NCBI RefSeq assembly: GCF_900107735.1
Contig: NZ_FNQV01000001.1
Coordinates: 1-64,000, forward strand
Source of the DNA: Bowdeniella nasicola
GTDB lineage: Bacteria > Actinomycetota > Actinomycetes > Actinomycetales > Actinomycetaceae
Direction: 5' to 3'
Length of the DNA stretch: 64,000 bases
The notes beneath the pieces are model-generated. The model saw only the letters and a program-made list of their open reading frames with translations. It had not been told where the DNA came from and made no database searches. The position numbers and the translations under genes are program-made. Every line of letters begins with the position of its first letter. The stretch's first letter is position 1. Shown here piece by piece: positions 1 through 64,000 of the stretch.

Positions 1-2
1 CG

Positions 3-359
3 GCAGCGTTCTGGCAACGGGCACGAACCTTCTTCGCAGCCGCCGGGATCGTGGTCACCGGGGTGATGACTGATAACGGCAGCTGCTACCGGTCCGGGCT
101 CTTCAAAGAATCGCTCGGGAAACATGTGACACATCGATTCACTCGTCCGTATCGTCCCCAAACAAACGGCAAGGTCGAACGCTTCAACCGCACACTGGCT
201 GAGGAATGGGCATATGCCGACACCTATGGCACTGATGAAGCCAGGGCCGCAACCTACGACGCCTGGCTTCATCACTACAATCATCACAGACCCCATACCG
301 GCATCGGTGGTCTTACTCCATCAGAACGCGTTCACAACCTCACGGGGAACTACAACTAG
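3..359 (+). CDS. IS481-type transposase, C-terminal part (runs off left edge)
   Basis: The reading frame is open from base 3, so the gene begins outside the window and only its last 118 codons are present. The product is the C-terminal half of a DDE (rve-type) integrase core. A second catalytic Asp lies in VMTDNGSCYRSG, and the catalytic Glu lies in KVERFNRTLAEEW. The segment HHYNHHRPHTGIGG is followed by the typical TPSERV tail. These are hallmarks of IS481-family transposases common in Actinobacteria. The stop codon lies about 70 nt before idi, so the element borders the carotenoid operon. I could not identify a terminal inverted repeat, so the exact right end of the element is unknown. The visible part is intact. 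Confidence 0.9.
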   Translation, partial: AAFWQRARTFFAAAGIVVTGVMTDNGSCYRSGLFKESLGKHVTHRFTRPYRPQTNGKVERFNRTLAEEWAYADTYGTDEARAATYDAWLHHYNHHRPHTGIGGLTPSERVHNLTGNYN

Positions 360-360
360 C

Positions 361-429
361 GCGATCGAAAATAGGTAGATAGGCTATCAAACATTCTAAC
401 TAGGTAATGTCGTCGAAAGGGGAGGCGCT
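361..429 (+). promoter_or_regulatory. Promoter region of the carotenoid operon, with small inverted repeat
   Basis: This 69-nt AT-rich gap between the transposase and idi must contain the operon promoter unless transcription enters from the IS. It holds a perfect inverted repeat GATAG-G-CTATC at 378-388. A Shine-Dalgarno stretch (AAAGGGGAGG, 416-425) lies just before the GTG start at 430. MarR-type CrtR repressors act at this position in corynebacterial crt operons, but no regulator gene is adjacent here. Calling the repeat an operator is a guess. Confidence 0.35.
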
Positions 430-993
430 GTGGAAGAGGTCGTACTTCTTGACGACTCTGGGTTGGCTATCGGATCGGCGCCGAAAGACCGTGTCCACAC
501 TCGTGAGACTCCGCTTCATTTGGCGTTCAGCTGTTATGTCCTGGATCGGGCCGGGAGGCTCCTGCTGTCACGACGGGCGGTGACAAAGCAGACGTGGCCC
601 GGCGTGTGGACCAACAGCTTTTGCGGGCATCCCGCACCGGGCGAAGCCCTTGAGGCAGCGGTTCAGCGTCGCGCCGAGACCGAACTCGGATTTGACGTGA
701 CCGGTATCGAGATGGCTTTGCCGGACTTTCGCTACCGCGCAGTCGACCACAGCGGAGTCGTCGAAAACGAACTGTGCCCGGTACTGATCGCTGCGACCTC
801 TTGCGAGGTGACGCCGAATCCGGACGAGGTGGGCCAGGTTGCCTGGGTCGAGCTGGAGAATTTCGAGTCGGCATTGTCCCTCGTGCCCTTCGCCTTCAGC
901 CCATGGTCGACGATGCAGTTTCCGAAGATTGCAGATCGGCTACGAGTTAGACGCCGAAGCTTGCTCGAATCGAGCGAGAGCCCGCCATCGTGA
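430..993 (+). CDS. idi: Isopentenyl-diphosphate delta-isomerase, type I
   Basis: The 187-residue product interconverts isopentenyl and dimethylallyl diphosphate and so supplies the starter unit for carotenoid synthesis. It is a Nudix-fold protein of the usual type I length. The catalytic Cys65 is seen in NSFCGHP. The second active-site region, with Glu112 and Glu114, is seen in VVENELCPV. Metal-binding His residues are also present. The start is GTG at 430, behind a strong purine-rich ribosome site. It is the first gene of the carotenoid operon and overlaps crtE by 4 nt (GTGA), which suggests translational coupling. An idi gene fused into a crt operon is known in several Actinobacteria. Confidence 0.93.
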   Translation: MEEVVLLDDSGLAIGSAPKDRVHTRETPLHLAFSCYVLDRAGRLLLSRRAVTKQTWPGVWTNSFCGHPAPGEALEAAVQRRAETELGFDVTGIEMALPDFRYRAVDHSGVVENELCPVLIAATSCEVTPNPDEVGQVAWVELENFESALSLVPFAFSPWSTMQFPKIADRLRVRRRSLLESSESPPS

Positions 994-2105
994 CCTCCCC
1001 GGCCCAAGCGACGCTGAGCGGTTCGCTCCTGGCCCCCTTCCGTGAGGAACTGGGCTCGCAGCTGCGCGACCTCACGAGGGCAGCAGAGCCCTACGGCCCA
1101 GCATTCACCGAGCTTTGGATTCTCACAGAGCAGCAGATTCTCGGTGGGAAACTGATCCGACCACAACTCTTCCTTGATGCGTACGGGGCGCTCGAGCAGC
1201 CTGCGGACCCTGTCCTGACAGAGCGCGACATCGTGAAGCTCGCGGTGGCCATCGAGCTCCTCCATTTCTCTTACCTTCTGCACGATGACGTCATTGATGG
1301 CGATCTGAAGCGCCGTGGTCACCCGAACTTGGTTGCGGTGCTTAGCGACAGACTCGAGGCACGCGGCGTGCCTCGCCGTCATCGCGATATGGGGCATCTC
1401 GACGCACTGCACTGGGGTCGTACCGGCGCGATTCTCATGGGGGACCTTCTGCTGTCCGCGGTGCACCAGATCTTTGCTCGGATCTGCGCTCCGGAACACA
1501 TTCGTATCGCGCTCCTCGACCTCCTCGACCACACCATTCGAGAGACGGTGGCGGGCGAATACCTCGATGTCGGCCTCAGCGACGGTGCGATCCAGCCCCA
1601 CCTGCCCACGGTTTTGAGCATGTCCGCCTATAAGACCGCCTCCTATACCTTCCAACTTCCGTTGAGGGCGGCGGCGATAGTGGCGCAGCAGCCGTCGGAG
1701 CTTGAACGTGAGACGGCTGCCATCGGACACCACCTCGGATTGGCCTACCAACTGCAAGACGATCTGCTCTCGGTTTTTGGTCAGCCCCAGGATCACGGAA
1801 AGGACGCCTTTTCCGACCTGCGCGAAGGGAAACAAACGGCCATCATCTGCTACGCACGCCACACATCCTGCTGGCCGCAGATCGAACAGGACTTTGGTGA
1901 CCCGCATTTAGCGGTGGAGCAGGGCGAGAACCTGCGGGAACTGCTCAGCGAATGCGGCGCGAGGGAGTTTGTTGAAGGGCTCATCGCAGTCGAGATCGCA
2001 GGAGTTGAACACAAGATTGCTGCGGACGGGCCGCACAGCTTGCCTGAGGAACTTCGCGACGTCATCCATCGATACGGCGAAGGTCTGAAGGGGCGAGCCG
2101 CATGA
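990..2105 (+). CDS. crtE: Geranylgeranyl diphosphate synthase
   Basis: This polyprenyl synthase (371 aa) condenses isopentenyl diphosphate onto allylic diphosphates to give the C20 precursor of phytoene. The first aspartate-rich motif is LLHDDVID (Asp99, Asp100, Asp103), followed by the basic KRRGHPN. The second is QLQDDLLSVFG (Asp257, Asp258), followed by GKDAFSDLREGK. A Lys-Thr pair in AYKTASYTF (215-216) is also typical. The length matches actinobacterial CrtE/IdsA proteins. The start is GTG and overlaps the idi stop; the gene's own stop overlaps the crtB ATG. The exact chain length (C15 versus C20) cannot be read from the sequence, but the operon context points to C20. Confidence 0.92.
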   Translation: MTSPAQATLSGSLLAPFREELGSQLRDLTRAAEPYGPAFTELWILTEQQILGGKLIRPQLFLDAYGALEQPADPVLTERDIVKLAVAIELLHFSYLLHDDVIDGDLKRRGHPNLVAVLSDRLEARGVPRRHRDMGHLDALHWGRTGAILMGDLLLSAVHQIFARICAPEHIRIALLDLLDHTIRETVAGEYLDVGLSDGAIQPHLPTVLSMSAYKTASYTFQLPLRAAAIVAQQPSELERETAAIGHHLGLAYQLQDDLLSVFGQPQDHGKDAFSDLREGKQTAIICYARHTSCWPQIEQDFGDPHLAVEQGENLRELLSECGAREFVEGLIAVEIAGVEHKIAADGPHSLPEELRDVIHRYGEGLKGRAA

Positions 2106-2992
2106 AAAGTGCGCTACGGATGTTCACGGCGGTAGCGAGCAAAGTCGCTGATCAGGTCATCACGGACTACTCCACGTCCTTCGGAGCTGCGACCCGGCTG
2201 CTCGGAGCGCGGCACCGTCAACATATCCGCAATGTCTACGCACTCGTTCGAGTCGCCGACGAAATTGTCGACGGCGTCGCTGCCGAAGCCGGTCTTTCCA
2301 TCGATGATCAAATGGCGACGCTCCAGCGATACATCGACGAGGTGGAGAGAGCACTAGCATCGGGGTACTCGCCCGATCTCGTGATTCACGCCTTTGCGAC
2401 GACGGCTCGCCAATGCGATATTTCCACCGAACTGACCACGCCATTCTTCGAATCCATGGCATCCGACATCATCCGCAACAGCAACCCCGACGGTGGGGCG
2501 AGCCTCAGTCGGGAAGAGCATGCCGAATATGTCTACGGATCCGCGGAGGTCGTTGGGCTGATGTGCCTGCGCGTCTTCACCCGAGGCATACCCATGGCGC
2601 CAGAGACCCGAGCTCGCCTCGAGCGCGGCGCACGCCAACTTGGCGCAGCGTTCCAAAACGTCAACTTCCTGCGGGATCTGGCTGACGACAGCGAGCGGCT
2701 TGGGCGCCACTATCTCACCCACGATGCAGAATTAACGGACGAGACTCGTAGCCAGTGGGTCGCAACGATTCGCGCGCAACTCTCCGACGCCGAGGCCGTC
2801 ATACCGATGCTGCCGCGAGATTGCCGGGCCGCGGTGCGCACGGCGCACGCCATCTTTTCCGATCTCACCGACCGGATCGCACACGTTCCCGCAGCCGAGC
2901 TGTATCAGCGCCGTATCCGGGTACCAAATCCTCGCAAAACTGTGATGGCTGGAAGCGCCATCCTCGCGACCGCTGTGGAGCGTCGATCATGA
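2102..2992 (+). CDS. crtB: Phytoene synthase
   Basis: The 296-residue product joins two geranylgeranyl diphosphates head to head into C40 phytoene. It belongs to the squalene/phytoene synthase family. The first Mg-binding motif is RVADEIVDG (Asp53, Asp57) and the second is NFLRDLADDSERLGRHYL (Asp192, Asp196). The N-terminal YSTSFGAATRLL segment is also typical of the family. ATG overlaps the crtE stop (ATGA), and the stop overlaps the crtI ATG in the same way. The length is normal and no defects were seen. Confidence 0.93.
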   Translation: MKSALRMFTAVASKVADQVITDYSTSFGAATRLLGARHRQHIRNVYALVRVADEIVDGVAAEAGLSIDDQMATLQRYIDEVERALASGYSPDLVIHAFATTARQCDISTELTTPFFESMASDIIRNSNPDGGASLSREEHAEYVYGSAEVVGLMCLRVFTRGIPMAPETRARLERGARQLGAAFQNVNFLRDLADDSERLGRHYLTHDAELTDETRSQWVATIRAQLSDAEAVIPMLPRDCRAAVRTAHAIFSDLTDRIAHVPAAELYQRRIRVPNPRKTVMAGSAILATAVERRS

Positions 2993-4563
2993 CAAGAACA
3001 GTAATTATCGGAGCCGGTCTCGGCGGACTGGCGACCGCAGCGCTCTTGGCACGTGAAGGGCGCGAAGTCGTCGTGCTAGAGAAAAACGCGGACATTGGCG
3101 GCCGAATCGGAAACCTTGAGACAGCTGGCTTCCGATTCGATACCGGGCCCTCGTGGTACCTCATGCCCGAAGTGATGGAGCACTTTTTCAATCTCCTTGG
3201 CACCTCGACAGATCACGAGCTTCGACTCCGCCCACTGCAGCCGGCATACCAGGTTGTCAGCGAACCGGGCGCATCGCGCGTTCCGCCGGTGACGATCCCG
3301 CGCGGAGTCGAGCACGTCGCGCGCACTTTTGAAGCGTTGGAGCGTGGCGGCGGCGCCAAACTCCGCCGCTATCTGTCATCGGCCCGCCGTACCTATGACA
3401 TGGCGCTGCGCTACTTCTTGTACAACCCCTTCACGCGGTATCGCACGCTAATTTCTCCGGAGATTCTGCGCGGCAGTCCGACTCTGGTGCGACTGCTGGG
3501 TCAGTCGCTCGAACGCTACATCAATTCCCGGTTCTCGCACCCGGTGCTGCGCCAAATCCTCGGATTTCACGCGGTCTTCATTGGCACGAGCCCGATGGCA
3601 GCGCCGGCAATGTACCACCTCATGAGTTACATGGATCTGGACCAGGGAGTGTTTTATCCCGAAGGGGGCTTCACCACTCTCACGGATCGGATAGCCCACC
3701 ATGCTCGTGCCGCCGGCGCGAGAATCGTGACGGGGGCGGAAGTTACCGGAATTGATACCGTTCCGGGCCGTGGCCGCAAGCACCGCGTCCGCCAGGTTCG
3801 GTGGTGCGATGAGGCGGGGGAGATCCACCATGAACCGGCTGATGTCGTCGTCTCCAATGCAGACCTCCACCACACCGAAACACAACTGCTCAAACCGCAG
3901 CAGCAAACCTATCCCGAACGTTGGTGGCGGCGACGCACGAGCGGCCCAAGCGCGGTCATCGCGTACCTGGGAGTGCGCGGCGAGCTGCCTCAGCTGCAGC
4001 ACCACAACCTGTTCTTTACGCGAGACTGGCACACCAACTTCGAAGCGATCTTCGGCAACAACCAGCGTTTTGTCGACCCGGCATCGCTCTATGTCTGTAA
4101 GGCGAGCGCCACCGACCCTAGCGTCGCGCCCCCAGGCCACGAGAACCTCTTCATCCTGATTCCTGGGCCACCGGATCTCACGGTCGGGAGCGGCGGAGCC
4201 GATGGTGGTGGCGATGAGCAGGTAGAGCTCATTGCCGATCGCGCGATCGACCAGATCGCCCAGTGGTCCGACATCCCCGACCTGCGGGAGCGTATCGTGA
4301 TGCGGCAAACCCTCGGGCCGTGCGACTACCAGCGAGACTTCCACTCGTGGCAGGGCAGCATGCTCGGCCCGGCACATATCTTGAGTCAGAGCGCGATGTT
4401 CCGTGCCCAGAACCAGTCTACGAAGGTCGACGGCCTGTATTACGTCGGCGCCACAACCGCGCCCGGGATTGGGGTGCCGATGTGCTTGATTAGCGCGGAA
4501 GTCGTACTGAAGCGCATCCGCGGTGATCACAGCGCTGGCCCGATCCCGGTGGTGGAGGACTGA
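2989..4563 (+). CDS. crtI: Phytoene desaturase (lycopene-forming)
   Basis: The FAD-dependent desaturase (524 aa) converts phytoene to lycopene, the substrate of the following elongase and cyclase. The N-terminal dinucleotide-binding motif GAGLGGLATA is at residues 8-17. It is followed by VVVLEKNADIGGR and the substrate-side segment FRFDTGPSW, characteristic of CrtI. A C-terminal FAD motif, YYVGATTAPGIGVPM, is present. The open frame extends upstream into crtB, but ATG 2989 is chosen because it makes an ATGA overlap with crtB and gives the canonical N-terminus right before the Rossmann motif. The number of desaturation steps cannot be read directly. Confidence 0.93.
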   Translation: MTRTVIIGAGLGGLATAALLAREGREVVVLEKNADIGGRIGNLETAGFRFDTGPSWYLMPEVMEHFFNLLGTSTDHELRLRPLQPAYQVVSEPGASRVPPVTIPRGVEHVARTFEALERGGGAKLRRYLSSARRTYDMALRYFLYNPFTRYRTLISPEILRGSPTLVRLLGQSLERYINSRFSHPVLRQILGFHAVFIGTSPMAAPAMYHLMSYMDLDQGVFYPEGGFTTLTDRIAHHARAAGARIVTGAEVTGIDTVPGRGRKHRVRQVRWCDEAGEIHHEPADVVVSNADLHHTETQLLKPQQQTYPERWWRRRTSGPSAVIAYLGVRGELPQLQHHNLFFTRDWHTNFEAIFGNNQRFVDPASLYVCKASATDPSVAPPGHENLFILIPGPPDLTVGSGGADGGGDEQVELIADRAIDQIAQWSDIPDLRERIVMRQTLGPCDYQRDFHSWQGSMLGPAHILSQSAMFRAQNQSTKVDGLYYVGATTAPGIGVPMCLISAEVVLKRIRGDHSAGPIPVVED

Positions 4564-4895
4564 TGCCCGGCCTGTATCTCGCCGCGTTGCTCGTCAGCAT
4601 TGCGGGCATGGCGCTCATTGACCGACGCTTCCGACTGTTTTTCTGGCGTGACCCCATCGCCGCCACGATCGTCACGGTTATTGGGGTTGGACTGTTCGTC
4701 GTGTGGGATCTGGTGGGCATTTCTCACGGCATCTTCGTGCGCGGTCAAGGAGCCATCGCAACGGGGGCGCTCTTAGCTCCCGAGCTCCCGATCGAAGAGC
4801 CCGTATTTCTGGTGCTGCTCGTCATGTGCATCATGATTGCGTTCACCGGCAGCGCGCGGATGCTGGCCTACGTCCGTCGCCGGAGGGGGCCATGA
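4563..4895 (+). CDS. crtYe: C50 carotenoid cyclase, first small subunit (CrtYe/CrtYg type)
   Basis: This 110-residue membrane protein has about three transmembrane segments. It is one half of a heterodimeric lycopene-type cyclase that closes the rings of C50 carotenoids. Diagnostic features are FFWRDP near residue 27, WDLVGISHGIF, and the acidic LPIEEPVF motif near residue 75, which corresponds to the PxE(E/D) motif of lycopene cyclase domains. Its ATG overlaps the crtI stop (TGATG) and its stop overlaps the next gene. Whether the enzyme makes epsilon rings (decaprenoxanthin) or gamma rings (sarcinaxanthin) cannot be told from these motifs. Confidence 0.85.
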   Translation: MPGLYLAALLVSIAGMALIDRRFRLFFWRDPIAATIVTVIGVGLFVVWDLVGISHGIFVRGQGAIATGALLAPELPIEEPVFLVLLVMCIMIAFTGSARMLAYVRRRRGP

Positions 4896-6079
4896 CGTAT
4901 CCAGCTCTCGCGATGCTCGGCCTCGCTGTCGCGATCCTGATTGCCCTTCTTGCTTGGGGATACGTGAGGCTGCGTGGAAGGCGCCTGCCCTCAAACGCCG
5001 CTGCCGCAATGATTGCAGCCTTCGTTATCGTCGCAGCGCTCACGGCGATCTTCGATAACCTCATGATCCGGCTCGATCTGTTTTCCTATCCACCTGAACT
5101 GCTGGCGGGCTGGCGGATCGGGCTCGCCCCTATCGAGGACTTTTCCTACCCATTGGCAGGCGTCATTGCTCTGCCGGTCATCTGGAGCGCGATCGAGCGG
5201 GCAAGTGCGCAGCGGCGCGCGGATTTCCAGCAGGTGGTGTGGGCCTCACGTCCGGTGAGCTGGATCAATACTGCCTTCCCCTTCGGCGCGACCTATCTGC
5301 TCACGACACGGGAGATCGATTGGGTTCTCGTCGTCGGGGTGCTGTACTTCCTCATTCCCTACAATCTGGCGATGTATGGCATCAACGATGTCTTTGACTA
5401 CGCCTCGGACATCGCGAACCCGCGGAAAGGTGGCATCGAGGGTGCGCTGCTCGCGCCGCGATTGCACCGGCCGCTGCTCATCGCCGTTGCGATCACGAAT
5501 ATTCCGTTACTTGTGTGGCTCGCGACCGCCGGAGGTCCGGCTGCGTGGGGCGCGGTGGCCGTGAGCGCATTCGCGGTCGTCGCTTATTCCGCCCCAAGGC
5601 TGCGGTTCAAGGAACGTCCGGTCCTCGACTCGGTCACCTCAAGTGCGCACTTCGTGAGTCCAGCCGTCGTCGGCTTGGCGCTCGCGGACGCGCAGGTGGG
5701 GCTGGGCGCACTCGTGACGTTGGTGGCCTTCTTCCTGTGGGGCATGGCGGCGCACGCGTTTGGAGCGATTCAGGATGTTTTGCCCGATCGGAAGGCGGGC
5801 ATCGGCTCGATTGCTACCGCGCTCGGGGCCCGGCGTACCGCGAGGTTCGCGCTGACGCTCTGGGTGATTGCAGGCCTCGCAATGCTTCTGACGCCGTGGC
5901 CAGGACCACTGGCAGCGGTGCTGGCTGTGCCGTATGTGCTTAATGGCGCGTCCTACTGGAACGTCACAGACGAGTCATCCGCGCGCGTGAATGTCGCCTG
6001 GCGACGCTTCATCTGGATGAACTATGTCTCGGGCTTCCTCTCCACGCTCATTCTCATCCTTGTATGGACGTCGAGCTAA
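4892..6079 (+). CDS. Fusion of C50 carotenoid cyclase second subunit (CrtYf-like) and lycopene elongase (CrtEb-like)
   Basis: One uninterrupted 395-residue frame carries two activities that are usually separate genes. Residues 1 to about 105 are a small membrane cyclase subunit, with the motifs FDNLMIRLDLF and APIEDFSYPL. From about residue 115 (VWASRPVSWINTAFPF) it is a UbiA-type prenyltransferase that adds C5 units to lycopene. The first UbiA motif is NDVFDYASD (165-173) and the second is QDVLPDRKAG. ATG 4892 overlaps the crtYe stop (ATGA). There is no stop codon or obvious internal start between the halves. From memory, a comparable cyclase-elongase fusion is reported from Dietzia. The product probably sits in the membrane with CrtYe. 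Confidence 0.88.
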   Translation: MTYPALAMLGLAVAILIALLAWGYVRLRGRRLPSNAAAAMIAAFVIVAALTAIFDNLMIRLDLFSYPPELLAGWRIGLAPIEDFSYPLAGVIALPVIWSAIERASAQRRADFQQVVWASRPVSWINTAFPFGATYLLTTREIDWVLVVGVLYFLIPYNLAMYGINDVFDYASDIANPRKGGIEGALLAPRLHRPLLIAVAITNIPLLVWLATAGGPAAWGAVAVSAFAVVAYSAPRLRFKERPVLDSVTSSAHFVSPAVVGLALADAQVGLGALVTLVAFFLWGMAAHAFGAIQDVLPDRKAGIGSIATALGARRTARFALTLWVIAGLAMLLTPWPGPLAAVLAVPYVLNGASYWNVTDESSARVNVAWRRFIWMNYVSGFLSTLILILVWTSS

Positions 6080-6425
6080 CCGACGCCCTGTCGCGCGCAG
6101 AGTACTCATCGCCCTTTTGGTCGGTGGTTGGTTACTGGCCCGGCTGGCGCGGAAGTATCCGCTGCTTCGCCGCCCCTTGGCCATCATGTACGCAGGCCTT
6201 GCGCTCGGTTACCTCATTTGGCGTATCGCGTACACGATCCCCACGGCGGCGACGTCCAATATCGTCTTTGGCTGGCTGCTTTTGGCGGTCGAACTCATCG
6301 GCATCGTTCAGACTTTGGGCTTCGCGGTGCTGTTCTGGACGCCCGCGCCTAAGCGCCTTGGGACACCTTTGACGTCGCACCCGAGCGTGGACGTACTCAT
6401 CATGACCTACAACGAACCGATTGAC
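6024..6425 (+). pseudogene. Truncated membrane glycosyltransferase (GT2, cellulose-synthase-like), 5' end only
   Basis: Frame +3 just after the elongase encodes two transmembrane helices (RVLIALLVGGWLLARL; the region around GYLIWRIAYTIP) and then HPSVDVLIMTYNEPID. That is the start of the GT-A domain of processive family 2 glycosyltransferases. Homology stops abruptly at NEPID, near base 6425, and the frame runs on into the antisense of another gene. The catalytic DxD and QxxRW motifs are missing, so this is a remnant. The start is uncertain; ATG 6024 would overlap the elongase gene by 56 nt. A glycosyltransferase commonly ends C50 carotenoid operons, so this may once have been part of the operon. 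Confidence 0.75.
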
Positions 6426-6799
6426 ATTCACCATGGCGAACTCGCCCGGGGTGAACTCAATAATGGGAAGTCCGCGCTCGGCCTTGGCGGCAACGTGGTG
6501 GATCGTATCCGGCTTGCCCTTGCAGTAGACGTTAGCGGGGGCAAAGTCCGTGACGTTTCCGCCGAGATCGATGCTCACCTTGGACTCCGCGGCCGGGGCG
6601 GGAGCCTCGGTCGTTTCTTCCGGGCTTGCTCTCCGTCGCGTCCTCAGTTTCCTCGGGGGAGCTATCCGTGGTCTCGGTCGCGGCCGGGGACGTTACAGGA
6701 GAGCTAGGAGACTCGGCGGGAGTATCCGACGAGCAAGCGGCCAGCGACAGGCCGAGGGTCAAGCACGGCAAGAGCGGTGACGCGGCGAGTGTTTTTCAT
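6425..6799 (-). pseudogene. Frameshifted and truncated lipoprotein gene (possibly LpqH-like)
   Basis: On the minus strand, an ATG at 6799 behind GGAG begins MKNTRRVTALA. After a one-base shift this continues as CLTLGLSLAACSSD, a lipobox signal peptide. A Ser/Thr/Pro/Glu-rich linker follows. A second frameshift, near 6600-6620, is needed to reach APAAESKVSIDLGG and then NVYCKGKPDTIHH and IEFTPGEFAMV. The frame then runs into the antisense of the glycosyltransferase fragment at about 6425. So the gene has at least two frameshifts and has lost its 3' end. I cannot name the family with certainty; the pattern is reminiscent of actinobacterial surface lipoproteins. Confidence 0.65.
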
Positions 6800-7165
6800 A
6801 TCTCCGGTTTGGCGCGACCTGCCCACCCCCGCGCGCCGTATCTCCATCATCACAGGCACTAGGGCTGAGGTGGCCGGGCGGCAAAGCTCTGGCCAGCGTC
6901 TCCAGTTCGTGCCATACTTCAACGTGCGCACACTCGTGCGCACGTGATTTGAGAGGTCCAACCATGGCAGCCATGCAGCTCCGACGCGAATTCGCGTCGC
7001 GCGAGCCACGCCTGGCTTTTGCCTACCTACTCAAGCAAGGACTTGGCGACCAACGCTAAGCCTTGGGGTAGTGGACCACCATTCTTATCGACTTATAGCT
7101 TCGCGAATTCCGTCGACGACGACGGTGGTCGCTGCCCCTGTGTCACCACAACAGGAGGAAGAAAC
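6800..7165 (+). promoter_or_regulatory. rtcB leader region with two perfect inverted repeats
   Basis: These 366 nt separate the lipoprotein remnant from rtcB. A 9-bp inverted repeat with a 6-nt loop lies at 6922-6945 (arms ACGTGCGCA and TGCGCACGT). An 18-bp uninterrupted palindrome lies at 6982-6999 (CGACGCGAATTCGCGTCG). A 31-codon frame (6964-7059) spans the palindrome. The rtcB ribosome site AGGAGGAAG (7153-7161) ends the region. No tRNA-like fold was recognised. What binds or folds here is unknown. Confidence 0.5.
6964..7059 (+). CDS. Possible 31-residue leader peptide upstream of rtcB
   Basis: ATG 6964 follows GAGAGG (6951-6956) at a workable distance and opens a frame of 31 codons ending in TAA at 7057-7059. 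The peptide is basic in its first half (MQLRREFASREPR). The 18-bp palindrome at 6982-6999 falls inside it. It has no recognisable domain and no runs of a single amino acid. It could be a real small protein, a regulatory leader peptide or chance. Confidence 0.25.
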   Translation: MAAMQLRREFASREPRLAFAYLLKQGLGDQR

Positions 7166-8374
7166 ATGAGCATGTTCCCGGTGCCCCTGTCGGGCACCGA
7201 CAACACGATGATGTGGGCGAAGGAAGCCGACATTGAGCCCCAGACCCAAGACCAGCTGCGAAACGTCGCTCGCCTGCCCTGGACGCATGGCGTGCGCGTC
7301 ATGCCCGATGTCCATTTCGGGCTCGGCGCGACGGTCGGCTCCGTGATCGCCATGAACCAAGCGGTCGCCCCGGCGGCGGTTGGCGTCGATATCGGCTGCG
7401 GCATGACAGCCGTGCGCACCAATCTGCGCCCGGACCAGCTGCCCGATTCGCTTGCCAAGCTGCGCCAAGGAATCGAGCGGGCGGTGCCAGTGGGATTCAG
7501 TTCTCACCGCGACGAGCCCCGCACGGTGGGCAAGCATCGCGAGCTCGGCGACCGCTACCGCGCTGCGATGGCGAGCTTTGCCGACCTCAAGGTGCACGAG
7601 ATCGCTTCGATTCGGCGTGGCAAGGCGGAAGCCAAGGCGATGGCCCAGGTTGGGACGCTCGGCGGCGGTAACCACTTCATCGAGTTGTGTGCCGGTGACG
7701 ATGGCAGAGTGTGGATCACCCTGCACTCCGGCTCGCGGGGGACCGGCAACCAGCTGGCCCGCGTCCACATCGAAGCGGCGCAGGAACTTGCCCATAACCA
7801 GAACCTCGTCGACCGGGACCTCGCGGTCTTCCTTGCAGGAACGCCCCAGATGGAGGCCTACCTGCACGATCTGTACTGGGCGCAATCCTACGCGCTGCTC
7901 AACCGGGACGTCATGCTCCAGGCGGTCTGCGACGAACTCTCGCATCAGATCGACGGCATCGCCTTTGAGGACCCGATCCGCTGCCACCACAACTATGTGG
8001 CAGTAGAGCACTACGACGGCGAGGAGCTCATCGTCACCCGCAAGGGTGCGATTCGGGCGGGCGCCGGAGATATGGGAGTCATCCCAGGCTCGATGGGGAC
8101 GGGCTCCTATATCGTGCGAGGCCTCGGCAATCCCGAGTCCTACCAGTCGGCCTCCCATGGTGCTGGGCGCAAGATGTCACGGAATGCGGCGCGCAAGCGC
8201 TACACCGCGGCCGATCTTGCTGCTCAGACCGAAGGTATCGAGTGCCGGAAGGACGCCGGCGTCGTGGACGAGATTCCGGCCGCATATAAGGACATCAACG
8301 ACGTGATCGACGCGCAGCGTGACCTCGTTGACGTCGTCGCGCGGCTGCAGACGGTCCTCTGCGTCAAGGGCTAG
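7166..8374 (+). CDS. rtcB: RNA-splicing ligase RtcB
   Basis: The 402-residue product seals 3'-phosphate or 2',3'-cyclic-phosphate RNA ends to 5'-OH ends, using GTP and Mn. The Mn ligands and catalytic residues of the family are all visible. They are Asp75 and Cys78 in VGVDIGCGM, His170 in GTLGGGNHF, His187 in HSGSRGTGNQ, the CHHNYVAVEH segment near 273, and the guanylylated His331 in SHGAGRKMSRN. The start ATG 7166 is set by the strong AGGAGG site just before it; the frame is open further upstream but lacks a ribosome site. No rtcA or archease gene is nearby. A factor-independent terminator follows. Confidence 0.93.
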   Translation: MSMFPVPLSGTDNTMMWAKEADIEPQTQDQLRNVARLPWTHGVRVMPDVHFGLGATVGSVIAMNQAVAPAAVGVDIGCGMTAVRTNLRPDQLPDSLAKLRQGIERAVPVGFSSHRDEPRTVGKHRELGDRYRAAMASFADLKVHEIASIRRGKAEAKAMAQVGTLGGGNHFIELCAGDDGRVWITLHSGSRGTGNQLARVHIEAAQELAHNQNLVDRDLAVFLAGTPQMEAYLHDLYWAQSYALLNRDVMLQAVCDELSHQIDGIAFEDPIRCHHNYVAVEHYDGEELIVTRKGAIRAGAGDMGVIPGSMGTGSYIVRGLGNPESYQSASHGAGRKMSRNAARKRYTAADLAAQTEGIECRKDAGVVDEIPAAYKDINDVIDAQRDLVDVVARLQTVLCVKG

Positions 8375-8387
8375 CTCAAGCGCTGGG

Positions 8388-8428
8388 ATCGGGCGTGATC
8401 CAAAAGATATCACGCCCGGTCCCTTTTT
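8388..8428 (+). terminator. Factor-independent terminator after rtcB
   Basis: The inverted arms CGGGCGTGAT (8390-8399) and ATCACGCCCG (8409-8418) form a 10-bp stem with a 9-nt loop. TTTTT follows at 8424-8428. Confidence 0.8.
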
Positions 8429-8453
8429 CTATGGGTAAAACCATAGAAAAAGG
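8422..8453. promoter_or_regulatory. 13-bp perfect inverted repeat upstream of the RpiB-type isomerase
   Basis: CCTTTTTCTATGG (8422-8434) and CCATAGAAAAAGG (8441-8453) are exact reverse complements around GTAAAA. The repeat starts in the T-tract of the rtcB terminator and ends about 60 nt before the next start codon. It may be a repressor operator for the sugar-isomerase gene, or a second, bidirectional terminator hairpin. No regulator gene is adjacent. Confidence 0.55.
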
Positions 8454-8512
8454 TTTATGCTTGAGACTGACATAGCTACCCGGTCACCTTTCGTTGATCA
8501 AAGGAGATAGCG

Positions 8513-8959
8513 ATGAAGATCGCACTCGGTGCACCTTGCAATGGAACCATCCTAAAAGACGCCATCAAGTCCTACCTCGAAAACGACCCACGAGTGGAAA
8601 GCGTCATCGACCTTTCTGCCGAGGACGTCACCTATCCAGCCGTTTCCATCGATGCCGCGCAGCGGGTCGTCTCCGGAGAGGTCGATCGCGCCATCCTCGT
8701 GTGCGGTACGGGACTCGGCACCGCGATCGCCGCGAACAAAGTCGCCGGGGCACGCGCGGCTACCGCCCATGACCTCGTTACCGTCCGCGGCGCAGTCGAG
8801 AACTACGACGCGCAGATCCTGTGCATGGGCCAAAACATCATCGCCCCCATCTACGCGACGGCGCTCGTCGATGCGTGGCTCGATGTCAGGCACGATGCGG
8901 CAGGCTTCTACGGCCCCAAGGTCGCGGAGATCTCGGCGTTTGAGGCGCAGCGCCAGTAG
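8513..8959 (+). CDS. RpiB/LacA/LacB family sugar-phosphate isomerase
   Basis: A 148-residue soluble isomerase related to ribose-5-phosphate isomerase B and to the tetrose/pentose phosphate isomerases of this family. The active-site region ILVCGTGLGTAIAANK carries the family Cys near residue 65 and the phosphate-binding GTGxG loop. ARAATAHD follows as in RpiB. The start ATG 8513 has AAGGAGA upstream. The N-terminus (KIALGAPCNGTILK) differs from ordinary RpiB, which has DHAG there, so the substrate may not be ribose-5-phosphate. No sugar kinase or dehydrogenase is next to it to indicate a pathway. The upstream 13-bp inverted repeat may control it. Confidence 0.8.
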   Translation: MKIALGAPCNGTILKDAIKSYLENDPRVESVIDLSAEDVTYPAVSIDAAQRVVSGEVDRAILVCGTGLGTAIAANKVAGARAATAHDLVTVRGAVENYDAQILCMGQNIIAPIYATALVDAWLDVRHDAAGFYGPKVAEISAFEAQRQ

Positions 8960-8970
8960 GCGAGATCGTC

Positions 8971-9861
8971 ATGAGTGACTCGCACTCGATTCTGACGCCA
9001 TCACAGATGGCGCGGGCGGCCGAAGACGCCGCTTTCGGCAAAGCCACGAGCCACCCGCTCAAGTCCTTCCTCCTCGCGCTCACCGCGGGTGGATACATCG
9101 CCCTCGGGTTCGTCTTTTACATCACGAGCCAAGTCGGTGCGGCAGCGATGCCCTACGGCATGGCCAAGGTCGTCGGTGGAATCGTCTTCGCCACCGGCCT
9201 CACGCTCGTCGTCCTCACCGGTGCCGAACTGTTCACCTCCTCGACCCTCACCCTCACGGCTCGAGCCTCCGGGCGGATCACCACCTGGCAGCTCGTGCGT
9301 AACTGGCTGGTCGTCTACCTCGGTAACTTCATCGGCGCCCTGACAATCGTTGCCCTCATCTACGCCGGAAAGGTCTGGCAGCAGGCCGATGGCGGGTGGG
9401 CCAAGGTCGTCCTGGAGGTGTCGTTGAAAAAGGTTCACCACGATTTCTTGACTGCCTTCGTCCTTGGCATCTTGTGCAACCTCATGGTGTGCCTGGCGAT
9501 CTGGGCGGCTTACTCGGGCCGGACGACGATGGACAAGGTCATCGCCGTGACGATGCCCATCGCCCTGTTCGTCGCGACCGGTTTTGAGCACTCCGTCGCG
9601 AACATGTTCATGATCCCCCTCGGCCTCATCATCTACCAGGGTGCGCCCAGCAGCTTCTGGGAGTCCTCCGGCCTGAACCCCGCCTACTATGCGGACCTCA
9701 GCTGGTCGGCCTTCTTCCTCAACAACCTTGCGCCCGTCACCCTCGGCAACATCGTCGGCGGTGGCCTCATGATCGGTATCCTGTACTGGACGATCTTCCA
9801 CTTCCTGGACAAGCCGGGAAAGTCCCTGCCCGCGACCCCCCTTCCCTGTCCCACTGCCTAA
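8971..9861 (+). CDS. focA: Formate/nitrite transporter family channel (FocA-like)
   Basis: This 296-residue membrane protein has about six transmembrane helices and belongs to the FNT family of pentameric anion channels. Its members carry formate, nitrite or hydrosulfide. The central His207 in GFEHSVANMF, the omega-loop region LTGAELFTS, the segment GILCNLMVCLAIW and the C-terminal NNLAPVTLGNIVGGG match the family closely. The gene starts 11 nt after the isomerase and 36 nt before a molybdenum oxidoreductase. A joint role with that enzyme, by moving its substrate or product, is therefore likely. Which anion it carries cannot be told from the sequence. Confidence 0.88.
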   Translation: MSDSHSILTPSQMARAAEDAAFGKATSHPLKSFLLALTAGGYIALGFVFYITSQVGAAAMPYGMAKVVGGIVFATGLTLVVLTGAELFTSSTLTLTARASGRITTWQLVRNWLVVYLGNFIGALTIVALIYAGKVWQQADGGWAKVVLEVSLKKVHHDFLTAFVLGILCNLMVCLAIWAAYSGRTTMDKVIAVTMPIALFVATGFEHSVANMFMIPLGLIIYQGAPSSFWESSGLNPAYYADLSWSAFFLNNLAPVTLGNIVGGGLMIGILYWTIFHFLDKPGKSLPATPLPCPTA

Positions 9862-9897
9862 CCCTGCGCGATCCGGCCCTAATCGAAAAGGAACCCA

Positions 9898-11433
9898 ATG
9901 ATGGATGCCATCGGATCTGATTTCCCCCTCTGGCTGCGAGCCCAGCACCTTTTGAACTTTATCCTCATGGGTATGCTCATCCGTTCTGGAGTTGAGATGC
10001 TCTCCTCCCTGCCCCGACTGTGGTGGCGAAACGACTGTGCGCCCGGCACCGAATGGCTGAAGTTCACGAAACGAGAACTGCCGAAGGAGGAAGGCGTCTA
10101 CACCTCCCTCATGGACGAAAAATCCGTCCACCCCGCGCTCTCACTGCCCGGTCGTGAAAATATCGGTCTGGGCCGACACTGGCATGGCGTCTCGGTCATG
10201 CTTTGGGTACTCAACGGACTGATCTACGTCATCTTGCTCTTTGCGACCGGCCTGTGGCGGCGCATCATCCCGACTTCCTGGGACGTCTTTCCCGAGGCAT
10301 TCGAATCGCTCAAGATGTACCTCAGCCTTCAGGTCCCCGACCTCAGTCACTTCTCGCCCTATGATTCGCTGCAAATGCTGGGCTACACCTTCGTGATCTT
10401 CATCCTTGCCCCGTTCATGATGATCACGGGCGTGGCCATGGCGCCGGCGATCCGCGCGCGTTTTCCCCGCTTCGTCAAGATGCTCGGCGGTCACCAGGGT
10501 GCCCGCTCCCTACACTTCATCGGGCTCGTGATGTTCACCGGGTTCATCATCGTGCACGTCGCCCTCGTCTTCTTGGTTCACCGCGAGCACAACGTCATCC
10601 ACATGGTCTTTGGTGGGGGAGAGGTCGCGACCGCGCGCGTCGCGCAGGCCACGGTCATCATCGTCTCGACGATCGTCGCGGTGACGGTCTTTTGGATTGC
10701 GCTGTCCTACTGGTCGCTCGCAGACCGGGCCCGCGCCCAGCGCTTCACTGCGGGCTTCACCGAGATCGGGCGCAAGATCTTCCTAAATAAGTTGCGCCCG
10801 CTCGGGAAGAAAAATGCCGTGTACACGGCAGAGGATATTTCCGAGTTCCACTGGACTAACGGCCTGCCGCCGACCGACGAAGAGTCTCCGGAGTGGCTCG
10901 CCGCGCGCGAACGCAACTGGGACGGTCTGACGATCACCGTGCGCGACGATATTAACGGCGTGGAAAAGCAGCTGAGCGTCGAGGACCTGAAGAAGCTGCC
11001 CAAGCACTCCTATATTGCGACCCACACCTGCATGCAGGGCTGGTCGGCGACGAGCGAGTGGGCTGGGGTGCGCCTGACCGATCTCATGGCAATCCTCGGG
11101 CCGCGGCCGGAGGGCGCACGCTACCTCCTCGCCGAGTCCTACGGCCTGGCGCAAAAGATGTATGACAACCGGCCACGCGAACCGTTCTATGCCGCGATCG
11201 ATCTGGAGACCATGGAGGAAGAGGAATCGATCCTCGCCTACGAGCGCAACGGCAAGCCGCTGGATGACCACCTCGGGGCGCCGGCGCGACTGCGGGTGGA
11301 GTCCAACCATGGCTACAAGCACGTGAAGTGGGTATCGCGCATCATGTGGATTCATGATTACGCTGAGTACGGCGATGGCCGCGGCGGCACTCGCGAAGAC
11401 TCGGCGCTGCAGGCGTTCAACGGAAGGATCTAG
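9898..11433 (+). CDS. Membrane cytochrome b / sulfite-oxidase-type molybdopterin oxidoreductase fusion
   Basis: A 511-residue fusion. Residues 1-280 contain four to five transmembrane helices with His residues placed as haem ligands (His17, His94, His96, His199, His206, His220), like a cytochrome b561 / hydrogenase cytochrome b subunit. Residues about 340-500 form a sulfite-oxidase (YedY/SUOX) molybdopterin domain. The molybdenum ligand is Cys378 in THTCMQGWSATSEW. The C-terminal segment ESNHGYKHVKWVSRI is typical of the family. It probably passes electrons between the quinone pool and a small substrate. No twin-arginine signal is present; the helices anchor it. ATG 9898 follows AAAGGA. The substrate is unknown. 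Confidence 0.82.
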   Translation: MMDAIGSDFPLWLRAQHLLNFILMGMLIRSGVEMLSSLPRLWWRNDCAPGTEWLKFTKRELPKEEGVYTSLMDEKSVHPALSLPGRENIGLGRHWHGVSVMLWVLNGLIYVILLFATGLWRRIIPTSWDVFPEAFESLKMYLSLQVPDLSHFSPYDSLQMLGYTFVIFILAPFMMITGVAMAPAIRARFPRFVKMLGGHQGARSLHFIGLVMFTGFIIVHVALVFLVHREHNVIHMVFGGGEVATARVAQATVIIVSTIVAVTVFWIALSYWSLADRARAQRFTAGFTEIGRKIFLNKLRPLGKKNAVYTAEDISEFHWTNGLPPTDEESPEWLAARERNWDGLTITVRDDINGVEKQLSVEDLKKLPKHSYIATHTCMQGWSATSEWAGVRLTDLMAILGPRPEGARYLLAESYGLAQKMYDNRPREPFYAAIDLETMEEEESILAYERNGKPLDDHLGAPARLRVESNHGYKHVKWVSRIMWIHDYAEYGDGRGGTREDSALQAFNGRI

Positions 11434-11690
11434 TGCGTATGCCACGGATTGAATCAACGTGTTTCCTCGTCGAAGGCGTCACGAGCGATGACGACACGAA
11501 AAAGGCGCTGCAATCGCTCTACGACATTTTCGCGGCTCACGATATGGGCCAGGCGACCTTCGAGATCGTCAGCGGCGAGCCGACCCGACTGTGGATCAAA
11601 CACAAGGAAAGCGCCGAGCCGGATCCGGAACTCATCGGCGAGGCGCTTGCAGGCGCGGGCCACTACCGGCTGATCGGGCGCGAAAGCTAG
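11433..11690 (+). CDS. Small conserved-looking protein in the molybdoenzyme operon
   Basis: An 85-residue protein whose GTG start overlaps the last base of the oxidoreductase stop (an in-frame ATG lies at 11439). The pattern of hydrophobic strands and helices (TCFLVEGV, the helix around TKKALQSLYDIF, TFEIVSGEPTRLWIK) suggests a compact ferredoxin-like alpha-beta fold. It recalls heavy-metal-associated domains but lacks a CxxC pair. I do not recognise it. Tight coupling to the upstream gene suggests an accessory or maturation role. A strong terminator follows 12 nt downstream. Confidence 0.6.
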   Translation: MRMPRIESTCFLVEGVTSDDDTKKALQSLYDIFAAHDMGQATFEIVSGEPTRLWIKHKESAEPDPELIGEALAGAGHYRLIGRES

Positions 11691-11702
11691 CAACCGGCAA
11701 GG

Positions 11703-11736
11703 CGGCGGGCAGGAGACGTCCTGCCCGCCGTTTTTT
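11703..11736 (+). terminator. Factor-independent terminator of the focA-molybdoenzyme operon
   Basis: A 12-bp stem (CGGCGGGCAGGA, 11703-11714, with TCCTGCCCGCCG, 11719-11730), a 4-nt loop and six T residues (11731-11736). Confidence 0.92.
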
Positions 11737-11939
11737 CTGCTAGGTGGCACGTCACATTTTTGATGGCGCCTTAGGTGCGCACTATGGTCTCGCGGATTTC
11801 GATAGCGCACGCTTATCGCAAACAGCGCATTCGCCTAGATCGGGCGCCCGAAAAGCGCGTAATGCCGCGCCTGGGGCAGGGGTGTTGAACCCTATTTTCG
11901 AAACGATATGGTTGCTTAATGGTGGTGACGCCCATAAAG

Positions 11940-11958
11940 TTAGGCTCGGCTAAGCTAA
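11940..11958. promoter_or_regulatory. IdeR/DtxR-type iron box
   Basis: TTAGGCTCGGCTAAGCTAA matches the DtxR/IdeR/DmdR consensus (TTAGGTTAGGCTAACCTAA) at 16 of 19 positions, and it lies 64 nt before the siderophore-binding lipoprotein gene. This predicts repression of the uptake operon when Fe(II) is plentiful. The rest of the 332-nt gap (11691-12022) holds the previous terminator and otherwise nothing I recognise. Confidence 0.9.
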
Positions 11959-12022
11959 CCAGCGCAGCCGTGGTGGAAGGGATCAGGACCTTCCGCTGCT
12001 AGACCTACTGGAGTCTTTCACT

Positions 12023-13033
12023 ATGTCACTTCGTCGCTTCAAGACGATCGCCGCCGCTGCGGCCTCGGGCGCTCTCGCCCTGAGTCTCGCCGCCTGCGGT
12101 GGATCCGGTCCCACCACCGCGACTTCCACCGCACCGAGCGGCTCCGCCAGCGCGAGCACCATCGAGGTGGAATCTAACCTCGGCAAGCACTCGATCACCG
12201 CGCCACCGCAAAACGTCGTCGCCTTGGATAACCGCACCTTCTCGCTGCTCGACTCCTGGGGAGTCAAGGTCAAGGCCGGCGCGGTCAAGCTCATGCGCCC
12301 GGACCTGTCCTACAAGAAGGACGGCACGACCGATATCGGCAACCACCGCGAGCCGAACCTCGAACTCATCGTCGCCGCGCAGCCGGACGTCGTGATTTCC
12401 GGCCAGCGCTTCACCCAGTTCAACGACGAGATCAAGAAGCTCCTCCCGAACGCCCAGGTCGTGGATCTCTCGCCGCGCGATGGCGAGGACTTCGCGGCCG
12501 AGCTCAAGCGCCAGGTCACCGAGATGGGCCGGATTTTTGCGAAGGAGGCCGAGGCGACCAAGCTCGTCGAGGACTTTGACGCGGCCGTCGCGCGCGCCAA
12601 GGCCGCATACGACCCGGGCCAGAAGGTCCTCGGTGTCATCACCTCCGGTGGCGAGATCAATTTCGCGGCTCCGACGCAGGGCCGCAGCGTGGGCCCGGCC
12701 TTCGACGTCCTGGGATTGACCCCGGCGCTGAAGGTTGATGGCTCCTCGACCAACCACGAGGGCGATGACGTCTCCGTCGAGGCCATTGCCGATGCCAACC
12801 CGGACTGGATCCTCGTGCTCGACCGTGACGCGGCCGTCGCCGCCAACAATGGGGAGACCTACAAGCCGGCCAACGAACTGCTCAAGAGCTCTGCGGCGCT
12901 GCAAAACGTCACCGCCGTGAAGAAGGACCAGATCGTCTACATGCCGCAGTACACCTACATCGATGAGGGGCTCACGACGTACACCGAGTTCTTCAACGCG
13001 ATCGCCGACGCCATGGAGAAGGCGAAGGCGTGA
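12023..13033 (+). CDS. Siderophore-binding lipoprotein of an iron ABC importer
   Basis: A 336-residue extracytoplasmic binding protein of the FecB/FhuD/CeuA class that captures ferric siderophore. It has a lipoprotein signal peptide with the lipobox SLAAC (Cys25), then a Ser/Thr-rich linker (residues 26-48). The two-lobe domain begins around VVALDNRTFSLLDSWGV and continues with LELIVAAQPDVVISG. ATG 12023 follows TGGAG. It is the first gene of a four-gene operon under the iron box and overlaps the permease start by 4 nt (GTGA). Similarity of layout to ceu/ycl catecholate systems suggests a catecholate ligand, but this is inference. Confidence 0.9.
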   Translation: MSLRRFKTIAAAAASGALALSLAACGGSGPTTATSTAPSGSASASTIEVESNLGKHSITAPPQNVVALDNRTFSLLDSWGVKVKAGAVKLMRPDLSYKKDGTTDIGNHREPNLELIVAAQPDVVISGQRFTQFNDEIKKLLPNAQVVDLSPRDGEDFAAELKRQVTEMGRIFAKEAEATKLVEDFDAAVARAKAAYDPGQKVLGVITSGGEINFAAPTQGRSVGPAFDVLGLTPALKVDGSSTNHEGDDVSVEAIADANPDWILVLDRDAAVAANNGETYKPANELLKSSAALQNVTAVKKDQIVYMPQYTYIDEGLTTYTEFFNAIADAMEKAKA

Positions 13034-14022
13034 GCCTAGCGACCGCGCCTGCGCAGGCTCCCGGGAGATCCCGGGGGCCTGCCCGGCCGTGGCCGCTCAT
13101 CGGCGCGGTGGTGCTGACGCTCGGCCTCATCGCGCTGTCCCTGTCCGTTGGGGTCTATGACATCCTCGGCTCCGATGATGGCGCGCAGATGTTTGCCATC
13201 ACGCGCATCCCGCGCACTGTCACGCTCGTGCTGTCCGGCGCCGTGATGGCGATGTGTGGGCTCGTCATGCAGATGATTACGCAAAACCGGTTCGTCGAGC
13301 CGACGACGACCGGGACGACCGAGTGGGCGGGACTCGGACTGTTGATTGTGCTCATCGTCGCGCCGGGTGCCTCACTGCTGACCAAGATGATCGTCGCCGT
13401 GGCGGCGGCCTTCATCGGCACGCTCGTCTTTTTCGTCTTCCTGCAGCGGGTGACGCTGAAGTCCTCCGTCATCGTGCCGATCGTTGGGATGATGCTCGCC
13501 GCGGTCGTCGGGGCGCTGTCGACGTATATCGCGCTCGAAACCAACATGCTGCAGTCGATGGGCGTATGGTTCCAAGGCTCGTTCACCTCCGCGATTAAGG
13601 GCCAGTACGAGCCCATGTGGGCGGTCCTCATCGTCGTCGTCATCGTCTTCATCGCGGCCGACCGCTTCACCGCTGCCGGGTTGGGCGAGGAGTTCGCGAC
13701 CAATATCGGGCTGAACTACCGCATGGTCGTGCTGCTGGGTACCGGACTCATCGCACTCGCGACGGGCATCGTTACCGTCGTCGTCGGCCAGCTGCCGTTC
13801 CTCGGCCTCATCGTGCCGAACGTCGTCTCGCTGTTTCGCGGCGATAACCTGCGCTCGAACCTGCCGTGGGTGGCGTTTACCGGGATTTGGATCGTCACGA
13901 TCTGCGACATCATCGCGCGCGTGGTCATCATGCCTTTCGAGGTTCCGGTCTCGATCATTCTCGCGTTCGTGGGCGCGGTGGTCTTCGTCGTCTTGCTGCT
14001 AAGGATTCGTCGCCGTGGCTAG
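13030..14022 (+). CDS. Iron-siderophore ABC transporter permease (FecCD family), first
   Basis: A 330-residue inner-membrane permease with about nine to ten transmembrane helices. Family features include the N-terminal segment LSVGVYDILG, the ATPase-coupling stretch RIPRTVTLVLSGAVMAMCG and the C-terminal GQLPFLGLIVPNVVSLFRG, equivalent to the FecCD G-x-x-x-F-x-G-L motif. GTG 13030 overlaps the lipoprotein stop. The gene overlaps the second permease gene by 8 nt. It pairs with that permease to form the membrane channel of the importer. Confidence 0.9.
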   Translation: MSLATAPAQAPGRSRGPARPWPLIGAVVLTLGLIALSLSVGVYDILGSDDGAQMFAITRIPRTVTLVLSGAVMAMCGLVMQMITQNRFVEPTTTGTTEWAGLGLLIVLIVAPGASLLTKMIVAVAAAFIGTLVFFVFLQRVTLKSSVIVPIVGMMLAAVVGALSTYIALETNMLQSMGVWFQGSFTSAIKGQYEPMWAVLIVVVIVFIAADRFTAAGLGEEFATNIGLNYRMVVLLGTGLIALATGIVTVVVGQLPFLGLIVPNVVSLFRGDNLRSNLPWVAFTGIWIVTICDIIARVVIMPFEVPVSIILAFVGAVVFVVLLLRIRRRG

Positions 14023-15115
14023 TGTGAAATTCGCCGAACCGGCAAGGAGCGAGGTTGAACGCGTGACGCCCCCGATCGCCCCCGAGCTGTACGCCAGCCA
14101 CGATCCGGGCCGGGAGCGCTCCTCCGGTCCGTTGCCGAACCGGCTGGTCACCTCGCGCTACTTCGCGATCCTCGGGGTGCTCATCGTTCTTGCGATCGCG
14201 GGCGCCGGCCTGACGCTGGCCTATGACAACCCGATGCCGGTTGGCTCCGAGGGCTTCTGGACGATCGCGCAGTTGCGAGTCAAGACGCTCGTCGTCATCG
14301 CGATCGTCACGGCAGCGCAGTCGATCGCGACCGTGAGTTTCCAAACCGTCACGCACAACCGGATTCTGACGCCCGGCATTATGGGCTTCGAATCGCTCTA
14401 CCGGCTCATCCAGACCGCGGCGGTCTTCTTCCTTGGCGCCGCGGGGATCACGTTTGTCACGGGGCTGACGCAATTCCTGGCGCAGATCGCGCTGATGGTC
14501 GGCTTTGCTGCGCTGCTGTACGGCTGGCTCTTTGGCGGTAAGCGGGGAAACCTGCAGGTCACGCTGCTCATCGGCATCGTCATCGGTGGGGGACTGGGGG
14601 CGCTCGCCACCTTCCTGCAACGCCTACTGACCCCGAGCGAGTTCGATCTGCTGACCGCGCGGCTCATCGGATCGGTCGCGCAGGCTCGCGACGAGTACAT
14701 CGTTCCCTCGATCATCATCGTCGCGCTCGCCGGTGGCGCGCTGTGGTGGCATTCGCGCCAGCTGAACGTGCTCTCGCTCGGCAAGGATGCGGCGGTCAAC
14801 CTCGGCATCAATCACCGTCGCCAAACGCTTTATGTCCTCGTCTTGACCGCCGTGCTCATGGCAGTCTCGACCGCGCTTATCGGCCCGATGACCTTCCTCG
14901 GCTTTCTCGTGGCGATGATCGCCTACCAGCTCGCCGACACCTACGATCACCGCTATATCTTCCCGATGGCCTGGCTCGTCGGCTTTGTGCTCATGACGAG
15001 CGCCCACTTCGTGCTGCGCCACCTGTTCTATGCGCAGGGATCCGTCGGGATCATCATCGAACTCGTCGGCGGTGCATTCTTCCTGTTCTACATTCTTCGC
15101 AAGGGGAGGCTCTGA
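14015..15115 (+). CDS. Iron-siderophore ABC transporter permease (FecCD family), second
   Basis: A 366-residue permease, the partner of the preceding one. It has an unusual N-terminal cytoplasmic extension of about 50 residues before the first helix (SRYFAILGVLIVLAIAGAG). The core shows TPGIMGFESLYRLIQ, the helices around FLGAAGITFVTG, and the C-terminal segment GPMTFLGFLVAMIAYQLADT. The GTG start lies inside the previous gene. An AAGGGGAGG site at the end of this gene serves the ATPase. The role and location are those of the other permease. Confidence 0.9.
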   Translation: MASVKFAEPARSEVERVTPPIAPELYASHDPGRERSSGPLPNRLVTSRYFAILGVLIVLAIAGAGLTLAYDNPMPVGSEGFWTIAQLRVKTLVVIAIVTAAQSIATVSFQTVTHNRILTPGIMGFESLYRLIQTAAVFFLGAAGITFVTGLTQFLAQIALMVGFAALLYGWLFGGKRGNLQVTLLIGIVIGGGLGALATFLQRLLTPSEFDLLTARLIGSVAQARDEYIVPSIIIVALAGGALWWHSRQLNVLSLGKDAAVNLGINHRRQTLYVLVLTAVLMAVSTALIGPMTFLGFLVAMIAYQLADTYDHRYIFPMAWLVGFVLMTSAHFVLRHLFYAQGSVGIIIELVGGAFFLFYILRKGRL

Positions 15116-15116
15116 C

Positions 15117-15872
15117 TTGATCACGCTCGATACCGTCACCCGGAACTACTCCGATGAGGTCTGCATCGGCCCGGTCGATCTCACGATCCCGCAGGGCGGT
15201 ATTACCGCGCTGGTGGGACCCAATGGCGCCGGCAAGTCGACGATGCTCACGATGATCGGGCGCCTCATGGGAATGGATGAGGGGGCAATCGAAGTCGCCG
15301 GCAAGGACGTCTCGTGCACGTCGTCGAAGGAGCTCGCGCGGATCGTGTCGATCCTGCGGCAAGAAAACTCCTACGTCACGAGGCTGACCGTTCGTCAGCT
15401 CGTCGGCTTTGGTCGCTTCCCCTACAGCCAGGGGCGACTCACGCGCGAGGACGAGCAGATCATCTCGCGCTCGATCGACTTCCTTGAGCTCGGAGCGTTA
15501 GAAAACCGCTACCTCGATGAGCTCTCCGGTGGCCAGCGCCAGCGTGCCTACGTCGCGATGATTCTCGCGCAAGACACCGACTATGTCCTGCTCGATGAGC
15601 CGCTGAACAACCTCGATATGCAGCACTCGGTCCTCATGATGAAGCACCTGAAGCGCGCCGCGACCGAACTCAATCGCACCATCCTCATCGTCCTGCACGA
15701 CATCAACTTCGCGGCCGCGTACTCCGATTGGATTTGTGCGATGAAGGAGGGCAAGGTCGTCGAGTTCGGCACCCCGGAAGCCATCATGCGTGAGGACGTC
15801 TTGACCCGAGTCTTCAACACCAAGGTCGATATCCTGCAGGGACCGAAGGGCCCGATGGCGTACTACTACTAA
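15117..15872 (+). CDS. Iron-siderophore ABC transporter ATP-binding protein
   Basis: The 251-residue ATPase energises the importer. It shows Walker A GPNGAGKST near residue 36, signature LSGGQRQR, Walker B YVLLDEPLNNLD and a switch His in VLHDINFAAAYSD. The start is taken as TTG 15117, because it lies 7-8 nt after AAGGGGAGG and 1 nt after the permease stop and gives the normal N-terminus LITLDTVTRNYS. The upstream in-frame codons would only add residues unlike the family. It completes the lipoprotein-permease-permease-ATPase operon. Confidence 0.9.
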   Translation: MITLDTVTRNYSDEVCIGPVDLTIPQGGITALVGPNGAGKSTMLTMIGRLMGMDEGAIEVAGKDVSCTSSKELARIVSILRQENSYVTRLTVRQLVGFGRFPYSQGRLTREDEQIISRSIDFLELGALENRYLDELSGGQRQRAYVAMILAQDTDYVLLDEPLNNLDMQHSVLMMKHLKRAATELNRTILIVLHDINFAAAYSDWICAMKEGKVVEFGTPEAIMREDVLTRVFNTKVDILQGPKGPMAYYY

Positions 15873-15883
15873 GAGGATCTCTC

Positions 15884-16250
15884 GTGCTCCTGGGAGACGT
15901 CCAGCTGAACCGTCCGACGCTCGAAGACGTGCCGAAGGTCCACGCAATCTACAGCGACCCGCGAACCTGGCGGCACTACCCGCGGGCGGGGCATCGCGAG
16001 CACGGTTGCCGCCTATGCGGTTCAGCGGGCGCTCGCGGCCGATCCCGATCGCCCAGTCGCCTCGCTCCTTGAGTACAATATCGGCTCCGCAAGAGTCGCC
16101 GAACGCGCGGGCCTGAAGGTGCGCTACCGCGGGCCCGACATCGGCAACCCCAACGGTCCAGCGGTCCGCCTCATCTATGCCGATCGCGGGCTGAGCCCAG
16201 GCCAGCTGGGAGCCGTCCTGGCTAATGGCGATCTTTCGCTGCTAAGGTAA
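15884..16250 (+). pseudogene. GNAT acetyltransferase remnant with internal deletion and frameshift
   Basis: The first 35 codons (VQLNRPTLEDVPKVHAIY and DPRTWRHYPR) are the N-terminus of a GCN5-type acetyltransferase. Then the frame changes near 15985. The other frame encodes the C-terminal part, with YAVQRALAADPDRPVASLL, ARVAERAGLKVRYRGPDIG and PAVRLIYADRG, ending at TAA 16248-16250. The middle of the domain, roughly 50-100 residues including the acetyl-CoA loop, is missing. The gene is therefore a deletion-derived pseudogene. It follows the importer ATPase by 11 nt and may have belonged to the same operon. Confidence 0.8.
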
Positions 16251-16254
16251 GGCC

Positions 16255-16314
16255 ATGCGCTTAGCCCAGGTCACGACGACGCCGGAAGCATCCGGCGTCT
16301 CGTTGCTGTCCTAG
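16255..16314 (+). CDS. Putative threonine leader peptide (19 residues)
   Basis: ATG 16255 follows a purine-rich AAGGTAAGG and opens a 19-codon frame, MRLAQVTTTPEASGVSLLS. Three consecutive threonine codons lie at 16273-16281. The peptide ends in TAG just before the region of alternative hairpins, and the gene downstream encodes a threonyl-tRNA synthetase homologue. Three Thr codons exactly before the first hairpin strand are what a ribosome-mediated attenuator needs. Confidence 0.6.
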   Translation: MRLAQVTTTPEASGVSLLS

Positions 16315-16352
16315 CACGCACCCAACCAGGCCCCGGAGCGATCCGGGGCTTT
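16278..16352 (+). promoter_or_regulatory. Candidate transcription attenuator upstream of the ThrRS-like gene
   Basis: There are two hairpins: 1:2 = GACGCCGGA (16278-16286) with TCCGGCGTC (16291-16299), and 3:4 = GCCCCGGA (16330-16337) with TCCGGGGC (16342-16349), followed by TTT. Strand 2 (TCCGG) can pair with strand 3 (CCGGA) instead. Strand 1 begins inside the run of Thr codons, so a ribosome stalled there would cover strand 1 and favour 2:3 over the terminator-like 3:4. Weak points are the short T-tract and the 5-bp antiterminator core. Confidence 0.55.
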
Positions 16353-16401
16353 GCTGTAACTGAGCTACGGATCGACTCCTCACTACCTCAAGGACGATCC
16401 C

Positions 16402-17634
16402 ATGTCAGAAAAGCTCAATTACCGCGACCTCAATCTCGACCTCGATATTTATGCGACTCACCCGCTCGCCGGTAGCGGGTTGCCGCTCTGGCTTCCCGCC
16501 GGCGCTGCTATTCGCGAGGAACTTCAGCGTCTTGCCAAGGAGGTCGCCCACGCCGACGGCTGTCTCGATGTCTTTACCCCGGTCCTTGGCAAGCGCTCGC
16601 TGTACGAACAATCTGGACATCTCGCGAAATTCGCCGACGATATGTTTGCGCCCATGCCCCTTGGCGAGGACGAGGTCATTTTGCGTCCCGCAAACTGTCC
16701 CCACCACGCGCTGGTCTATGCCTCCCGCCAGCACTCATACCGAGACTTGCCGATTCGCTTGAACGAGCTTGCTCCCATGTTCCGTGCCGAACGCTCCGGT
16801 GTCGTCTCCGGCCTCAGCCGGGTCCGGCAGATCAACCTCGACGACACCCACGTCTTTTGCCGCCCCGACCAGGTCGAAGACGAAGTGCGGCGCGCGCTCG
16901 CGGCCGCCATTCGCGCCCAAGAGATCCTCAGCCTGCCGATCGACTATGTCCGAATCTCGTTGCGTGACGATGGTGATGGTTGGCTCGGATCTCGCGAACA
17001 GTGGGAGATGAGCCAAGATGCGCTATGCGCCGCGGCCGCCGACATCCTCGAGGGCAGTGACGTGCCGTATCTCGAGGTCGCTGGCGAGGCTGCGTTCTAC
17101 GGCCCGAAGCTGGATCTGCAAGTGCGAGACGGCCGCGGCCACGAGGAGACCATCGCGACGGTCCAGCTGGATTTCAACCAGCCCGAACGCTTCGACCTGA
17201 CCTATCAGGGAGCCGACGGTAGCGCGCAGCGAGTCGTCATGATTCACCGAGGCACCGTGGGAGCGATGGAACGCGTCGTCGCCGCGCTCCTAGAGCGCTA
17301 CCAAGGTCGGCTGCCGCTCTGGCTCGCCCCCATCCAGGTCAAAGTGCTGCCGGTAGGTGAGGCTCACGACGCACGAGCCCGAGAGGTCGTCGACTCACTA
17401 CGGGCCGTGGGCCTGCGAGTCGAAGTCAAGCACGAGGGCAGCCTCGGCAAGCGTATCCGCGAAGCCTACCGACGCCGGGCCGCACTCATCGCTGTGGTGG
17501 GGGATAAGGAGATAGCGAGCGGAGGGGTTCACATCACCGATCCGAACGACGGATCTAAGCACGAGGTGAGCCTCGACGAGCTGATGCAGCGCGCGGTTGC
17601 GGCGCATCGTGATCGGATCGCCGTGCAGTGGTGA
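16402..17634 (+). CDS. Threonyl-tRNA synthetase homologue lacking TGS and editing domains
   Basis: A 410-residue class II synthetase made only of the catalytic core and the anticodon-binding domain; full ThrRS is about 640-680 residues. The three zinc/threonine ligands are present: Cys99 in RPANCPHH, His150 in DDTHVFC and His282 in VMIHRGTVGAMER. Motif 2 is near FRAERSGV (residues 127-134). The C-terminal domain starts around PLWLAPIQVKVLPVG. ATG 16402 follows AAGGA. Without the N-terminal editing domain it cannot clear Ser-tRNA(Thr). It may be a second, starvation-induced or inhibitor-resistant ThrRS, or an enzyme charging something other than tRNA. A main thrS is expected elsewhere in the genome. 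Confidence 0.85.
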   Translation: MSEKLNYRDLNLDLDIYATHPLAGSGLPLWLPAGAAIREELQRLAKEVAHADGCLDVFTPVLGKRSLYEQSGHLAKFADDMFAPMPLGEDEVILRPANCPHHALVYASRQHSYRDLPIRLNELAPMFRAERSGVVSGLSRVRQINLDDTHVFCRPDQVEDEVRRALAAAIRAQEILSLPIDYVRISLRDDGDGWLGSREQWEMSQDALCAAAADILEGSDVPYLEVAGEAAFYGPKLDLQVRDGRGHEETIATVQLDFNQPERFDLTYQGADGSAQRVVMIHRGTVGAMERVVAALLERYQGRLPLWLAPIQVKVLPVGEAHDARAREVVDSLRAVGLRVEVKHEGSLGKRIREAYRRRAALIAVVGDKEIASGGVHITDPNDGSKHEVSLDELMQRAVAAHRDRIAVQW

Positions 17635-17695
17635 ACTCGCCCGAGAACTTCGCCTTCGATAGCGTGACAAGCCAGAACCAAGAACGGAGGACGTG

Positions 17696-18124
17696 ATGAG
17701 GCTATGGTCGCTGCATCCCAGCCTGCTCGACCGCCAGGGTTTGCTTGCCCTCTGGCGCGAGGGGCTGCTCGCCCAAAAAGTCCTCGCCGGCCAGACGCGT
17801 GGCTACCGCAACCATCCGCAGCTCGAACGGTTTCGCGACTGTCCCGAACCACTCAACGCGATCGCGACGTACCTGCATTTCGTGGCCGATGAGGCCGATC
17901 GGCGGGGCTACCACTTCGCGCGCGAACGGCTCCACCTGCCCGCCAACGAAATCCGCTTGACGGTAACCGACGGCCAACTCGCTTACGAGTGGCAGCACCT
18001 GTTAGCCAAGCTCACTGCTCGCAGCCCCGAGCTCTGGCAGCGTGTGTCAGCTTTGGAGCCTCGACCGCACGACATGTTTGACATCGTTGCCGGCCCGATC
18101 GCCTCCTGGGAGCGCCCAGCTTAG
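17696..18124 (+). CDS. Pyrimidine-dimer DNA glycosylase family protein (Pyr_excise)
   Basis: A 142-residue protein resembling the T4 endonuclease V (Pyr_excise) family as found in bacteria. The N-terminus MRLWSLHPSLLDRQGLLALW matches the family, with LLAQKVLAGQTRGYRNHPQL following. If active, it would remove the glycosidic bond at UV-induced pyrimidine dimers and nick the DNA. ATG 17696 is preferred over the GTG just upstream because GGAGG lies 6 nt before it. It follows the synthetase gene by 61 nt and may share its transcript. Confidence 0.75.
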   Translation: MRLWSLHPSLLDRQGLLALWREGLLAQKVLAGQTRGYRNHPQLERFRDCPEPLNAIATYLHFVADEADRRGYHFARERLHLPANEIRLTVTDGQLAYEWQHLLAKLTARSPELWQRVSALEPRPHDMFDIVAGPIASWERPA

Positions 18125-18133
18125 GCTGTGCCT

Positions 18134-18523
18134 ATGCCCACCAGTGATACCCGTCCCTGCCCCTGCGGAGGCGAACGCTACGCCGAGTGCTGTGAACCCC
18201 TGCACGATGGTGCCCGCGCCGCCGAGACCGCCGAAGAGCTCATGCGCTCGCGTTACAGCGCCTACGCCAGGCGCGACCCCAACTACGTTTATCGCACCTG
18301 GCATCCGCGCACCCGGCCCGCCACGATTGACGAGGACGGCCCCACGTTCACGGGCCTTGAGATCCTCTCGACGAGCGATGGGGGAGCCGACGATGAGGAG
18401 GGCCTCGTGGAGTTCCGCGCGCACTTCACCGACCGCGGCCTACCCGGTGAGCTCCACGAGCTCTCGCACTTCGTTCGCCGGGGGCGCAACTGGGTGTATC
18501 TGGATGCCCATCCCATAAGGTAA
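18134..18523 (+). CDS. YchJ family SEC-C motif protein
   Basis: A 129-residue protein with the N-terminal zinc-type motif CPCGGERYAECC, then ELMRSRYSAYARRD and the C-terminal FVRRGRNWVYLDA. This is the layout of the UPF0225/YchJ family, which has an NTF2-like fold behind a SEC-C motif. Its function is not established. ATG 18134 is chosen because a TAGGCT hexamer (18122-18127) lies exactly 6 nt upstream, the pattern of a leaderless transcript, and there is no ribosome site. It ends 4 nt before the next gene. Confidence 0.82.
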   Translation: MPTSDTRPCPCGGERYAECCEPLHDGARAAETAEELMRSRYSAYARRDPNYVYRTWHPRTRPATIDEDGPTFTGLEILSTSDGGADDEEGLVEFRAHFTDRGLPGELHELSHFVRRGRNWVYLDAHPIR

Positions 18524-18527
18524 ACGT

Positions 18528-19574
18528 ATGAGAGGTTTCGGTTTCTTAAGTTTTGGCCATTATGGCGGCCATGGCGGTCCGGACGCACGTGCAGCGCTGC
18601 ACGAGGCGATTGAACTGTCCGTCGCAGCAGACGAGATTGGCGTCAATGGCGCCTATTTCCGCGTCCATCACTTCGCGCGACAGGCGGCCTCGCCCATGCC
18701 ACTATTGGCGGCGATCGCAGCGCGCACCGAGCGCATCGAGGTCGGCACCGGCGTGATCGACTTGCGATACGAAAACCCGCTCTACCTCGCCGAAGAAGCT
18801 GCCGCTCTCGATCTCATCGCTGACCGTCGCGTCGCCCTTGGTGTGTCCCGAGGGTCTCCGGAGCCTGCGCTGCGGGGCTGGGAAGCATTCGGCTACACCG
18901 GTTCCACCGATCCCCGTGGCGCCGATATTGCGCGCCCAAAGTTCGATCTGTTCCTGCGCGCGATCAAGGGACAAGGTCTCGCCGACGCGGACCCGGCACA
19001 GTTTGGCCGGGTAGGAAAGCTGCGTATCGAACCGCATTCGCCAGGCCTGGCCGAACGCATCTGGTGGGGCGCCGGCACGCGCGAAACCGCCGAATGGGCA
19101 GCCGAGCAAGGCGTGAATCTCATGAGCTCCACGCTGCTGACCGAAGCCACCGGCGACGCCTTCGCAGACTTGCAAGCCGAGCAGATCGAGCGCTTCCGCA
19201 CCGCATTCAAGGCGGCCGGCCACAAGCGCACGCCGCGAGTGTCGGTGAGTCGCTCCGTCTTCCCGGTCATGAACGAAACCGACCAGCGCTACTTTGGAGT
19301 GCGCGGCCAGGGCTCAAGTGACCAGATCGGTATCATCGACGGCTTTAAGTCCACCTTTGGTAAGACGCACGCCGCCGAACCCGACCAGCTGATCGAAGAA
19401 CTGCAGGCCGACGCGGCCGTCATGAGCGCCGATACCCTCATGCTCACGATCCCGAACCAGCTCGGGGTCGATTACAACCTGCACATCCTGCAGTCCTTCG
19501 CCGAGCACGTGGCTCCGGCGCTGGGCTGGAAGCCGAACACCGAGGGGCCAGTCGAGGGATACGCAATCAACTGA
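18528..19574 (+). CDS. Luciferase-like (LLM class) FMN-dependent oxidoreductase
   Basis: A 348-residue TIM-barrel flavin-dependent monooxygenase homologue. Family segments are GFLSFGHYGG near the start, FRVHHFARQAASPMPLLAAIAART, the VGTGVIDLRYENPLYLAEEAA barrel strand, and ALGVSRGSPEPALRGWEAFGY. Its substrate is unknown. TAAGGT (18516-18521) lies exactly 6 nt before ATG, so the mRNA is probably leaderless even though the hexamer overlaps the end of the YchJ gene. The last ~115 bp of this gene are duplicated about 640 nt downstream, on the far side of a relBE module. Confidence 0.87.
   Translation: MRGFGFLSFGHYGGHGGPDARAALHEAIELSVAADEIGVNGAYFRVHHFARQAASPMPLLAAIAARTERIEVGTGVIDLRYENPLYLAEEAAALDLIADRRVALGVSRGSPEPALRGWEAFGYTGSTDPRGADIARPKFDLFLRAIKGQGLADADPAQFGRVGKLRIEPHSPGLAERIWWGAGTRETAEWAAEQGVNLMSSTLLTEATGDAFADLQAEQIERFRTAFKAAGHKRTPRVSVSRSVFPVMNETDQRYFGVRGQGSSDQIGIIDGFKSTFGKTHAAEPDQLIEELQADAAVMSADTLMLTIPNQLGVDYNLHILQSFAEHVAPALGWKPNTEGPVEGYAIN
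19449..19565 (+). repeat. Direct repeat copy A (3' end of the luciferase-like gene)
   Basis: About 115 bp of the intact gene's 3' end reappear without gaps at 20205-20321, offset 756 bp, with about a dozen mismatches counted by eye. The two copies bracket the relBE toxin-antitoxin module. Confidence 0.88.
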
Positions 19575-19664
19575 ACGTCTCTTTATGACGGAGGGTCGTT
19601 TACTGGGAAGTCATAGATCGTGACGATCTCGTCGTGTTGTTCCGCCCTCTCTAGGCAATTCGAG

Positions 19665-19691
19665 CTCCTGTGTTACGCTGTAACACAGGAG
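19665..19691. promoter_or_regulatory. Operator of the relBE module (12-bp inverted repeat)
   Basis: CTCCTGTGTTAC (19665-19676) and GTAACACAGGAG (19680-19691) are exact reverse complements with a 3-nt spacer. The right arm overlaps the ribosome site (ACAGGAGGG) of relB, whose ATG is at 19697. Ribbon-helix-helix antitoxins bind such TGTNACA-type repeats to autorepress their operons. Confidence 0.82.
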
Positions 19692-19696
19692 GGTTC

Positions 19697-19921
19697 ATGG
19701 CTACTACAACCGTCACCCTGCGTCTTGCAGAGTCAGAGAAGCAAGTGCTCGCTGACTATGCAAAGACCTTCGGCATGAGCATTTCTGAGTTTGTGCGCAC
19801 CGCGGCGCTCTCTCGCATCGAAGATGAGCTGGATCTGGTCGCGTGGGAAGATGCAAAGCGCGAATTCGACGCTGACCCCCAAACGTTGACAGCCGACGAG
19901 GTTGCGGCGAAATACCTGTAA
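19697..19921 (+). CDS. relB: RelB/DinJ-type antitoxin
   Basis: A 74-residue antitoxin with an N-terminal ribbon-helix-helix DNA-binding domain. The strand is TTTVTLRLAESEKQ and the helix pair spans VLADYAKTFGMSISEFVRTAAL. An acidic C-terminal tail (LDLVAWEDAKREFDA) would wrap the toxin. ATG 19697 is set by the AGGAGGG site; an in-frame upstream ATG would place the operator inside the coding region. The stop directly abuts the toxin ATG. It should repress its own promoter through the inverted repeat at 19665-19691. Confidence 0.9.
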   Translation: MATTTVTLRLAESEKQVLADYAKTFGMSISEFVRTAALSRIEDELDLVAWEDAKREFDADPQTLTADEVAAKYL

Positions 19922-20185
19922 ATGTGGCGACTGTTCTATTCTCAACGAGCTGACAAACAGCTAAGCAAGCTGGATCCAGGTGTCCGCCGCGTCATCGTGG
20001 CATGGCTAAATAAGAACATCGACGGCTGCGACAACCCGCGCTCGCAGGGTAAGAGCCTTACTGCGGGTTTGTCGGGAAAATGGCGTTATCGCGTGGGCGA
20101 TTACCGGGTGCTCTGTGAGATTCGCGAGTCTGAACTTATCGTGCTCGCGATCGAAATCGGGCATCGACGCGACATCTACAAGTGA
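19922..20185 (+). CDS. relE: RelE-type mRNA interferase toxin
   Basis: An 87-residue toxin of the RelE/ParE fold. Family features are the N-terminal YSQRADKQLSKLDPGVRR, the GLSGKWRYRVGDYRVLCEI strand with conserved Arg residues, and the C-terminal HRRDIYK that carries RelE catalytic basic residues. It would cleave ribosome-bound mRNA when free of RelB. The ATG follows the relB stop with no gap, so translation is coupled. It looks intact, with no frameshift or truncation. Confidence 0.9.
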   Translation: MWRLFYSQRADKQLSKLDPGVRRVIVAWLNKNIDGCDNPRSQGKSLTAGLSGKWRYRVGDYRVLCEIRESELIVLAIEIGHRRDIYK

Positions 20186-20204
20186 TGTTGTTGTACTTCA
20201 AGCA

Positions 20205-20327
20205 ATCCCGAACTAGCTCGGGATCGATTGCAACCCGCACATTCTGCAGTCCTTCGCCGAGCGCGTGGCTCCGCCCCCGGGTTGGAAGCCGAACACCGAG
20301 GGTCCAGTCGAGGGATACGCGATGTGA
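20205..20327 (+). pseudogene. Direct repeat copy B: remnant of a luciferase-like gene 3' end
   Basis: This stretch encodes the same C-terminus as the intact oxidoreductase (HILQSFAERVAP, then GWKPNTEGPVEGYA) and ends in TGA at 20325-20327. It has an in-frame TAG where the intact gene has the Gln codon CAG, and no upstream coding sequence. It is the decayed tail of a second copy. An imperfect hairpin around 20203-20230 could serve as terminator for relBE. Confidence 0.85.
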
Positions 20328-20360
20328 ACCCCTCTCGTGTTTCGAAGCTAAGATCAGCCC

Positions 20361-20738
20361 ATGATCGCGTTGTCTCGCGGGCGTGATCGCCTCATCACCC
20401 TCGCCTGGCGAGGCGAGGAAGAGCTACTGTCTCCTCGCGTGCGTCGTGACTCGGAGCTTTTCCGTCAGTTTCTGGCGGATGACTTTCGCGAGATCGGACG
20501 GTCCGGTAGAAGGTGGAACCGAGACGAGATCATCGCCGAACTGGTGACTGAAGAAAGCTCGCTGACCGATGCTGTCCTGAGTGAGCCTGAGGCTCAGGTG
20601 ATCGCCCACGGCATCGTGCTGCTCTCCTACCGCCTGCAGCTCGGACAGCAGCACAGCCGGCATTCATCGCTGTGGCGAGTCAGCGAGAACAGCGCTCAGT
20701 GCATCTTCCATCAGGGCACGCCTGCCTCAGACTGCTAG
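20361..20738 (+). CDS. DUF4440/NTF2-like small protein
   Basis: A 125-residue protein with the pattern of DUF4440 domains in the NTF2-like superfamily: a helix ELLSPRVRRDSELFRQFL, then ADDFREIGRSGRRWNRDEII, and the final strand SSLWRVSENSAQCIFHQGTP. These domains form small cone-shaped folds and may bind small ligands; no catalytic role can be assigned. TAAGAT (20349-20354) lies exactly 6 nt before ATG, so the mRNA is probably leaderless. No functional link to neighbours is evident. Confidence 0.75.
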   Translation: MIALSRGRDRLITLAWRGEEELLSPRVRRDSELFRQFLADDFREIGRSGRRWNRDEIIAELVTEESSLTDAVLSEPEAQVIAHGIVLLSYRLQLGQQHSRHSSLWRVSENSAQCIFHQGTPASDC

Positions 20739-20788
20739 GCCGCCAAAAACACCTAGCGTGGCAACGAGGTCCTAGTTAGTCTTCGTAG

Positions 20789-21727
20789 GTGACCCTTCCC
20801 TCCGTTGCTCCCGTGATCCGAGCATGCAACCTCACCAAGACCTACGGCGATTTCACTGCGGTCGACGGCATCGATTTCGATGTCGCCGCCGGCGAATCTT
20901 TTGGCCTGCTTGGCCCTAATGGTGCCGGCAAGTCGACGACGATGCGCATGATCGGCGGCACACTGCAGCGCAGCGGTGGTGACCTAACCGTCATGGGCCT
21001 CGACCCGGAGACCCACGGGCCCGAGGTGCGCGCTCACCTCGGCGTCATTCCCCAGCAGGACAACCTCGATGAGGAGCTGCGGGTGGGGGAGAACATCGTG
21101 ATCTATGGCCGCTACTTCGGCCTGCCGTATTCCTACCTGAAGCCGCGAGCCGAGGAGTTGCTGGACTTTGCGCAGCTGACCGACCGCAAGAACAAGAAGG
21201 TCTCCGAGTTGTCGGGCGGCATGAAGCGGCGCCTGACGATCGCCCGGTCGCTCATTAATGAGCCTCGCATGCTGCTGCTGGATGAGCCGACGACGGGCCT
21301 GGATCCGCAAGCGCGCCATATCCTGTGGGATCGCCTCTTTCGGCTCAAGGAAGAGGGCGTCACCCTTATCGTGACGACCCACTTCATGGACGAGGCCGAG
21401 CAGCTGTGCGACCGGCTGATCGTCATCGACCGCGGAGCCATCATGGCAGAAGGCTCCCCGCGTGAACTGATCCGCGCCTACGCCTCGCGCGAAGTCGCCG
21501 AACTGCGCTTCGGTGCGGGCCGCTCCGAGCAGATCATCGACCAGGTCGCCGGCATCGGCGAGCGCATCGAAGTACTGCCCGACCGCATCCTCATCTACGC
21601 CGACTCCGGTGACGATGTCCTCGAGGCGGTCTCGGCTCGCGGCCTGTCGCCCACGACATCGCTCGTGCGCCGCTCATCTCTCGAAGACGTCTTCTTGCGC
21701 CTGACCGGTCGGAGCCTCATTGACTGA
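20789..21727 (+). CDS. ABC exporter ATP-binding protein (NodI/DrrA class)
   Basis: A 312-residue ATPase. Walker A is GPNGAGKSTTM, signature LSGGMKRRL, Walker B MLLLDEPTTGLDPQAR, switch His TTHFMDEAEQL. A C-terminal domain of about 80 residues follows, as in DrrA/NodI proteins. GTG 20789 has TAGTCT (20777-20782) exactly 6 nt upstream and no ribosome site, so a leaderless start is likely. The stop overlaps the first permease gene. With the two following ABC-2 permeases it forms an exporter, probably of a drug, glycolipid or other amphipathic compound. Confidence 0.88.
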   Translation: MTLPSVAPVIRACNLTKTYGDFTAVDGIDFDVAAGESFGLLGPNGAGKSTTMRMIGGTLQRSGGDLTVMGLDPETHGPEVRAHLGVIPQQDNLDEELRVGENIVIYGRYFGLPYSYLKPRAEELLDFAQLTDRKNKKVSELSGGMKRRLTIARSLINEPRMLLLDEPTTGLDPQARHILWDRLFRLKEEGVTLIVTTHFMDEAEQLCDRLIVIDRGAIMAEGSPRELIRAYASREVAELRFGAGRSEQIIDQVAGIGERIEVLPDRILIYADSGDDVLEAVSARGLSPTTSLVRRSSLEDVFLRLTGRSLID

Positions 21728-22556
21728 CACCGTGTACACGGGCCGGCCGCATTCCGCGATGGAGGCCGCGCGCCGCGCAAAGAGATTCGGCTGGTGGTAC
21801 TTCACCGAGCACTACCTGCGGCAAATGCGTCGCTATGGTTGGCCGATCATCGTCTCCGACATCGGGCAGCCGCTGCTCTACCTCATCGCGATGGGGATCG
21901 GTCTTGGCAAACTCGTGGACGCCTCCTCCGGCACCGTCGAGAGCGTCGCGTACCTGACGTTCGTCGCGCCCGCGCTGCTCGTGTCGATTTCCGTACAATC
22001 CAGCGCTACCGAACTGACCTATCCCGTGATGTCGGGCTTTAACTGGCAGCGGTACTATTTTGCGCCGCACGCCGGGCCGTTGGCCGCTTGGCACGTCTCG
22101 TTTGGTCACCTGCTCGCGGTCGCGTTCCGCTTCGTGCTCCAGGCGGCGATCACGACGAGCCTCATGTGGCTCTTCGGCTACAACTTCGCCGCGACCTGGC
22201 CGCTGCTGCTCATCATTGGTCCGCTTGCTGGGCTCGCCTTCGGTGCGCCCCTGCAGGCCTATGCCGCGACGCTGAAGACCGAGGGAACCGAGTTCTCCAC
22301 AATCCAGCGCTTCGTTGTCATGCCGCTGTTCCTGTTCTCCGGCACGTTCTTCCCGCTGTCGGTCATGCCGGCCTATCTGCAGTGGATCGGGTGGCTCTCG
22401 CCGATTTGGCATGGCGCCGAACTCGCGCGCTTCGCCGCCTACGGTAAGGAAATTTCCGGCTGGCTGCTCGCCGTCCACGTGGCGTTCTTGGCGGCCTGCA
22501 TTGGCGTGGGGATTGTTGCCGCCGCCCGCTCGTATTCGAAACGACTCACCTCATGA
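21720..22556 (+). CDS. ABC-2 type exporter permease, first
   Basis: A 278-residue membrane protein with six predicted helices, including VSDIGQPLLYLIAMGIGLG and the conserved ABC-2 region LVSISVQSSATELTYPVMSGF. The C-terminal half has FLFSGTFFPLSVMPAYLQW, typical of NodJ/DrrB permeases. The start is TTG 21720 (overlapping the ATPase stop by 8 nt) or GTG 21732. The stop overlaps the ATG of the second permease. It would form a heterodimeric channel with that protein. Confidence 0.86.
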   Translation: MTDTVYTGRPHSAMEAARRAKRFGWWYFTEHYLRQMRRYGWPIIVSDIGQPLLYLIAMGIGLGKLVDASSGTVESVAYLTFVAPALLVSISVQSSATELTYPVMSGFNWQRYYFAPHAGPLAAWHVSFGHLLAVAFRFVLQAAITTSLMWLFGYNFAATWPLLLIIGPLAGLAFGAPLQAYAATLKTEGTEFSTIQRFVVMPLFLFSGTFFPLSVMPAYLQWIGWLSPIWHGAELARFAAYGKEISGWLLAVHVAFLAACIGVGIVAAARSYSKRLTS

Positions 22557-23383
22557 CGACGCCAACGAACCTCATCGTAAAACGACTGCAGCGCCCGCGC
22601 CCCCTGCGGGGGCTCTATTCCGGAAACGCCCGTGCCGTGCTGGAGCGCGGTTTCAAGGTCATCATGACCTCCAACTGGTTCATCTTGATCTCCGGATTCT
22701 TCGAGCCCGTGTTCTACCTGCTAGCCATGGGCTACGGACTGGGCTCGCTCGTCGGCACGGTCGATGGTCCCGGGGGAGTGCAGGTGCCTTACGTCGCCTA
22801 TATCGCTCCGGCGCTCCTGGCCACGAGCGCGATGAATGGCGCGATATTCGACTCGACGTGGAACGTGTTCTTCAAACTCCACTACGCCAAGCTCTATCAG
22901 GCGATGGTCTCCACCTCGCTCGGGCCGCTCGACGGCGCCATCGGTGAAATCGTCATGGCACTGTTTCGCGGCTTCCTCTATTCGATCGGGTTCATGGGCG
23001 TGCTGTACGCGATGGGTATCGTTAGCGGCTTCTGGCCGCTGCTGATGATCCCCGCAGCGGTGCTGGTGGCCTTTGGGTTTGCCAGCTTCGGCATGGGCAT
23101 CACCTCGTTCATGAAAACGTTCCAGCAGATGGATCTCATCAACTTCATCCTGCTGCCGATGTTCCTGCTGTCCGCAACGCTCTACCCGATTTCGGTCTAC
23201 CCCGAGGGCGTGCAAACGGTCATCAAGCTGCTCCCGCTGTGGCACGGTGTCGAGCTCATGCGCCAGCTCTCGGTTGGCGCCTTTACTGCCCAAACGCCCC
23301 TGCACATCGGCTATTTCGTCATCATGACTCTCGCTGGCCTCGTGCTGACGACCTTCAGGCTTCGCCGACTTTTCCTACGCTAG
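22553..23383 (+). CDS. ABC-2 type exporter permease, second
   Basis: A 276-residue permease homologous to the preceding one. It shows ISGFFEPVFYLLAMGYGLG, the region ALLATSAMNGAIFDSTWN, and LLPMFLLSATLYPISVYP. ATG 22553 overlaps the previous stop (ATGA). The two permeases differ enough to suggest an old duplication. The operon ends here; the next gene has its own leaderless-type promoter in the last codons of this gene. Confidence 0.86.
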   Translation: MTTPTNLIVKRLQRPRPLRGLYSGNARAVLERGFKVIMTSNWFILISGFFEPVFYLLAMGYGLGSLVGTVDGPGGVQVPYVAYIAPALLATSAMNGAIFDSTWNVFFKLHYAKLYQAMVSTSLGPLDGAIGEIVMALFRGFLYSIGFMGVLYAMGIVSGFWPLLMIPAAVLVAFGFASFGMGITSFMKTFQQMDLINFILLPMFLLSATLYPISVYPEGVQTVIKLLPLWHGVELMRQLSVGAFTAQTPLHIGYFVIMTLAGLVLTTFRLRRLFLR

Positions 23384-23387
23384 GGGT

Positions 23388-23861
23388 ATGGAAGCAAGCA
23401 AACTGATCCTCGTGCGCCACGCGAAATCCGATTGGGACCTCGTCGTGCCCGACATCGATCGGCCGCTGGCATCCAGGGGACGCCGGCAGGCTCCCCACAC
23501 GGGGACGTGGCTCGCCGAGCAGGCGTTCGACGTCGACCTTGTCGCTCTCTCGCCAGCGCTGCGTGCGCAAGAAACGTGGAGACTCATCGCTACTCAGTGG
23601 GACATGCCAGCTCCGGTGCGCACCTGCGAAGAGCTCTACACGTTCTCGGGTGCGAGCCTTAAGCGCGCCATCGCAGGCATCGCCGAGGCGGGCTCGGTCC
23701 TTGTCGTTGGTCACAACCCGGCGCTGGAAGATCTTGCGACGCAGCTGACGGGGCAAGCTGTACGGATGGTGACCTCGGCCGTCGCGGTCATCGAATATGC
23801 CTCAAGTGACCGCTGGCTTAATGACGGGACACTTCAATTCTGTGGCCGCCCGGGCGAGTAG
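23388..23861 (+). CDS. sixA: SixA-type phosphohistidine phosphatase
   Basis: A 157-residue member of the histidine phosphatase superfamily. The catalytic His11 lies in LVRHAKSDWD and the second active-site His109 in VVGHNPALED. The short length, without the cap domains of phosphoglycerate mutases, matches SixA, which dephosphorylates phosphohistidine in signalling or PTS proteins. TACGCT (23376-23381) lies exactly 6 nt before ATG 23388, so a leaderless transcript is predicted. Its target here is unknown. Confidence 0.85.
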   Translation: MEASKLILVRHAKSDWDLVVPDIDRPLASRGRRQAPHTGTWLAEQAFDVDLVALSPALRAQETWRLIATQWDMPAPVRTCEELYTFSGASLKRAIAGIAEAGSVLVVGHNPALEDLATQLTGQAVRMVTSAVAVIEYASSDRWLNDGTLQFCGRPGE

Positions 23862-23884
23862 CAGTCACGCCAGATGCGCGAGGC

Positions 23885-23917
23885 GTTAACCTGCCGTTAA
23901 CCTTTCGGTCATACATC
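23885..23917 (+). promoter_or_regulatory. PhoP-type PHO box (three 11-bp direct repeats)
   Basis: GTTAACCTGCC, GTTAACCTTTC and GGTCATACATC follow each other in exact 11-nt register. Actinobacterial PhoP binds such 11-bp repeat units, whose Streptomyces consensus begins GTTCA/GGTCA. The site is about 110 nt before the Pit phosphate transporter gene, so phosphate-starvation control is likely. Confidence 0.78.
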
Positions 23918-24028
23918 GTTTGGCAATGTGGTGAATCCATTAAGCGATGAGGACGAACTTCCTGGCACCACCTCGGCGCGCTGCGTTAGTGTGCAAGAGA
24001 CGACCAGCGGACCTTGCCAAGGAGTGAC

Positions 24029-25648
24029 ATGGCTAGTCGATCGCCCCGGCCGTTTTCGGCTGAAAAGGCGACCCAGATCGACGACGAGGGTTCCAACAGA
24101 GTTTGGAACCTATCGTTCGCGCTCATCGGTATCCTCACAGCGATCCTTTTCGTGTGGTGGGGCCTGGGGTACATCGGGGTGGAAGCAAGCCCCCCCATGC
24201 TGCTGCTCGCCACCGCCTTCGGCGTCTTCATGGCGTTCAATATCGGCGGTAACGATGTTGCCAACTCCTTCGGAACCTCCGTCGGCGCCGGAACACTCAC
24301 GATCAAGCAGGCGCTGTTGGTGGCCGCGGTCTTCGAGGTCGGCGGTGCCGTTATTGCCGGCGGCTCCGTTACTGACACGGTGCGTAGCGGCATCGTGGAC
24401 CTGTCGGTCATTGACGTAGCGCCGCACGATTTCATGCTCATCATGATGGCGGCGCTATTTGCTGCCGCCGTCTGGCTCATGTTTGCCTCGAAAATGGGCT
24501 ACCCGGTCTCCACAACGCACTCGATCATTGGTGGCATCGTCGGGTCTGCGGTAGCCCTAGGGTTTGTCACCGGCCAGGACAATCCGCTTGAAATGGTGCA
24601 GTGGAGCCAGGTCGGCCAGATTGCCATCTCCTGGGTGCTCTCGCCTGCGCTGGGTGGCCTCGTGTCCTACCTGCTTTACCGGTGGGTGAAGAAGTCAATC
24701 CTGCAGTACAACGACGAAGCCGACGAGGCGCTCGCGCGGCTGCGGCAGGCGCGTAAGGATCACCGCAATCGACACAAGCAGGCCTTCGAGCGCCTGACGG
24801 AAATTCAGCAGGTGGCCTACACCGGCGCCCTCGCGCGCGACGCGGCTGTCGTGCGTCACGACGATTACGACATCGAGGATCTCGAGTCCGACTACTACCG
24901 TGAGCTGGAGCAGCTCGACCGTGAAGCCAAGAGCATCGACGCTCATCGCGCACTAGAAACCTGGGTGCCGGTTCTTGCGGCGGTCGGCGCGCTCGTCCTT
25001 GCGGCCATGCTGCTGTTCAAGGGACTGGAAAACATCGAGCTCGAGATTTCCTCGATGAACTACGTCCTCATCATGGGGATGGTCGGGGCCGCCGTGTGGA
25101 TGGCGGTGCTGATCTTCGTGCGCTCGATGAAGCGCAAATCGCTCTCGCGCACGACGTTCCTCATCTTCTCCTGGATGCAGGTCTTCACCGCTGCGGGATT
25201 CGCCTTCTCGCACGGCTCGAATGACATCGCAAATGCGCTCGGCCCGTTCGCCGCAATCCTGGATGTCCTGCGCACTGGTCAGATTGAGTCAACTGCGGCC
25301 GTGCCGACGCCGGCTCTCGTGACCTTCGGCGTTGCGCTCGTCGTCGGACTGTGGTTTATCGGCCGAAACGTCATCCGCACCGTGGGGACGTCGCTGACCA
25401 AGATGCACCCCTCTTCCGGTTTTTCGGCCGAGCTGTCTGCGGCAGTGGTGGTCATGCTGGCATCGGTGCTGGGACTGCCCGTCTCCTCCACACACATCTT
25501 GATCGGAGCTGTCTTGGGCATCGGTCTGGCAAACAAGGCGACCAACTGGCGCCTCATGAAGCCGATCGGTATGGCCTGGGTCGTGACGCTTCCGGCGGCG
25601 GCAGCTGTTTCTGCACTCACCTTGGTATTGCTACGAATCCTCTTTTAA
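24029..25648 (+). CDS. pit: PiT family inorganic phosphate transporter
   Basis: A 539-residue membrane transporter that imports phosphate (as metal-phosphate) driven by ion gradients. The duplicated PiT signature is clear: [16 protein letters not shown] in the N-terminal half and [16 protein letters not shown] in the C-terminal half. Each is followed by a STTH/SSTH motif ([21 protein letters not shown]). A charged cytoplasmic loop of about 120 residues lies between them. ATG 24029 is chosen because AAGGAG lies just before it; the in-frame TTG at 24014 would leave no ribosome site. The upstream 11-bp repeats suggest PhoP control. Confidence 0.93.
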
Positions 25649-25714
25649 CGAGGATTTTCCGACGAATGTTGGAACCAGCTACGGGCACGCGCGAATTGCG
25701 GGTAAGGTGACCAC

Positions 25715-26098
25715 GTGATCGCAGCGGTTCATACCATGATTTATTCCGCCGACCCGCCCGCGACCCTGGCGTTCTTTCGAGACGTGCTTGAAATGCCGTT
25801 CGTTGTCGAAGGCGACGACTGGTTGATCTTCTCTACCGGCCCAAGCGAACTCGGTGTCCACCCGGGTCAGCCCTCCGAGGGCGACGGGCATCAAATCTGC
25901 TTCATGTGCGACGACATCCACCTGCCCATCGCCGAGCCGACCTCGAAGGGTGCCACCTTCATTGGGGAGGTTCGCGAGGCATCCTATGGGCGGGTGGCGA
26001 TGGTCGACGTCCCAGGATCGCGCCCAATGGTGATCTACGAGCCACACCACAGCTGGCATACGGGCTGGACGACTAACAGCAGTTTCCACGGGTCATAG
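25715..26098 (+). CDS. VOC/glyoxalase superfamily protein
   Basis: A 127-residue protein of the vicinal-oxygen-chelate fold. Family features are AVHTMIYSADPPATLAFFRDVLEMP, the strand DWLIFSTGPSELGVHP and VAMVDVPGSRPMVIYEP, which carries the C-terminal Glu metal ligand. Such proteins act as lyases, dioxygenases or antibiotic-binding proteins; the substrate here is unknown. TAAGGT (25703-25708) lies exactly 6 nt before the GTG start, with no ribosome site, so a leaderless mRNA is predicted. Confidence 0.84.
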   Translation: MIAAVHTMIYSADPPATLAFFRDVLEMPFVVEGDDWLIFSTGPSELGVHPGQPSEGDGHQICFMCDDIHLPIAEPTSKGATFIGEVREASYGRVAMVDVPGSRPMVIYEPHHSWHTGWTTNSSFHGS

Positions 26099-26121
26099 CG
26101 CGGCACGACGCTAGCGCATTT

Positions 26122-26137
26122 ATACCCCCTGGGGTAT
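26122..26137. promoter_or_regulatory. CsoR/CstR-type operator
   Basis: ATACCCC-CT-GGGGTAT is a perfect inverted repeat of the type bound by CsoR-family repressors (copper-sensing CsoR or persulfide-sensing CstR). It lies 34 nt before the persulfide dioxygenase start, so the CstR role fits best. No csoR/cstR gene is present in this window. Confidence 0.85.
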
Positions 26138-26171
26138 CGTGAGGGGTGTTGAGCTACCCCAAGGAGAAGTC

Positions 26172-27554
26172 ATGCTGTTGGAACGTCTCTACGATGAGGA
26201 TCTCGCGCAGGCAAGCTACTTCATTGGCTGCCAAGCCAAGGGCGAGGCCCTTGTCATTGATCCCCGCCGCGATATCGCGGACTACCTCGAGCTCGCTGAA
26301 AGCAATGGCATGCGCATCACGCATGTCACCGAAACCCACATCCATGCCGACTATTTGTCCGGCACTCGTGAGCTCGCCGCGGCGACCGGTGCGCAGGTGC
26401 TGGTTTCGGGGGAGGGCGGTGAGGACTGGCAGTACGAGTTCGAGGGCACCCGGATTTTCGATGGCGATGAGATTTCCATCGGCAACCTCACGCTCAAGGC
26501 TGTCCACACCCCGGGGCACACTCCCGAACACCTATCGTTCCTTCTTACCGACGGCGCGTTCGCTGATGAGCCGGCCTACTTCTTTACGGGTGACTTCGTC
26601 TTTGCTGGAGACCTCGGTCGTCCCGATTTGCTGGATGAAGCTGCCGGGGGCATCGACACGAGGTTTGCCGGCGCCCGGCAGGTCTTTGCCTCGCTGCAGC
26701 GCTCGTTTGTGACCCTGCCTGACTACGTGCAGGTCTATCCCGCCCACGGGTCAGGCTCCGCTTGCGGCAAGGCGCTCGGCTCCGTGCCCTTCACCACCGT
26801 CGGCTACGAAAAGACGTTCGCCTGGTGGGCGCACTACGTGAAGAAGGGCGACGAAGCGGGTTTCGTTGCCGAGCTGCTCGAGGGACAACCCGATGCCCAC
26901 GCCTATTTTGGCCGGATGAAGCGGCAGAACCGGTCTGGTCCTGCAATCCTCGGACAGCGTGCGCCACTTCGGGAGTTTGGTTCTCGAGAGGCCGCCGACG
27001 CGCTGGAGGACGGCAGCCATGTCTTAGTCGACACGCGAAGCGCCGATGCCGTGCATCAGGCAACGGTGAAAGGCTCCCTCAATATCCCGGCCACAAAACC
27101 TGCCACCTACGCAGGCTGGGCCTTCGACCCGGAAGCCGATGACGCAGCGCTCATTCTCCTTGCCGCCGACCAGGAGGAGGCCCAGCGGTTGTGGAACCAC
27201 ACGGTGCGAGTCGGAGTGGATAACGTCGCAGGATATGTGACAAGCCTTGCGGGACTGCCACAGGTGACGCCTGAGGTTCTTGACCCCGAGGACCTGGACA
27301 GCGCTTCTTATGACCTGCTGTTGGATGTGCGAAATAAAACGGAATACGCCGCAGGGCATATTCCCGGCGCCAAGCAGCTCAGTGCCGCGCGGGTGTTGTG
27401 GCAGACGGCGGAACTCTCGCGCACCGGCCGCATTGTGACCTACTGTCAAACCGGCGTGCGTAACGCAGTCGCTGCCGCGGCCCTGCGCCGGGCGGGCTTT
27501 GACGTGACTGAGTTGAAGGGCAGCTACCGTGCCTGGGAGGCATTGAAAGACTGA
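26172..27554 (+). CDS. Persulfide dioxygenase-rhodanese fusion (CstB-like MBL-fold protein)
   Basis: A 460-residue sulfide-detoxifying enzyme. Residues 1-250 are a metallo-beta-lactamase domain with iron ligands of persulfide dioxygenases: THIHAD at 55-60, His116 in HTPGHTPEH and Asp141 in FTGDFVFAGDLGRPDL. Two rhodanese domains follow. The first, about 280-360, has no Cys at the active-loop position (LLAADQEE). The second, about 375-460, has Cys425 in VTYCQTGVRN. ATG 26172 follows AAGGAGAAG. It should oxidise glutathione-like or low-molecular-weight thiol persulfides to sulfite/thiosulfate. Its 3' end overlaps the convergent TetR gene by 31 nt. Confidence 0.9.
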   Translation: MLLERLYDEDLAQASYFIGCQAKGEALVIDPRRDIADYLELAESNGMRITHVTETHIHADYLSGTRELAAATGAQVLVSGEGGEDWQYEFEGTRIFDGDEISIGNLTLKAVHTPGHTPEHLSFLLTDGAFADEPAYFFTGDFVFAGDLGRPDLLDEAAGGIDTRFAGARQVFASLQRSFVTLPDYVQVYPAHGSGSACGKALGSVPFTTVGYEKTFAWWAHYVKKGDEAGFVAELLEGQPDAHAYFGRMKRQNRSGPAILGQRAPLREFGSREAADALEDGSHVLVDTRSADAVHQATVKGSLNIPATKPATYAGWAFDPEADDAALILLAADQEEAQRLWNHTVRVGVDNVAGYVTSLAGLPQVTPEVLDPEDLDSASYDLLLDVRNKTEYAAGHIPGAKQLSAARVLWQTAELSRTGRIVTYCQTGVRNAVAAAALRRAGFDVTELKGSYRAWEALKD

Positions 27555-28105
27555 AGGAGGGTGCGGGCGGCGCGCCAACCGCGCTCGACGGCCACCTCGT
27601 CGCTCCCGCGCAGCATGAGCGTGAGGGTTCCGCAGTAGGCGACCTCGATGAGCTCGGCGAGATCGGCGGCGTTATCACCCGCGATCGGCTGGGCGAGCTC
27701 GCATAGCCGTCCGGTCAAGAGCGCGTCTTCGGCGGCCAGGACCTCATCGAGGTCGGCGCCGGGGTGTGGGTAGGTTGCCGTCGTGGCGCAAAAGGCGCAC
27801 CAGCGTTCACGCAGGTACTCGCGCTGATACGTCGCGAGCGCGGGAAAGATCGCGAGGAGCTTGTCCTCTGGGGTGGGCGCCGCAATGATCGCTTCGCTCC
27901 ACGCGCGATCCCAGACCTCCAGCCGCCGCTGCAGTGCCGCGACGATGAGTCCATCCTTGGAACCAAAATGGGCATAAAGGCTCGCGGGTGATGCCGCTGC
28001 CTCCTGCAAAATCTCCTCGACCCGGGTAGAGACGGGGCCGTTGATGAACAGAATGGAATCGGCCGCATCCAACAGGCGCGTGCTTACAGGGTCCCGGCTC
28101 GTCAT
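27524..28105 (-). CDS. TetR family transcriptional regulator
   Basis: A 193-residue repressor-type protein. The N-terminal helix-turn-helix is in VEEILQEAAASPASLYAHFGSKDGL (residues about 29-53), followed by a ligand-binding helical domain. The domain carries CAFCATTATYPHPG, a possible redox- or metal-sensitive pair of Cys. On the minus strand, TATGGT (28112-28117) lies exactly 6 nt before the ATG, so the transcript is probably leaderless. The ligand and targets are unknown. Its nearest candidate target is the persulfide dioxygenase gene that converges on it, but the clear CstR box there makes that unlikely. Confidence 0.88.
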   Translation of the reverse strand: MTSRDPVSTRLLDAADSILFINGPVSTRVEEILQEAAASPASLYAHFGSKDGLIVAALQRRLEVWDRAWSEAIIAAPTPEDKLLAIFPALATYQREYLRERWCAFCATTATYPHPGADLDEVLAAEDALLTGRLCELAQPIAGDNAADLAELIEVAYCGTLTLMLRGSDEVAVERGWRAARTLLQSFNASQAR

Positions 28106-28119
28106 ACCTCAACCATAAA

Positions 28120-28152
28120 CGCGCCCGGACCTCGCTTAAAGGCCCGGGCGCG
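28120..28152 (-). terminator. Terminator of the DUF4352 gene
   Basis: CGCGCCCGG (28120-28128) and CCGGGCGCG (28144-28152) form a 9-bp GC stem. Read on the minus strand, it is followed by TTTATGG. It lies downstream of the minus-strand DUF4352 gene and just upstream of the TetR promoter. Confidence 0.65.
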
Positions 28153-28166
28153 TAACGGGTGCGCGG

Positions 28167-28814
28167 TTACGGTTGCAGCGACACCCGCGTCGCGGAGCCG
28201 AAGATTCCGCCCTTCAGATCGATGGCGACAGGCTTGGCGTCGGTCGGGATATCGAAGAGCATGACACCTTCAGCCGTGTTTCCGGGGTTGATCTCGGTGA
28301 ACAGCAGGTGCGATTCGTCCAGGTAGATGGATGAGGAAGAGGTCGAGTGCTGGCGGTCGGAATCATCGATGAGCTTTTGTTCGCCTTCGACGAAGTACTC
28401 CGCCTCGTTGGAGGTGTTCTTCACGCTTGCGAAGACCTTGACGAATTGTCCTTGGGCCTTTTCTTCAAAGCCGGAGGGCCCGACCTTGCTGATGCCCGGC
28501 TCGATCTTGGTAATCGTGATCTCGAAGGCGCCGGTCGTGATCGTATCGCCGATTCCGGGTGCGGCCTCGGCTTCGGCGGGCTCGTCGGTCGTTTCCTGCG
28601 AGTTATCCGACGAGCCCGCCTCACCACCCGCGCTCGTTTCCGCCGGGGCGGTCGTGCTCGCGGGAGTCGTGGCGGCCTCGTTTGTACCGGTCAGCTGGCT
28701 GCCGATGATCGCGAGGACAATGACGGCGAGGATCGCCGTGAGGATCTTGTGCCGCGCGAACCAGTTCTGCTTCTTCGGTTCGGTCGCGGGGGCGGGGGCT
28801 TGTGGCGTGCTCAT
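28167..28814 (-). CDS. Membrane-anchored DUF4352 protein
   Basis: A 215-residue protein with a short cytoplasmic tail, one transmembrane helix (residues about 25-42, ILTAILAVIVLAIIG) and a low-complexity Thr/Ala/Glu-rich linker (about 48-85). The extracytoplasmic immunoglobulin-like DUF4352 domain spans the rest, with FEITITKIEPG and FVKVFASVKNTSNEAEYF. Such proteins are common in Gram-positive bacteria and have no proven role. ATG 28814 follows AAAGGAGCG. A hairpin terminator lies 15 nt after the stop. The promoter region is shared with the divergent histidine kinase gene. Confidence 0.82.
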   Translation of the reverse strand: MSTPQAPAPATEPKKQNWFARHKILTAILAVIVLAIIGSQLTGTNEAATTPASTTAPAETSAGGEAGSSDNSQETTDEPAEAEAAPGIGDTITTGAFEITITKIEPGISKVGPSGFEEKAQGQFVKVFASVKNTSNEAEYFVEGEQKLIDDSDRQHSTSSSSIYLDESHLLFTEINPGNTAEGVMLFDIPTDAKPVAIDLKGGIFGSATRVSLQP

Positions 28815-28952
28815 GGAGCGCTCCTTTGGTTTCGCAGGAATTGACGCTTCTCATCATTGGCTGCCGACAACGCTGGGGGATCAGCCGAGTGGACATAACC
28901 GGTTGGCCAATCGGCCGATGGGGCTCGCCGCACCTCGCGATACCCTCTCGGT

Positions 28953-30212
28953 ATGTCGATGGTTGCCGAGTTGCCTGCCCGCTCCCGCACGAATGCGGTG
29001 ATGTGGTCCGTTGCCGTGACCGCGGGCACCGTCGTGACGACCGTTCTTGCGGTGAGCGCGGCGCAGGGCCGGTGGGAAGCAACCGCCTGGCCTGCGAGTA
29101 TCCAGTGGCTCGCGACGATCAGCTTCGTGTGTGCCTTCGCCCTCGTCTTCGTGCTGCCGGTCATGGTGTGGTGGCGGCACCGCAGCGATCGCGTGGTCTG
29201 GCTTATCGGCCTGTTCCAGCTCGTGCTTCCCGTTGGCCCGGTGATGGCTTTTGTGCTGCCCGCATATCTGCGCCGCACGAGCCGCTCCGATGGCCTGAAG
29301 GCCGCAGCGCTTCACGTTGTTGGAACGCTTGGCTGGATCGTGCGTGATTCGCTTGGCACCCTGCACGGATCGTCGGTGATCCGGATGCTCGCCACATCAT
29401 CGCCTGATTTCGCGCCGACGGATCCGGTGCCGTTCTCGCTCGCCTCCGCAGTCCTGATCTTCGCGCTCTTCACGTTCACCCCGATCGCACTCGGACACAA
29501 CGCCGCGACCACCCGAGAGCTTGCCGCGCGCTCGGGCGAACTGCGCCAAGAGCGGGCTCACGCCGAGCGGGTGGTATCCGAACTTGAGCTGAAGGATGAA
29601 CGCGAAGCGATCGCCCGCGAGGTTCATGACGCGATCGGTCATCGGCTGTCCATGATCCACCTGTACGCAAGCGGTTTGGAACTGGCAGCTAAGGACGCGG
29701 ATCCGGAGCTCGCGGACAATGCGACGCTGGTACGGACCGAGACGCAGAAAACGGTCGACGATTTGCGCTCGCTCGTGCGCCTGATGCGACAGCCCGGCTC
29801 CTTCGCTGCCAACTCGGCAGCCACCGCGCCTCGCTCCCTTTCAGACATTGCGCACCTGGCCGATGACTTGCTGGCCGCGTCACAGCAGTGCAGTTCCTCG
29901 GTCAGCATCTCGGACCCGGACAAGGCAAGCGCCACCCTCGTGCGCGCCGCCTACCGGATCGTGCAAGAACTCCTCACCAACGCCGCACGCCACGCACCCG
30001 GCTCCCGAGTCTGGCTGAGCGTCAAGGGCGGGCCGGGCCAGGGCGTGACAATCGACGTCACGAATGATGTCGTCAAGAGCGCCGCGCCCGCAGGTCCCGG
30101 CTCGGGCCTGCGCGGGGTGGCCGAACGCGCCGAGCTACTGGGCGGCTGGGCCACCATGGACCGAGGCGACAAGCGCTTTGCGGTGCGGGTATTCCTGCCG
30201 TGGCAGGGGTAG
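28953..30212 (+). CDS. Sensor histidine kinase (NarL-type, HisKA_3)
   Basis: A 419-residue membrane kinase. About four to five transmembrane helices occupy residues 17-180. Then come a coiled segment and the dimerisation/phosphoacceptor helix with His225 in AREVHDAIGHRLSMIH. The C-terminal GHKL ATPase domain has the N box VQELLTNAARHAPG and the G box GPGSGLRGVAERAELLGG. TACCCT (28941-28946) lies exactly 6 nt before ATG, indicating a leaderless mRNA. It is paired with the response regulator 10 nt downstream. No extracytoplasmic sensor domain is evident, so an envelope signal sensed in the membrane is likely. Confidence 0.92.
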   Translation: MSMVAELPARSRTNAVMWSVAVTAGTVVTTVLAVSAAQGRWEATAWPASIQWLATISFVCAFALVFVLPVMVWWRHRSDRVVWLIGLFQLVLPVGPVMAFVLPAYLRRTSRSDGLKAAALHVVGTLGWIVRDSLGTLHGSSVIRMLATSSPDFAPTDPVPFSLASAVLIFALFTFTPIALGHNAATTRELAARSGELRQERAHAERVVSELELKDEREAIAREVHDAIGHRLSMIHLYASGLELAAKDADPELADNATLVRTETQKTVDDLRSLVRLMRQPGSFAANSAATAPRSLSDIAHLADDLLAASQQCSSSVSISDPDKASATLVRAAYRIVQELLTNAARHAPGSRVWLSVKGGPGQGVTIDVTNDVVKSAAPAGPGSGLRGVAERAELLGGWATMDRGDKRFAVRVFLPWQG

Positions 30213-30222
30213 CCTATGCGGT

Positions 30223-30885
30223 ATGCGTGCCCCGATCCGAGTCCTCATTGTCGACGACGATCCGGCCGTCTGCAGCGGCCTCGCCTTCATCTTGAAACAC
30301 GCCGCCCGCGACGAGATCGAGGTCGTTGCCACCGCTCATAACGGGGCCGAGGCAATTACCGCCGTCCAGTCTCACCGCGTCGACGTTGTCCTCATGGATA
30401 TCCAAATGCCGCAGATGGATGGCATCACCGCAACCACGAACATTCGAGCCCTGCCCGATCCGCCGCAGGTCCTCATTCTCACGACGGTGGAAACCGCTGA
30501 CGAGCCCGTGCGGGCCGCGGCCGCCGGTGCCATCGGCTTCTTGCTGAAATCCGAGGATCCGGAGCGCTACATCCAGGGCATTCGGGACGTCGCGGCTGGC
30601 GAGGGGACCCTGTCCCCGCGCACGTCCCGGCAACTCATGCACTACATCGGTGCGGACGAAACGGGCGCCCGGCGCCAGGCCGCCCAGCGTGCCCTGGCTC
30701 AGTTGACCGACCGCGAACTGGACGTCGCCAAACTCGTCGCCGGCGGACTCTCGAACGCCGAGATTGCGGGCGAGCTCTACCTCAGCGCCTCGACGGTCAA
30801 GACGCACCTGTCGGCAATCCAGGACAAGCTCCAGGTCGATAACCGCGTCCTCATCGCCGTCGAGGTCACGCGCGCGCTAGGGTAG
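30223..30885 (+). CDS. LuxR/NarL-type response regulator
   Basis: A 220-residue regulator. The receiver domain has the acidic pocket VDDDP (Asp11-Asp13) and phosphoacceptor Asp59 in VVLMDIQMPQMDG. A C-terminal LuxR helix-turn-helix follows (LTDRELDVAKLVAGGLSNAEIA, then YLSASTVKTHLSAI). The frame is open far upstream inside the kinase gene, but ATG 30223 gives the normal N-terminus. It forms a two-component system with the preceding kinase. Its targets are unknown. The stop overlaps the convergent thioesterase gene by 9 nt. Confidence 0.92.
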   Translation: MRAPIRVLIVDDDPAVCSGLAFILKHAARDEIEVVATAHNGAEAITAVQSHRVDVVLMDIQMPQMDGITATTNIRALPDPPQVLILTTVETADEPVRAAAAGAIGFLLKSEDPERYIQGIRDVAAGEGTLSPRTSRQLMHYIGADETGARRQAAQRALAQLTDRELDVAKLVAGGLSNAEIAGELYLSASTVKTHLSAIQDKLQVDNRVLIAVEVTRALG

Positions 30886-31362
30886 GCGCTCGCGGACGTA
30901 GACCTCTTTGTTCACCCGCGCGATGAGCTCGCCGCTCGCGGAGCGAATGTCGGTGGTAAACCAGCGCAGGTGCTTCGCGCCATCGCGCGTTTCCTCCCGG
31001 ATCTCGGCCAGGGTCTGCTCGCTGAGGCGAAACTCCGCGTAGACGTTGCCCCTGCCCTTGGCAATGAATTCGATCTGCGCCGACTTATCCCACACCTGGT
31101 AGCCGCGCCCAAGGTTGCGAGCCAGCATCATGACCCACCAGGGATCCGTCATCGACAGCAGCGAGGCGCCATACAGCGTCCCGAGGTAGTTCGCGGTGAG
31201 CTTGCGCAGCGCGAGCCGCACCCTGACGTGGCGAAAGTCCTCGGAGATATGGCGAATCGAGATCGAGGCGCCCGCAAACGGCGGCCACAGGTTCATCACG
31301 CGCCGGGTGATCGAGGGGCGCTTAATCAACTCGTCGAGGTCCTGATAGGTGGGAAAGCGCAT
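30877..31362 (-). CDS. DUF4442 hotdog-fold thioesterase-like protein
   Basis: A 161-residue hotdog-fold protein of the DUF4442 type. Family segments include MNLWPPFAGASISIRHISEDF, RVRLALRKLTANYLGTLYGASLLSM and WDKSAQIEFIAKGRGNVYAEF. Members are putative acyl-CoA thioesterases, but the reaction is not established. Its ATG overlaps the stop of the diaminopimelate dehydrogenase gene by 1 nt (TAATG), so the two are co-translated. Its end overlaps the response regulator gene. Confidence 0.8.
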   Translation of the reverse strand: MRFPTYQDLDELIKRPSITRRVMNLWPPFAGASISIRHISEDFRHVRVRLALRKLTANYLGTLYGASLLSMTDPWWVMMLARNLGRGYQVWDKSAQIEFIAKGRGNVYAEFRLSEQTLAEIREETRDGAKHLRWFTTDIRSASGELIARVNKEVYVRERLP

Positions 31363-32333
31363 TAGACGTATCCCTTGACGAGGTCATCGAGGCCGGTGGG
31401 GGAAAGCAGGTAGGGCGGGATTTCCAGCACGGTGCGTGCCCCGGTTTCGCCGGCGGCAGCCAGCCGCGCCGCCGCTCGGCCATAGGCGACCTGGCATGCG
31501 GCGGTGAAATCCGGGTTGCGCCCGAGCTCCAGCGAAAACTCGACGGCGCTGTGGGAACCGTTGAGGTCGCCGGAGGTAATGACGTGGCCACCGTGCGGCA
31601 TTCCGGTGTGGCGCGCGTCGAACTCGGCGTCGTCGATGAAGCTCACGCGCGTGTCGTACCCGACGAAGTAATCGGGCAGCGTCCGAATCTCGCGCTCGAT
31701 CCGATCTTCTTCACCCGGGTCTGCGACGACGTACACATCGCGAATGTGCGCGTCAGTGGCGCGTAGCTCGGCGGCCTCGCCCCGCTTCGCGGCTTCGATC
31801 GCTTCGCCGCTGGGAATCGTGTACTGCACGGCCTTGCGCACCCCGGCGATCCGCCGCACCGCATCCGAGTGCCCCTGCGAGACGCCCGTGCCCCAAAACG
31901 TGTGCTGCTGGGGCGCGGGAAATAGCGCCCCGGCGAGGACTCGGTTGAGGGAGAACAGCCCGGGGTCCCAGCCCGTTGCCACGACCGCGAGCCTGCCGCC
32001 GCGGCGGGCCGCCGCATCCATCGCAGCGCGGTGGGCGGGAATGAGGTGGTGGTTGTCGTAGGTGTCGACCGTCGTGAAATGCTCGGCGAAGCCGGGCGCC
32101 TGCTCGGGGATATCGGTGGCCGAGCCCAGGCACAAGAACAGCACGTCGATCTCATCGGCGTGGGCGGGCGCATCCGCCGCCGGGATCACCCGGCTCGCGG
32201 TCTCCAGGGAGTCTCGGCGCGAGAAGATCGCGACGAGTTCCATGTCCCGCTGGGCGCCAACGATGGCTTCCACGCTGCGACCGAGATTGCCGTATCCGGC
32301 GATTGCGACGCGGATCGTTTCCTGCTGTGTCAT
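31362..32333 (-). CDS. ddh: meso-Diaminopimelate D-dehydrogenase
   Basis: The 323-residue NADPH-dependent enzyme makes meso-diaminopimelate from tetrahydrodipicolinate in one step, for lysine and cell wall. The N-terminal Rossmann motif is IAGYGNLGRSVEA. Signature segments include DTYDNH, VVATGWDPGLFSLNRV and FWGTGVSQGHSDAVRRI, which contact substrate. ATG 32333 is preceded by GAGGAGC. Length and motifs match Corynebacterium-type Ddh. Its presence suggests that this organism has the dehydrogenase branch; whether the acyl-intermediate branches also exist cannot be seen here. Confidence 0.92.
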   Translation of the reverse strand: MTQQETIRVAIAGYGNLGRSVEAIVGAQRDMELVAIFSRRDSLETASRVIPAADAPAHADEIDVLFLCLGSATDIPEQAPGFAEHFTTVDTYDNHHLIPAHRAAMDAAARRGGRLAVVATGWDPGLFSLNRVLAGALFPAPQQHTFWGTGVSQGHSDAVRRIAGVRKAVQYTIPSGEAIEAAKRGEAAELRATDAHIRDVYVVADPGEEDRIEREIRTLPDYFVGYDTRVSFIDDAEFDARHTGMPHGGHVITSGDLNGSHSAVEFSLELGRNPDFTAACQVAYGRAAARLAAAGETGARTVLEIPPYLLSPTGLDDLVKGYV

Positions 32334-32400
32334 TGCCTGCTCCTCAATCCGTGGGTTCCTTGGGTGTCACCCTACGCGCCAGGGCCGCTGCCGCACAGCA

Positions 32401-32438
32401 CTGTCCGCCGCGGCCCAAGCCTCGGGCGCGGCGGACAG
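32401..32438 (-). terminator. Hairpin downstream of the DJ-1/PfpI gene
   Basis: CTGTCCGCCGCG (32401-32412) and CGCGGCGGACAG (32427-32438) form a perfect 12-bp stem. It lies 11 nt past the stop of the minus-strand PfpI gene and lacks a T-tract, like many high-GC terminators. Confidence 0.6.
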
Positions 32439-32448
32439 CTCGAGCGGG

Positions 32449-32976
32449 TTAAGCCTTGGCTACAACCGCAACGAACTCGCGGTTGAAGGCCGGCAGATCG
32501 TCGGGCGTGCGGGAGGAGACGAGGCCGCCATCGACGACGACCTCCTCATCGACCCAGGAGGCTCCGGCGTTCTTCAGGTCCGTCTTGAGCGAGGCATAGC
32601 TCGTCATCTTCTTGCCGTCGACGGCCTCGGCGTCGGTGAGGATCCATCCGCCATGGCAGATCACGCCGATCGGCTTGGCATCCGAGACGAAGCCGCGCAC
32701 GAAATCGACCGCAGCTTCATCCATCCGCAGGTGGTCCGCGTTCACGACGCCGCCCGGCAGCATGAGCGCGTCATAATCGGTGGCGTTGGCATCGGAGGTG
32801 ACGATATCGACGCTCGCTTTGTGCCCCTTCTTGCCCTCGAGTTCGCCCGATTCGGGGGCGATGAGGACGGCCTTTCCGCCGGCCTCAACGACGGCGTCCC
32901 ACGGGCTCGTCAGTTCGGAGTCTTCGTAGCCGTCGGTCAGGAGGAAGGCGATCGTTTTTCCGGTCAGGTCAGTCAT
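32449..32976 (-). CDS. DJ-1/PfpI family protein
   Basis: A 175-residue protein of the class I glutamine-amidotransferase-like DJ-1/PfpI family. The nucleophile Cys107 is in IGVICHGGW, Glu18 in DGYEDSEL, and ALMLPGGVVNADHL is present. Members serve as stress-induced proteases, glyoxalases or deglycases; the YraA/PfpI type is closest. ATG 32976 follows AAGGAG. It lies 9 nt downstream of chaB on the same strand, and the two probably form a stress-related operon ending in the hairpin at 32401-32438. Confidence 0.88.
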   Translation of the reverse strand: MTDLTGKTIAFLLTDGYEDSELTSPWDAVVEAGGKAVLIAPESGELEGKKGHKASVDIVTSDANATDYDALMLPGGVVNADHLRMDEAAVDFVRGFVSDAKPIGVICHGGWILTDAEAVDGKKMTSYASLKTDLKNAGASWVDEEVVVDGGLVSSRTPDDLPAFNREFVAVVAKA

Positions 32977-32985
32977 GGCGGCTCC

Positions 32986-33213
32986 TTATTTCTTGTGCCA
33001 CTTGTCGTCGTCGCCCTTCGTGTATGTCTGCTTGACGGCAGACCAGGCGACCTTGTGCGCGACTTCTTCGCGGGAGTCATCCCCGTCGCGATCGTCGGGG
33101 GAGGAGTATTGATCGAAGGCGCTGTTGTAGGCCTCGCGGTAAATGGTCTGGGCGTGCGCCGGTAGGACGTTCTGCACGCCATCGGGCAGTTCCGTGTTCT
33201 TCTCATACGGCAT
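32986..33213 (-). CDS. chaB: ChaB family protein
   Basis: A 75-residue protein of the ChaB family, once named a cation transport regulator. Family segments are PYEKNTELPDGVQNVLP, AHAQTIYREAYNSAFDQY and VAHKVAWSAVKQTY. Its biochemical role is not established, though it is often found with stress genes. ATG 33213 is chosen because it starts the conserved region. TACGGT (33220-33225, minus strand) lies exactly 6 nt upstream, so a leaderless transcript is possible, although GGAG in the spacer could also act as a weak ribosome site. Confidence 0.85.
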   Translation of the reverse strand: MPYEKNTELPDGVQNVLPAHAQTIYREAYNSAFDQYSSPDDRDGDDSREEVAHKVAWSAVKQTYTKGDDDKWHKK

Positions 33214-33355
33214 AGCTCCACCGTAGACGGCCACCGCTGGCCTCGCCTGGTGGGAGCCGGCGCTCAAGGCTGGATCCTGTGCGCGGATTCTTGGCCGCAG
33301 CTGTCCACCGACTGGACTGGCCAAGATGCGGGAATAATCGCCGTAAACTGGCGGC

Positions 33356-34069
33356 GTGGGTGAGCGAATGCGGGGAGCCGAGTTGCGGCGCGGGCTACGT
33401 GGGGGACTGCCGATTGGGCTCGGCTATTTCGCGGTCTCGCTCGCGATCGGGCTGTATTGGGCGCAAGGCCAGCTGCCGCCGCTATCTTCGGCGATCTTTT
33501 CTGCGACGTCGATGTCCTCGACGAGCCAGTTCGCGGGGATCACGATCATCGCGGCCAGGGGTGGCCTCGTTGAGCTTGCCGCGACGACACTCATCGTGAA
33601 CCTGCGCTATTTGCTCATGAGCGTGTCGCTGGCCCAGCGCCTGCCGGCCAAGGTCTCCACGGGCACGCGGCTCCTCATGGCCGCGGGCGTGACGGACGAG
33701 ATCTACGCGCTCAATATTTCCCGCACGCCAATCACCGCTGCGTACTTCCTTGGCTCTATGGTGTTGCCGATCCTGGGCTGGACGGGCGGCACGCTCACGG
33801 GCGCCTACGTCGGTGAGGTGATTCCTGCCAGCGTGCAAAGCGCCGCGGGCATCTTGCTGTACGCGATGTTCATTGCGATCGTCGTGCCGCCGGCTCGAAA
33901 GTCCGGGGACGTCCGCGTCGTCATGGCGATCGCTGCCGCCGCTTCGATTGCGCTCGCCTTCCTCCCCGGTCTGCGTGAGTTGGAGGTCGGCTGGCGCATC
34001 ATTATCGCGACGTGCGTGGCCGCAGCCATTGGCGCGAGCATCCGGCCTGTATCGGAGGGGCGCGCATGA
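33356..34069 (+). CDS. azlC: AzlC-type branched-chain amino acid exporter, large subunit
   Basis: A 237-residue membrane protein with about six to seven helices. It forms the large subunit of a two-part amino acid exporter (BrnF/AzlC type, for branched-chain amino acids or methionine). Family segments are GLRGGLPIGLGYFAVSLAIG, SSTSQFAGITIIAARGG and LIVNLRYLLMSVSLAQRL. GTG 33356 has TAAACT (33344-33349) exactly 6 nt upstream, marking a leaderless start. Its stop overlaps azlD by 4 nt. Confidence 0.9.
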   Translation: MGERMRGAELRRGLRGGLPIGLGYFAVSLAIGLYWAQGQLPPLSSAIFSATSMSSTSQFAGITIIAARGGLVELAATTLIVNLRYLLMSVSLAQRLPAKVSTGTRLLMAAGVTDEIYALNISRTPITAAYFLGSMVLPILGWTGGTLTGAYVGEVIPASVQSAAGILLYAMFIAIVVPPARKSGDVRVVMAIAAAASIALAFLPGLRELEVGWRIIIATCVAAAIGASIRPVSEGRA

Positions 34070-34371
34070 GCTATCTCGCCCTCGCGATCGCCGTCACCGG
34101 GGGAGTGACTTACCTGCTGCGTGCCACCCCGCTTGTGCTCATGCGCAAGCAGATCGATTCGGCGTGGATTCGATCATTCCTGTTTTACGTGCCGTGGGCG
34201 GTGCTGACGGCGATGACGATTCCCGCGATTTTCTTCGCGACGCAATCCCCGCTGTCAGCGAGCCTCGGACTCATCGTCGCGGTGAGTCTCGCGCTCGCTC
34301 GACGCTCCCTGATCACCGTGGCGCTCGGCGCTGCCGCCGCCGTGTGGCTGGTGGAGTTGGTTATCGGCTGA
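34066..34371 (+). CDS. azlD: AzlD-type branched-chain amino acid exporter, small subunit
   Basis: A 101-residue membrane protein with about four helices, the small partner of AzlC (BrnE/AzlD). Family segments are TYLLRATPLVLMRK and the helix SFLFYVPWAVLTAMTIPAIF. ATG 34066 overlaps the azlC stop (ATGA). The last 117 nt of the gene are also the antisense of the end of the convergent DUF808 gene. Confidence 0.88.
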   Translation: MSYLALAIAVTGGVTYLLRATPLVLMRKQIDSAWIRSFLFYVPWAVLTAMTIPAIFFATQSPLSASLGLIVAVSLALARRSLITVALGAAAAVWLVELVIG

Positions 34372-35307
34372 CGGGGGTTCTTTGCGGCCGAACGGCATAA
34401 CGTGCATGACGGCCACGAGGATCGCGCCCCAGATCGCTCCGAGGAGCAGGGAGAAGATTGTGTTGACGACCCACGCGAGGAAGCCGCCGACGCCCGCGAT
34501 CCCGGAGACGTAGCCCTCCATGTGGTGGACGAAGCCGTGCGGGGGCGTGAAGCCTAGATCGTTCAGTCCGACCAAGATGATGTGGCCGCCCACCCAGATC
34601 ATGGCGAACGTGCCGATAATGCCGATCGTCGTGAGTAGCTTCGGCATAGCGGCGACGAGGAAGTGGCCAAACTTCTGGGTGCGAGGCGACTCGCGCTTCG
34701 TCAGCGCCAGGCCGATATCGTCCATTTTCACGATGAGGGCGACGACGCCGTAGACGAGGAAAGTAATGAAGATGGCGACGGCGATGAGGATGAAGGTGCG
34801 GGCCACGAAGCGTTCGTTTGCCACCTCGTTCAGCGCGATGACCATGATCTCGGCGGACAGGATCAAATCCGTCAGGACCGCCGATTTCACCATCTGGTCC
34901 TCGGCCTCGGGCCCGCGCGCGATCACCGGAGTGGCGTGATCGTCGCCGTGCCCCGAAATCTTCTCCCAGACCTTTTCCATCCCCTCAAAGCACAGGTAGG
35001 AGCCGCCGAGCATGAGGATCGGGGTCAGGGCCCATGGCGCAAACTGCGAGAGCAGGAGGGCGATGGGCAGGATGATGAGGAGCTTATTGCGCAGCGAGCC
35101 GATCGTGATGCGCTTGATGATCGGCAGCTCTCGCTCGGGTTTGATGCCCTCGAGGTATTGCGGGGTGACCGCCGTATCGTCGACGACGACGCCCGCAGCT
35201 TTGGCGCTTGCACGGCCCGCGGCGGCCGCAACGTCGTCGATGCTCGCGGCCGCGGCACGCGCGAGGGTGGCAATGTCATCTAGAAGCGCAACGAGTCCGC
35301 CGCTCAT
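34255..35307 (-). CDS. DUF808 family membrane protein
   Basis: A 350-residue membrane protein of the DUF808 (YedI) family, whose function is unknown. The N-terminus [20 protein letters not shown] is highly characteristic, followed by [18 protein letters not shown]. There are about six helices, with a soluble segment ([20 protein letters not shown]) between. ATG 35307 is chosen for this N-terminus. After VMPFGRKEP there is a charged, hydrophilic tail of about 38 residues. The tail is encoded antisense to azlD and looks unlike the family, so the original stop may have been lost by sequence fusion of the two convergent ends. Confidence 0.82.
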
Positions 35308-35426
35308 GGGATACCCCTTATCGGTCCTCAGGAAGGCGACGAAAATGCCGCTTAGGGACACTGTATGCGGTGAGCGTTCACTGCGCCCACCTACCGCCGC
35401 GGTGCGGTGACTGTTACCGTGGCCAC

Positions 35427-35924
35427 ATGGCTACAACTGCTTTCAAAGGTGACCCCGTCCAGACCTCTGGCGAGCTTCCCGCCGTCGGCTCTCCTGCCCC
35501 CGCTTTCGAGGTCGTCGGCACCGACCTCCAATCGATTACGCTCTCAGACTTCGCCGGCAAGCGCGTCGTGCTCAACATCTTCCCGTCGGTCGATACCGGG
35601 GTGTGCGCTGCCTCGGTCCGCACGTTTAACGAGCGCGCGGCCGGCCTCGATAACGCGGTCGTGCTGTGCGTTTCGGCGGACCTGCCGTTCGCGCTCGGGC
35701 GCTTCTGTGGCGCCGAAGGGATCGACAACGTCGTGACGGGCTCGACCTTCCGCTCCTCCTTTGCTAAGGACTATGGCGTCGAGCAGGTCGATGGCCCGCT
35801 CGCCGGGCTGTGTGCCCGCGCCGTCGTCGTGGTCGATGAGGACGGGATCGTGCGCTACACCAATCTCAGCGAAGAAATCGGTGAAGAACCCGATTATGAC
35901 GCGGCACTTGCGGCGCTGAACTAA
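35427..35924 (+). CDS. tpx: Thiol peroxidase (Tpx, atypical 2-Cys peroxiredoxin)
   Basis: The 165-residue enzyme reduces lipid and hydrogen peroxides with thioredoxin. The peroxidatic Cys60 is in [15 protein letters not shown] and the resolving Cys94 in GRFCGAEGI. Length and spacing equal those of E. coli Tpx. ATG 35427 has TACCGT (35415-35420) exactly 6 nt upstream and no ribosome site, so the mRNA is predicted leaderless. It ends 1 nt before the end of the convergent AmrS-type gene. Confidence 0.93.
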
Positions 35925-35925
35925 C

Positions 35926-36951
35926 TCACGCGAAGACTCCCGGGATGGGAGTCGAGCACGCGGCGCACGAACCGCTGCCGTCGGGGGCGATCGACAGGTC
36001 GATCCTGCCCAGACGGTAGCGGTTTCGTTCGATCACGAGGTGATCGCAGGCCGGGCAGAACGTGGACTGGCCGCGCGGGTCATAGACGTTACCGGTGTAG
36101 ACGAAACGCTCGCCGCCATCCATCGCGATCTGGCGTGCGCGGGACAATGTCGCCGGTGACGTGGGCGGAACGTCTCGCATCCGGTGGTCGGGGTGGAAGG
36201 CCGAAAAGTGGTGCGGGATGTCTGGCCCAAGGTGCTCCACGATCCAGCGCGACATGGTGGCGAACTCCGTATCAGAATCATTGTGGCCTTCGATGACGAG
36301 GGTCGTGATCTCCAGGTGGCATGAGGTCGCTGCCACGTGCTCGAGCGTCTCCAAAACGGTGGCGAGGCGGCCACCGGTGATCTTGCGGTAGAAGTCGTCG
36401 GTGAAGCCCTTGAGGTCAATGTTGGTGGCATCCATCGCGGCGAAGAACTCCTCGCGCGGTGGGTCACAGACGTAGCCGGCGGTCACGGCGACGGGACGGA
36501 TTCCGCGTTCGCGGCAGGCGGCTGCCGTGTCGATCGCGTATTCGGCGAAGATGACGGGATCGTTGTAGGTAAACGCGACAGCGGTGCAGCCGTGCGCGAG
36601 CGCAGCCTCGGCGATGTCGCTCGGGCTTGCCACGGAGGCGAGGGAATCAAAGTGCCGTGAGGTCGAGATCGTCCAGTTTTGGCAGAACTTGCAGCCAAGG
36701 TTGCACCCGGCGGTCCCGAAGGACAGGATTCGGCTGCCCGGCAGGAAGTGGTTGAGCGGCTTTTTCTCGATGGGGTCGATCGCAAAGCCGGAGGAGCGGC
36801 CGTAGGTATCTAGGACCAGCTGGCCGCTGACGTTCATTCGGACGAAGCAGTACCCGCGCTGGCCTTCCCGCAATGTGCAATACCGTGGGCAAACCTCGCA
36901 TCGGACGCGCCCATCATCCGATCTCGACCACCATCTCGCCGACGCACTCAT
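35926..36951 (-). CDS. amrS: AmmeMemoRadiSam system radical SAM enzyme (AmrS)
   Basis: A 341-residue radical S-adenosylmethionine enzyme. The cluster-binding motif is CNLGCKFC (Cys83, Cys87, Cys90). An N-terminal Cys cluster, CEVCPRYC (Cys18, 21, 25) plus Cys35, and C-terminal CxxC pairs (FCPACD; CAACST) suggest extra metal sites. The length and the NIDLKGFTDDFYRKITGG segment fit the pyruvate-formate-lyase-activase-like AmrS family. ATG 36951 overlaps the stop of the MEMO1-AMMECR1 fusion gene by 4 nt, so the proteins are made together. The reaction and substrate of this widespread system are not known. Confidence 0.9.
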   Translation of the reverse strand: MSASARWWSRSDDGRVRCEVCPRYCTLREGQRGYCFVRMNVSGQLVLDTYGRSSGFAIDPIEKKPLNHFLPGSRILSFGTAGCNLGCKFCQNWTISTSRHFDSLASVASPSDIAEAALAHGCTAVAFTYNDPVIFAEYAIDTAAACRERGIRPVAVTAGYVCDPPREEFFAAMDATNIDLKGFTDDFYRKITGGRLATVLETLEHVAATSCHLEITTLVIEGHNDSDTEFATMSRWIVEHLGPDIPHHFSAFHPDHRMRDVPPTSPATLSRARQIAMDGGERFVYTGNVYDPRGQSTFCPACDHLVIERNRYRLGRIDLSIAPDGSGSCAACSTPIPGVFA

Positions 36952-38276
36952 CGCTCACTGGCTTTCAGCTCATGGGAGGTCACCGTATACGTTGAGACCT
37001 CGATGTCGTCGTGCCACGACTCGGGATCCAAACCGGCTTTGGCCAAAAGGTGGCGCAGGAAAACTTCGGGTTGCGGCAGTTGGTGCCACACCTGGGGAAG
37101 GAACGTCGCGCGATGCGGCCCGTAGGAGAGTATGACGCCGTCAACACCCGGGCGCAGCGCTGCGCACGCTTCGGTCGCACTTTCAAACGTGCAAGGCGGG
37201 CTCGGTGGCGACAGGACCGAGACATCAATATCGAGCGTGGCGAGCTCATCCTTGGACAGCGGGGGAAAGCGCGGATCAGAAAATGCGGCCGCCACGGCAT
37301 GGGCGGCGATGTCCTCGGAAAGCTCTCGTACCGCCACGAGGCCGCCCATGCACCCGCGCAATCGACCCAAGGCGCTGAGCGTCACGAAACTCGTCCCGAG
37401 TCCCTCCGGAATGCTTCCTACCACGTCGATCTCGGGCGCAGATAGCTGGCGTGCAATGGCGTTATACGCCAGCGCCGGAAGGGCGGAGTCTGCCGGCGAG
37501 GACGAGAACGCCATCGCGACATAACCGACGGCGCGGGAGGAGTCACCGGATGTATCGGCCGAAGTACCGGCGGCGAGCACACTGCCGCGAAGTCCGACTC
37601 GCCGGCCATAGGCCAACAGTCCGCTCACCGGGTAACAACCACACGCCTGAAACCCAGTGATGGTGCCGGACATCTCGAGGATCTGACCGATCGTCGCCGC
37701 ATCAACCTGGTGTGTGTCGGCTTCGGGAAGGTAATGTGACAGGTCCGTTGAGATGATGATCGCCGTGTCGTCCTCGGCGAGGATCTCCTCGATGACATCG
37801 GCGACAAACGTGGGATCGGTCCGTCCCACCGCGATCGGTAACACCCGCGTATCGGTGCCAAAGCGACGCTGAATAAAGGGCAGATGGACCTCGATCGAAT
37901 GCTCCTGGGCGTGGACGACAGGCGCCTCGATGACATCGGTCATTGCTGCGATCCGCTGCGTCAACTCGGTATCGGTAGGCAGCTCACCTAGCGGCGTTCG
38001 CTGCGCGCTCGCCCCGGTGAGCGTCATCGCGTCGATCCCCACTCGATGACATGGACCAAGCACCGCGATCCGGGAGGTGGCAGGGTCAAGCTGGCGATAA
38101 GCGAAGGCGGCAATCTCGCCGGAATACATGTGGCCGGCGTGCGGCGCGATCACCACGCGCGAGTAGGCATCGGGCTCGGGGGCAGCCGCGAGCATTCGAT
38201 CAACCGAGTCGGCGAGCTCGCGAGCGTCAGCTGGATAAAACAACCCCGCGACCGCGGGTGGGCGTACGTGCGACAT
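36948..38276 (-). CDS. AmmeMemoRadiSam system MEMO1-AMMECR1 fusion
   Basis: A 442-residue natural fusion. Residues 1 to about 265 are a MEMO1-type domain of the non-haem-iron dioxygenase fold. It shows PPAVAGLFYPADARELA, APHAGHMYSG (His46), LGPCHRVG (His78), HSIEVHLPF, TDLSHYLPEAD and CGCYPVSGLL (Cys212), matching the His/His/Cys metal site of human MEMO1. Residues about 285-440 are an AMMECR1 domain with LRGCMGGLVAVRELSEDI and DPRFPPLSKDEL. The start ATG 38276 gives the native N-terminus behind GGAGGGA. With AmrS it forms the AmmeMemoRadiSam set, conserved across bacteria and archaea and of unknown function. The human homologue of AMMECR1 is disease-linked. Confidence 0.9.
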   Translation of the reverse strand: MSHVRPPAVAGLFYPADARELADSVDRMLAAAPEPDAYSRVVIAPHAGHMYSGEIAAFAYRQLDPATSRIAVLGPCHRVGIDAMTLTGASAQRTPLGELPTDTELTQRIAAMTDVIEAPVVHAQEHSIEVHLPFIQRRFGTDTRVLPIAVGRTDPTFVADVIEEILAEDDTAIIISTDLSHYLPEADTHQVDAATIGQILEMSGTITGFQACGCYPVSGLLAYGRRVGLRGSVLAAGTSADTSGDSSRAVGYVAMAFSSSPADSALPALAYNAIARQLSAPEIDVVGSIPEGLGTSFVTLSALGRLRGCMGGLVAVRELSEDIAAHAVAAAFSDPRFPPLSKDELATLDIDVSVLSPPSPPCTFESATEACAALRPGVDGVILSYGPHRATFLPQVWHQLPQPEVFLRHLLAKAGLDPESWHDDIEVSTYTVTSHELKASER

Positions 38277-38311
38277 TGCGGATCCCTCCACATCCCACGC
38301 TACCCTCGCCG

Positions 38312-38863
38312 TCAAGCAAGCGGCAGCCTCGCGATCGTCTCGTATCGCGGCCGACCAGCCGGGCCCTCACCAAGGTAGGAAGCAATGAGCTCGACTTCGC
38401 TGACCTCCCATGGATCCGTCGCGAACGTGTCAAGGATCCGGAGCCAGCGGGTGGCTTCGATCGGGTTTTTAAGTCGGGCGACACTGAGATGCGGCACGAA
38501 TTTCTTGCCATCGGGGCTCGCCCCGCTGCGATTCGCGGCGTTACGGGCGGTGACTGACAACGCTCCCAGATATCCCGTCAGCTCCGCGATCCGTAGCCAT
38601 AACACCTTGGCCCGGGAAGGATTCGGAAAACACCCCGCACCATGGATGGCGATCATCGGCGCCTCGTGCCGCGCAAAGCCGTCCCGCAGGCGCTCGACGA
38701 GCTCATCGGTGCGGGCGTGCGGCACCGAATTCATGAACGCCAACGTGATGTGCCACTGCTCTTCGTTGATCCAGGGCATATCGGGCCGGGCGGCCAAGAA
38801 CTCAGAAATCTCGGAAACGATCGAGTGGGGCGGCCTAATACCAACAAACATGCGTTGACCCAT
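38312..38863 (-). CDS. thpR: RNA 2',3'-cyclic phosphodiesterase / 2'-5' RNA ligase
   Basis: A 183-residue enzyme of the 2H phosphoesterase superfamily. Both catalytic tetrapeptides are visible: His38-x-Thr40 in WHITLAF and His125-x-Ser127 in FVPHLSVARL. It hydrolyses or forms 2'-5' links in RNA. The biological role is not established; a link to RNA repair with rtcB is possible but the genes are 30 kb apart. On the minus strand TAGGCT (38870-38875) lies exactly 6 nt before ATG, predicting a leaderless mRNA. Confidence 0.9.
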   Translation of the reverse strand: MGQRMFVGIRPPHSIVSEISEFLAARPDMPWINEEQWHITLAFMNSVPHARTDELVERLRDGFARHEAPMIAIHGAGCFPNPSRAKVLWLRIAELTGYLGALSVTARNAANRSGASPDGKKFVPHLSVARLKNPIEATRWLRILDTFATDPWEVSEVELIASYLGEGPAGRPRYETIARLPLA

Positions 38864-38921
38864 GGTGAAAGCCTAGGGGGCCGGGCGGTGGTGGGCCAGG
38901 AGATAAACCTAAGCTGGGAGG

Positions 38922-39800
38922 GTGCAGCGACTAACCCGCGACCAATGGCTCAGCCACCAACAGGCGCACCACCGCGTTATCGACGAGCTGACATCGGAGC
39001 ATCTGCACCGGCGCTCGCGCGGCGAGAAACACCCGGTGATGGATTTCTTGTTTGAGTACTACGGGTTTACGCCGGGCAAAATGCGCCGCTGGCATCCAGG
39101 TGCCGGTGTCCTCCTACAAGGGTGCAACGAGCGCGAGAACTGGCCGCTGTACCAAACCAGCCAGGAGGGCGCCCAGCTGGATCTTGCCGCGTATCGGTCG
39201 AAGCGCAAGGGAGCTCTCGCCTTCATCGGCCAGCTCCTTGCCAATATCGATTCCCGTCCCGCGCAGTTTTCCTGTTTCGGTCTGCACGAGTGGGCGATGG
39301 TCTACCGCCAGGGCGAACACCGCCACCCGCTCCCGCTTCGCTTAGGCCAAGCCGGCACCGACGCTGTCGTTGATGCCCACGAGCTGCGGTGTACCCACGC
39401 CGATGCCTACCGCTTTTTTACCGCGGCTGCGGCACCAAAGAACCTTGGCCGGCCCACGTATCACGACCAGCTCGAAACCGAACAGCCGGGCTGCATCCAC
39501 GCCGGTTCCATGGACCTGTATCGCTGGGCCTTCAAACTCTCGCCGGGCATCTCATCAGACCTGCTCGTTGAGTGCTTCCAGCACGCCATCAAAGCACGAG
39601 AGTTAGACATGGCCTCCTCCCCGTACGACACGACGTCGCTCGGCCTACCGAACATCGCGATCGAGACCCCCGAGGGCAAAGCCGAGCACGTCTCCCGGCA
39701 GCGGGCGCTTGCGGATCGAGCACGCGAGCTCCGAACGAAACTGCGCCTTGAGATTGGGGTCCTTTCCGGCAGTGGAGAACATTTGTCGGAAATCTGCTAG
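38922..39800 (+). CDS. Conserved actinobacterial protein, usually annotated 3-methyladenine DNA glycosylase
   Basis: A 292-residue protein conserved in Actinobacteria. Its hallmark segment is RRSRGEKHPVMDFLFEYYGFTPGKMRRWHPG, seen from about residue 30. It also has FSCFGLHEWAMVYR and DLYRWAFKLSPGISSDL. Databases often call it 3-methyladenine DNA glycosylase, but I see no helix-hairpin-helix/GPD signature that would prove this. The name should be treated as provisional. GTG 38922 has TAAGCT (38910-38915) exactly 6 nt upstream, indicating a leaderless transcript. Confidence 0.7.
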   Translation: MQRLTRDQWLSHQQAHHRVIDELTSEHLHRRSRGEKHPVMDFLFEYYGFTPGKMRRWHPGAGVLLQGCNERENWPLYQTSQEGAQLDLAAYRSKRKGALAFIGQLLANIDSRPAQFSCFGLHEWAMVYRQGEHRHPLPLRLGQAGTDAVVDAHELRCTHADAYRFFTAAAAPKNLGRPTYHDQLETEQPGCIHAGSMDLYRWAFKLSPGISSDLLVECFQHAIKARELDMASSPYDTTSLGLPNIAIETPEGKAEHVSRQRALADRARELRTKLRLEIGVLSGSGEHLSEIC

Positions 39801-39815
39801 TGGCGGGAAATTTCG

Positions 39816-39839
39816 TAGCAAAACGTATACTTTGTGCTA
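39816..39839. promoter_or_regulatory. 24-bp imperfect palindrome upstream of the broken subtilase gene
   Basis: TAGCAAAACGTA followed by TACTTTGTGCTA pairs at 10 of 12 positions around the centre GTATAC. It lies in the 159-nt AT-rich gap before the subtilase pseudogene (start 39960) and may be a repressor operator or part of its promoter. Function unproven. Confidence 0.4.
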
Positions 39840-39959
39840 ATCAGGAGATGTGAGTCACAAGAATCGCTAGATTGTGTGACGAGCGTGCCATTAGTGTGAG
39901 CGAAATCCGCGCCCCCACCCGGGAGTGCCACATGCGGTACCCATGTCGGAAGGACCTTC

Positions 39960-40636
39960 ATGAAGAAGAAAACCTCCGTAGCGGTGCTGTCCGCATCGCT
40001 CGCACTCACCCTTTCCCCGAGCCTGGCAAGTGCCGGATCCGATATCGCTCGCGACACCGTGCAGCGCACCTTGGCCGACAACACTCGCCACGATTCCTTC
40101 ATCATCAAATACAAGGATGGCTCCCGCCAGGCGAACTCTCCCGTCCGGCAGCAGACGGCCAGGCAGTCGTCGTGCTGGACAAGGCGCTCGATGACTCCAA
40201 GACCAAGGACTTCGTGGCCGAGCTCGAATCGGATCCCGCGATCGAATACGTCGAGCCGGACCTCATGATGCGCGCGACGGCGACCCCGCCGAACGATACC
40301 CGCTGGGACAAGATGTGGGATCTGAAAGCCGAAGGCGCGGGGCTCGATCTCCTGCGCGCCTGGGACGTGACGAGGGGGCGGGGCGCTCGCGTCGCGGTCC
40401 TCGATACCGGCATCACCCGACACCCGGATTTGGACGCCAACGTCATCTCCGGCTTCGACTCCGTCTCCGATGCGGGCGCCACGATCGTCTCGTCTCACCC
40501 ACGCGCCAATGGCGCCATCCTCCTCTTGACGAACAAAGCGATGCTCCAAGCCGAAGCGGATCGGCTCGCCGAGGAGCTCCAAGGCGTGAGGGACGTCGAG
40601 TACGTCGAAGTCGAAGGAATTGCGCAGCCGAACTAG
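39960..40636 (+). pseudogene. Broken subtilisin-like (S8) serine protease gene
   Basis: ATG 39960 behind GGAAGGA starts a secretion signal (KKKTSVAVLSASLALTLSP, then SLASAG). A propeptide start follows (DSFIIKYKDGSR). Near 40150-40160 the frame shifts by one base to VVVLDKALDDSKTKDFVAEL, SDPAIEYVEPD, then RAWDVTRGRGARVAVLDTGITRHPDLD, the catalytic Asp region of S8 proteases. After about 15 more residues homology ends and a different sequence follows (ADRLAEELQGVRDVEYVEVE), which itself resembles a protease propeptide. The catalytic His and Ser are absent. Both a frameshift and a large internal deletion are needed to explain it. Confidence 0.82.
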
Positions 40637-41466
40637 CGCAGGCTGGGCCCCACCTCGACGGGGAGACGCTCATCAGCCGCCCAGGCCGAAAACGAGCCGG
40701 GATAGAGCTTCGGCGTTCCCAGCCCTAGGTGTTGCATCACCAAAATGTTGTGGCAGCCGGTCACTCCCGAGCCGCAGTAGGACACGACCGGGGCGGGAGA
40801 CTCAGCCGTAATGCCGGCCCGCGCGAACGTTGCTCTCAGTTCGTCATCGTCCTTCAAATGGCCCGATTCGCTCACGTGGTCGCGGCACGGCACCGAGGCA
40901 GCGCTAGGAATGTGGCCGGCCCGCGCATCGACATCGTCATCGCCCTCGAACCGGCTTGTGGGCCGAGCATCGATCAGAATCGTGGCATCGTCTTTGGCAG
41001 CCGCGAGCACCTGCTGAGTGCTGACGATCGCGTCGCCCGGCCACGGTCGCGGCGCGAAATAGGCGGGCCCATGCGTGGGCCATCCGGTTTCAAGTTCGAC
41101 ATCGACGTCGGCCAGGCCACCATCGAGCACCGCGGCTTCGAAGCCGAGGGTGCGCAGCATCCATACGAGTCGCGCCGCAAAGATGCCGCCCTCGGAATCA
41201 TAGGCGATGACGGGTTTCGAGCCGTCGATCCCCACCTTGGACAGGGCCCGCGCAAAATGCTCGGGGGTGGGCAGGGGATGCCGGCCATCGGTCGGCGCGC
41301 CATGCCCGGCCAGGTCCTTATCCAGATCCAAGAAGACTGCGCCCGGGATGTGCCCGGAGGCATACCCTTCATAGCCCTTCCTATCGAGATGCCAACGCAC
41401 ATCGGCGAACGTTAGCGAATCGACATTGTCGCGACACCAGGCCCAGGTAACGAACGGGTCAACCAT
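40633..41466 (-). CDS. sseA: Thiosulfate/3-mercaptopyruvate sulfurtransferase (two-domain rhodanese)
   Basis: A 277-residue enzyme that moves sulfane sulfur from thiosulfate or mercaptopyruvate to an acceptor. It has two rhodanese domains: the inactive N-terminal one (about 10-125) and the catalytic one with Cys231 in VVSYCGSGVTGCHN. The loop CGSGVT lies between mercaptopyruvate- and thiosulfate-type patterns, so substrate preference is open. On the minus strand TAGAGT (41473-41478) lies exactly 6 nt before ATG 41466, so the mRNA is probably leaderless. The stop overlaps the end of the subtilase remnant by 4 nt. Confidence 0.9.
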   Translation of the reverse strand: MVDPFVTWAWCRDNVDSLTFADVRWHLDRKGYEGYASGHIPGAVFLDLDKDLAGHGAPTDGRHPLPTPEHFARALSKVGIDGSKPVIAYDSEGGIFAARLVWMLRTLGFEAAVLDGGLADVDVELETGWPTHGPAYFAPRPWPGDAIVSTQQVLAAAKDDATILIDARPTSRFEGDDDVDARAGHIPSAASVPCRDHVSESGHLKDDDELRATFARAGITAESPAPVVSYCGSGVTGCHNILVMQHLGLGTPKLYPGSFSAWAADERLPVEVGPSLR

Positions 41467-41475
41467 GGGTTAACT

Positions 41476-42090
41476 CTACCGCCGTGAGCGCGGCGGCGGG
41501 GCAACGCCCAACCTGCGACATTCGGTGTCGGCAAGAACAGCGAGGGTGTGCGGATCGCGGGAGCGGTAGCCCTCCGCGGCATTGGGAATCGCCGCGATGA
41601 CGCGTAGCGGCGCATTGGCGAGCGCGCGAAATGCGAGCAGCTCCGTGCCATAGGGCTCGGCGGCGAGCTGAGCTACTCGCATGGTGCGCATGAGGAACCG
41701 GATGCGCAGCGGTAGCCAGAACGCGAGCACCATACCCACCGGGATGAGGAAGGCCGCCCACCCAAGGACGACGGCGGCGTGTTCGATGGCCGCGACCTGC
41801 TCGTCGGTTGCGTCAATCACCCCACTCATGTCCGTCGCGATGGCATCAAAGGGGGAGCGGATGGAGCCGCCGACATAGGGGATCTCGCCGACGGAGTCCG
41901 CCGCGGATCCAACGTTGGCGCGAAGATTGCCCATCGTTGACCCGACCTGCCGGGAGGGGGCAGCGATGTGGTTGACCGTCGTGGTGACATACGTCGAGAG
42001 GTGCCACCACACGATGATCCAGATCGCGACGGACAGGTCCGCCACGAGTTGGAAGGCGAGACGAAGTGAAGGACGCGCATAAACCCGCAT
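41476..42090 (-). CDS. Conserved membrane protein of unknown function
   Basis: A 204-residue protein with two clear transmembrane segments. One is near residues 12-30 (FQLVADLSVAIWIIVWWHL); the other is near 105-130 (AAVVLGWAAFLIPVGMVLAFWL). An extracytoplasmic stretch of about 70 residues rich in Gly/Ser/Ala lies between them, and the C-terminal tail is basic. I do not recognise a domain. ATG 42090 has TATCGT (42097-42102, minus strand) exactly 6 nt upstream. It is therefore expressed as a leaderless mRNA divergently from the PfkB kinase gene, 17 nt away. Confidence 0.75.
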   Translation of the reverse strand: MRVYARPSLRLAFQLVADLSVAIWIIVWWHLSTYVTTTVNHIAAPSRQVGSTMGNLRANVGSAADSVGEIPYVGGSIRSPFDAIATDMSGVIDATDEQVAAIEHAAVVLGWAAFLIPVGMVLAFWLPLRIRFLMRTMRVAQLAAEPYGTELLAFRALANAPLRVIAAIPNAAEGYRSRDPHTLAVLADTECRRLGVAPPPRSRR

Positions 42091-42107
42091 GGCCTTACGA
42101 TATGGTC
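42091..42107. promoter_or_regulatory. Divergent leaderless promoters with overlapping -10 hexamers
   Basis: Between start codons at 42090 (minus) and 42108 (plus) lie only 17 nt. They hold TACGAT (42096-42101) for the plus strand and TATCGT (42097-42102, read on minus) for the minus strand. Each hexamer is exactly 6 nt before its own start codon, and they overlap by 5 bp, so RNA polymerase probably cannot occupy both at once. Confidence 0.65.
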
Positions 42108-43064
42108 ATGCCTCGCGTCGTGCATACTGCCCAGGCCCTCGTCGATATCGTCGCGGAGGTTCCCCATCTGCCCAACCGTGGAGATAACGTCAACGCCGCC
42201 ACGGTCAACCGTTATGCCGGGGGCGCGGTGACGATCCTGCTCGCGGCGGCGCGGCTCGGCGCCAACTGCGCGCATGCGGGCGCGATCGGATCTGGCCCCA
42301 ATGGCGACCTGATTCGCCAGGTGCTCGCCGCCGAGGGGATCGACTATGGCGATGATCCGGTCGGCGGTAAGGATACGGGCGAATGTTTCGTCATGGTGGA
42401 GCCATCAGCGGAACGCACGTTCGTCACGACCTATGGCGCCGAGCGTGACATTTCCGCCGCGTCCCTGTCACGCACGACGGTGCAGCCCGCTGATTTCGTG
42501 TGCGTCTCCGGCTACAGCCTGTATGACCCGACGAAGGACCCCCTGCTGAGCTACCTCGAGCAGCTGCCGAGTAAGGCACGCGTCGTGCTCGACCCGGGAG
42601 CCCCATTCGCGGGTTTTGCTCCCGAGCTTCGCGAGCGGATGTGTGCGATGACCTCGGTGTGGACCTCGAACGCGGATGAGGCCCGCGACTTTTCGGGCGC
42701 CGATGACCTATCCCGCGCAATGGTAGCGATTGCTGATCGGCTACCCGATGATGCGGTGGTCGTGGTGCGCGACGGCGAAGCCGGCTGCCAGGTGTTGGTG
42801 GATGGCGAGATCGTCGACTGCCCGGGATATCCGCGCACCCCAGTTGATACCAATGGCGCAGGCGATACCCACACCGGCGCGATGCTCGGCCTGGTTGCGC
42901 GGGGCATGTCCTGGGTGGATGCGGCGCAGTCGGCGAACGGAGCAGGCGCTATCAAGGTCACGCGTCGGGGTCCCTCCAGCGCCCCGAACCTTGCAGAAGT
43001 CGGCGGCTTTTTAGCGCAGGAAGGCGAGGAGTCGCTGGCGGCTAAGGTCGCAGCGTTGGGTTAA
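42108..43064 (+). CDS. PfkB family carbohydrate/nucleoside kinase
   Basis: A 318-residue ribokinase-fold kinase. Signatures include the N-terminal RYAGGAVTILLAAARLGA and the C-terminal DTNGAGDTHTGAMLG, with the catalytic Asp and anion hole. The sugar cannot be assigned; the N-terminus ALVDIVAEVPHLPNRGDNV is like PfkB members acting on sugars next to transport genes. ATG 42108 is preferred over upstream in-frame ATGs because TACGAT lies exactly 6 nt before it. The end overlaps the convergent regulator gene by 4 nt. Confidence 0.85.
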   Translation: MPRVVHTAQALVDIVAEVPHLPNRGDNVNAATVNRYAGGAVTILLAAARLGANCAHAGAIGSGPNGDLIRQVLAAEGIDYGDDPVGGKDTGECFVMVEPSAERTFVTTYGAERDISAASLSRTTVQPADFVCVSGYSLYDPTKDPLLSYLEQLPSKARVVLDPGAPFAGFAPELRERMCAMTSVWTSNADEARDFSGADDLSRAMVAIADRLPDDAVVVVRDGEAGCQVLVDGEIVDCPGYPRTPVDTNGAGDTHTGAMLGLVARGMSWVDAAQSANGAGAIKVTRRGPSSAPNLAEVGGFLAQEGEESLAAKVAALG

Positions 43065-43756
43065 TCCCCGAGGCGCACGACGCAGCCGTGCGGATCACCC
43101 ATCGGGAACAGCTCGATGTCGTCGCTCGGAAGGTCACGCTTGGCCAAGGCTCCCTGCAACAGCCCCAGGTGGACATTGCAGATGACCTGCGTGTTTTCCG
43201 CCGCTGCCGCCAGCAGCGGGCAGGCTCGCAATAGGACGCGCGAGCCCTTCTCATCCATGGTGGCTTCGGGTTCAAATCCCATCGTCGCGAGCTTGTCTGT
43301 GACGACATCGAGGCGCGTTGAGGCTGTCTCGATCTCGTCATCCTCACGCTCCGCCCATGCTCGCCCCGCGGCTTGAGCATCGAGTGCGACCCTATCCGAG
43401 TGGCGTGACAGGTAGTTGGCGAGCGCGAGGGCAAGGCCGGCAAACTCCGGCGCAATAGGTCCGGGGCGCAAGGCCCCAACCCCCGCCTTGGTAAGTCGGT
43501 AGATATAGCGGGGGCGTCCGCGGCCGGTCGCCGGCGCGATCTCGCGCCGAATTAAGTCGTGCTCGACGAGAGTTTCCAGATGCGCGCGAGTGGTGTTGGG
43601 ATGTCCCCCGAGCTGCTGTGCGAGGTGGGGGATGGTGGCGTCATCGCCGGCGGCAGCGGCGGCTTGTAAGACCCGAAGCTGGACGGGCGAGATTTGGGAT
43701 TGTGGCAGCGCAGGCTCGTAGGGGCCCGGATGTCGTGACTCCGTCTCGAATTCCAT
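43061..43756 (-). CDS. SufR-like helix-turn-helix regulator with conserved cysteines
   Basis: A 231-residue ArsR/COG2345-type regulator. The winged-helix DNA-binding part spans QLRVLQAAAAAGDDATIPHLAQQLGG and ends in the wing TGRGRPRYIYRLT. The C-terminal part contains CPLLAAAAENTQVIC (Cys-x13-Cys) and a later Cys in PHGCVVRL. This resembles SufR, where such residues hold an iron-sulfur cluster, but the spacing differs. ATG 43756 is taken as start; a GTG at 43777 is also possible. No suf genes are adjacent. It may control the neighbouring isochorismatase or permease genes. Confidence 0.75.
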   Translation of the reverse strand: MEFETESRHPGPYEPALPQSQISPVQLRVLQAAAAAGDDATIPHLAQQLGGHPNTTRAHLETLVEHDLIRREIAPATGRGRPRYIYRLTKAGVGALRPGPIAPEFAGLALALANYLSRHSDRVALDAQAAGRAWAEREDDEIETASTRLDVVTDKLATMGFEPEATMDEKGSRVLLRACPLLAAAAENTQVICNVHLGLLQGALAKRDLPSDDIELFPMGDPHGCVVRLGD

Positions 43757-43804
43757 GCACCATCGCCTCACCCTCACTGTGCTGTGAGCACTGTTCGGCG
43801 CTCA

Positions 43805-44356
43805 TTATCCCATGGTTTTGAGGATTTCGGCAGTGCCTTGGAGTGTCACTTGTGGGGGATACAGGCCCATGCAGTGCAGAGCCGCACGATGATTGTCCTC
43901 GCTCGAACCGGCGCAGGCATCGGATACGACAGTGAGATAGGCACCGGCGTCCGCGGCCGGAATCACGGTCGACAGGACGCAACAATCGGTGGAGACTCCC
44001 GCGACGACCAGGTGCGGGGTTTCTCCGGTGATGGCACGCAGGTTGGCGCCCCATTTGCCGAAGGTCGGCTCATCGATCCGGTGCCCGGGGGCGTCGACAA
44101 AGGGCGGCAGCAGGTCGAGTTTTTCGTCGGTCGGTGGGACATCAGCGAATGGCCACGCCGCCATATAGTCCCGCCACGACCCGGTTGGGTCCTGAGGCGG
44201 AATCCATCGGGTGATGATGGTGCGGTCACCGAACGCTTCGATGAGGGAGAGGATATTCGGCTCCGTGGCACCCCACATGGGCGAGGCCCAGTCCGAGCCG
44301 GGATCAGCAAATATGACCTGCGGGTCGATGACGAGCAGCCACGGAGCCGAATTCAT
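43805..44356 (-). CDS. Isochorismatase-family cysteine hydrolase
   Basis: A 183-residue hydrolase. The catalytic triad is visible as Asp11 in LVIDPQ, Lys101 in FGKWGAN and Cys126 in GVSTDCCVLST. Family members hydrolyse nicotinamide, ureido compounds, N-carbamoyl amides or isochorismate. ATG 44356 follows GGGAG and lies 2 nt after the stop of the NCS1 permease gene, so the two form an operon. A permease for nucleobases or hydantoins beside such a hydrolase suggests uptake and breakdown of a nitrogen compound. Confidence 0.86.
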   Translation of the reverse strand: MNSAPWLLVIDPQVIFADPGSDWASPMWGATEPNILSLIEAFGDRTIITRWIPPQDPTGSWRDYMAAWPFADVPPTDEKLDLLPPFVDAPGHRIDEPTFGKWGANLRAITGETPHLVVAGVSTDCCVLSTVIPAADAGAYLTVVSDACAGSSEDNHRAALHCMGLYPPQVTLQGTAEILKTMG

Positions 44357-44358
44357 GT

Positions 44359-45840
44359 TTACTCCCGTCCTTCTTGGCGTGCCACCTTGGAGCGGCGCGC
44401 GAGATAGGTAATAAGGAAGGACAGCACGAGGGCAGCGAAGACGCCGAGGTTTGCCCAGGCCCAGTCACCATCGCGGCCGCCGAGGCCGAGGGGGCCGAGC
44501 AGGTAGCCCTGCCAGTTATTCCATGCCGCTTCTTCGGCGAAGTTATTAATGACCAGACCCCAGCCAAGGATCGAGGCTCCGATCATCGTGCCGATAGAGA
44601 CCCAATCCCAAGCGCCGTAGCGGCCGTTCGGATCAAAGAGCGCCTGCTCATCGTAATCGCGCTTACGCAGCGCAATGTCAGCGATCATGATGCCCGCCCA
44701 CGATGCGATCGGGACGCCGAGGGTAATAAGGAAGGACTGGAAGGGACCAAGGAAGGACTGAGCGAAGAAGACGACCCAGATCGTGCCGAGCGTCAGGATG
44801 ACGCCGTCGATCAACGCGGCGGCGGGCCGCGGGATATTGACTCCGAGCGACAGTAGCGTCAGGCCGGAAGAATAGATACCGAGCACCGCTCCGGAAACCA
44901 GCGCGAGGACTGCGGTCAGTAGGAAGGGCAGGAGAACCCACACGGGCAGAATTGTCGCGAGCGTTCCGATCGGATCCTGCTCGATTCCGGCCTGCAGGTC
45001 GGGGCGTGAGCCAATGAGGAGCAGCCCGAAGAAGACGAGCAGGATGGGGGCAACCGCGCCACCGAGGGTGTTCCATGCGACGATCTTGGATCCGGAGGCA
45101 TCGCGGGACTGGTAGCGCGACCAGTCTGCGGCGATATTGATCCAGCCAAGGCCGAACCCGGTCATCACCATGACGAGGGCGCCGATCACCGAGGTCATGC
45201 CGCCTGATTGGATCGACATGACCTGCGAGAAATCAACTTCCTTCAGGGTCAGCGCGATGTACAGGATCGTCACGGCACCGGTCAGCCACGTGAGGATCGA
45301 CTGCATCTTCATGATCGTGTGGTACCCGGCGACGGATGCCAGCACGATGAGTGCCGCGATCGCGATGCACGCGAGGATCTTCGTGGTGGTGCCGCTGGAC
45401 CAGCCGAGCTCGGCGAAGACCGTGGCCGTGGCGAGGGTAGCCATGATCGCAAGGAAGGTTTCCCAGCCGATAGAGATAAGCCAGGAGAAGACGCCCGGAA
45501 CCTTTTGACCGGTGACACCGAACGCGGCTCTCGACAACACCATCGTGGGCGCCGAGCCACGCTTGCCGGCGATCGCGATAATGCCGCACAGCATGAAAGA
45601 AATCGTCACGCCGATGACGGTGACGATGAGAGCTTGGGTAAAGGAGACACCGAAGCCGTAGACGAAGGCCGCGTAGCTCATCCCGAACACGGAAACGTTC
45701 GCTGCGAACCAGGGCCAGAAAAGATCGGACGGCTTTGCGGTGCGCTCCTCTTCGGAGATCACCTCGATGCCGTTGTGCTCGATGAGCGAAGCGCGGGTTT
45801 GCGCGTCCAGCGTGCTGCCGGAATCTGACATGGAATCCAT
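44359..45840 (-). CDS. NCS1 family nucleobase/cation permease
   Basis: A 493-residue membrane transporter with about twelve helices. The family is shown by DLFWPWFAANVSVFGMSYAA, GKRGSAPTMVLSRAAFGVTG, and GWINIAADWSRYQSRD. These are typical of cytosine/purine/allantoin permeases. The frame is open far upstream, but MDSMSDSG at 45840 (or ATG 45831) fits the family. It is transcribed together with the isochorismatase-type hydrolase gene and divergently from the KstD-like flavoprotein gene. Likely substrates are cytosine, purines or allantoin-like compounds. Confidence 0.88.
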   Translation of the reverse strand: MDSMSDSGSTLDAQTRASLIEHNGIEVISEEERTAKPSDLFWPWFAANVSVFGMSYAAFVYGFGVSFTQALIVTVIGVTISFMLCGIIAIAGKRGSAPTMVLSRAAFGVTGQKVPGVFSWLISIGWETFLAIMATLATATVFAELGWSSGTTTKILACIAIAALIVLASVAGYHTIMKMQSILTWLTGAVTILYIALTLKEVDFSQVMSIQSGGMTSVIGALVMVMTGFGLGWINIAADWSRYQSRDASGSKIVAWNTLGGAVAPILLVFFGLLLIGSRPDLQAGIEQDPIGTLATILPVWVLLPFLLTAVLALVSGAVLGIYSSGLTLLSLGVNIPRPAAALIDGVILTLGTIWVVFFAQSFLGPFQSFLITLGVPIASWAGIMIADIALRKRDYDEQALFDPNGRYGAWDWVSIGTMIGASILGWGLVINNFAEEAAWNNWQGYLLGPLGLGGRDGDWAWANLGVFAALVLSFLITYLARRSKVARQEGRE

Positions 45841-45978
45841 AAGAACACCATGCCAGGAAAACGAGCGCAACGGCTCTCGGCGCGCATAACGAAGCGAACA
45901 AGGTGCCGACTGATCAGTCTGCATGGGTGAAGTTTGCCCGTTAGCCTGGAATGAAACCCGTGAGTCAAGGAGGACCCC

Positions 45979-47622
45979 GTGCACGAGGATTTTGATGTCA
46001 TCGTCGTAGGAGCCGGCACCGGCATGTATGCCGCACTTGCGGCCCATAATGCCGGGCTGCGCGTGTTGCTGGTCGAGAAATCCGAATATTTGGGCGGTTC
46101 TACGGCCATGTCGGGTGGCGGAATCTGGGCACCTGGCAACCGAGTGTTGAGGGCGGCTGGGCTCGCCGATACCAAGGAGCGGGTCCTCGGCTACCTCGAC
46201 GAGGTTGTCGGCGACAGCGCGCCGCGCAGCCGGCGAGTAGCGTTCGTTGACCACACCGCTCCCGCCCTCGACCTCCTCATGGACTACACCATGCTGTCGT
46301 GGGCGCACATGCGGGGATATGCCGACTACTTCTCCGACCTGCCCGGCGGCAGCGCCATTGGACGCTCTATCGAAGCGGATCCAGTCGACGCCACTCTGCT
46401 TGGACCCCACCGTCACCTGCTGCGCCCGACCTCCTTCGGTGCTCCCGTCCCGCTTCCCATCACGGCGCGCGACTACAAGTGGCTGAACCTCATGACTCGA
46501 AAACCCAAGGGACTGCTCACCGCCGTCAAACGCGCAGGGCAGGGGATCGGCGGCTCAATGCTCAAGCGCGAATATGTGGCGGGCGGACAGGCGCTCGCGG
46601 TCGGACTCATCGCCGCGGTGATCGATAAGGGGATCGAGTACTGGACGAATACTCCACTCCTAGAGCTCACCACCGATAACGGCCGGGTCACCGGAGTCAT
46701 CGTCGAGCACGACGGCCAGCGCCAGGAGATCGGCGCGAGGCGCGGAGTGATCATCGCGTCCGGAGGCTTTGACCACAACCTCGCATTGCGGCAGCGCTAT
46801 CAAAGTGAGGAACTCGAAAACTGGTCGATCGCGAACCCCGCTAATACCGGCGAATGCCTGCAGCTGGCCGAAGAGGTCGGCGCCCAGCTGACGAACCTCG
46901 ATCAGGCGTGGTGGTTCCCCGTCGTGCGACCCCTGCCCGGCCAGAGCGCTGGCCCCATGCTCGCCGAGCGCTCCCTGCCCGGATCGATCATGGTCGACAA
47001 AACCGGCAAGCGATTCATGAACGAAGCCCAGGAATACATGAGCGCGGGCCAGATCATGCTCGGGCTGGATGGCAGCGAGTCCAAACTCCCCGTCACGATG
47101 ATCTTCGACCAGGACTACCGAAACTCCTACGTCTTTTCCGGCTCCGTCATGCCCCGCCAGGACCTCCCAGCACAGTGGTACGACGCCGGCATCGCGTTCA
47201 AGGCCGAGACCATCGATGCCCTCGCCGCAGCAACGGGCCTGGCAGACCTGCCGGCAACCATCCACCGTTTCAACCTGCTTGCGTCTGCCGGAACCGATGA
47301 CGATTTCGGGCGCGGCTCGACCTACTACGACCGCTATTACGGCGATCCGACCCAGGAACCCAACCCCAACTTGCGGCCCCTACGAAACGGGCCCTTCTAC
47401 GCCGTCTCGATCGTGCCCTCGGATCTCGGAACCTGCGGCGGCATCGCGGCCGACGAGCATGCGCGCGCCCTGCGGGCCGACGGAAACCCGATCCCCGGCC
47501 TCTACGCTGTCGGCAATGCGGCGGCCAATGCCTTCGGCAATTCCTACCCCGGAGCCGGGGCCACCATCGGTCAGGGCATCGTCTTTGGCTACATCGCAGC
47601 GCAGCACATGTCCGCTTTGTGA
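45979..47622 (+). CDS. FAD-dependent oxidoreductase, KstD/fumarate-reductase flavoprotein family
   Basis: A 547-residue flavoprotein. The N-terminal FAD motif is VVGAGTGMYAALAA, followed by LLVEKSEYLGGSTAMSGGGIW. The C-terminal region is GTCGGIAADEHARAL, then GLYAVGNAAANAFGNSYPGAGATIG. These match 3-ketosteroid delta-1-dehydrogenases and related FAD_binding_2 enzymes. KstD proteins catalyse ring dehydrogenation of steroids. No other steroid genes are nearby, so the substrate may be different. GTG 45979 follows AAGGAGGAC. The promoter region is shared with the divergent permease operon. Confidence 0.85.
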   Translation: MHEDFDVIVVGAGTGMYAALAAHNAGLRVLLVEKSEYLGGSTAMSGGGIWAPGNRVLRAAGLADTKERVLGYLDEVVGDSAPRSRRVAFVDHTAPALDLLMDYTMLSWAHMRGYADYFSDLPGGSAIGRSIEADPVDATLLGPHRHLLRPTSFGAPVPLPITARDYKWLNLMTRKPKGLLTAVKRAGQGIGGSMLKREYVAGGQALAVGLIAAVIDKGIEYWTNTPLLELTTDNGRVTGVIVEHDGQRQEIGARRGVIIASGGFDHNLALRQRYQSEELENWSIANPANTGECLQLAEEVGAQLTNLDQAWWFPVVRPLPGQSAGPMLAERSLPGSIMVDKTGKRFMNEAQEYMSAGQIMLGLDGSESKLPVTMIFDQDYRNSYVFSGSVMPRQDLPAQWYDAGIAFKAETIDALAAATGLADLPATIHRFNLLASAGTDDDFGRGSTYYDRYYGDPTQEPNPNLRPLRNGPFYAVSIVPSDLGTCGGIAADEHARALRADGNPIPGLYAVGNAAANAFGNSYPGAGATIGQGIVFGYIAAQHMSAL

Positions 47623-47681
47623 GTTTTACCGATAGCATCACCTCGGTAGATGTGTTGTCCAGCACACAGCAAGGAGAAGGA

Positions 47682-50600
47682 ATGTCCAACGAGGGTCAGA
47701 CCATCGAGCAACACCTCGATCAGGCGGCGGCGAGCCTAGAAACCCACCACAGTGATGCGCTGCCAAAGCCGGGCAGCGCGGCGCGCGTCCTGACCGAGGT
47801 CGTCAGGGGCATCAGCCCCGATGATCTGCGGGCCAGCACACCGCAAGAGATTGCCGATTTTATCGCCCTCTTCCTCTCTCGGGCGGCCACCCGCGAGGCC
47901 GGCACCTCCATCGTCGCCTTTGGCACGGGCTCCTCACCCGAGACGGGCCGGCCGCTGACGGCCCTGGACATCGTCACCGACGACATGCCCTTCCTCGTCG
48001 ATTCGCTCTCCAACGAGATCGAACGCCACGGCCTCATCATCCACATGGTCATCCACCCGCAGATGAAGGTTCGGCGCGACGGCGCCGGGTACCTCCTGGA
48101 CGTCGTCGATACCGAACCCCACCTCGATGCCGAAGCCCTCGAAGGGCACGAGATTCACGACGACGAGGTCGAACCCGGCCTGGGGATTGAAGAATCGTGG
48201 ATGCGCTTCCTCATCGAGGACCCGGCTTCGAGCGCCGAACAGGACCAGCTCGAAGCCGACCTGCGGCGCATCCTGCGCCAGACGCGCACCGTCTTTGAAG
48301 ACTGGGACGCGATGCACGAGCGGGCCCACGGCCTCGCCGAACAACTGCGCGCCCACCCACCGGCCGGCATCAGCGCCGAGACCGCGACGGACGCGGCCAA
48401 CCTGCTCGACTGGCTCACCGAGCACAACTTCACCTTCCTTGGCGTGCGCAGCTACCGGCTGCTCGATTCGAGCGATGAGACGGTTCGCTTGCAGGCAATC
48501 GCCGGCACCGGACTTGGCCTGCTGCGCGATAGCGACGGCGAGGCTCCCGTCAAGGAGCTGCCCGAGGCGGCCGCTCGCAAGGCGCGCGAGAAGGAACTGA
48601 TCTTCTTTACGAAGATCAACCGGCCCTCCACGATCCACAAGCCCGTGCCGCTGGACTACATCGGCATCAAGACCTTCGATGACGCTGGCGAGGTCACCGG
48701 CGAGCATCGCATCATCGGCCTGCTCACGCCCGCTTCCTATCAAGCCTCCGTCCTCGACGTGCCGCTCATTGCGCCGAAGGTCGCCACAGTCCTCGCCGAC
48801 ACCGGCTACGACCCCGACGGCCACCTCGGCAAGGACCTGCTCGGCATCCTGGAGGACTATCCGCGCGATGAGCTCTTCCAAGTCTCGCCCGAACAGCTCA
48901 CCGAGATCGCCACGACCGTCGTCCATCTGCCCGGCCGGCGCCGCACCCGCGCGTTCGTGCGCCGCGACCCGTACGGCCGCTATGCCTCGCTCATGGTTTT
49001 CATGCCGCGCGACCGCTATTCCGTCGCGGTGCGCAACCGCCTGACCGAGCTCATGCGCGATGCCTTCGGGGGCGATGACTGCGAGACGACGGCCCTCGTG
49101 ACGACGGCCCCGCTCGCCCGCGTCCACTTCGTCGTGTGGGGCCGCAAGCGCTCGCTCGTGGCCGACGTCGACGGCGACACGCTGGCGAGCGAAATCGCCG
49201 CGATCACGCGCCTGCTCGACGAGGACGTCGCCGAGCTCGTCGCCGGCAGCGAGACCGGTCCCGCGACGCTGCGCATGCTGCGCGCCATGCCGCCGTCATA
49301 TAAGGACGCGACGAGCGCCGAGACGGCATTGATCGACGCCGAGGAAATCGCGGCGCTCGGCGAGGACACCCGGGTGCGCCTCGTGGCAGGCGAAGACGGC
49401 CACCGGCTGCGGGTGTATGCCACGCGCTCCATACCGCTGTCGGAATCCCTGCCGCTGCTGTCCGACTTCGGCATCCAGGTCTCCGACGAACACTCCTACC
49501 ATGCCGAACTCGACGGCCGCGAGGTCTTCCTGCACGACCTCGGCATTAGCGCCGAGTTTGCGGGCGACGACGGCGAGGCCCGGCGCCTGGAAGACGCCGT
49601 CGAAGCGGTGCTCTCCGGTCGAGCCGAGGCCGACCGCTTCAACGCGCTCGTCCTTTCGGCCCAGCTGCCGTGGCGCGACGTCGTCATCTTGCGCGCCCTT
49701 GCCTCCTACCTGCGCCAAACCAAGCCGGTGTACTCCACCGGCTACATCATCGACACGCTCACGACGAACGCCGCCCTCGCGCGCGACCTGCGGGACCTGT
49801 TCTATCTGCGCTTCGATCCCGCAAGCGAGTTCGGCGCCGAGGCGAGCGATGAGCGGCGCGCGGCGCTTTCCGCGGCGCGCAAGGACTTCCTGCGCGCGCT
49901 CGACGCCGTCTCCTCGATCGACCAGGACACGATCCTGCGTTCGCTGGCCGCTATCATCGCCGCGACGTTGCGCACGAACTTCTTCGCCGAGCAGGCCAGC
50001 GAGGCGCTCGCGTTCAAGATCGATCCGCACGCCGTGCCCGAGCTGCCCGCACCGCGGCCCAAGTACGAGATCTGGGTGCACGGCCCGCGCGTGCAGGGCG
50101 TGCACCTGCGCTTCGGTGAGGTCGCCCGCGGCGGCCTGCGCTGGTCGGACCGCAAGGAGGATTTCCGCACGGAGGTCCTCGGCCTGGTCAAGGCGCAGAT
50201 GGTGAAGAACGCCGTCATCGTGCCGACGGGCTCCAAGGGCGGCTTCGTTGCCACCCAGCTGCCGGACCCGGCGCTCGACCGCCAGGCGTGGCTCGATGAG
50301 GGCACCGCGGCCTACGTCCAGTTCATCTCCGCGATGCTCTCGGTCACCGATAACCGCGTCGAGGGCGAGATCGTGCCGCCGGCCGGCGTCGTGCGCTACG
50401 ACGGTGATGACCCCTACCTCGTCGTTGCCGCCGATAAGGGCACGGCGGCGTTTTCCGATACCGCGAACGCCGTCGCCCGGGAGCACGGTTTCTGGCTCGA
50501 CGACGCCTTCGCTTCGGGCGGCTCGGCCGGATACGACCACAAGAAGATGGGCATTACCGCGCGCGGCGCGTGGGAATCGGTCAAGCGCCACTTCCGCGAG

Positions 50601-52550
50601 CTGGGCCATGACACCCAATCCGAGGACTTCACCGTCGTCGGGATCGGCGACATGTCGGGCGACGTGTTCGGCAACGGCATGCTGCTGAGCGAGCACATTC
50701 GCCTCATCGGTGCCTTCGATCACCGCCACGTCTTCATCGATCCGAACCCCGATGCCGCCACCTCCTACGCTGAGCGCAAGCGGCTGTTCACCACCCCGCG
50801 CTCCAGCTGGGACGACTACAACCGTGACCTGATTTCGGCCGGCGGCGGCGTCTTTGCTCGCACCGCCAAGTCCATCGACGTTACGCCCGAGATGCGCGAG
50901 GCCCTCGGCCTCGACGAGGACGTCACCGAGGTGACGCCCACCGCGCTCATTCAGGCCGTCTTGAAGGCACCCGTCGACCTGCTGTGGAACGGCGGCATCG
51001 GCACCTACGTGCGCGGCTCCAGCGAGACAGACGATCAGATTGGTGATCGCGCCAATGATCCAATCCGCATCACGGGCGACGACCTGCGCGTCCAGGTCGT
51101 CGGCGAGGGCGGCAACCTGGGCTTTTCCCAGCTCGGCCGCATCGAGGCCGCCCAGCACGGCGTGCACATTAATACGGACGCGATCGATAACTCGGGCGGC
51201 GTCGACTCCTCCGACCTCGAGGTCAACATCAAGATCCTGCTCGCGCCGATCGTCGAGCGCGGCGAGCTCACGATGGCGGAGCGAAACGAGCTGCTCGCCG
51301 AGATGACCGACGACGTCGCGCGCCTCGTGCTGCGGCAAAACTACGAGCAAAACGTCCTGCTCGGCAATGCCCGCTTCCAGGACGATCGGATGCTCGGCTC
51401 GCACATGCGCCTGATGGAAAAGCTGGAAGACTCCGGCGAGCTCGACCGCGCCCTGGAGTTCTTGCCGAGCGACGAGGAACTGCACGAGCGCCAGGAGGCG
51501 GGCCACGGCCTCGTCACCCCGGAATTCGCCGTGCTCGTGGCCTACGCCAAGATGAGCCTGAAGGACCAACTGCTCGCCACCGACTTGCCCGATGAAGAGT
51601 GGACGGCCGCGCTTGTCGCCGATCACTTCCCGCCGGTGCTCGCCGAGCGCTACAGCAAGGACATGGCCGAGCATTCGCTGCGCCGCGAGATCGTCGTGAC
51701 CGAGCTGGCCAATTCGATCATCAACCGCGGCGGCATCACCTTCGTCACGCGCGCGATGGACGAGACCGGCGCGAGCGCGGACCAGGTCGCGCGGGCCTTC
51801 ATCATCGCCCGCGAGGTCTTCGCGCTACGCGACTTCGTCGCCGGAGTCGAGGAGCGCGACGGCGTCGTGGCCACTGAAGTCTCCTCGGAAATGTACCTGA
51901 CCTTCCGACGCCTGCTGGATCGTGCCGCGCGCTGGTTCCTGCATAACCGGCCAAGCGACATGGACGTGAACGCCGAAATCGAGCAGTACCGCGAGCGGAT
52001 CGCAACGCTGCGGCAGGCGCGCGAGCGCATCCTGCCCGAATCCTTCCTCGCGGACATGAAGTCCAAGGCCGAGCGCTATCAGGCGGCCGGAGTTGGCAAG
52101 GACCTCGCGGGCATCGCCGCCACCCTGCTCGATCAGGCGATGTGGCTCGACGTCATCGAGATCGCCGACGAGACGGGGGAGGACCCGGAGGAAATCGCGC
52201 GGCTGCACTTCGGTCTCGCCGAGCGGCTGCGGCTACGCGACCTGCTGCACGAGGTCTCGGAACTACCGCAGACCGACTTGTGGGACGCCCTCGCGCGCTC
52301 CGCGATCCGCGCGGACGTCGCGGCGACGAATGCGATCATCACCCGAGCGGTCATCGAGGCAACGACGTCGAGCGAGAGCGACCCGCTCGCCTCGGCGACG
52401 GCGCGTCAGGAGCAGTGGGAAGAGCAACACAGCAAGATCCTGCAGCGCGTAGATACCGCGCTCGATGAGATTCACGCCATGGACCATCCGCAGATCGCGC
52501 CGTTGTCGGTGGGCCTGCGTCAGCTGCGTTCGCTGGTGCGTTCGTCCTAA
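47682..52550 (+). CDS. gdh: NAD-specific glutamate dehydrogenase, large 180-kDa type
   Basis: The 1622-residue enzyme oxidises glutamate to 2-oxoglutarate. It belongs to the L-GDH180 class of Actinobacteria and Proteobacteria. The N-terminal half (about 1-750) is the regulatory ACT-like part. The catalytic part shows GGLRWSDRKEDFRTEVLGL near residue 825, VKNAVIVPTGSKGGF, GGSAGYDHKKMGITARG, VGIGDMSGDVFGNGMLLS and VVGEGGNLGFSQLGRIEAAQ. ATG 47682 follows AAGGAGAAGG; the upstream in-frame extension lacks a ribosome site. The full length is intact. The stretch before it (47623-47681) holds the promoter. A long antisense open frame in this gene is a codon-bias shadow. Confidence 0.95.
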   Translation: MSNEGQTIEQHLDQAAASLETHHSDALPKPGSAARVLTEVVRGISPDDLRASTPQEIADFIALFLSRAATREAGTSIVAFGTGSSPETGRPLTALDIVTDDMPFLVDSLSNEIERHGLIIHMVIHPQMKVRRDGAGYLLDVVDTEPHLDAEALEGHEIHDDEVEPGLGIEESWMRFLIEDPASSAEQDQLEADLRRILRQTRTVFEDWDAMHERAHGLAEQLRAHPPAGISAETATDAANLLDWLTEHNFTFLGVRSYRLLDSSDETVRLQAIAGTGLGLLRDSDGEAPVKELPEAAARKAREKELIFFTKINRPSTIHKPVPLDYIGIKTFDDAGEVTGEHRIIGLLTPASYQASVLDVPLIAPKVATVLADTGYDPDGHLGKDLLGILEDYPRDELFQVSPEQLTEIATTVVHLPGRRRTRAFVRRDPYGRYASLMVFMPRDRYSVAVRNRLTELMRDAFGGDDCETTALVTTAPLARVHFVVWGRKRSLVADVDGDTLASEIAAITRLLDEDVAELVAGSETGPATLRMLRAMPPSYKDATSAETALIDAEEIAALGEDTRVRLVAGEDGHRLRVYATRSIPLSESLPLLSDFGIQVSDEHSYHAELDGREVFLHDLGISAEFAGDDGEARRLEDAVEAVLSGRAEADRFNALVLSAQLPWRDVVILRALASYLRQTKPVYSTGYIIDTLTTNAALARDLRDLFYLRFDPASEFGAEASDERRAALSAARKDFLRALDAVSSIDQDTILRSLAAIIAATLRTNFFAEQASEALAFKIDPHAVPELPAPRPKYEIWVHGPRVQGVHLRFGEVARGGLRWSDRKEDFRTEVLGLVKAQMVKNAVIVPTGSKGGFVATQLPDPALDRQAWLDEGTAAYVQFISAMLSVTDNRVEGEIVPPAGVVRYDGDDPYLVVAADKGTAAFSDTANAVAREHGFWLDDAFASGGSAGYDHKKMGITARGAWESVKRHFRELGHDTQSEDFTVVGIGDMSGDVFGNGMLLSEHIRLIGAFDHRHVFIDPNPDAATSYAERKRLFTTPRSSWDDYNRDLISAGGGVFARTAKSIDVTPEMREALGLDEDVTEVTPTALIQAVLKAPVDLLWNGGIGTYVRGSSETDDQIGDRANDPIRITGDDLRVQVVGEGGNLGFSQLGRIEAAQHGVHINTDAIDNSGGVDSSDLEVNIKILLAPIVERGELTMAERNELLAEMTDDVARLVLRQNYEQNVLLGNARFQDDRMLGSHMRLMEKLEDSGELDRALEFLPSDEELHERQEAGHGLVTPEFAVLVAYAKMSLKDQLLATDLPDEEWTAALVADHFPPVLAERYSKDMAEHSLRREIVVTELANSIINRGGITFVTRAMDETGASADQVARAFIIAREVFALRDFVAGVEERDGVVATEVSSEMYLTFRRLLDRAARWFLHNRPSDMDVNAEIEQYRERIATLRQARERILPESFLADMKSKAERYQAAGVGKDLAGIAATLLDQAMWLDVIEIADETGEDPEEIARLHFGLAERLRLRDLLHEVSELPQTDLWDALARSAIRADVAATNAIITRAVIEATTSSESDPLASATARQEQWEEQHSKILQRVDTALDEIHAMDHPQIAPLSVGLRQLRSLVRSS

Positions 52551-52586
52551 GCAGATTGCATCCTGCCTCCCGATCGCGGGAGACTA

Positions 52587-52610
52587 GGGGTGCCGGGTGA
52601 CCGGCACCCC
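52587..52610 (+). terminator. Hairpin after the glutamate dehydrogenase gene
   Basis: GGGGTGCCGG (52587-52596) and CCGGCACCCC (52601-52610) form a perfect 10-bp stem with a 4-nt loop. No T-tract follows, as is frequent in high-GC genomes. It also lies just before the ribosome site of the next gene, so read-through control is possible. Confidence 0.6.
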
Positions 52611-52627
52611 GAACGCAGGAGGGACAC

Positions 52628-53053
52628 ATGTCCAGCTATCAGGTACCGCAAGGCTACGGCTCATACGACGGTTCTCGAGGTGAGCCTGGTCCGGGCAGCG
52701 AGCAGGACAAGACGCTGGGGATGCTCACCAACCTCTCGCCGCTGATCGCGATGGTCATCACGGTGAACTTTGCGAGCCTCATCGCCCCGTGGGTGATGTG
52801 GCTGCTGTACAAGGAAAAGTCGCCGTTTGTTCGGCGCTGCGCGGCCCACACCTTCAACTTCGACCTGTCGATGTGGGTCGTTGCGATCATCGGCTGGGCG
52901 ATGATCTTGTCCATCATCCTGAGCCCGATTGGAATCGTGCTTGTCGGACTGTCGGGTCTCGCCCAGATCATTTTGCACATCGTGGGCGCGCTACAGGCCA
53001 ACAAGGGGCTCGTCTACAACTACCCCATGCAGTTCTTTAAAGTCCTGAACTAG
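52628..53053 (+). CDS. DUF4870 family membrane protein
   Basis: A 141-residue protein. A hydrophilic Gly/Ser/Pro-rich head of about 27 residues is followed by the DUF4870 pattern, with QDKTLGMLTNLSPLIA, SPFVRRCAAHTFNFDLSMWV and the C-terminal VGALQANKGLVYNYP. It has three to four helices. Function unknown; the family is abundant in Gram-positive bacteria. ATG 52628 follows AGGAGGGACAC. Its stop overlaps the end of the convergent sirtuin gene by 4 nt. Confidence 0.87.
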   Translation: MSSYQVPQGYGSYDGSRGEPGPGSEQDKTLGMLTNLSPLIAMVITVNFASLIAPWVMWLLYKEKSPFVRRCAAHTFNFDLSMWVVAIIGWAMILSIILSPIGIVLVGLSGLAQIILHIVGALQANKGLVYNYPMQFFKVLN

Positions 53054-53859
53054 TCGTGATCGCCCACGATGCCGTCCACGAGGGCCGGTAGGGCGATCGC
53101 TGCGCTTTCACGCCACACGATGTCCATGTCGTGGGTGATGTCTGTGTCTCTCGGATTGATCTCGATGACGGGCATACCGCGCCCGGCCGCGAGCTTGGGT
53201 AGCCCTGCTGCGGGGTAGACGACGCCCGAGGTTCCGATGACGATCATGGCGTCGCAGGTCATCGCCGATTGGACGGCTGCGTCGATCGCCTTTGCCGGTA
53301 GGGCTTCGCCAAACCAGGTGACACCGGGCCGGATGTAGCCACCGCAGATCGGGCAGCGGGGTGGCGGGATCGAGGCCTGTGGCTCCGCTGGCCAGCTGAG
53401 CATGGGGGAGGCCGGTGCGCCGCATTCGAAGCACCGAAACTTATTGATCTCGCCGTGCAGATGCGAGATCGGCGTTGCACCACCACGTTCATGCAGATCG
53501 TCAATGTTTTGCGTGACGACCTCGATGGTGCCTTCACCGCGACGCTGCCACACTCGATGCCACCGTCCTAGGGCGCGGTGTCCGGCATTGGGGGAGCAGC
53601 GGGCGATCAGGGTTGCGAACCAGAGATGCCAGGCCCACACCGTCCCGGGATCGGAGTGCCAGCCCTCGATCGATACGAGCTGTTCTGGCTCATAGTGCTC
53701 CCACAAACCATCGATCGGATCACGAAATGTGGGAACGCCGGACTCAGCCGACATACCAGCGCCGGTGAGAACGCAGACGCGGTGCGCGTCGCGCAGGACG
53801 TCGAAAATGTCGTCAGGGATCTCGATCGGGGCCGAGTCAGGCCGATGTACGCCGCGCAT
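53050..53859 (-). CDS. SIR2 family NAD-dependent protein deacylase
   Basis: A 269-residue sirtuin that removes acyl groups from lysine using NAD. NAD-binding and catalytic motifs are VLTGAGMSAESGVPTFRD, TQNIDDLHERGG and the catalytic His in SHLHGEI. The zinc site is CFECG ... CPICGG, and PGVTWFGEALP follows. Where CobB/SIRT5 have Tyr-x-x-Arg to bind succinyl groups, this protein has WAWHLWFA (His-x-x-Phe), so desuccinylase activity is unlikely. The upstream -10-like hexamer CAGAGT lies 6 nt before ATG 53859, a near match to the leaderless pattern. Confidence 0.9.
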   Translation of the reverse strand: MRGVHRPDSAPIEIPDDIFDVLRDAHRVCVLTGAGMSAESGVPTFRDPIDGLWEHYEPEQLVSIEGWHSDPGTVWAWHLWFATLIARCSPNAGHRALGRWHRVWQRRGEGTIEVVTQNIDDLHERGGATPISHLHGEINKFRCFECGAPASPMLSWPAEPQASIPPPRCPICGGYIRPGVTWFGEALPAKAIDAAVQSAMTCDAMIVIGTSGVVYPAAGLPKLAAGRGMPVIEINPRDTDITHDMDIVWRESAAIALPALVDGIVGDHD

Positions 53860-54058
53860 ACCTTTACTCTGCCACCAAAGGCCGCCGCTTTCAGGCGAGC
53901 CGACCTGTCTGCCGCACGCCCGCGCTCGAGTCGTCGCATAGGCCTTGTTACGCGTATGATGGCGAGCAATTGTTGACTAAGGGCCCGGAAACGCCAACAT
54001 GGCGTCTCGAATGGGTCATGCAAGAGTTCGTGGATGGCAAAAATGCGGGAGGAAAGCC

Positions 54059-54214
54059 ATGAAGTTTCATGTCGGTTTTGTGATCGGCGTCGCACTCGGC
54101 GTGGACATTTTCGCTAATCGCGTTATTCTTGCACAGTTAGCTACGGCCGATACCCACCACCAGGGGTATCGGCCGTACGCCAGGACCGAGGCGGAAACCC
54201 CGCGCCAACCATAA
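54059..54214 (+). CDS. Small protein or remnant with YtxH-like N-terminus
   Basis: ATG 54059 follows GGGAGGAAAGCC and encodes MKFHVGFVIGVALG, which is like the N-terminal membrane segment of YtxH-type proteins. The following 37 residues do not resemble the family and run through a 13-bp inverted repeat. It may be a truncated YtxH-like gene or a small leader protein for the peptide transporter operon. The rest of the 364-nt gap (53860-54223) holds TATGAT at 53955-53960 as a possible -10 and a 6-bp inverted repeat at 53991-54005. Confidence 0.35.
   Translation: MKFHVGFVIGVALGVDIFANRVILAQLATADTHHQGYRPYARTEAETPRQP
54143..54176 (+). promoter_or_regulatory. 13-bp perfect hairpin in the leader of the peptide transporter operon
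   Basis: ACGGCCGATACCC (54143-54155) and GGGTATCGGCCGT (54164-54176) are exact reverse complements around an 8-nt loop. It lies 47 nt before the permease ATG, without a T-tract. It could be an attenuator/terminator, an mRNA-stabilising hairpin or a repressor site. Confidence 0.55.
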
Positions 54215-54223
54215 GGCAGACGT

Positions 54224-55207
54224 ATGACCTACTATCTGATCCGACGGATCCTGAACTACATTCTGTTGTTGTTCATTGCGATCACGTTGGCCTACATCAT
54301 GGCAAGCACGTTCTTGCGGCCAGAGGAGCTGTTCGCGAATCGACAGCCCCCGATGCCGCCCGACCAGCTGAGGGCTTACCTCGAGGGGTACAACATCTCC
54401 TCGCAAACCCCAGTGATGGAACGCTACTGGACGTGGCTGACCAACGTCGTCATGCATTGGGACTGGGGCTACTCTCCCCAGGGTGACTCCGTCAACGGCG
54501 AGATGGGTCGCCGGGCTTGGGTTTCGCTACGACTGGTGACCATTGGTGCCTTTGTCGGCATGGTGGGTGGCGTTGCCATCGGCGCGTGGACTGCGACGAA
54601 GCAGTACTCCTTTGCGGACCGCACCATCTCCATCATTTCGCTGATTCTCATCTCCACGCCGTCGATCGTTCTTGCCATCACGCTGCAGATCATGGCCGTG
54701 AATTTCAACCGGGCGACCGGAACCGAGTTCTTCGAATTCATTGGTGAATACGGACAGCACGGCGATTACTTCGGCGCAGCATTCTTCGACCGGTTGCAGC
54801 ACCTGTTGCTGCCGACAATTTCGATGTCGGCAATGGGTCTTGCCTCCTACTCTCGCTACCAGCGCAACCTCATGCTCGATACCCTCGGCGCCGACTACGT
54901 GCGCACAGCCCGCGCTAAGGGCCTGATCAAGCGCAAGGCAGTGACCCGTCACGCGCTGCGCACCTCGCTGATCCCGATGGGCACGTACTTCGCCTTCGCG
55001 GTCACCGGTCTGATGCTGGGAGCCGCGATCACCGAAAGTGTGTTCGGTTGGCACGGCATGGGTATTTACGGTGTTGAGACGATTCAAAAGATGGACATCA
55101 ACGGAACTGTCGCCGTGGTGGCATTCTCCGGGGCATGTACGCTCGCCGGTGCTTTCTTGTCCGACGTCCTCGTCGCGGTCATTGACCCGCGCGTGAGAGT
55201 GAGCTGA
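54224..55207 (+). CDS. Peptide ABC transporter permease (DppB/OppB family)
   Basis: A 327-residue permease with six helices. The N-terminus MTYYLIRRILNYILLLFIAI is typical of DppB. The coupling-loop region is DTLGADYVRTARAKGLIKRK, followed by the terminal helices and GWHGMGIYGVETIQ. It forms the first half of the membrane channel for di- or oligopeptides. ATG 54224 lies after AAGGCAGACG. The next permease gene starts 5 nt after its stop. Confidence 0.9.
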   Translation: MTYYLIRRILNYILLLFIAITLAYIMASTFLRPEELFANRQPPMPPDQLRAYLEGYNISSQTPVMERYWTWLTNVVMHWDWGYSPQGDSVNGEMGRRAWVSLRLVTIGAFVGMVGGVAIGAWTATKQYSFADRTISIISLILISTPSIVLAITLQIMAVNFNRATGTEFFEFIGEYGQHGDYFGAAFFDRLQHLLLPTISMSAMGLASYSRYQRNLMLDTLGADYVRTARAKGLIKRKAVTRHALRTSLIPMGTYFAFAVTGLMLGAAITESVFGWHGMGIYGVETIQKMDINGTVAVVAFSGACTLAGAFLSDVLVAVIDPRVRVS

Positions 55208-55212
55208 GGCTA

Positions 55213-56349
55213 ATGCGTAACGACGACATGAACCGCAACGACGAATTCGATCGCGAAGAAGCTTCAGAGGTCCAAAAGGAAAACGTGGACTACGAGGAAA
55301 CTCGTACGGACTCCGAGCGCGCTCGCGCTGCCGAGCGACACAGCCGCGTCATTCGTGGGCATGATGAAACCGCAGCCGGCCGAGCCGGGGCCGCCATCGA
55401 AGATACGGCGATGGGTCCCACCGCTGATTGGGCGGGGACTGTGGAAGAGGATGCGGCTCCGGCAGGGGATCGTCCTGAGACTGAACGAATGACTCGAGGC
55501 CAGCTGGTCCGGCGCCGGTTCTTCCGTAACCGCACCGCAATCGTCGGCATGGTCGGCTTCACCCTAGTCGTGCTTTTCGCACTCGTTGGCCCGTACATCG
55601 CAAAATACGACTTTGCCGAGATCGATTACGACGCCTTCTACCAACCGCCCAATGCCGACCACTGGTTCGGTGGCACCCAGGCCGGCCGCGACGTGTTCGC
55701 GATGACCGTTGAGGGTCTCCGTAAATCGCTGATCATCGGTCTTGCGGTAGCGGGTTTGCAAACGACTATTGCGGCCTTCGTCGGTGCGATGGCCGCCTAC
55801 TTCAGCGGCTGGTTCGACAAGGTCGCGCTGTGGGTTATTGACCTGCTGCTCGTTGTGCCGTCCTTCCTCATCATCGCGATCTTCTCGCAGCAGGCCGGCG
55901 CGCGTCGTGGTTCGATCACACTGTTCATTGCGCTACTAGCACTCTTTGGCTGGATGCTCTCCGCCCGTGTTGTCCGATCGCTCACGCTTTCCGTGCGCAA
56001 CGCTGAGTACGTTACGGCAGCCAAGTACATGTCGGTGCCTCCGATGACCATCATTTTTCGGCACATCTTGCCGAATATCTCGTCGCTCCTCATCATCGAT
56101 GCGACGCTCGGAGTGGCCTCTGCCGTGCTTTCTGAAACGGCGCTGTCCTACTTCGGGTTTGGTGTTCAGTCACCGAACGTCTCGCTCGGTACGTTGATCG
56201 CGGAAGGCCAGCGTGCTGCTCTGACCTTCCCCTGGATCTTCCTTGCTCCAGCCACCGTGCTGACGTTGATGTTGATTTCTGTGAACTTTATTGGCGATGG
56301 CGTGCGCGATGCGCTTGATCCTTCGTCCAAGTCGGGAGGCAAGGCATGA
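55213..56349 (+). CDS. Peptide ABC transporter permease (DppC/OppC family) with long acidic N-terminal extension
   Basis: A 378-residue permease. Residues 1 to about 95 are a hydrophilic, Glu/Asp/Arg-rich extension (for example NDEFDREEASEV and ETRTDSERARAAERHSR) that looks disordered; usual DppC proteins are about 280-300 residues. The normal N-terminal pattern starts at RGQLVRRRFFRNRTAIVG. The coupling segment is VRNAEYVTAAKYMSVPPM and the terminal helices end with VNFIGDGVRDALDP. It pairs with the preceding permease. Its stop overlaps the ATPase gene by 4 nt. Confidence 0.9.
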   Translation: MRNDDMNRNDEFDREEASEVQKENVDYEETRTDSERARAAERHSRVIRGHDETAAGRAGAAIEDTAMGPTADWAGTVEEDAAPAGDRPETERMTRGQLVRRRFFRNRTAIVGMVGFTLVVLFALVGPYIAKYDFAEIDYDAFYQPPNADHWFGGTQAGRDVFAMTVEGLRKSLIIGLAVAGLQTTIAAFVGAMAAYFSGWFDKVALWVIDLLLVVPSFLIIAIFSQQAGARRGSITLFIALLALFGWMLSARVVRSLTLSVRNAEYVTAAKYMSVPPMTIIFRHILPNISSLLIIDATLGVASAVLSETALSYFGFGVQSPNVSLGTLIAEGQRAALTFPWIFLAPATVLTLMLISVNFIGDGVRDALDPSSKSGGKA

Positions 56350-58469
56350 GCCGCGAAGACCGCAAGACCAAGGGAATCCCGAAGGACATCCCTACCCCGA
56401 AGACCGGAGTGCCGGTCCTCGAGGTCAGTGATCTGAACGTTACGTTCCCCTCGGAAGATGGACTTGTCCACGCCGTACGTGGCGTCAACCTCACGGTTAA
56501 TCGTGGCGAAGTCCTTGGCATCGTCGGTGAATCTGGTTCCGGTAAGTCGGTCACCTCAACTGCGGTGATTGGTCTGCTGGAAGAATCCGCTCGGGTCAGT
56601 GGATCGGTGCGCCTGCACGGGGAAGAACTTCTCGGTCGCTCTGATGGCTGGATGTCCCACGTTCGAGGCAACCAGATGGCAATGGTCTTCCAGGACCCGC
56701 TATCCGCACTCACCCCGGTGTACACCATCGGTGATCAGCTCGTCGAAGCGCTCAAGGTCCACCGCAATATCTCCGATAAAGCGGCCTGGCAGCGAGCCGT
56801 CGAGCTGTTGGATCTCGTGGGTATCCCCAACCCAGATATTCGAGTCAAAGCCTTCCCGCACGAATTCTCCGGCGGTATGCGCCAGCGAGCGATGATCGCT
56901 ATGGCCATGGCTAATGAGCCGGACCTCATCATCGCCGACGAGCCGACCACTGCGCTGGACGTGACCATTCAGGCGCAGATCCTCGACGTCCTGCGCACTG
57001 CGCAGAAGGAAACGGGCGCCGGCGTCATCATGATCACGCACGACCTTGGTGTGGTCGCGGGTCTCGCCGATCGAGTGGCCGTGATGTACGCGGGCCGGAT
57101 CATCGAGCAGGGTGCGGTCGATGACATCTTCTACAACTCGAAGATGCCCTACACGATCGGACTTCTCGGATCACTGCCGCGTCCGGACCAGTCGCGAAAC
57201 GAACCGCTCGCGCCGGTAGAAGGCAACCCGCCATCCCTGCTGGATCTTCCCCCGGGCTGCCCATTTGAACCTCGCTGCCCGATCTCTATTCCCGAGTGCT
57301 CCCAAGCCGAGCCGGAGCTCATGCGGGTCGACGAGATCCCGGGGCACCTTGCAGCCTGTATTCGTTCGGATTATGTGGCTGAGCAAGGCTCCCACTACTC
57401 CGCGATCTACCCGGTGCCAGAGGTCCCAGATCGTGTCTTTGCCGAGGTCCCGCGCGAAGAGCGTGACGTGATCCTGCAGGTCGAGAACATGAAGAAGTAC
57501 TTCCCCCTCACCAAGGGTGCGGTCTTCAAGCGCCGGGTGGGCACTGTCCACGCGGTCGACGACATCAGCCTGGAAGTTCGCACTGGCGAAACACTTGGAC
57601 TGGTAGGGGAGTCGGGCTGTGGCAAGTCCACCACGCTCCTGGAAGTCCTGGACCTCAAGGCGCCGCAAGAGGGCCGCATTGTCGTCCTGGGTCGCGATAC
57701 GAAGGACATCAAGCGTAAGGAGCGCAAGGAGATCCGTGGCGATCTCCAGGTAGTGTTCCAGGATCCGATGGCCTCACTCGATCCCCGCATGCCGGTCTAC
57801 GACATCATTGCGGAGCCGCTGAAGTACGGCGGTTGGCCGAAGAAGGATATCTCTAACCGCATCGAGGAGCTCATGGCCCTGGTCGGGTTGGAGCCGTCGC
57901 ACGCGAACCGCTATCCGCGACACTTCTCCGGTGGCCAGCGCCAGCGCATCGGCATCGCACGAGCACTAGCACTCGAACCGAAGCTGCTCGTGCTGGACGA
58001 GCCGGTGTCCGCGCTCGACGTGTCCATCCAGGCGGGCGTGATCAATCTGCTGGATGAGCTTCGCGCAACGATGGGCCTGTCCTATCTGTTTGTGGCGCAC
58101 GATCTGTCTGTGGTGCGACACATCGCCGATCGAGTCGCCGTGATGTATCTCGGCAAGATCGTCGAGATTGGTGATGTCCAGGATGTCTTCGACAATCCCC
58201 ATCACCCCTATACGCAGGCACTCCTGTCCGCGATCCCGGTGCCGGACCCCCACGTCGAGCGGGCTCGCGAACGAATCGTGCTGAAGGGCGACATGCCGTC
58301 ACCGGCGAATCCGCCCTCCGGCTGCAGATTCCGTACACGGTGCCAGAAGTTCCCCCTCCTTACCGAGGATGAACAACGCAAATGCATCGAGGTCATTCCG
58401 GAGCAGCAAGTTCTGGAAAACGACCACGCAGCAGCCTGTCATTACCCTGAGAGCACACGAGTGTTCTAA
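56346..58469 (+). CDS. Peptide ABC transporter ATPase, DppD-DppF type two-domain fusion
   Basis: A 707-residue protein carrying both nucleotide-binding domains. Domain 1 has Walker [10 protein letters not shown] (61-69), signature SGGMRQRAM and Walker [11 protein letters not shown]. Its oligopeptide C-terminal region contains the Cys-rich [19 protein letters not shown]. Domain 2 has Walker [10 protein letters not shown] (about 421-429), signature SGGQRQRIG, Walker [11 protein letters not shown] and a C-terminal [13 protein letters not shown]. Two Cys motifs like these can hold an iron-sulfur cluster in DppD/DppF. ATG 56346 overlaps the permease stop. A strong terminator follows. Confidence 0.93.
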
Positions 58470-58481
58470 GACGCATCGCGC

Positions 58482-58531
58482 AAAGCGGCGGTGAAACGGG
58501 ATTCCCTAGAGATCTGTTTCACCGCCGCTTT
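58482..58531 (+). terminator. Terminator of the peptide transporter operon
   Basis: AAAGCGGCGGTGAAAC (58482-58497) and GTTTCACCGCCGCTTT (58516-58531) form a perfect 16-bp stem with an 18-nt loop. It separates the ATPase gene from the binding-protein gene. Confidence 0.9.
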
Positions 58532-58701
58532 CGTCTCACTCGGTTGCATAACGTTTTCAAGTCGAAAGTTCCCCAAAGGTAACAAAATGATTCCAAAAGG
58601 GCTTTTGCGTTGATCTTGCCGTTCTCGGCGATCCGAAATGTGGTTAGGTAAATGTGTCATCGACCTCAATTGTGAGGTCCCCCCAATCAGGAGGTAACCC
58701 T
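58532..58701 (+). promoter_or_regulatory. Promoter region of the peptide-binding lipoprotein gene
   Basis: This 170-nt AT-richer stretch follows the operon terminator and precedes the binding-protein gene, so that gene has its own promoter. The ribosome site AGGAGGT (58689-58695) lies 6 nt before GTG 58702. I could not choose a single -10/-35 pair. Confidence 0.55.
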
Positions 58702-60450
58702 GTGCGAAAGATTACTCGCGCAATGACCGCCATGGCAGCAGCGGGCGTCATCGCCCTGGCTGGCTGCTCCGGCGGCTCCGGCGGCAGCGGCGGCGGTGGA
58801 ACCGGCGGCGGCTCGGGCACCGGAGCCCCGGCCGACGACACCAGCACTCAGATCAACGCTAAGGATCGCAGCGAGCTCCAAGAGGGCGGCACCCTTAAGC
58901 TGTCGTTCGGTGAGATGCCGCCAAACTGGAACCCGATGAACCTTGAGGGCAACCTCGTGGACGTCTCCAACATCATGGGCTTCACCATGCCCAGCAACTG
59001 GATCTACCAGCCGGATGGCACCTTCGAGATCAACAAGAACTTCCTCGAGTCCTATGACGTCACCGACGCGACCGACGATTCCCCCCAGGTTGTGACGCTG
59101 AAGCTGAACAAGGATGCGAAGTGGAACAACGGCGACCCGATCACCTGGGAAGACTACGCACAGACTGCTATCCCGTGTAACGGCGAAAACGCCACGTCAG
59201 ACCCGGAGTCCACCGACGCCTACATCTGCCCGTCCACCGACGGCTGGAGCGAAATCGCTTCCGTTGAACAGGGTGCCGATGAGTTCGAAGTTAAGGTGAC
59301 CTTCAAGTCCGCTTACCCGGACTGGTCGAGCGTCCTCAGCGGCCCCATGAAGAAGGACTCGATCATCGACGTCGAGACCTTCAACAAGGCGTGGAAGACC
59401 GAAGCTCCGAACAATGACTGGATGGCCGGCCCGTTCAAGATCGACAAGGTCGATAAGGCTGCGCAGCGCATCTACATGGTTCCGAACGAGAACTGGTGGG
59501 GCGACAAGCCGATGCTCGAGAGCGTTGAGTGGCGCGGCCTGAAGTCGGACGCTATCCCGAACGCCTTCGCCAACAAGGAAATTGACGTCGTCTCCTACAT
59601 CATCGACGCCAACACCTACCAGACGGTTCTGAAGCGCGACGACGCCGAGGTCCGCATGGGCACCGGCAAGCAGTGGCGTCACTACACCTTCAACTCCAAG
59701 GCCCCCGTGCTGAGCGACGTGAAGGTTCGCCAGGCGATCGCCATGGGTCTGGATCGCGTCCAGACCACCAAGTCCGACCTCGCCGGCATTGACATGATCA
59801 AGGCCGACGAGCTGGTTCTTGGTAACCACTTCTTCATGCCCGGCCAGGAAGGCTACGTCGACAACTCCGTTGACACCACGCCGTTCGACCCGGAGAAGGC
59901 GGCTGCGCAGCTGGATGAAGCCGGCTGGAAGCTGGAAGACGGTAAGGAATACCGCACCAACGAAGAGGGCGAAGAGCTCAACGTCAACTACCTCGCTATC
60001 ACCGGTGTTGCCACCTCGGAAAACGAGGGCAAGATGATGCAGGATCAGATGAAGAAGATCGGCGTGAAGGTCACGATGGTTCCGTCGTCCTCCGCCGAGT
60101 TCTTCGACAAGATCTTCGCGGGTGAGTTCGAAGTTGCGACCTTCACCTGGCAGGGTACGAACTACCCGATGGCCAACGTGGACCAGATCTACGGCTCGAA
60201 GGGCGGCTCCAACTTCGCGAAGCTGGAGATCCCGAAGGTTGACGAGCTTGTTCCTCAGATCGCCGTTGAGATGGACCACCAGAAGCGCATCGACATGACC
60301 AATGAAGCCGACAAGGCTATTTGGGAAGCCGTGCACACGGTGCCGATCTACCAGCGCGCGGAGCTCACCGCGGTTCCGAAGAACCTCGCCAACTACGGCG
60401 CCTTCGGTCTCGCCTCCGGCAAGCCGGAAGACATCGGTTTCGTCAAGTAA
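58702..60450 (+). CDS. Peptide-binding lipoprotein of an ABC importer (SBP_bac_5)
   Basis: A 582-residue extracytoplasmic binding protein that delivers peptides to the DppBCDF-type importer encoded just upstream. The signal peptide ends in the lipobox ALAGC (Cys22). A Gly/Ser linker (GGSGGSGGGGTGGG) follows. The mature domain has NPMNLEGNLVDVS near its start, the family pattern ITWEDYAQTAIPC, and ADKAIWEAVHTVPIYQR near the end. GTG 58702 is chosen because AGGAGGT lies just before it; the in-frame upstream ATG lies in the promoter. Separate transcription after a terminator is common, since more binding protein than transporter is needed. Confidence 0.92.
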   Translation: MRKITRAMTAMAAAGVIALAGCSGGSGGSGGGGTGGGSGTGAPADDTSTQINAKDRSELQEGGTLKLSFGEMPPNWNPMNLEGNLVDVSNIMGFTMPSNWIYQPDGTFEINKNFLESYDVTDATDDSPQVVTLKLNKDAKWNNGDPITWEDYAQTAIPCNGENATSDPESTDAYICPSTDGWSEIASVEQGADEFEVKVTFKSAYPDWSSVLSGPMKKDSIIDVETFNKAWKTEAPNNDWMAGPFKIDKVDKAAQRIYMVPNENWWGDKPMLESVEWRGLKSDAIPNAFANKEIDVVSYIIDANTYQTVLKRDDAEVRMGTGKQWRHYTFNSKAPVLSDVKVRQAIAMGLDRVQTTKSDLAGIDMIKADELVLGNHFFMPGQEGYVDNSVDTTPFDPEKAAAQLDEAGWKLEDGKEYRTNEEGEELNVNYLAITGVATSENEGKMMQDQMKKIGVKVTMVPSSSAEFFDKIFAGEFEVATFTWQGTNYPMANVDQIYGSKGGSNFAKLEIPKVDELVPQIAVEMDHQKRIDMTNEADKAIWEAVHTVPIYQRAELTAVPKNLANYGAFGLASGKPEDIGFVK

Positions 60451-60474
60451 GGCCTAGCCTTACCTGAAGCCACA

Positions 60475-60506
60475 AGCGGGCCTCGCCTTCGGGCGGGGCC
60501 CGCTTT
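60475..60506 (+). terminator. Terminator of the peptide-binding protein gene
   Basis: AGCGGGCCTCGCC (60475-60487), loop TTCG and GGCGGGGCCCGCT (60492-60504) form a 13-bp stem with one G-T pair, followed by TTTC. Confidence 0.88.
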
Positions 60507-60515
60507 CATGCAAGA

Positions 60516-61127
60516 ATGGCGATCATGCGCCCCACGATTATCGTCCGATCCAAACTTGGTCGGGTCGGGTTTTATGCCGTAGCCGCGCTGTGCCTTTTCC
60601 TCGTTGGGCAAGCGTTTTGGGTGGCGGGGTTCTCCGCTGCGCTACGCCTTGCCGCATACCCGGTACTGGTCCTCGTCATCGTTTGGCTCCTGTGGTTCCA
60701 TCCTCGAGTCCAGATCTCCGATACGGGTGTTGCTATCGCCAACCCGTTGCGTTCTGCTTCGATTCCCTTCTCGGCTATCACGGAGACAACCTCGCGCGGA
60801 GCGCTACGTGTTGTGACGGAACGCCAGAAGTACACCGCATGGGCAGCCCCCGCACGTGGCGGATATCGGGAATCCACTCGCCCACCGGCAGCTTCGCCCA
60901 CTATCGCCGAGGGGACAGACCTCCTTTCGATCTCGGCTGATGCCGCAACGACGGCACGACTGATCGATGAAGAAAAGCTTGAGCGCACGACGTCGATTTA
61001 TCGCCGCGAAGCAGTATCGAGGGGTGGCGAGAACATCGGGCAGGAAACTGGCTGGCGTTGGAACGTCCCGATCCTTGGCCTCCTCTTGGCTGCCGTGAGT
61101 TGGGTAGTGTTTTCCGCTACTTACTGA
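60516..61127 (+). CDS. Membrane protein with bacterial PH-like domain
   Basis: A 203-residue protein. Two transmembrane helices lie near the N-terminus (VGFYAVAALCLFLVGQAFWV; LAAYPVLVLVIVWLLWF). A PH-like segment begins with HPRVQISDTGVAIANPLRS and SIPFSAITETTSRGALRVV. A short terminal helix (ILGLLLAAVSWVVF) is also present. Such PH_6-type proteins are common in Actinobacteria and have no known function. ATG 60516 or ATG 60525 could be the start. It is about 100 nt upstream of typA on the same strand. Confidence 0.75.
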   Translation: MAIMRPTIIVRSKLGRVGFYAVAALCLFLVGQAFWVAGFSAALRLAAYPVLVLVIVWLLWFHPRVQISDTGVAIANPLRSASIPFSAITETTSRGALRVVTERQKYTAWAAPARGGYRESTRPPAASPTIAEGTDLLSISADAATTARLIDEEKLERTTSIYRREAVSRGGENIGQETGWRWNVPILGLLLAAVSWVVFSATY

Positions 61128-61223
61128 GCCGCAGCTCTTGTCTCGGGCGAGCCAGGCGATAGGATGGACCGTTGCCCGCCTCTTCGCGGCCACCTTCGAA
61201 ATCCACGACCGGAAGTAACCTCT

Positions 61224-63149
61224 ATGCCGCAGCGCCTAGATTTGCGCAATGTCGCCATCGTCGCCCACGTCGACCATGGCAAGACCACTCTCGTTGATGC
61301 CCTGCTGTGGGCATCCGGGTCGTTCGGTGAGCACGAGCATGTCGACGAACGGGCGATGGACTCCGGTGACCTCGAACGCGAAAAAGGCATCACCATCCTC
61401 GCGAAGAACACCGCGGTACGCTATCGCGGACCCGCCGCAGAAAAAGCCGGCGCTTCCGAAGGCGTGACGATCAACGTTATCGATACTCCCGGACACGCCG
61501 ACTTTGGCGGGGAAGTTGAGCGTGGCCTGTCCATGGTCGACGGTGTTGTGCTCCTCGTTGACTCCTCCGAGGGCCCGCTTCCGCAGACTCGTTTCGTGCT
61601 GCGTAAGGCGCTCGCCGCATCGCTGCCCGTAATCGTGGTGGTAAACAAGGTTGACCGACCGGATGCCCGGATCGATGAGGTCGTCTCCGAAACCACCGAC
61701 CTCTTGCTCTCGCTTGCCTCGGACCTTGCCGAAGACCATCCGGATCTCGACCTCGACGCGGTCTTAGATGTGCCGGTGATCTATGCATCCGCCAAGGCTG
61801 GTCGGGCTTCGCTCACGCAGCCCGCCGACGGTTCCTTGCCCGATGAAACCGATATGGAGGCCGTCTTCCAGACGATTCTCGAGCGGATCCCGGCGCCCAC
61901 CTACGATGAGGGCGCTCCGTTGCAGGCTCATGTCACGAACCTCGATGCCTCTCCGTTCCTTGGCCGCCTTGCGCTGTTGCGCGTGCACAACGGCACCATC
62001 GCCAAGGGCCAGCAGGTCGGGTGGGCCAAGCGTGATGGCACGGTTGCGCCGGTAAAGATCTCCGAGCTGTTGAAGACCGAGGCCCTGACCCGCGTTCCCG
62101 CCGAATACGCTGGACCCGGCGAGATTGTCGCCGTCGCGGGCATCGAGAACATCATGATTGGCGAATCGCTCGTCGACCTTGAGGATCCGCGGCCGCTGCC
62201 CCTCATTACCGTTGATGAGCCAGCGATCGCGATGACCATCGGGATCAACACCTCGCCGCTAGCCGGCCGCGTTCGCGGTGCCAAGGTCACCGCGCGCCAG
62301 GTCAAGGAGCGCCTGGAGCGAGAGCTTATCGGCAACGTCTCGTTGAAGGTCTTGCCGACAGAGCGCCCCGACGCCTGGGAGGTTCAAGGACGCGGCGAAC
62401 TCGCACTCGCCATCCTCGTCGAACAGATGCGCCGGGAAGGATTCGAGCTCACGGTCGGCAAACCACAGGTGCTGACCCGGAAGGAAAACGGTCAGGTGCT
62501 CGAACCCATGGAGCGCATGACGATTGATATTCCTGATGAGCACCTGGGCGCCGTCACCCAACTGATGGCCGCGCGCAAGGGCCGCATGGAGACCATGACG
62601 AACCATGGCACCGGGTGGATTCGCCTCGAGTTCCTCGTGCCGGCGCGCGGGCTGATCGGATTCCGCACCCGCTTCCTCACCGAAACACGTGGCACCGGCA
62701 TCGCAGCCTCGATCTTCGAAGGCTGGGAGCCGTGGGCCGGAACGATCGCCGCCCGTACGACCGGTTCACTCGTTGCCGACCGCGCCGGGGCCGTGACGCC
62801 CTACGCGATGATCAACCTCCAAGAGCGCGGTTCGTTCTTCGTGCAGCCGACTTCGGAGGTTTACGAGGGGCAGGTCGTAGGCGAGAACTCGCGCGGTGAG
62901 GACATGGACGTGAATGTCACGCGCGAGAAGAAGCAGACCAACATGCGCTCTGCCAGCGCGGACGCCTTCGAAAACCTCGTCCCGCCGCGTCAGCTGACCC
63001 TGGAAGAATCCCTCGAATTCGCGGCCGCGGACGAGTGCGTTGAAGTCACGCCACATGATGTGCGGATCCGCAAGGTCGTCCTGCCGGCTACGGAACGCTT
63101 CAAGATTGCCGCGGCGCGGCGCCGCGCCGAGAAACAGGCGGACTCGTGA
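61224..63149 (+). CDS. typA: Translational GTPase TypA/BipA
   Basis: The 641-residue ribosome-binding GTPase acts in ribosome assembly and stress. The G1 motif is AHVDHGKTT near residue 14, G2 is in [12 protein letters not shown]3 [14 protein letters not shown] and G4 [11 protein letters not shown]. Domains II-V follow, with the TypA-specific C-terminal [22 protein letters not shown] 61224 gives the normal N-terminus behind GGAAG. It looks complete. Its stop overlaps the next gene's GTG by 4 nt. Confidence 0.95.
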
Positions 63150-63541
63150 AGTCGCTCGCGATACGAGCCCTAGCCTGGGCACTCTTCCTTGGTCTCGTCA
63201 TCGGCTATATGGCGCTTATTGTGCACCGTGGGCGCAGCGGACAGGTGCCCTGGGGAATTGGCCTGAGCTGGCTCCTCGCCGCCGCTGGCGGTATCAACGT
63301 GGGGGCGGGCAAGGGGTCGATACCGGGGATCGTCTACAGCGTCACGGTCGTCGCGGTTCCCGCGCTCTTCCAGCTCTTCGGCTCGACCTCGGTCATGTTG
63401 ACGGCCAACGATTGGCGCAGCCTGACCTGGTACATCGGGCTCATCGTCGTGGTCACCCTCACGGCGCTATTTAGCTCGCGGGTAAGGCCGGCGAAAGAAA
63501 AACCGGAACTGCCGCCGTATGATGAGAAAAGCCAGAACTGA
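63146..63541 (+). CDS. Small membrane protein downstream of typA
   Basis: A 131-residue protein with about four transmembrane helices (ALAWALFLGLVIGYMALIV; GIGLSWLLAAAGGINVGAG; GIVYSVTVVAVPALFQLFG; WYIGLIVVVTLTALF) and a charged C-terminal tail. GTG 63146 overlaps the typA stop (GTGA). I do not recognise a family. Co-translation with typA suggests co-expression but not necessarily a shared function. Confidence 0.75.
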   Translation: MKSLAIRALAWALFLGLVIGYMALIVHRGRSGQVPWGIGLSWLLAAAGGINVGAGKGSIPGIVYSVTVVAVPALFQLFGSTSVMLTANDWRSLTWYIGLIVVVTLTALFSSRVRPAKEKPELPPYDEKSQN

Positions 63542-63574
63542 TTCTATGCGAGTGACTATAGGTACGGGGGCACC

Positions 63575-64000
63575 ATGACCTCATCGGAGTTCGACCAGAC
63601 AGCAGGGGACTACCCGCCACCACCGGCAGCAAAGCCGTGGTATCGACGGACGCCGGTCATCATCGGCGCCATCGTCGCAGTCTTGGTCGCCGCCTACCTC
63701 ATCCTCGCCGCAGTCATGGGCGACCGCGTACCGCAGGGCACCAAGGTTGCCGGCGTTGACGTCGGCGGCATGACGAGCAGCGAAGCCGATGCTGCGCTGC
63801 ATCAGGCCTTCGATTCCCGTCTCGCCGAACCCCTCAAGGTCACGATGGGGGACAAGGACGGGGAACTCGTGCCCGCGGATGCGGGCCTAGGGGTCGATAT
63901 TGACGCGACGGTCAAGAAGCTCACCGGCTTCACCCTCGACCCGCGCATGGTCTTTGCCCACTTCGTCGGCGGCGCCACGATCGATCCGCGGCTCGCCATT
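63575..64000 (+). CDS. VanW/PG-binding (YoaR-like) family protein, 5' part (runs off right edge)
   Basis: ATG 63575 behind GGTACGGGGGC starts a frame open to the window's end (142 codons). A Pro-rich cytoplasmic head (DYPPPPAAKPWYRR) precedes one transmembrane helix (VIIGAIVAVLVAAYLILAAV). The extracytoplasmic part reads VPQGTKVAGVDVGGMTSSEADAAL, a typical putative peptidoglycan-binding domain pattern, followed by ELVPADAGLGVDIDAT. In complete homologues a VanW domain follows. The role is unknown, probably at the cell wall. It lies 33 nt after the preceding gene. Confidence 0.8.
   Translation, partial: MTSSEFDQTAGDYPPPPAAKPWYRRTPVIIGAIVAVLVAAYLILAAVMGDRVPQGTKVAGVDVGGMTSSEADAALHQAFDSRLAEPLKVTMGDKDGELVPADAGLGVDIDATVKKLTGFTLDPRMVFAHFVGGATIDPRLAI

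Follow-up and report, generated by a model that had tools for sequence, protein, structure and literature searches.

A leader peptide rich in ACG threonine codons and a putative attenuator precede a second threonyl-tRNA synthetase gene in actinobacteria

A second threonyl-tRNA synthetase gene and its leader region

The window analyzed here is a 64,000-nucleotide stretch of Bowdeniella nasicola (contig NZ_FNQV01000001.1, positions 1 to 64,000 of the forward strand). It contains a gene for a second threonyl-tRNA synthetase (ThrRS), referred to as ThrRS2, preceded by a short leader open reading frame (ORF) and by six RNA strands that can pair in alternative ways. The features lie in the following order, with the analyses that support them in brackets.

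16243..16248, plus strand: -10 promoter box TAAGGT, 6 nt 5' of the leader ATG
16255..16314, plus strand: leader ORF of 19 codons, MRLAQVTTTPEASGVSLLS, with the ATG at 16255 and the stop at 16312-16314; probably leaderless
16273..16281, plus strand: putative regulatory Thr codons ACG ACG ACG (read directly)
16278..16286, plus strand: strand 1 (folding, alignment)
16291..16299, plus strand: strand 2, the partner of strand 1 or, as antiterminator, of strand 3 (folding, alignment, covariation)
16328..16337, plus strand: strand 3, the 5' arm of the predicted terminator hairpin (folding, alignment, covariation)
16335..16344, plus strand: terminator apex GGAGCGATCC, complementary to strand 5 (permutation test)
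16342..16351, plus strand: strand 4, the 3' arm of the predicted terminator hairpin, followed by a short T-tract (folding, alignment)
16368..16379, plus strand: strand 5, CGGATCGACTCC, an anti-Shine-Dalgarno strand (permutation test, folding for Shine-Dalgarno accessibility)
16390..16400, plus strand: strand 6, the ThrRS2 Shine-Dalgarno (SD) sequence and CGATCC, partner of strand 5 and similar to the terminator apex (the same two tests)
16402..17634, plus strand: ThrRS2, 410 residues, a catalytic core and an anticodon domain without TGS or editing domains (Pfam, NCBIfam, alignment)

ThrRS2 passes the NCBIfam cut-off for thrS, and its Pfam matches are confined to the class II core and the anticodon-binding domain. 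Residues C99, H150, and H282, which we take to be the expected zinc ligands of a ThrRS, are invariant in a 10-row alignment. The preliminary description of this DNA, made from the letters alone, had proposed a ThrRS core that keeps its zinc ligands, lacks an editing domain, and is the second ThrRS of its genome. Both parts hold: only two domains are matched, and the genome also encodes a full-length ThrRS that is 38% identical to ThrRS2 and has an additional N-terminal part. A tree of 60 proteins, which took 46 of the 114 ThrRS2 proteins, places all 46 in one group with a support of 100/100, separate from the housekeeping group. One genome (G441) carries three ThrRS genes, among them a divergent full-length copy that shares 50% identity with the housekeeping query.

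Two Pfam-assigned genes lie 3' of ThrRS2, encoding a Pyr_excise family DNA glycosylase (17693-18124) and a YchJ-like protein (18128-18523); we saw no link between either and ThrRS2. On the other side, the interval between a siderophore ABC transporter and the leader (15884-16250) appears, by eye, to hold a broken GNAT-type acetyltransferase gene; a 62-aa ORF in this interval has no match in Pfam. A GNAT-like ORF, also recognized by eye, is found 5' of the leader at loci L005 and L012.

Conservation and distribution of the leader

ThrRS2 is sporadic near its home, with only 2 of 99 near genomes (its own included) carrying it at E up to 1e-100. From a wider GTDB scan, the best 80 of 407 loci were taken, and 60 of these (L006-L065) encode proteins with at least 45% identity; they are actinobacterial, some with the taxon left open. 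In 57 of these 60 best-listed loci, a short ORF upstream encodes TTT or a near-run; in L012, L022, and L029, the corresponding position reads TT and then P. In a sample of 394 genomes of the class, 61 (own included) have a ThrRS2 of at least 45% identity; three further genomes gave only 38-39% matches with long frames, which were taken as housekeeping copies. In the joint set, the leader is conserved in 119 of 121 orthologous loci, which excludes chance; at the other two loci (L108 and L145), the contigs end 57 and 106 nt before the match. Four near-copies were removed, leaving 115 distinct loci, and L101 gave way to L146, which covers more of the same gene. L020 was left out of the start-codon tests (114 loci), three more fell to limits on the SD or spacer (111), and five were dropped from the folding of strand 5 in RNA that ends before the SD (109).

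The preliminary description had reported a 19-codon leader with three consecutive Thr codons, and direct reading returns the same coordinates. Among the distinct loci, the leader has three Thr codons in 112 of 115 and two in the other 3, and the codon after the Thr run is CCG in all 115. A TANNNT motif precedes the in-frame leader start (ATG or GTG) by 6-8 nt in all of the 115 distinct loci, versus ~1% of 5440 other ATGs of the same loci at the same spacing. Because this -10 box is so placed in every locus, the leader is probably leaderless, and transcription in the window probably begins at the A of the leader ATG or close by. This leaderless start had escaped the preliminary description.

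An RNA covariance model was built from 40 rows, with L053, L055, L064, and L087 left out when choosing them. Scanned against the 394 genomes, it gave 61 matches below E 1e-5, of which 13 are rows used to build it. ThrRS2 follows 58 of the 61, and a full-length sole ThrRS follows two (G330 and G461); the last, in G323, lies at a contig edge. The 58 correspond to 57 known ThrRS2 genes and one, in G182, that the protein search had missed. Four of the 61 ThrRS2 genomes have no model match; two of these have a divergent leader of the L055 type, and two are cut by contig edges. Nine weaker matches (2e-5 to 1e-3) look like chance by eye. We searched 63 leader genomes for a full-length ThrRS; all 63 have one, and 60 also have ThrRS2. 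At the leader loci of G330 and G461 (L188 and L189), the leader precedes a full-length housekeeping-type ThrRS, and no ThrRS2 match was found in either genome. These two enzymes adjoin each other inside the housekeeping group of the tree, so the gain of the leader may have been a single event. The idea that housekeeping thrS genes have the same leader was set aside, with a motif match in one of 30 loci that is loose and does not represent a TTTP leader.

No conserved gene neighborhood was found, the largest shared neighbor family being present in 6 of 59 loci, all Promicromonospora. Since neighboring genes are hardly shared, the leader seems to move together with its gene as a single cassette. 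ThrRS2 is also found on plasmids: of 62 plasmid records with a ThrRS match, six were examined, and all six ThrRS2 copies have the leader (L294-L299). The hosts are Streptomyces, Streptantibioticus, and Kitasatospora, and one copy is on a Mycobacterium intracellulare plasmid.

Carriage of leader and gene on plasmids would suit a role in resistance, in which ThrRS2 withstands an inhibitor of ThrRS and is switched on through the leader once the housekeeping enzyme is poisoned. The scarcity of shared neighboring genes speaks against this role, and so does the protein itself. Two positions of the window protein, located by the motifs FYGPK and TVQLDF, presumably correspond to E. coli Gly463 and Leu489; both, the two that were judged, look unchanged. 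These positions are tied to resistance (PMC11252418, PMC4389257), and a second ThrRS copy, ObaO, protects in just this manner against obafluorin (PMC11252418). We regard resistance as a rather unlikely role for ThrRS2, and one that would be compatible with the explanation preferred below.

Four strands with the layout of an attenuator

Folding of the leader RNA (16251-16360) produced two hairpins with a z-score of -4.21 relative to 200 shuffled sequences, none of which was as stable. The first (16278-16299) has a 9-bp stem without mismatch and a loop AGCA. The second (16328-16351) has 10 bp, including one G-T pair, a loop GCGA, and a TTT at 16350-16352. Both hairpins had been anticipated in the preliminary description, which drew the second too narrowly, at 16330-16349. 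Its alternative pairing between strands 2 and 3 was also correct, TCCGG (16291-16295) being complementary to CCGGA (16333-16337). The 5-bp core of this antiterminator, listed there as a weak point, is exact, but the antiterminator is slightly longer than 5 bp because flanking GC extends the pairing past one bulged A.

We aligned 40 varied loci (alignment A2) and counted paired cells in comparison with slid versions of each helix. Helices 1:2 and 3:4 are paired in 93.4% of cells (slid versions at most 55%), and the antiterminator 2:3 in 96.0% (slid versions at most 70%). Strand 2 covaries with strand 3: column 24 (strand 2) and column 91 (strand 3) form U-A in 21 of 40 rows, C-G in 17, and another combination in two, where rows are sequences and not independent events. 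Column 24 is unpaired with strand 1 in 18 of the 40 rows. In the terminator stem 3:4, two-sided changes occur at 7 of 12 pairs. Helix 1:2 is mostly invariant in these rows and shows little covariation, a point against the attenuator reading. Compensatory changes are thus present in the element. When partners were permuted among loci, none of 20000 permutations gave 2:3 duplexes as good in 114 loci; in 21 divergent loci there was only a trend (1077 of 20000). For this test, the terminators of L055, L114, L137, and L138 were placed by hand. A control pairing between strand 2 and an intergenic stretch gave no excess in 114 loci and a trend in the 21 divergent loci (608 of 20000).

The third Thr codon is located within strand 1, and strand 2 of the window begins 10 nt past the last base of this codon. 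Given the footprint of a ribosome, such a placement suits a stalled ribosome that would cover strand 1 but not strand 2. Rfam covariance models at the gathering score gave no matches in the window or in 10 orthologous loci, and a T-box or another catalogued Rfam element was rejected there on this result. The preliminary reading of the locus as a case of leader-peptide attenuation is supported by the Thr runs of the orthologous leaders and by the joint changes in the strands.

The 3:4 hairpin scores as strong in 100 of 114 loci; of 845 stretches that follow other ORFs, 83 score as high. The 8 nt that follow it contain a mean of 2.95 T, versus 1.2 after similar hairpins near other ORF ends, and the T runs measure 0-3 in 99 of 114 loci. 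The short T-tract, conceded as a weakness from the start, remains a real weak point, even though T is enriched. We regard termination at 3:4 as likely. The pentamer GTCGT, complementary to the ACGAC of the Thr codons, occurs just 3' of the terminator hairpin in 19% of the strong-hairpin loci versus 1% of control hairpins; the window has none (16352-16365).

A predicted third hairpin covers the ThrRS2 Shine-Dalgarno sequence

Strands 5 and 6 are predicted to form a third hairpin over the ThrRS2 SD, which the preliminary description had missed. Mean predicted SD accessibility is 0.253 at 111 ThrRS2 starts, folded with the RNA cut at the terminator, versus 0.470 at 139 other starts of the same loci that were required to have an SD of at least 5 bases (p = 1.2e-14). 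In the window, the apex GGAGCGATCC is complementary to GGATCGACTCC of strand 5. The complementarity between apex and strand 5, and that between strands 5 and 6, are both locus-specific: in 114 loci, and again in 21 divergent ones, none of 20000 permutations did as well for either. The same test gave no excess for apex:SD or strand 2:SD. The usual form combines the apex GCGAGTG, the strand 5 sequence CACTCGC, and the SD strand GCGAGGAG. In two Streptomyces plasmid loci (L296 and L297), all three have changed together, to GCAAGTG, CACTTGC, and GCAAGGAG. L298 shares their apex and strand 5, but its SD strand is GCAGGGAG.

A possible alternative, if on balance a doubtful one, is that the element works mainly as a translational attenuator. 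In this model, 3:4 would be an ineffective terminator, and a relay of three hairpins (1:2, 3:4, and 5:6 versus 2:3, 4:5, and a free SD) would hide or expose the ThrRS2 SD. The low accessibility of the SD, the locus-specific pairing of strand 5 with both the apex and strand 6, and the weak T-tracts all point in this direction. In RNA that ends before the SD, strand 5 also pairs more with strand 4 and its loop when strand 3 is absent (0.441) than when it is present (0.256; 109 loci, p = 7.6e-6). Folding without strand 3 argues the opposite, in that mean SD accessibility is not raised (0.265 to 0.258 in 111 loci, p = 0.56), with three loci up and four down by more than 0.2. In the window, it does rise, from 0.05 to 0.33. 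With strand 4 swapped in from other loci, occupancy of strand 5 is almost as high as with the native one (0.409 versus 0.441), and in the window, strand 5 occupancy runs in the opposite direction, at 0.43 without strand 3 versus 0.83 with it. A simple relay, in which 2:3 formation would let strand 4 free the SD through strand 5, is not supported by equilibrium folding or, as to the specificity of strand 4, by the swap control.

Partition of ACG between the leader and the ThrRS2 gene

The Thr codons of the leaders are ACG in 323 of 342 cases. Counted from the last Thr codon to the first, ACG takes up 115 of 115, 113 of 115, and 95 of 112 positions. The third codon is part of the stem; the second lies beyond the counted 7-bp stem and is still ACG in those 113 loci. 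The ThrRS2 genes make the reverse choice, with ACG at 21 of 1033 Thr codons and entirely lacking from 99 of 114 genes. The window gene has eight Thr codons, one of them ACG, and the six plasmid genes have none among 95. Housekeeping thrS genes of the same genomes use ACG at 220 of 840 Thr codons, and none of the 29 genes is free of it; their frames were checked by ThrRS motifs, and L225 gave no checked frame. ACG accounts for 1000 of 2891 Thr codons in neighboring ORFs (the longest ORFs, some perhaps not genes) and for 24.9% of 869 in 25 EF-Tu genes. ThrRS2 is also poor in Thr (2.2%, versus 5.3% in neighbors and 4.5% in housekeeping ThrRS). This partition between ACG and ACC had not been noticed in the preliminary description.

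Could ACG avoidance simply reflect the usual codon bias of a gene that is well expressed or was transferred, unrelated to the leader? Among the controls, the Thr codon used most often is ACC, as such a bias would have it. The sole ThrRS genes of G330 and G461 use ACC at 46 of 46 Thr codons, with 34% and 46% ACG in surrounding ORFs; since housekeeping thrS in their family is itself low in ACG (51 of 340, with two of 12 genes at 1/29), this 0/46 is only suggestive. However, ThrRS2 shows no reduction in G-ending codons for Ala, Val, Pro, Gly, Ser, Leu, and Arg, so the avoidance of ACG is not a general bias. The ACG content of EF-Tu and the contrast between 0 of 29 ACG-free housekeeping genes and 99 of 114 ThrRS2 genes also oppose codon bias, which we judge very improbable as an explanation.

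Thr tRNAs with the anticodons CGU, UGU, and GGU are all present in the window genome, in which 30 of 47 tRNA loci were read. By analogy with selective charging (PMC1183508), the natural reading is that the leader would use the codon whose tRNA empties first, and that the gene would remain readable without this codon.

A model for regulation by charged tRNA-Thr

We consider it very likely that the element is a ribosome-mediated attenuator for charged tRNA-Thr, most sensitive to the isoacceptors that read ACG. At the level of sequence, this explanation is backed by the conserved leader, the -10 box, the strands, and the codon partition; we infer ribosome stalling, termination, and the direction of the response. 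Transcription would begin at the leader AUG, with a ribosome trailing the polymerase. With ACG decoded promptly, the ribosome would reach the leader stop and cover strand 2, and 3:4 would form. Most transcripts would then end or stay silent, and in any read-through RNA, helix 5:6 would keep the SD paired. With ACG-reading tRNA-Thr uncharged, the ribosome would stall on the Thr run and cover strand 1, allowing 2:3 to form, which would block 3:4 and lead to synthesis of the second ThrRS. Uncharged tRNA-Thr would in this way act as the inducer. Its low Thr content and its avoidance of ACG should keep the ThrRS2 gene translatable under the very shortage that induces it.

A further rival holds that the leader senses a general slowing of translation by antibiotics, like the uORF of wblC, and that ThrRS2 belongs to the WblC/WhiB7 antibiotic response. 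In S. coelicolor, alaS2, trpS, and thrS2 are all listed as WblC-activated (PMC7157823), and this thrS2 is presumably a ThrRS2 behind the leader. A GAAAWY box resembling that of WhiB7/WblC is located 24-38 nt 5' of the -10 box in 22 of 115 loci (L019, L060, L090, L099, and 18 others), versus 1.1% of 10228 background 60-mers. With only these 22 loci, the box was rejected as a general feature, and the window has none. Moreover, a general sensor needs no Thr run, yet the run is kept in all 115 loci, mostly as ACG, the codon that the gene avoids. A general sensor is thus an improbable account of the element. The S. coelicolor listing (PMC7157823) and the 22 boxes suggest that in some lineages, the promoter may answer antibiotics and the leader tRNA-Thr.

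The attenuator sensing charged tRNA-Thr may be part of a double lock, a more elaborate scheme that we put forward tentatively and hold to be somewhat unlikely in its full form. The leader would hear only the ACG-reading tRNA-Thr pool, and the gene, nearly ACG-free, would be translated while that pool is empty. The six-strand RNA would set both termination and SD exposure, with strand 5 choosing between the terminator apex and the SD. If so, the inducing insult could be the selective loss of ACG-reading tRNA-Thr instead of general threonine starvation. 

The codon partition itself offers a clean natural case of selective-charging logic: a single synonymous codon labels the proposed sensor and has been all but removed from the gene needed in the shortage. 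Second synthetase genes are often read as resistance genes or spare copies; in many families of one phylum, the present analysis suggests, they can be governed by a switch that responds to tRNA charging. It also contributes an RNA element for which Rfam gave no match.

Comparison with known attenuators

The trp and thr operons of E. coli are the classical leader-peptide attenuators. The element described here shares with them a run of cognate codons overlapping strand 1, alternative hairpins, a likely terminator, and a cognate gene; it differs in that its leader is probably leaderless and a predicted third hairpin covers the SD. We regard it as a real variant of leader-peptide attenuation. The avoidance of starvation-sensitive codons in target genes is the counterpart of the selective-charging prediction. 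That theory concerns isoacceptors and predicts that leaders use starvation-sensitive codons (PMC1183508). It was made for E. coli, where the thr leader favors ACC (PMC1183508); here, the choice is the reverse, ACG, in a natural case that extends over many actinobacterial families, with a near-complete split and a synthetase gene downstream.

Among actinobacteria, leader attenuators have been described for trp, trpS, and leuS in an analysis that included synthetase operons and, in its account of threonine operons, saw no conserved RNA structure (PMC1262725). The closest precedent is thrL, a leaderless leader before thrS (SLIV_19410) of S. lividans TK24 that was called an attenuator (PMC8079986); alaL/alaS and trpL2/trpS of the same species are likewise leaders before synthetase genes, for other amino acids. 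The thrL peptide, MKRVRPFLETTPGFVPAR, contains TTP, has the VPAR end of the named Streptomyces leaders of our set, and precedes a ThrRS gene; judged from this leader, SLIV_19410 is probably a ThrRS2. The report on thrL differs in that it concerns a single species and two Thr codons and calls termination 'not clear', and its passages on thrL contain neither a four-strand model nor a survey and mention no covariation, SD hairpin, or codon partition (PMC8079986). The leader of one Streptomyces species was thus already known. The wider element, the SD hairpin, and the ACG split were not found described in open-licence papers and appear to be new.
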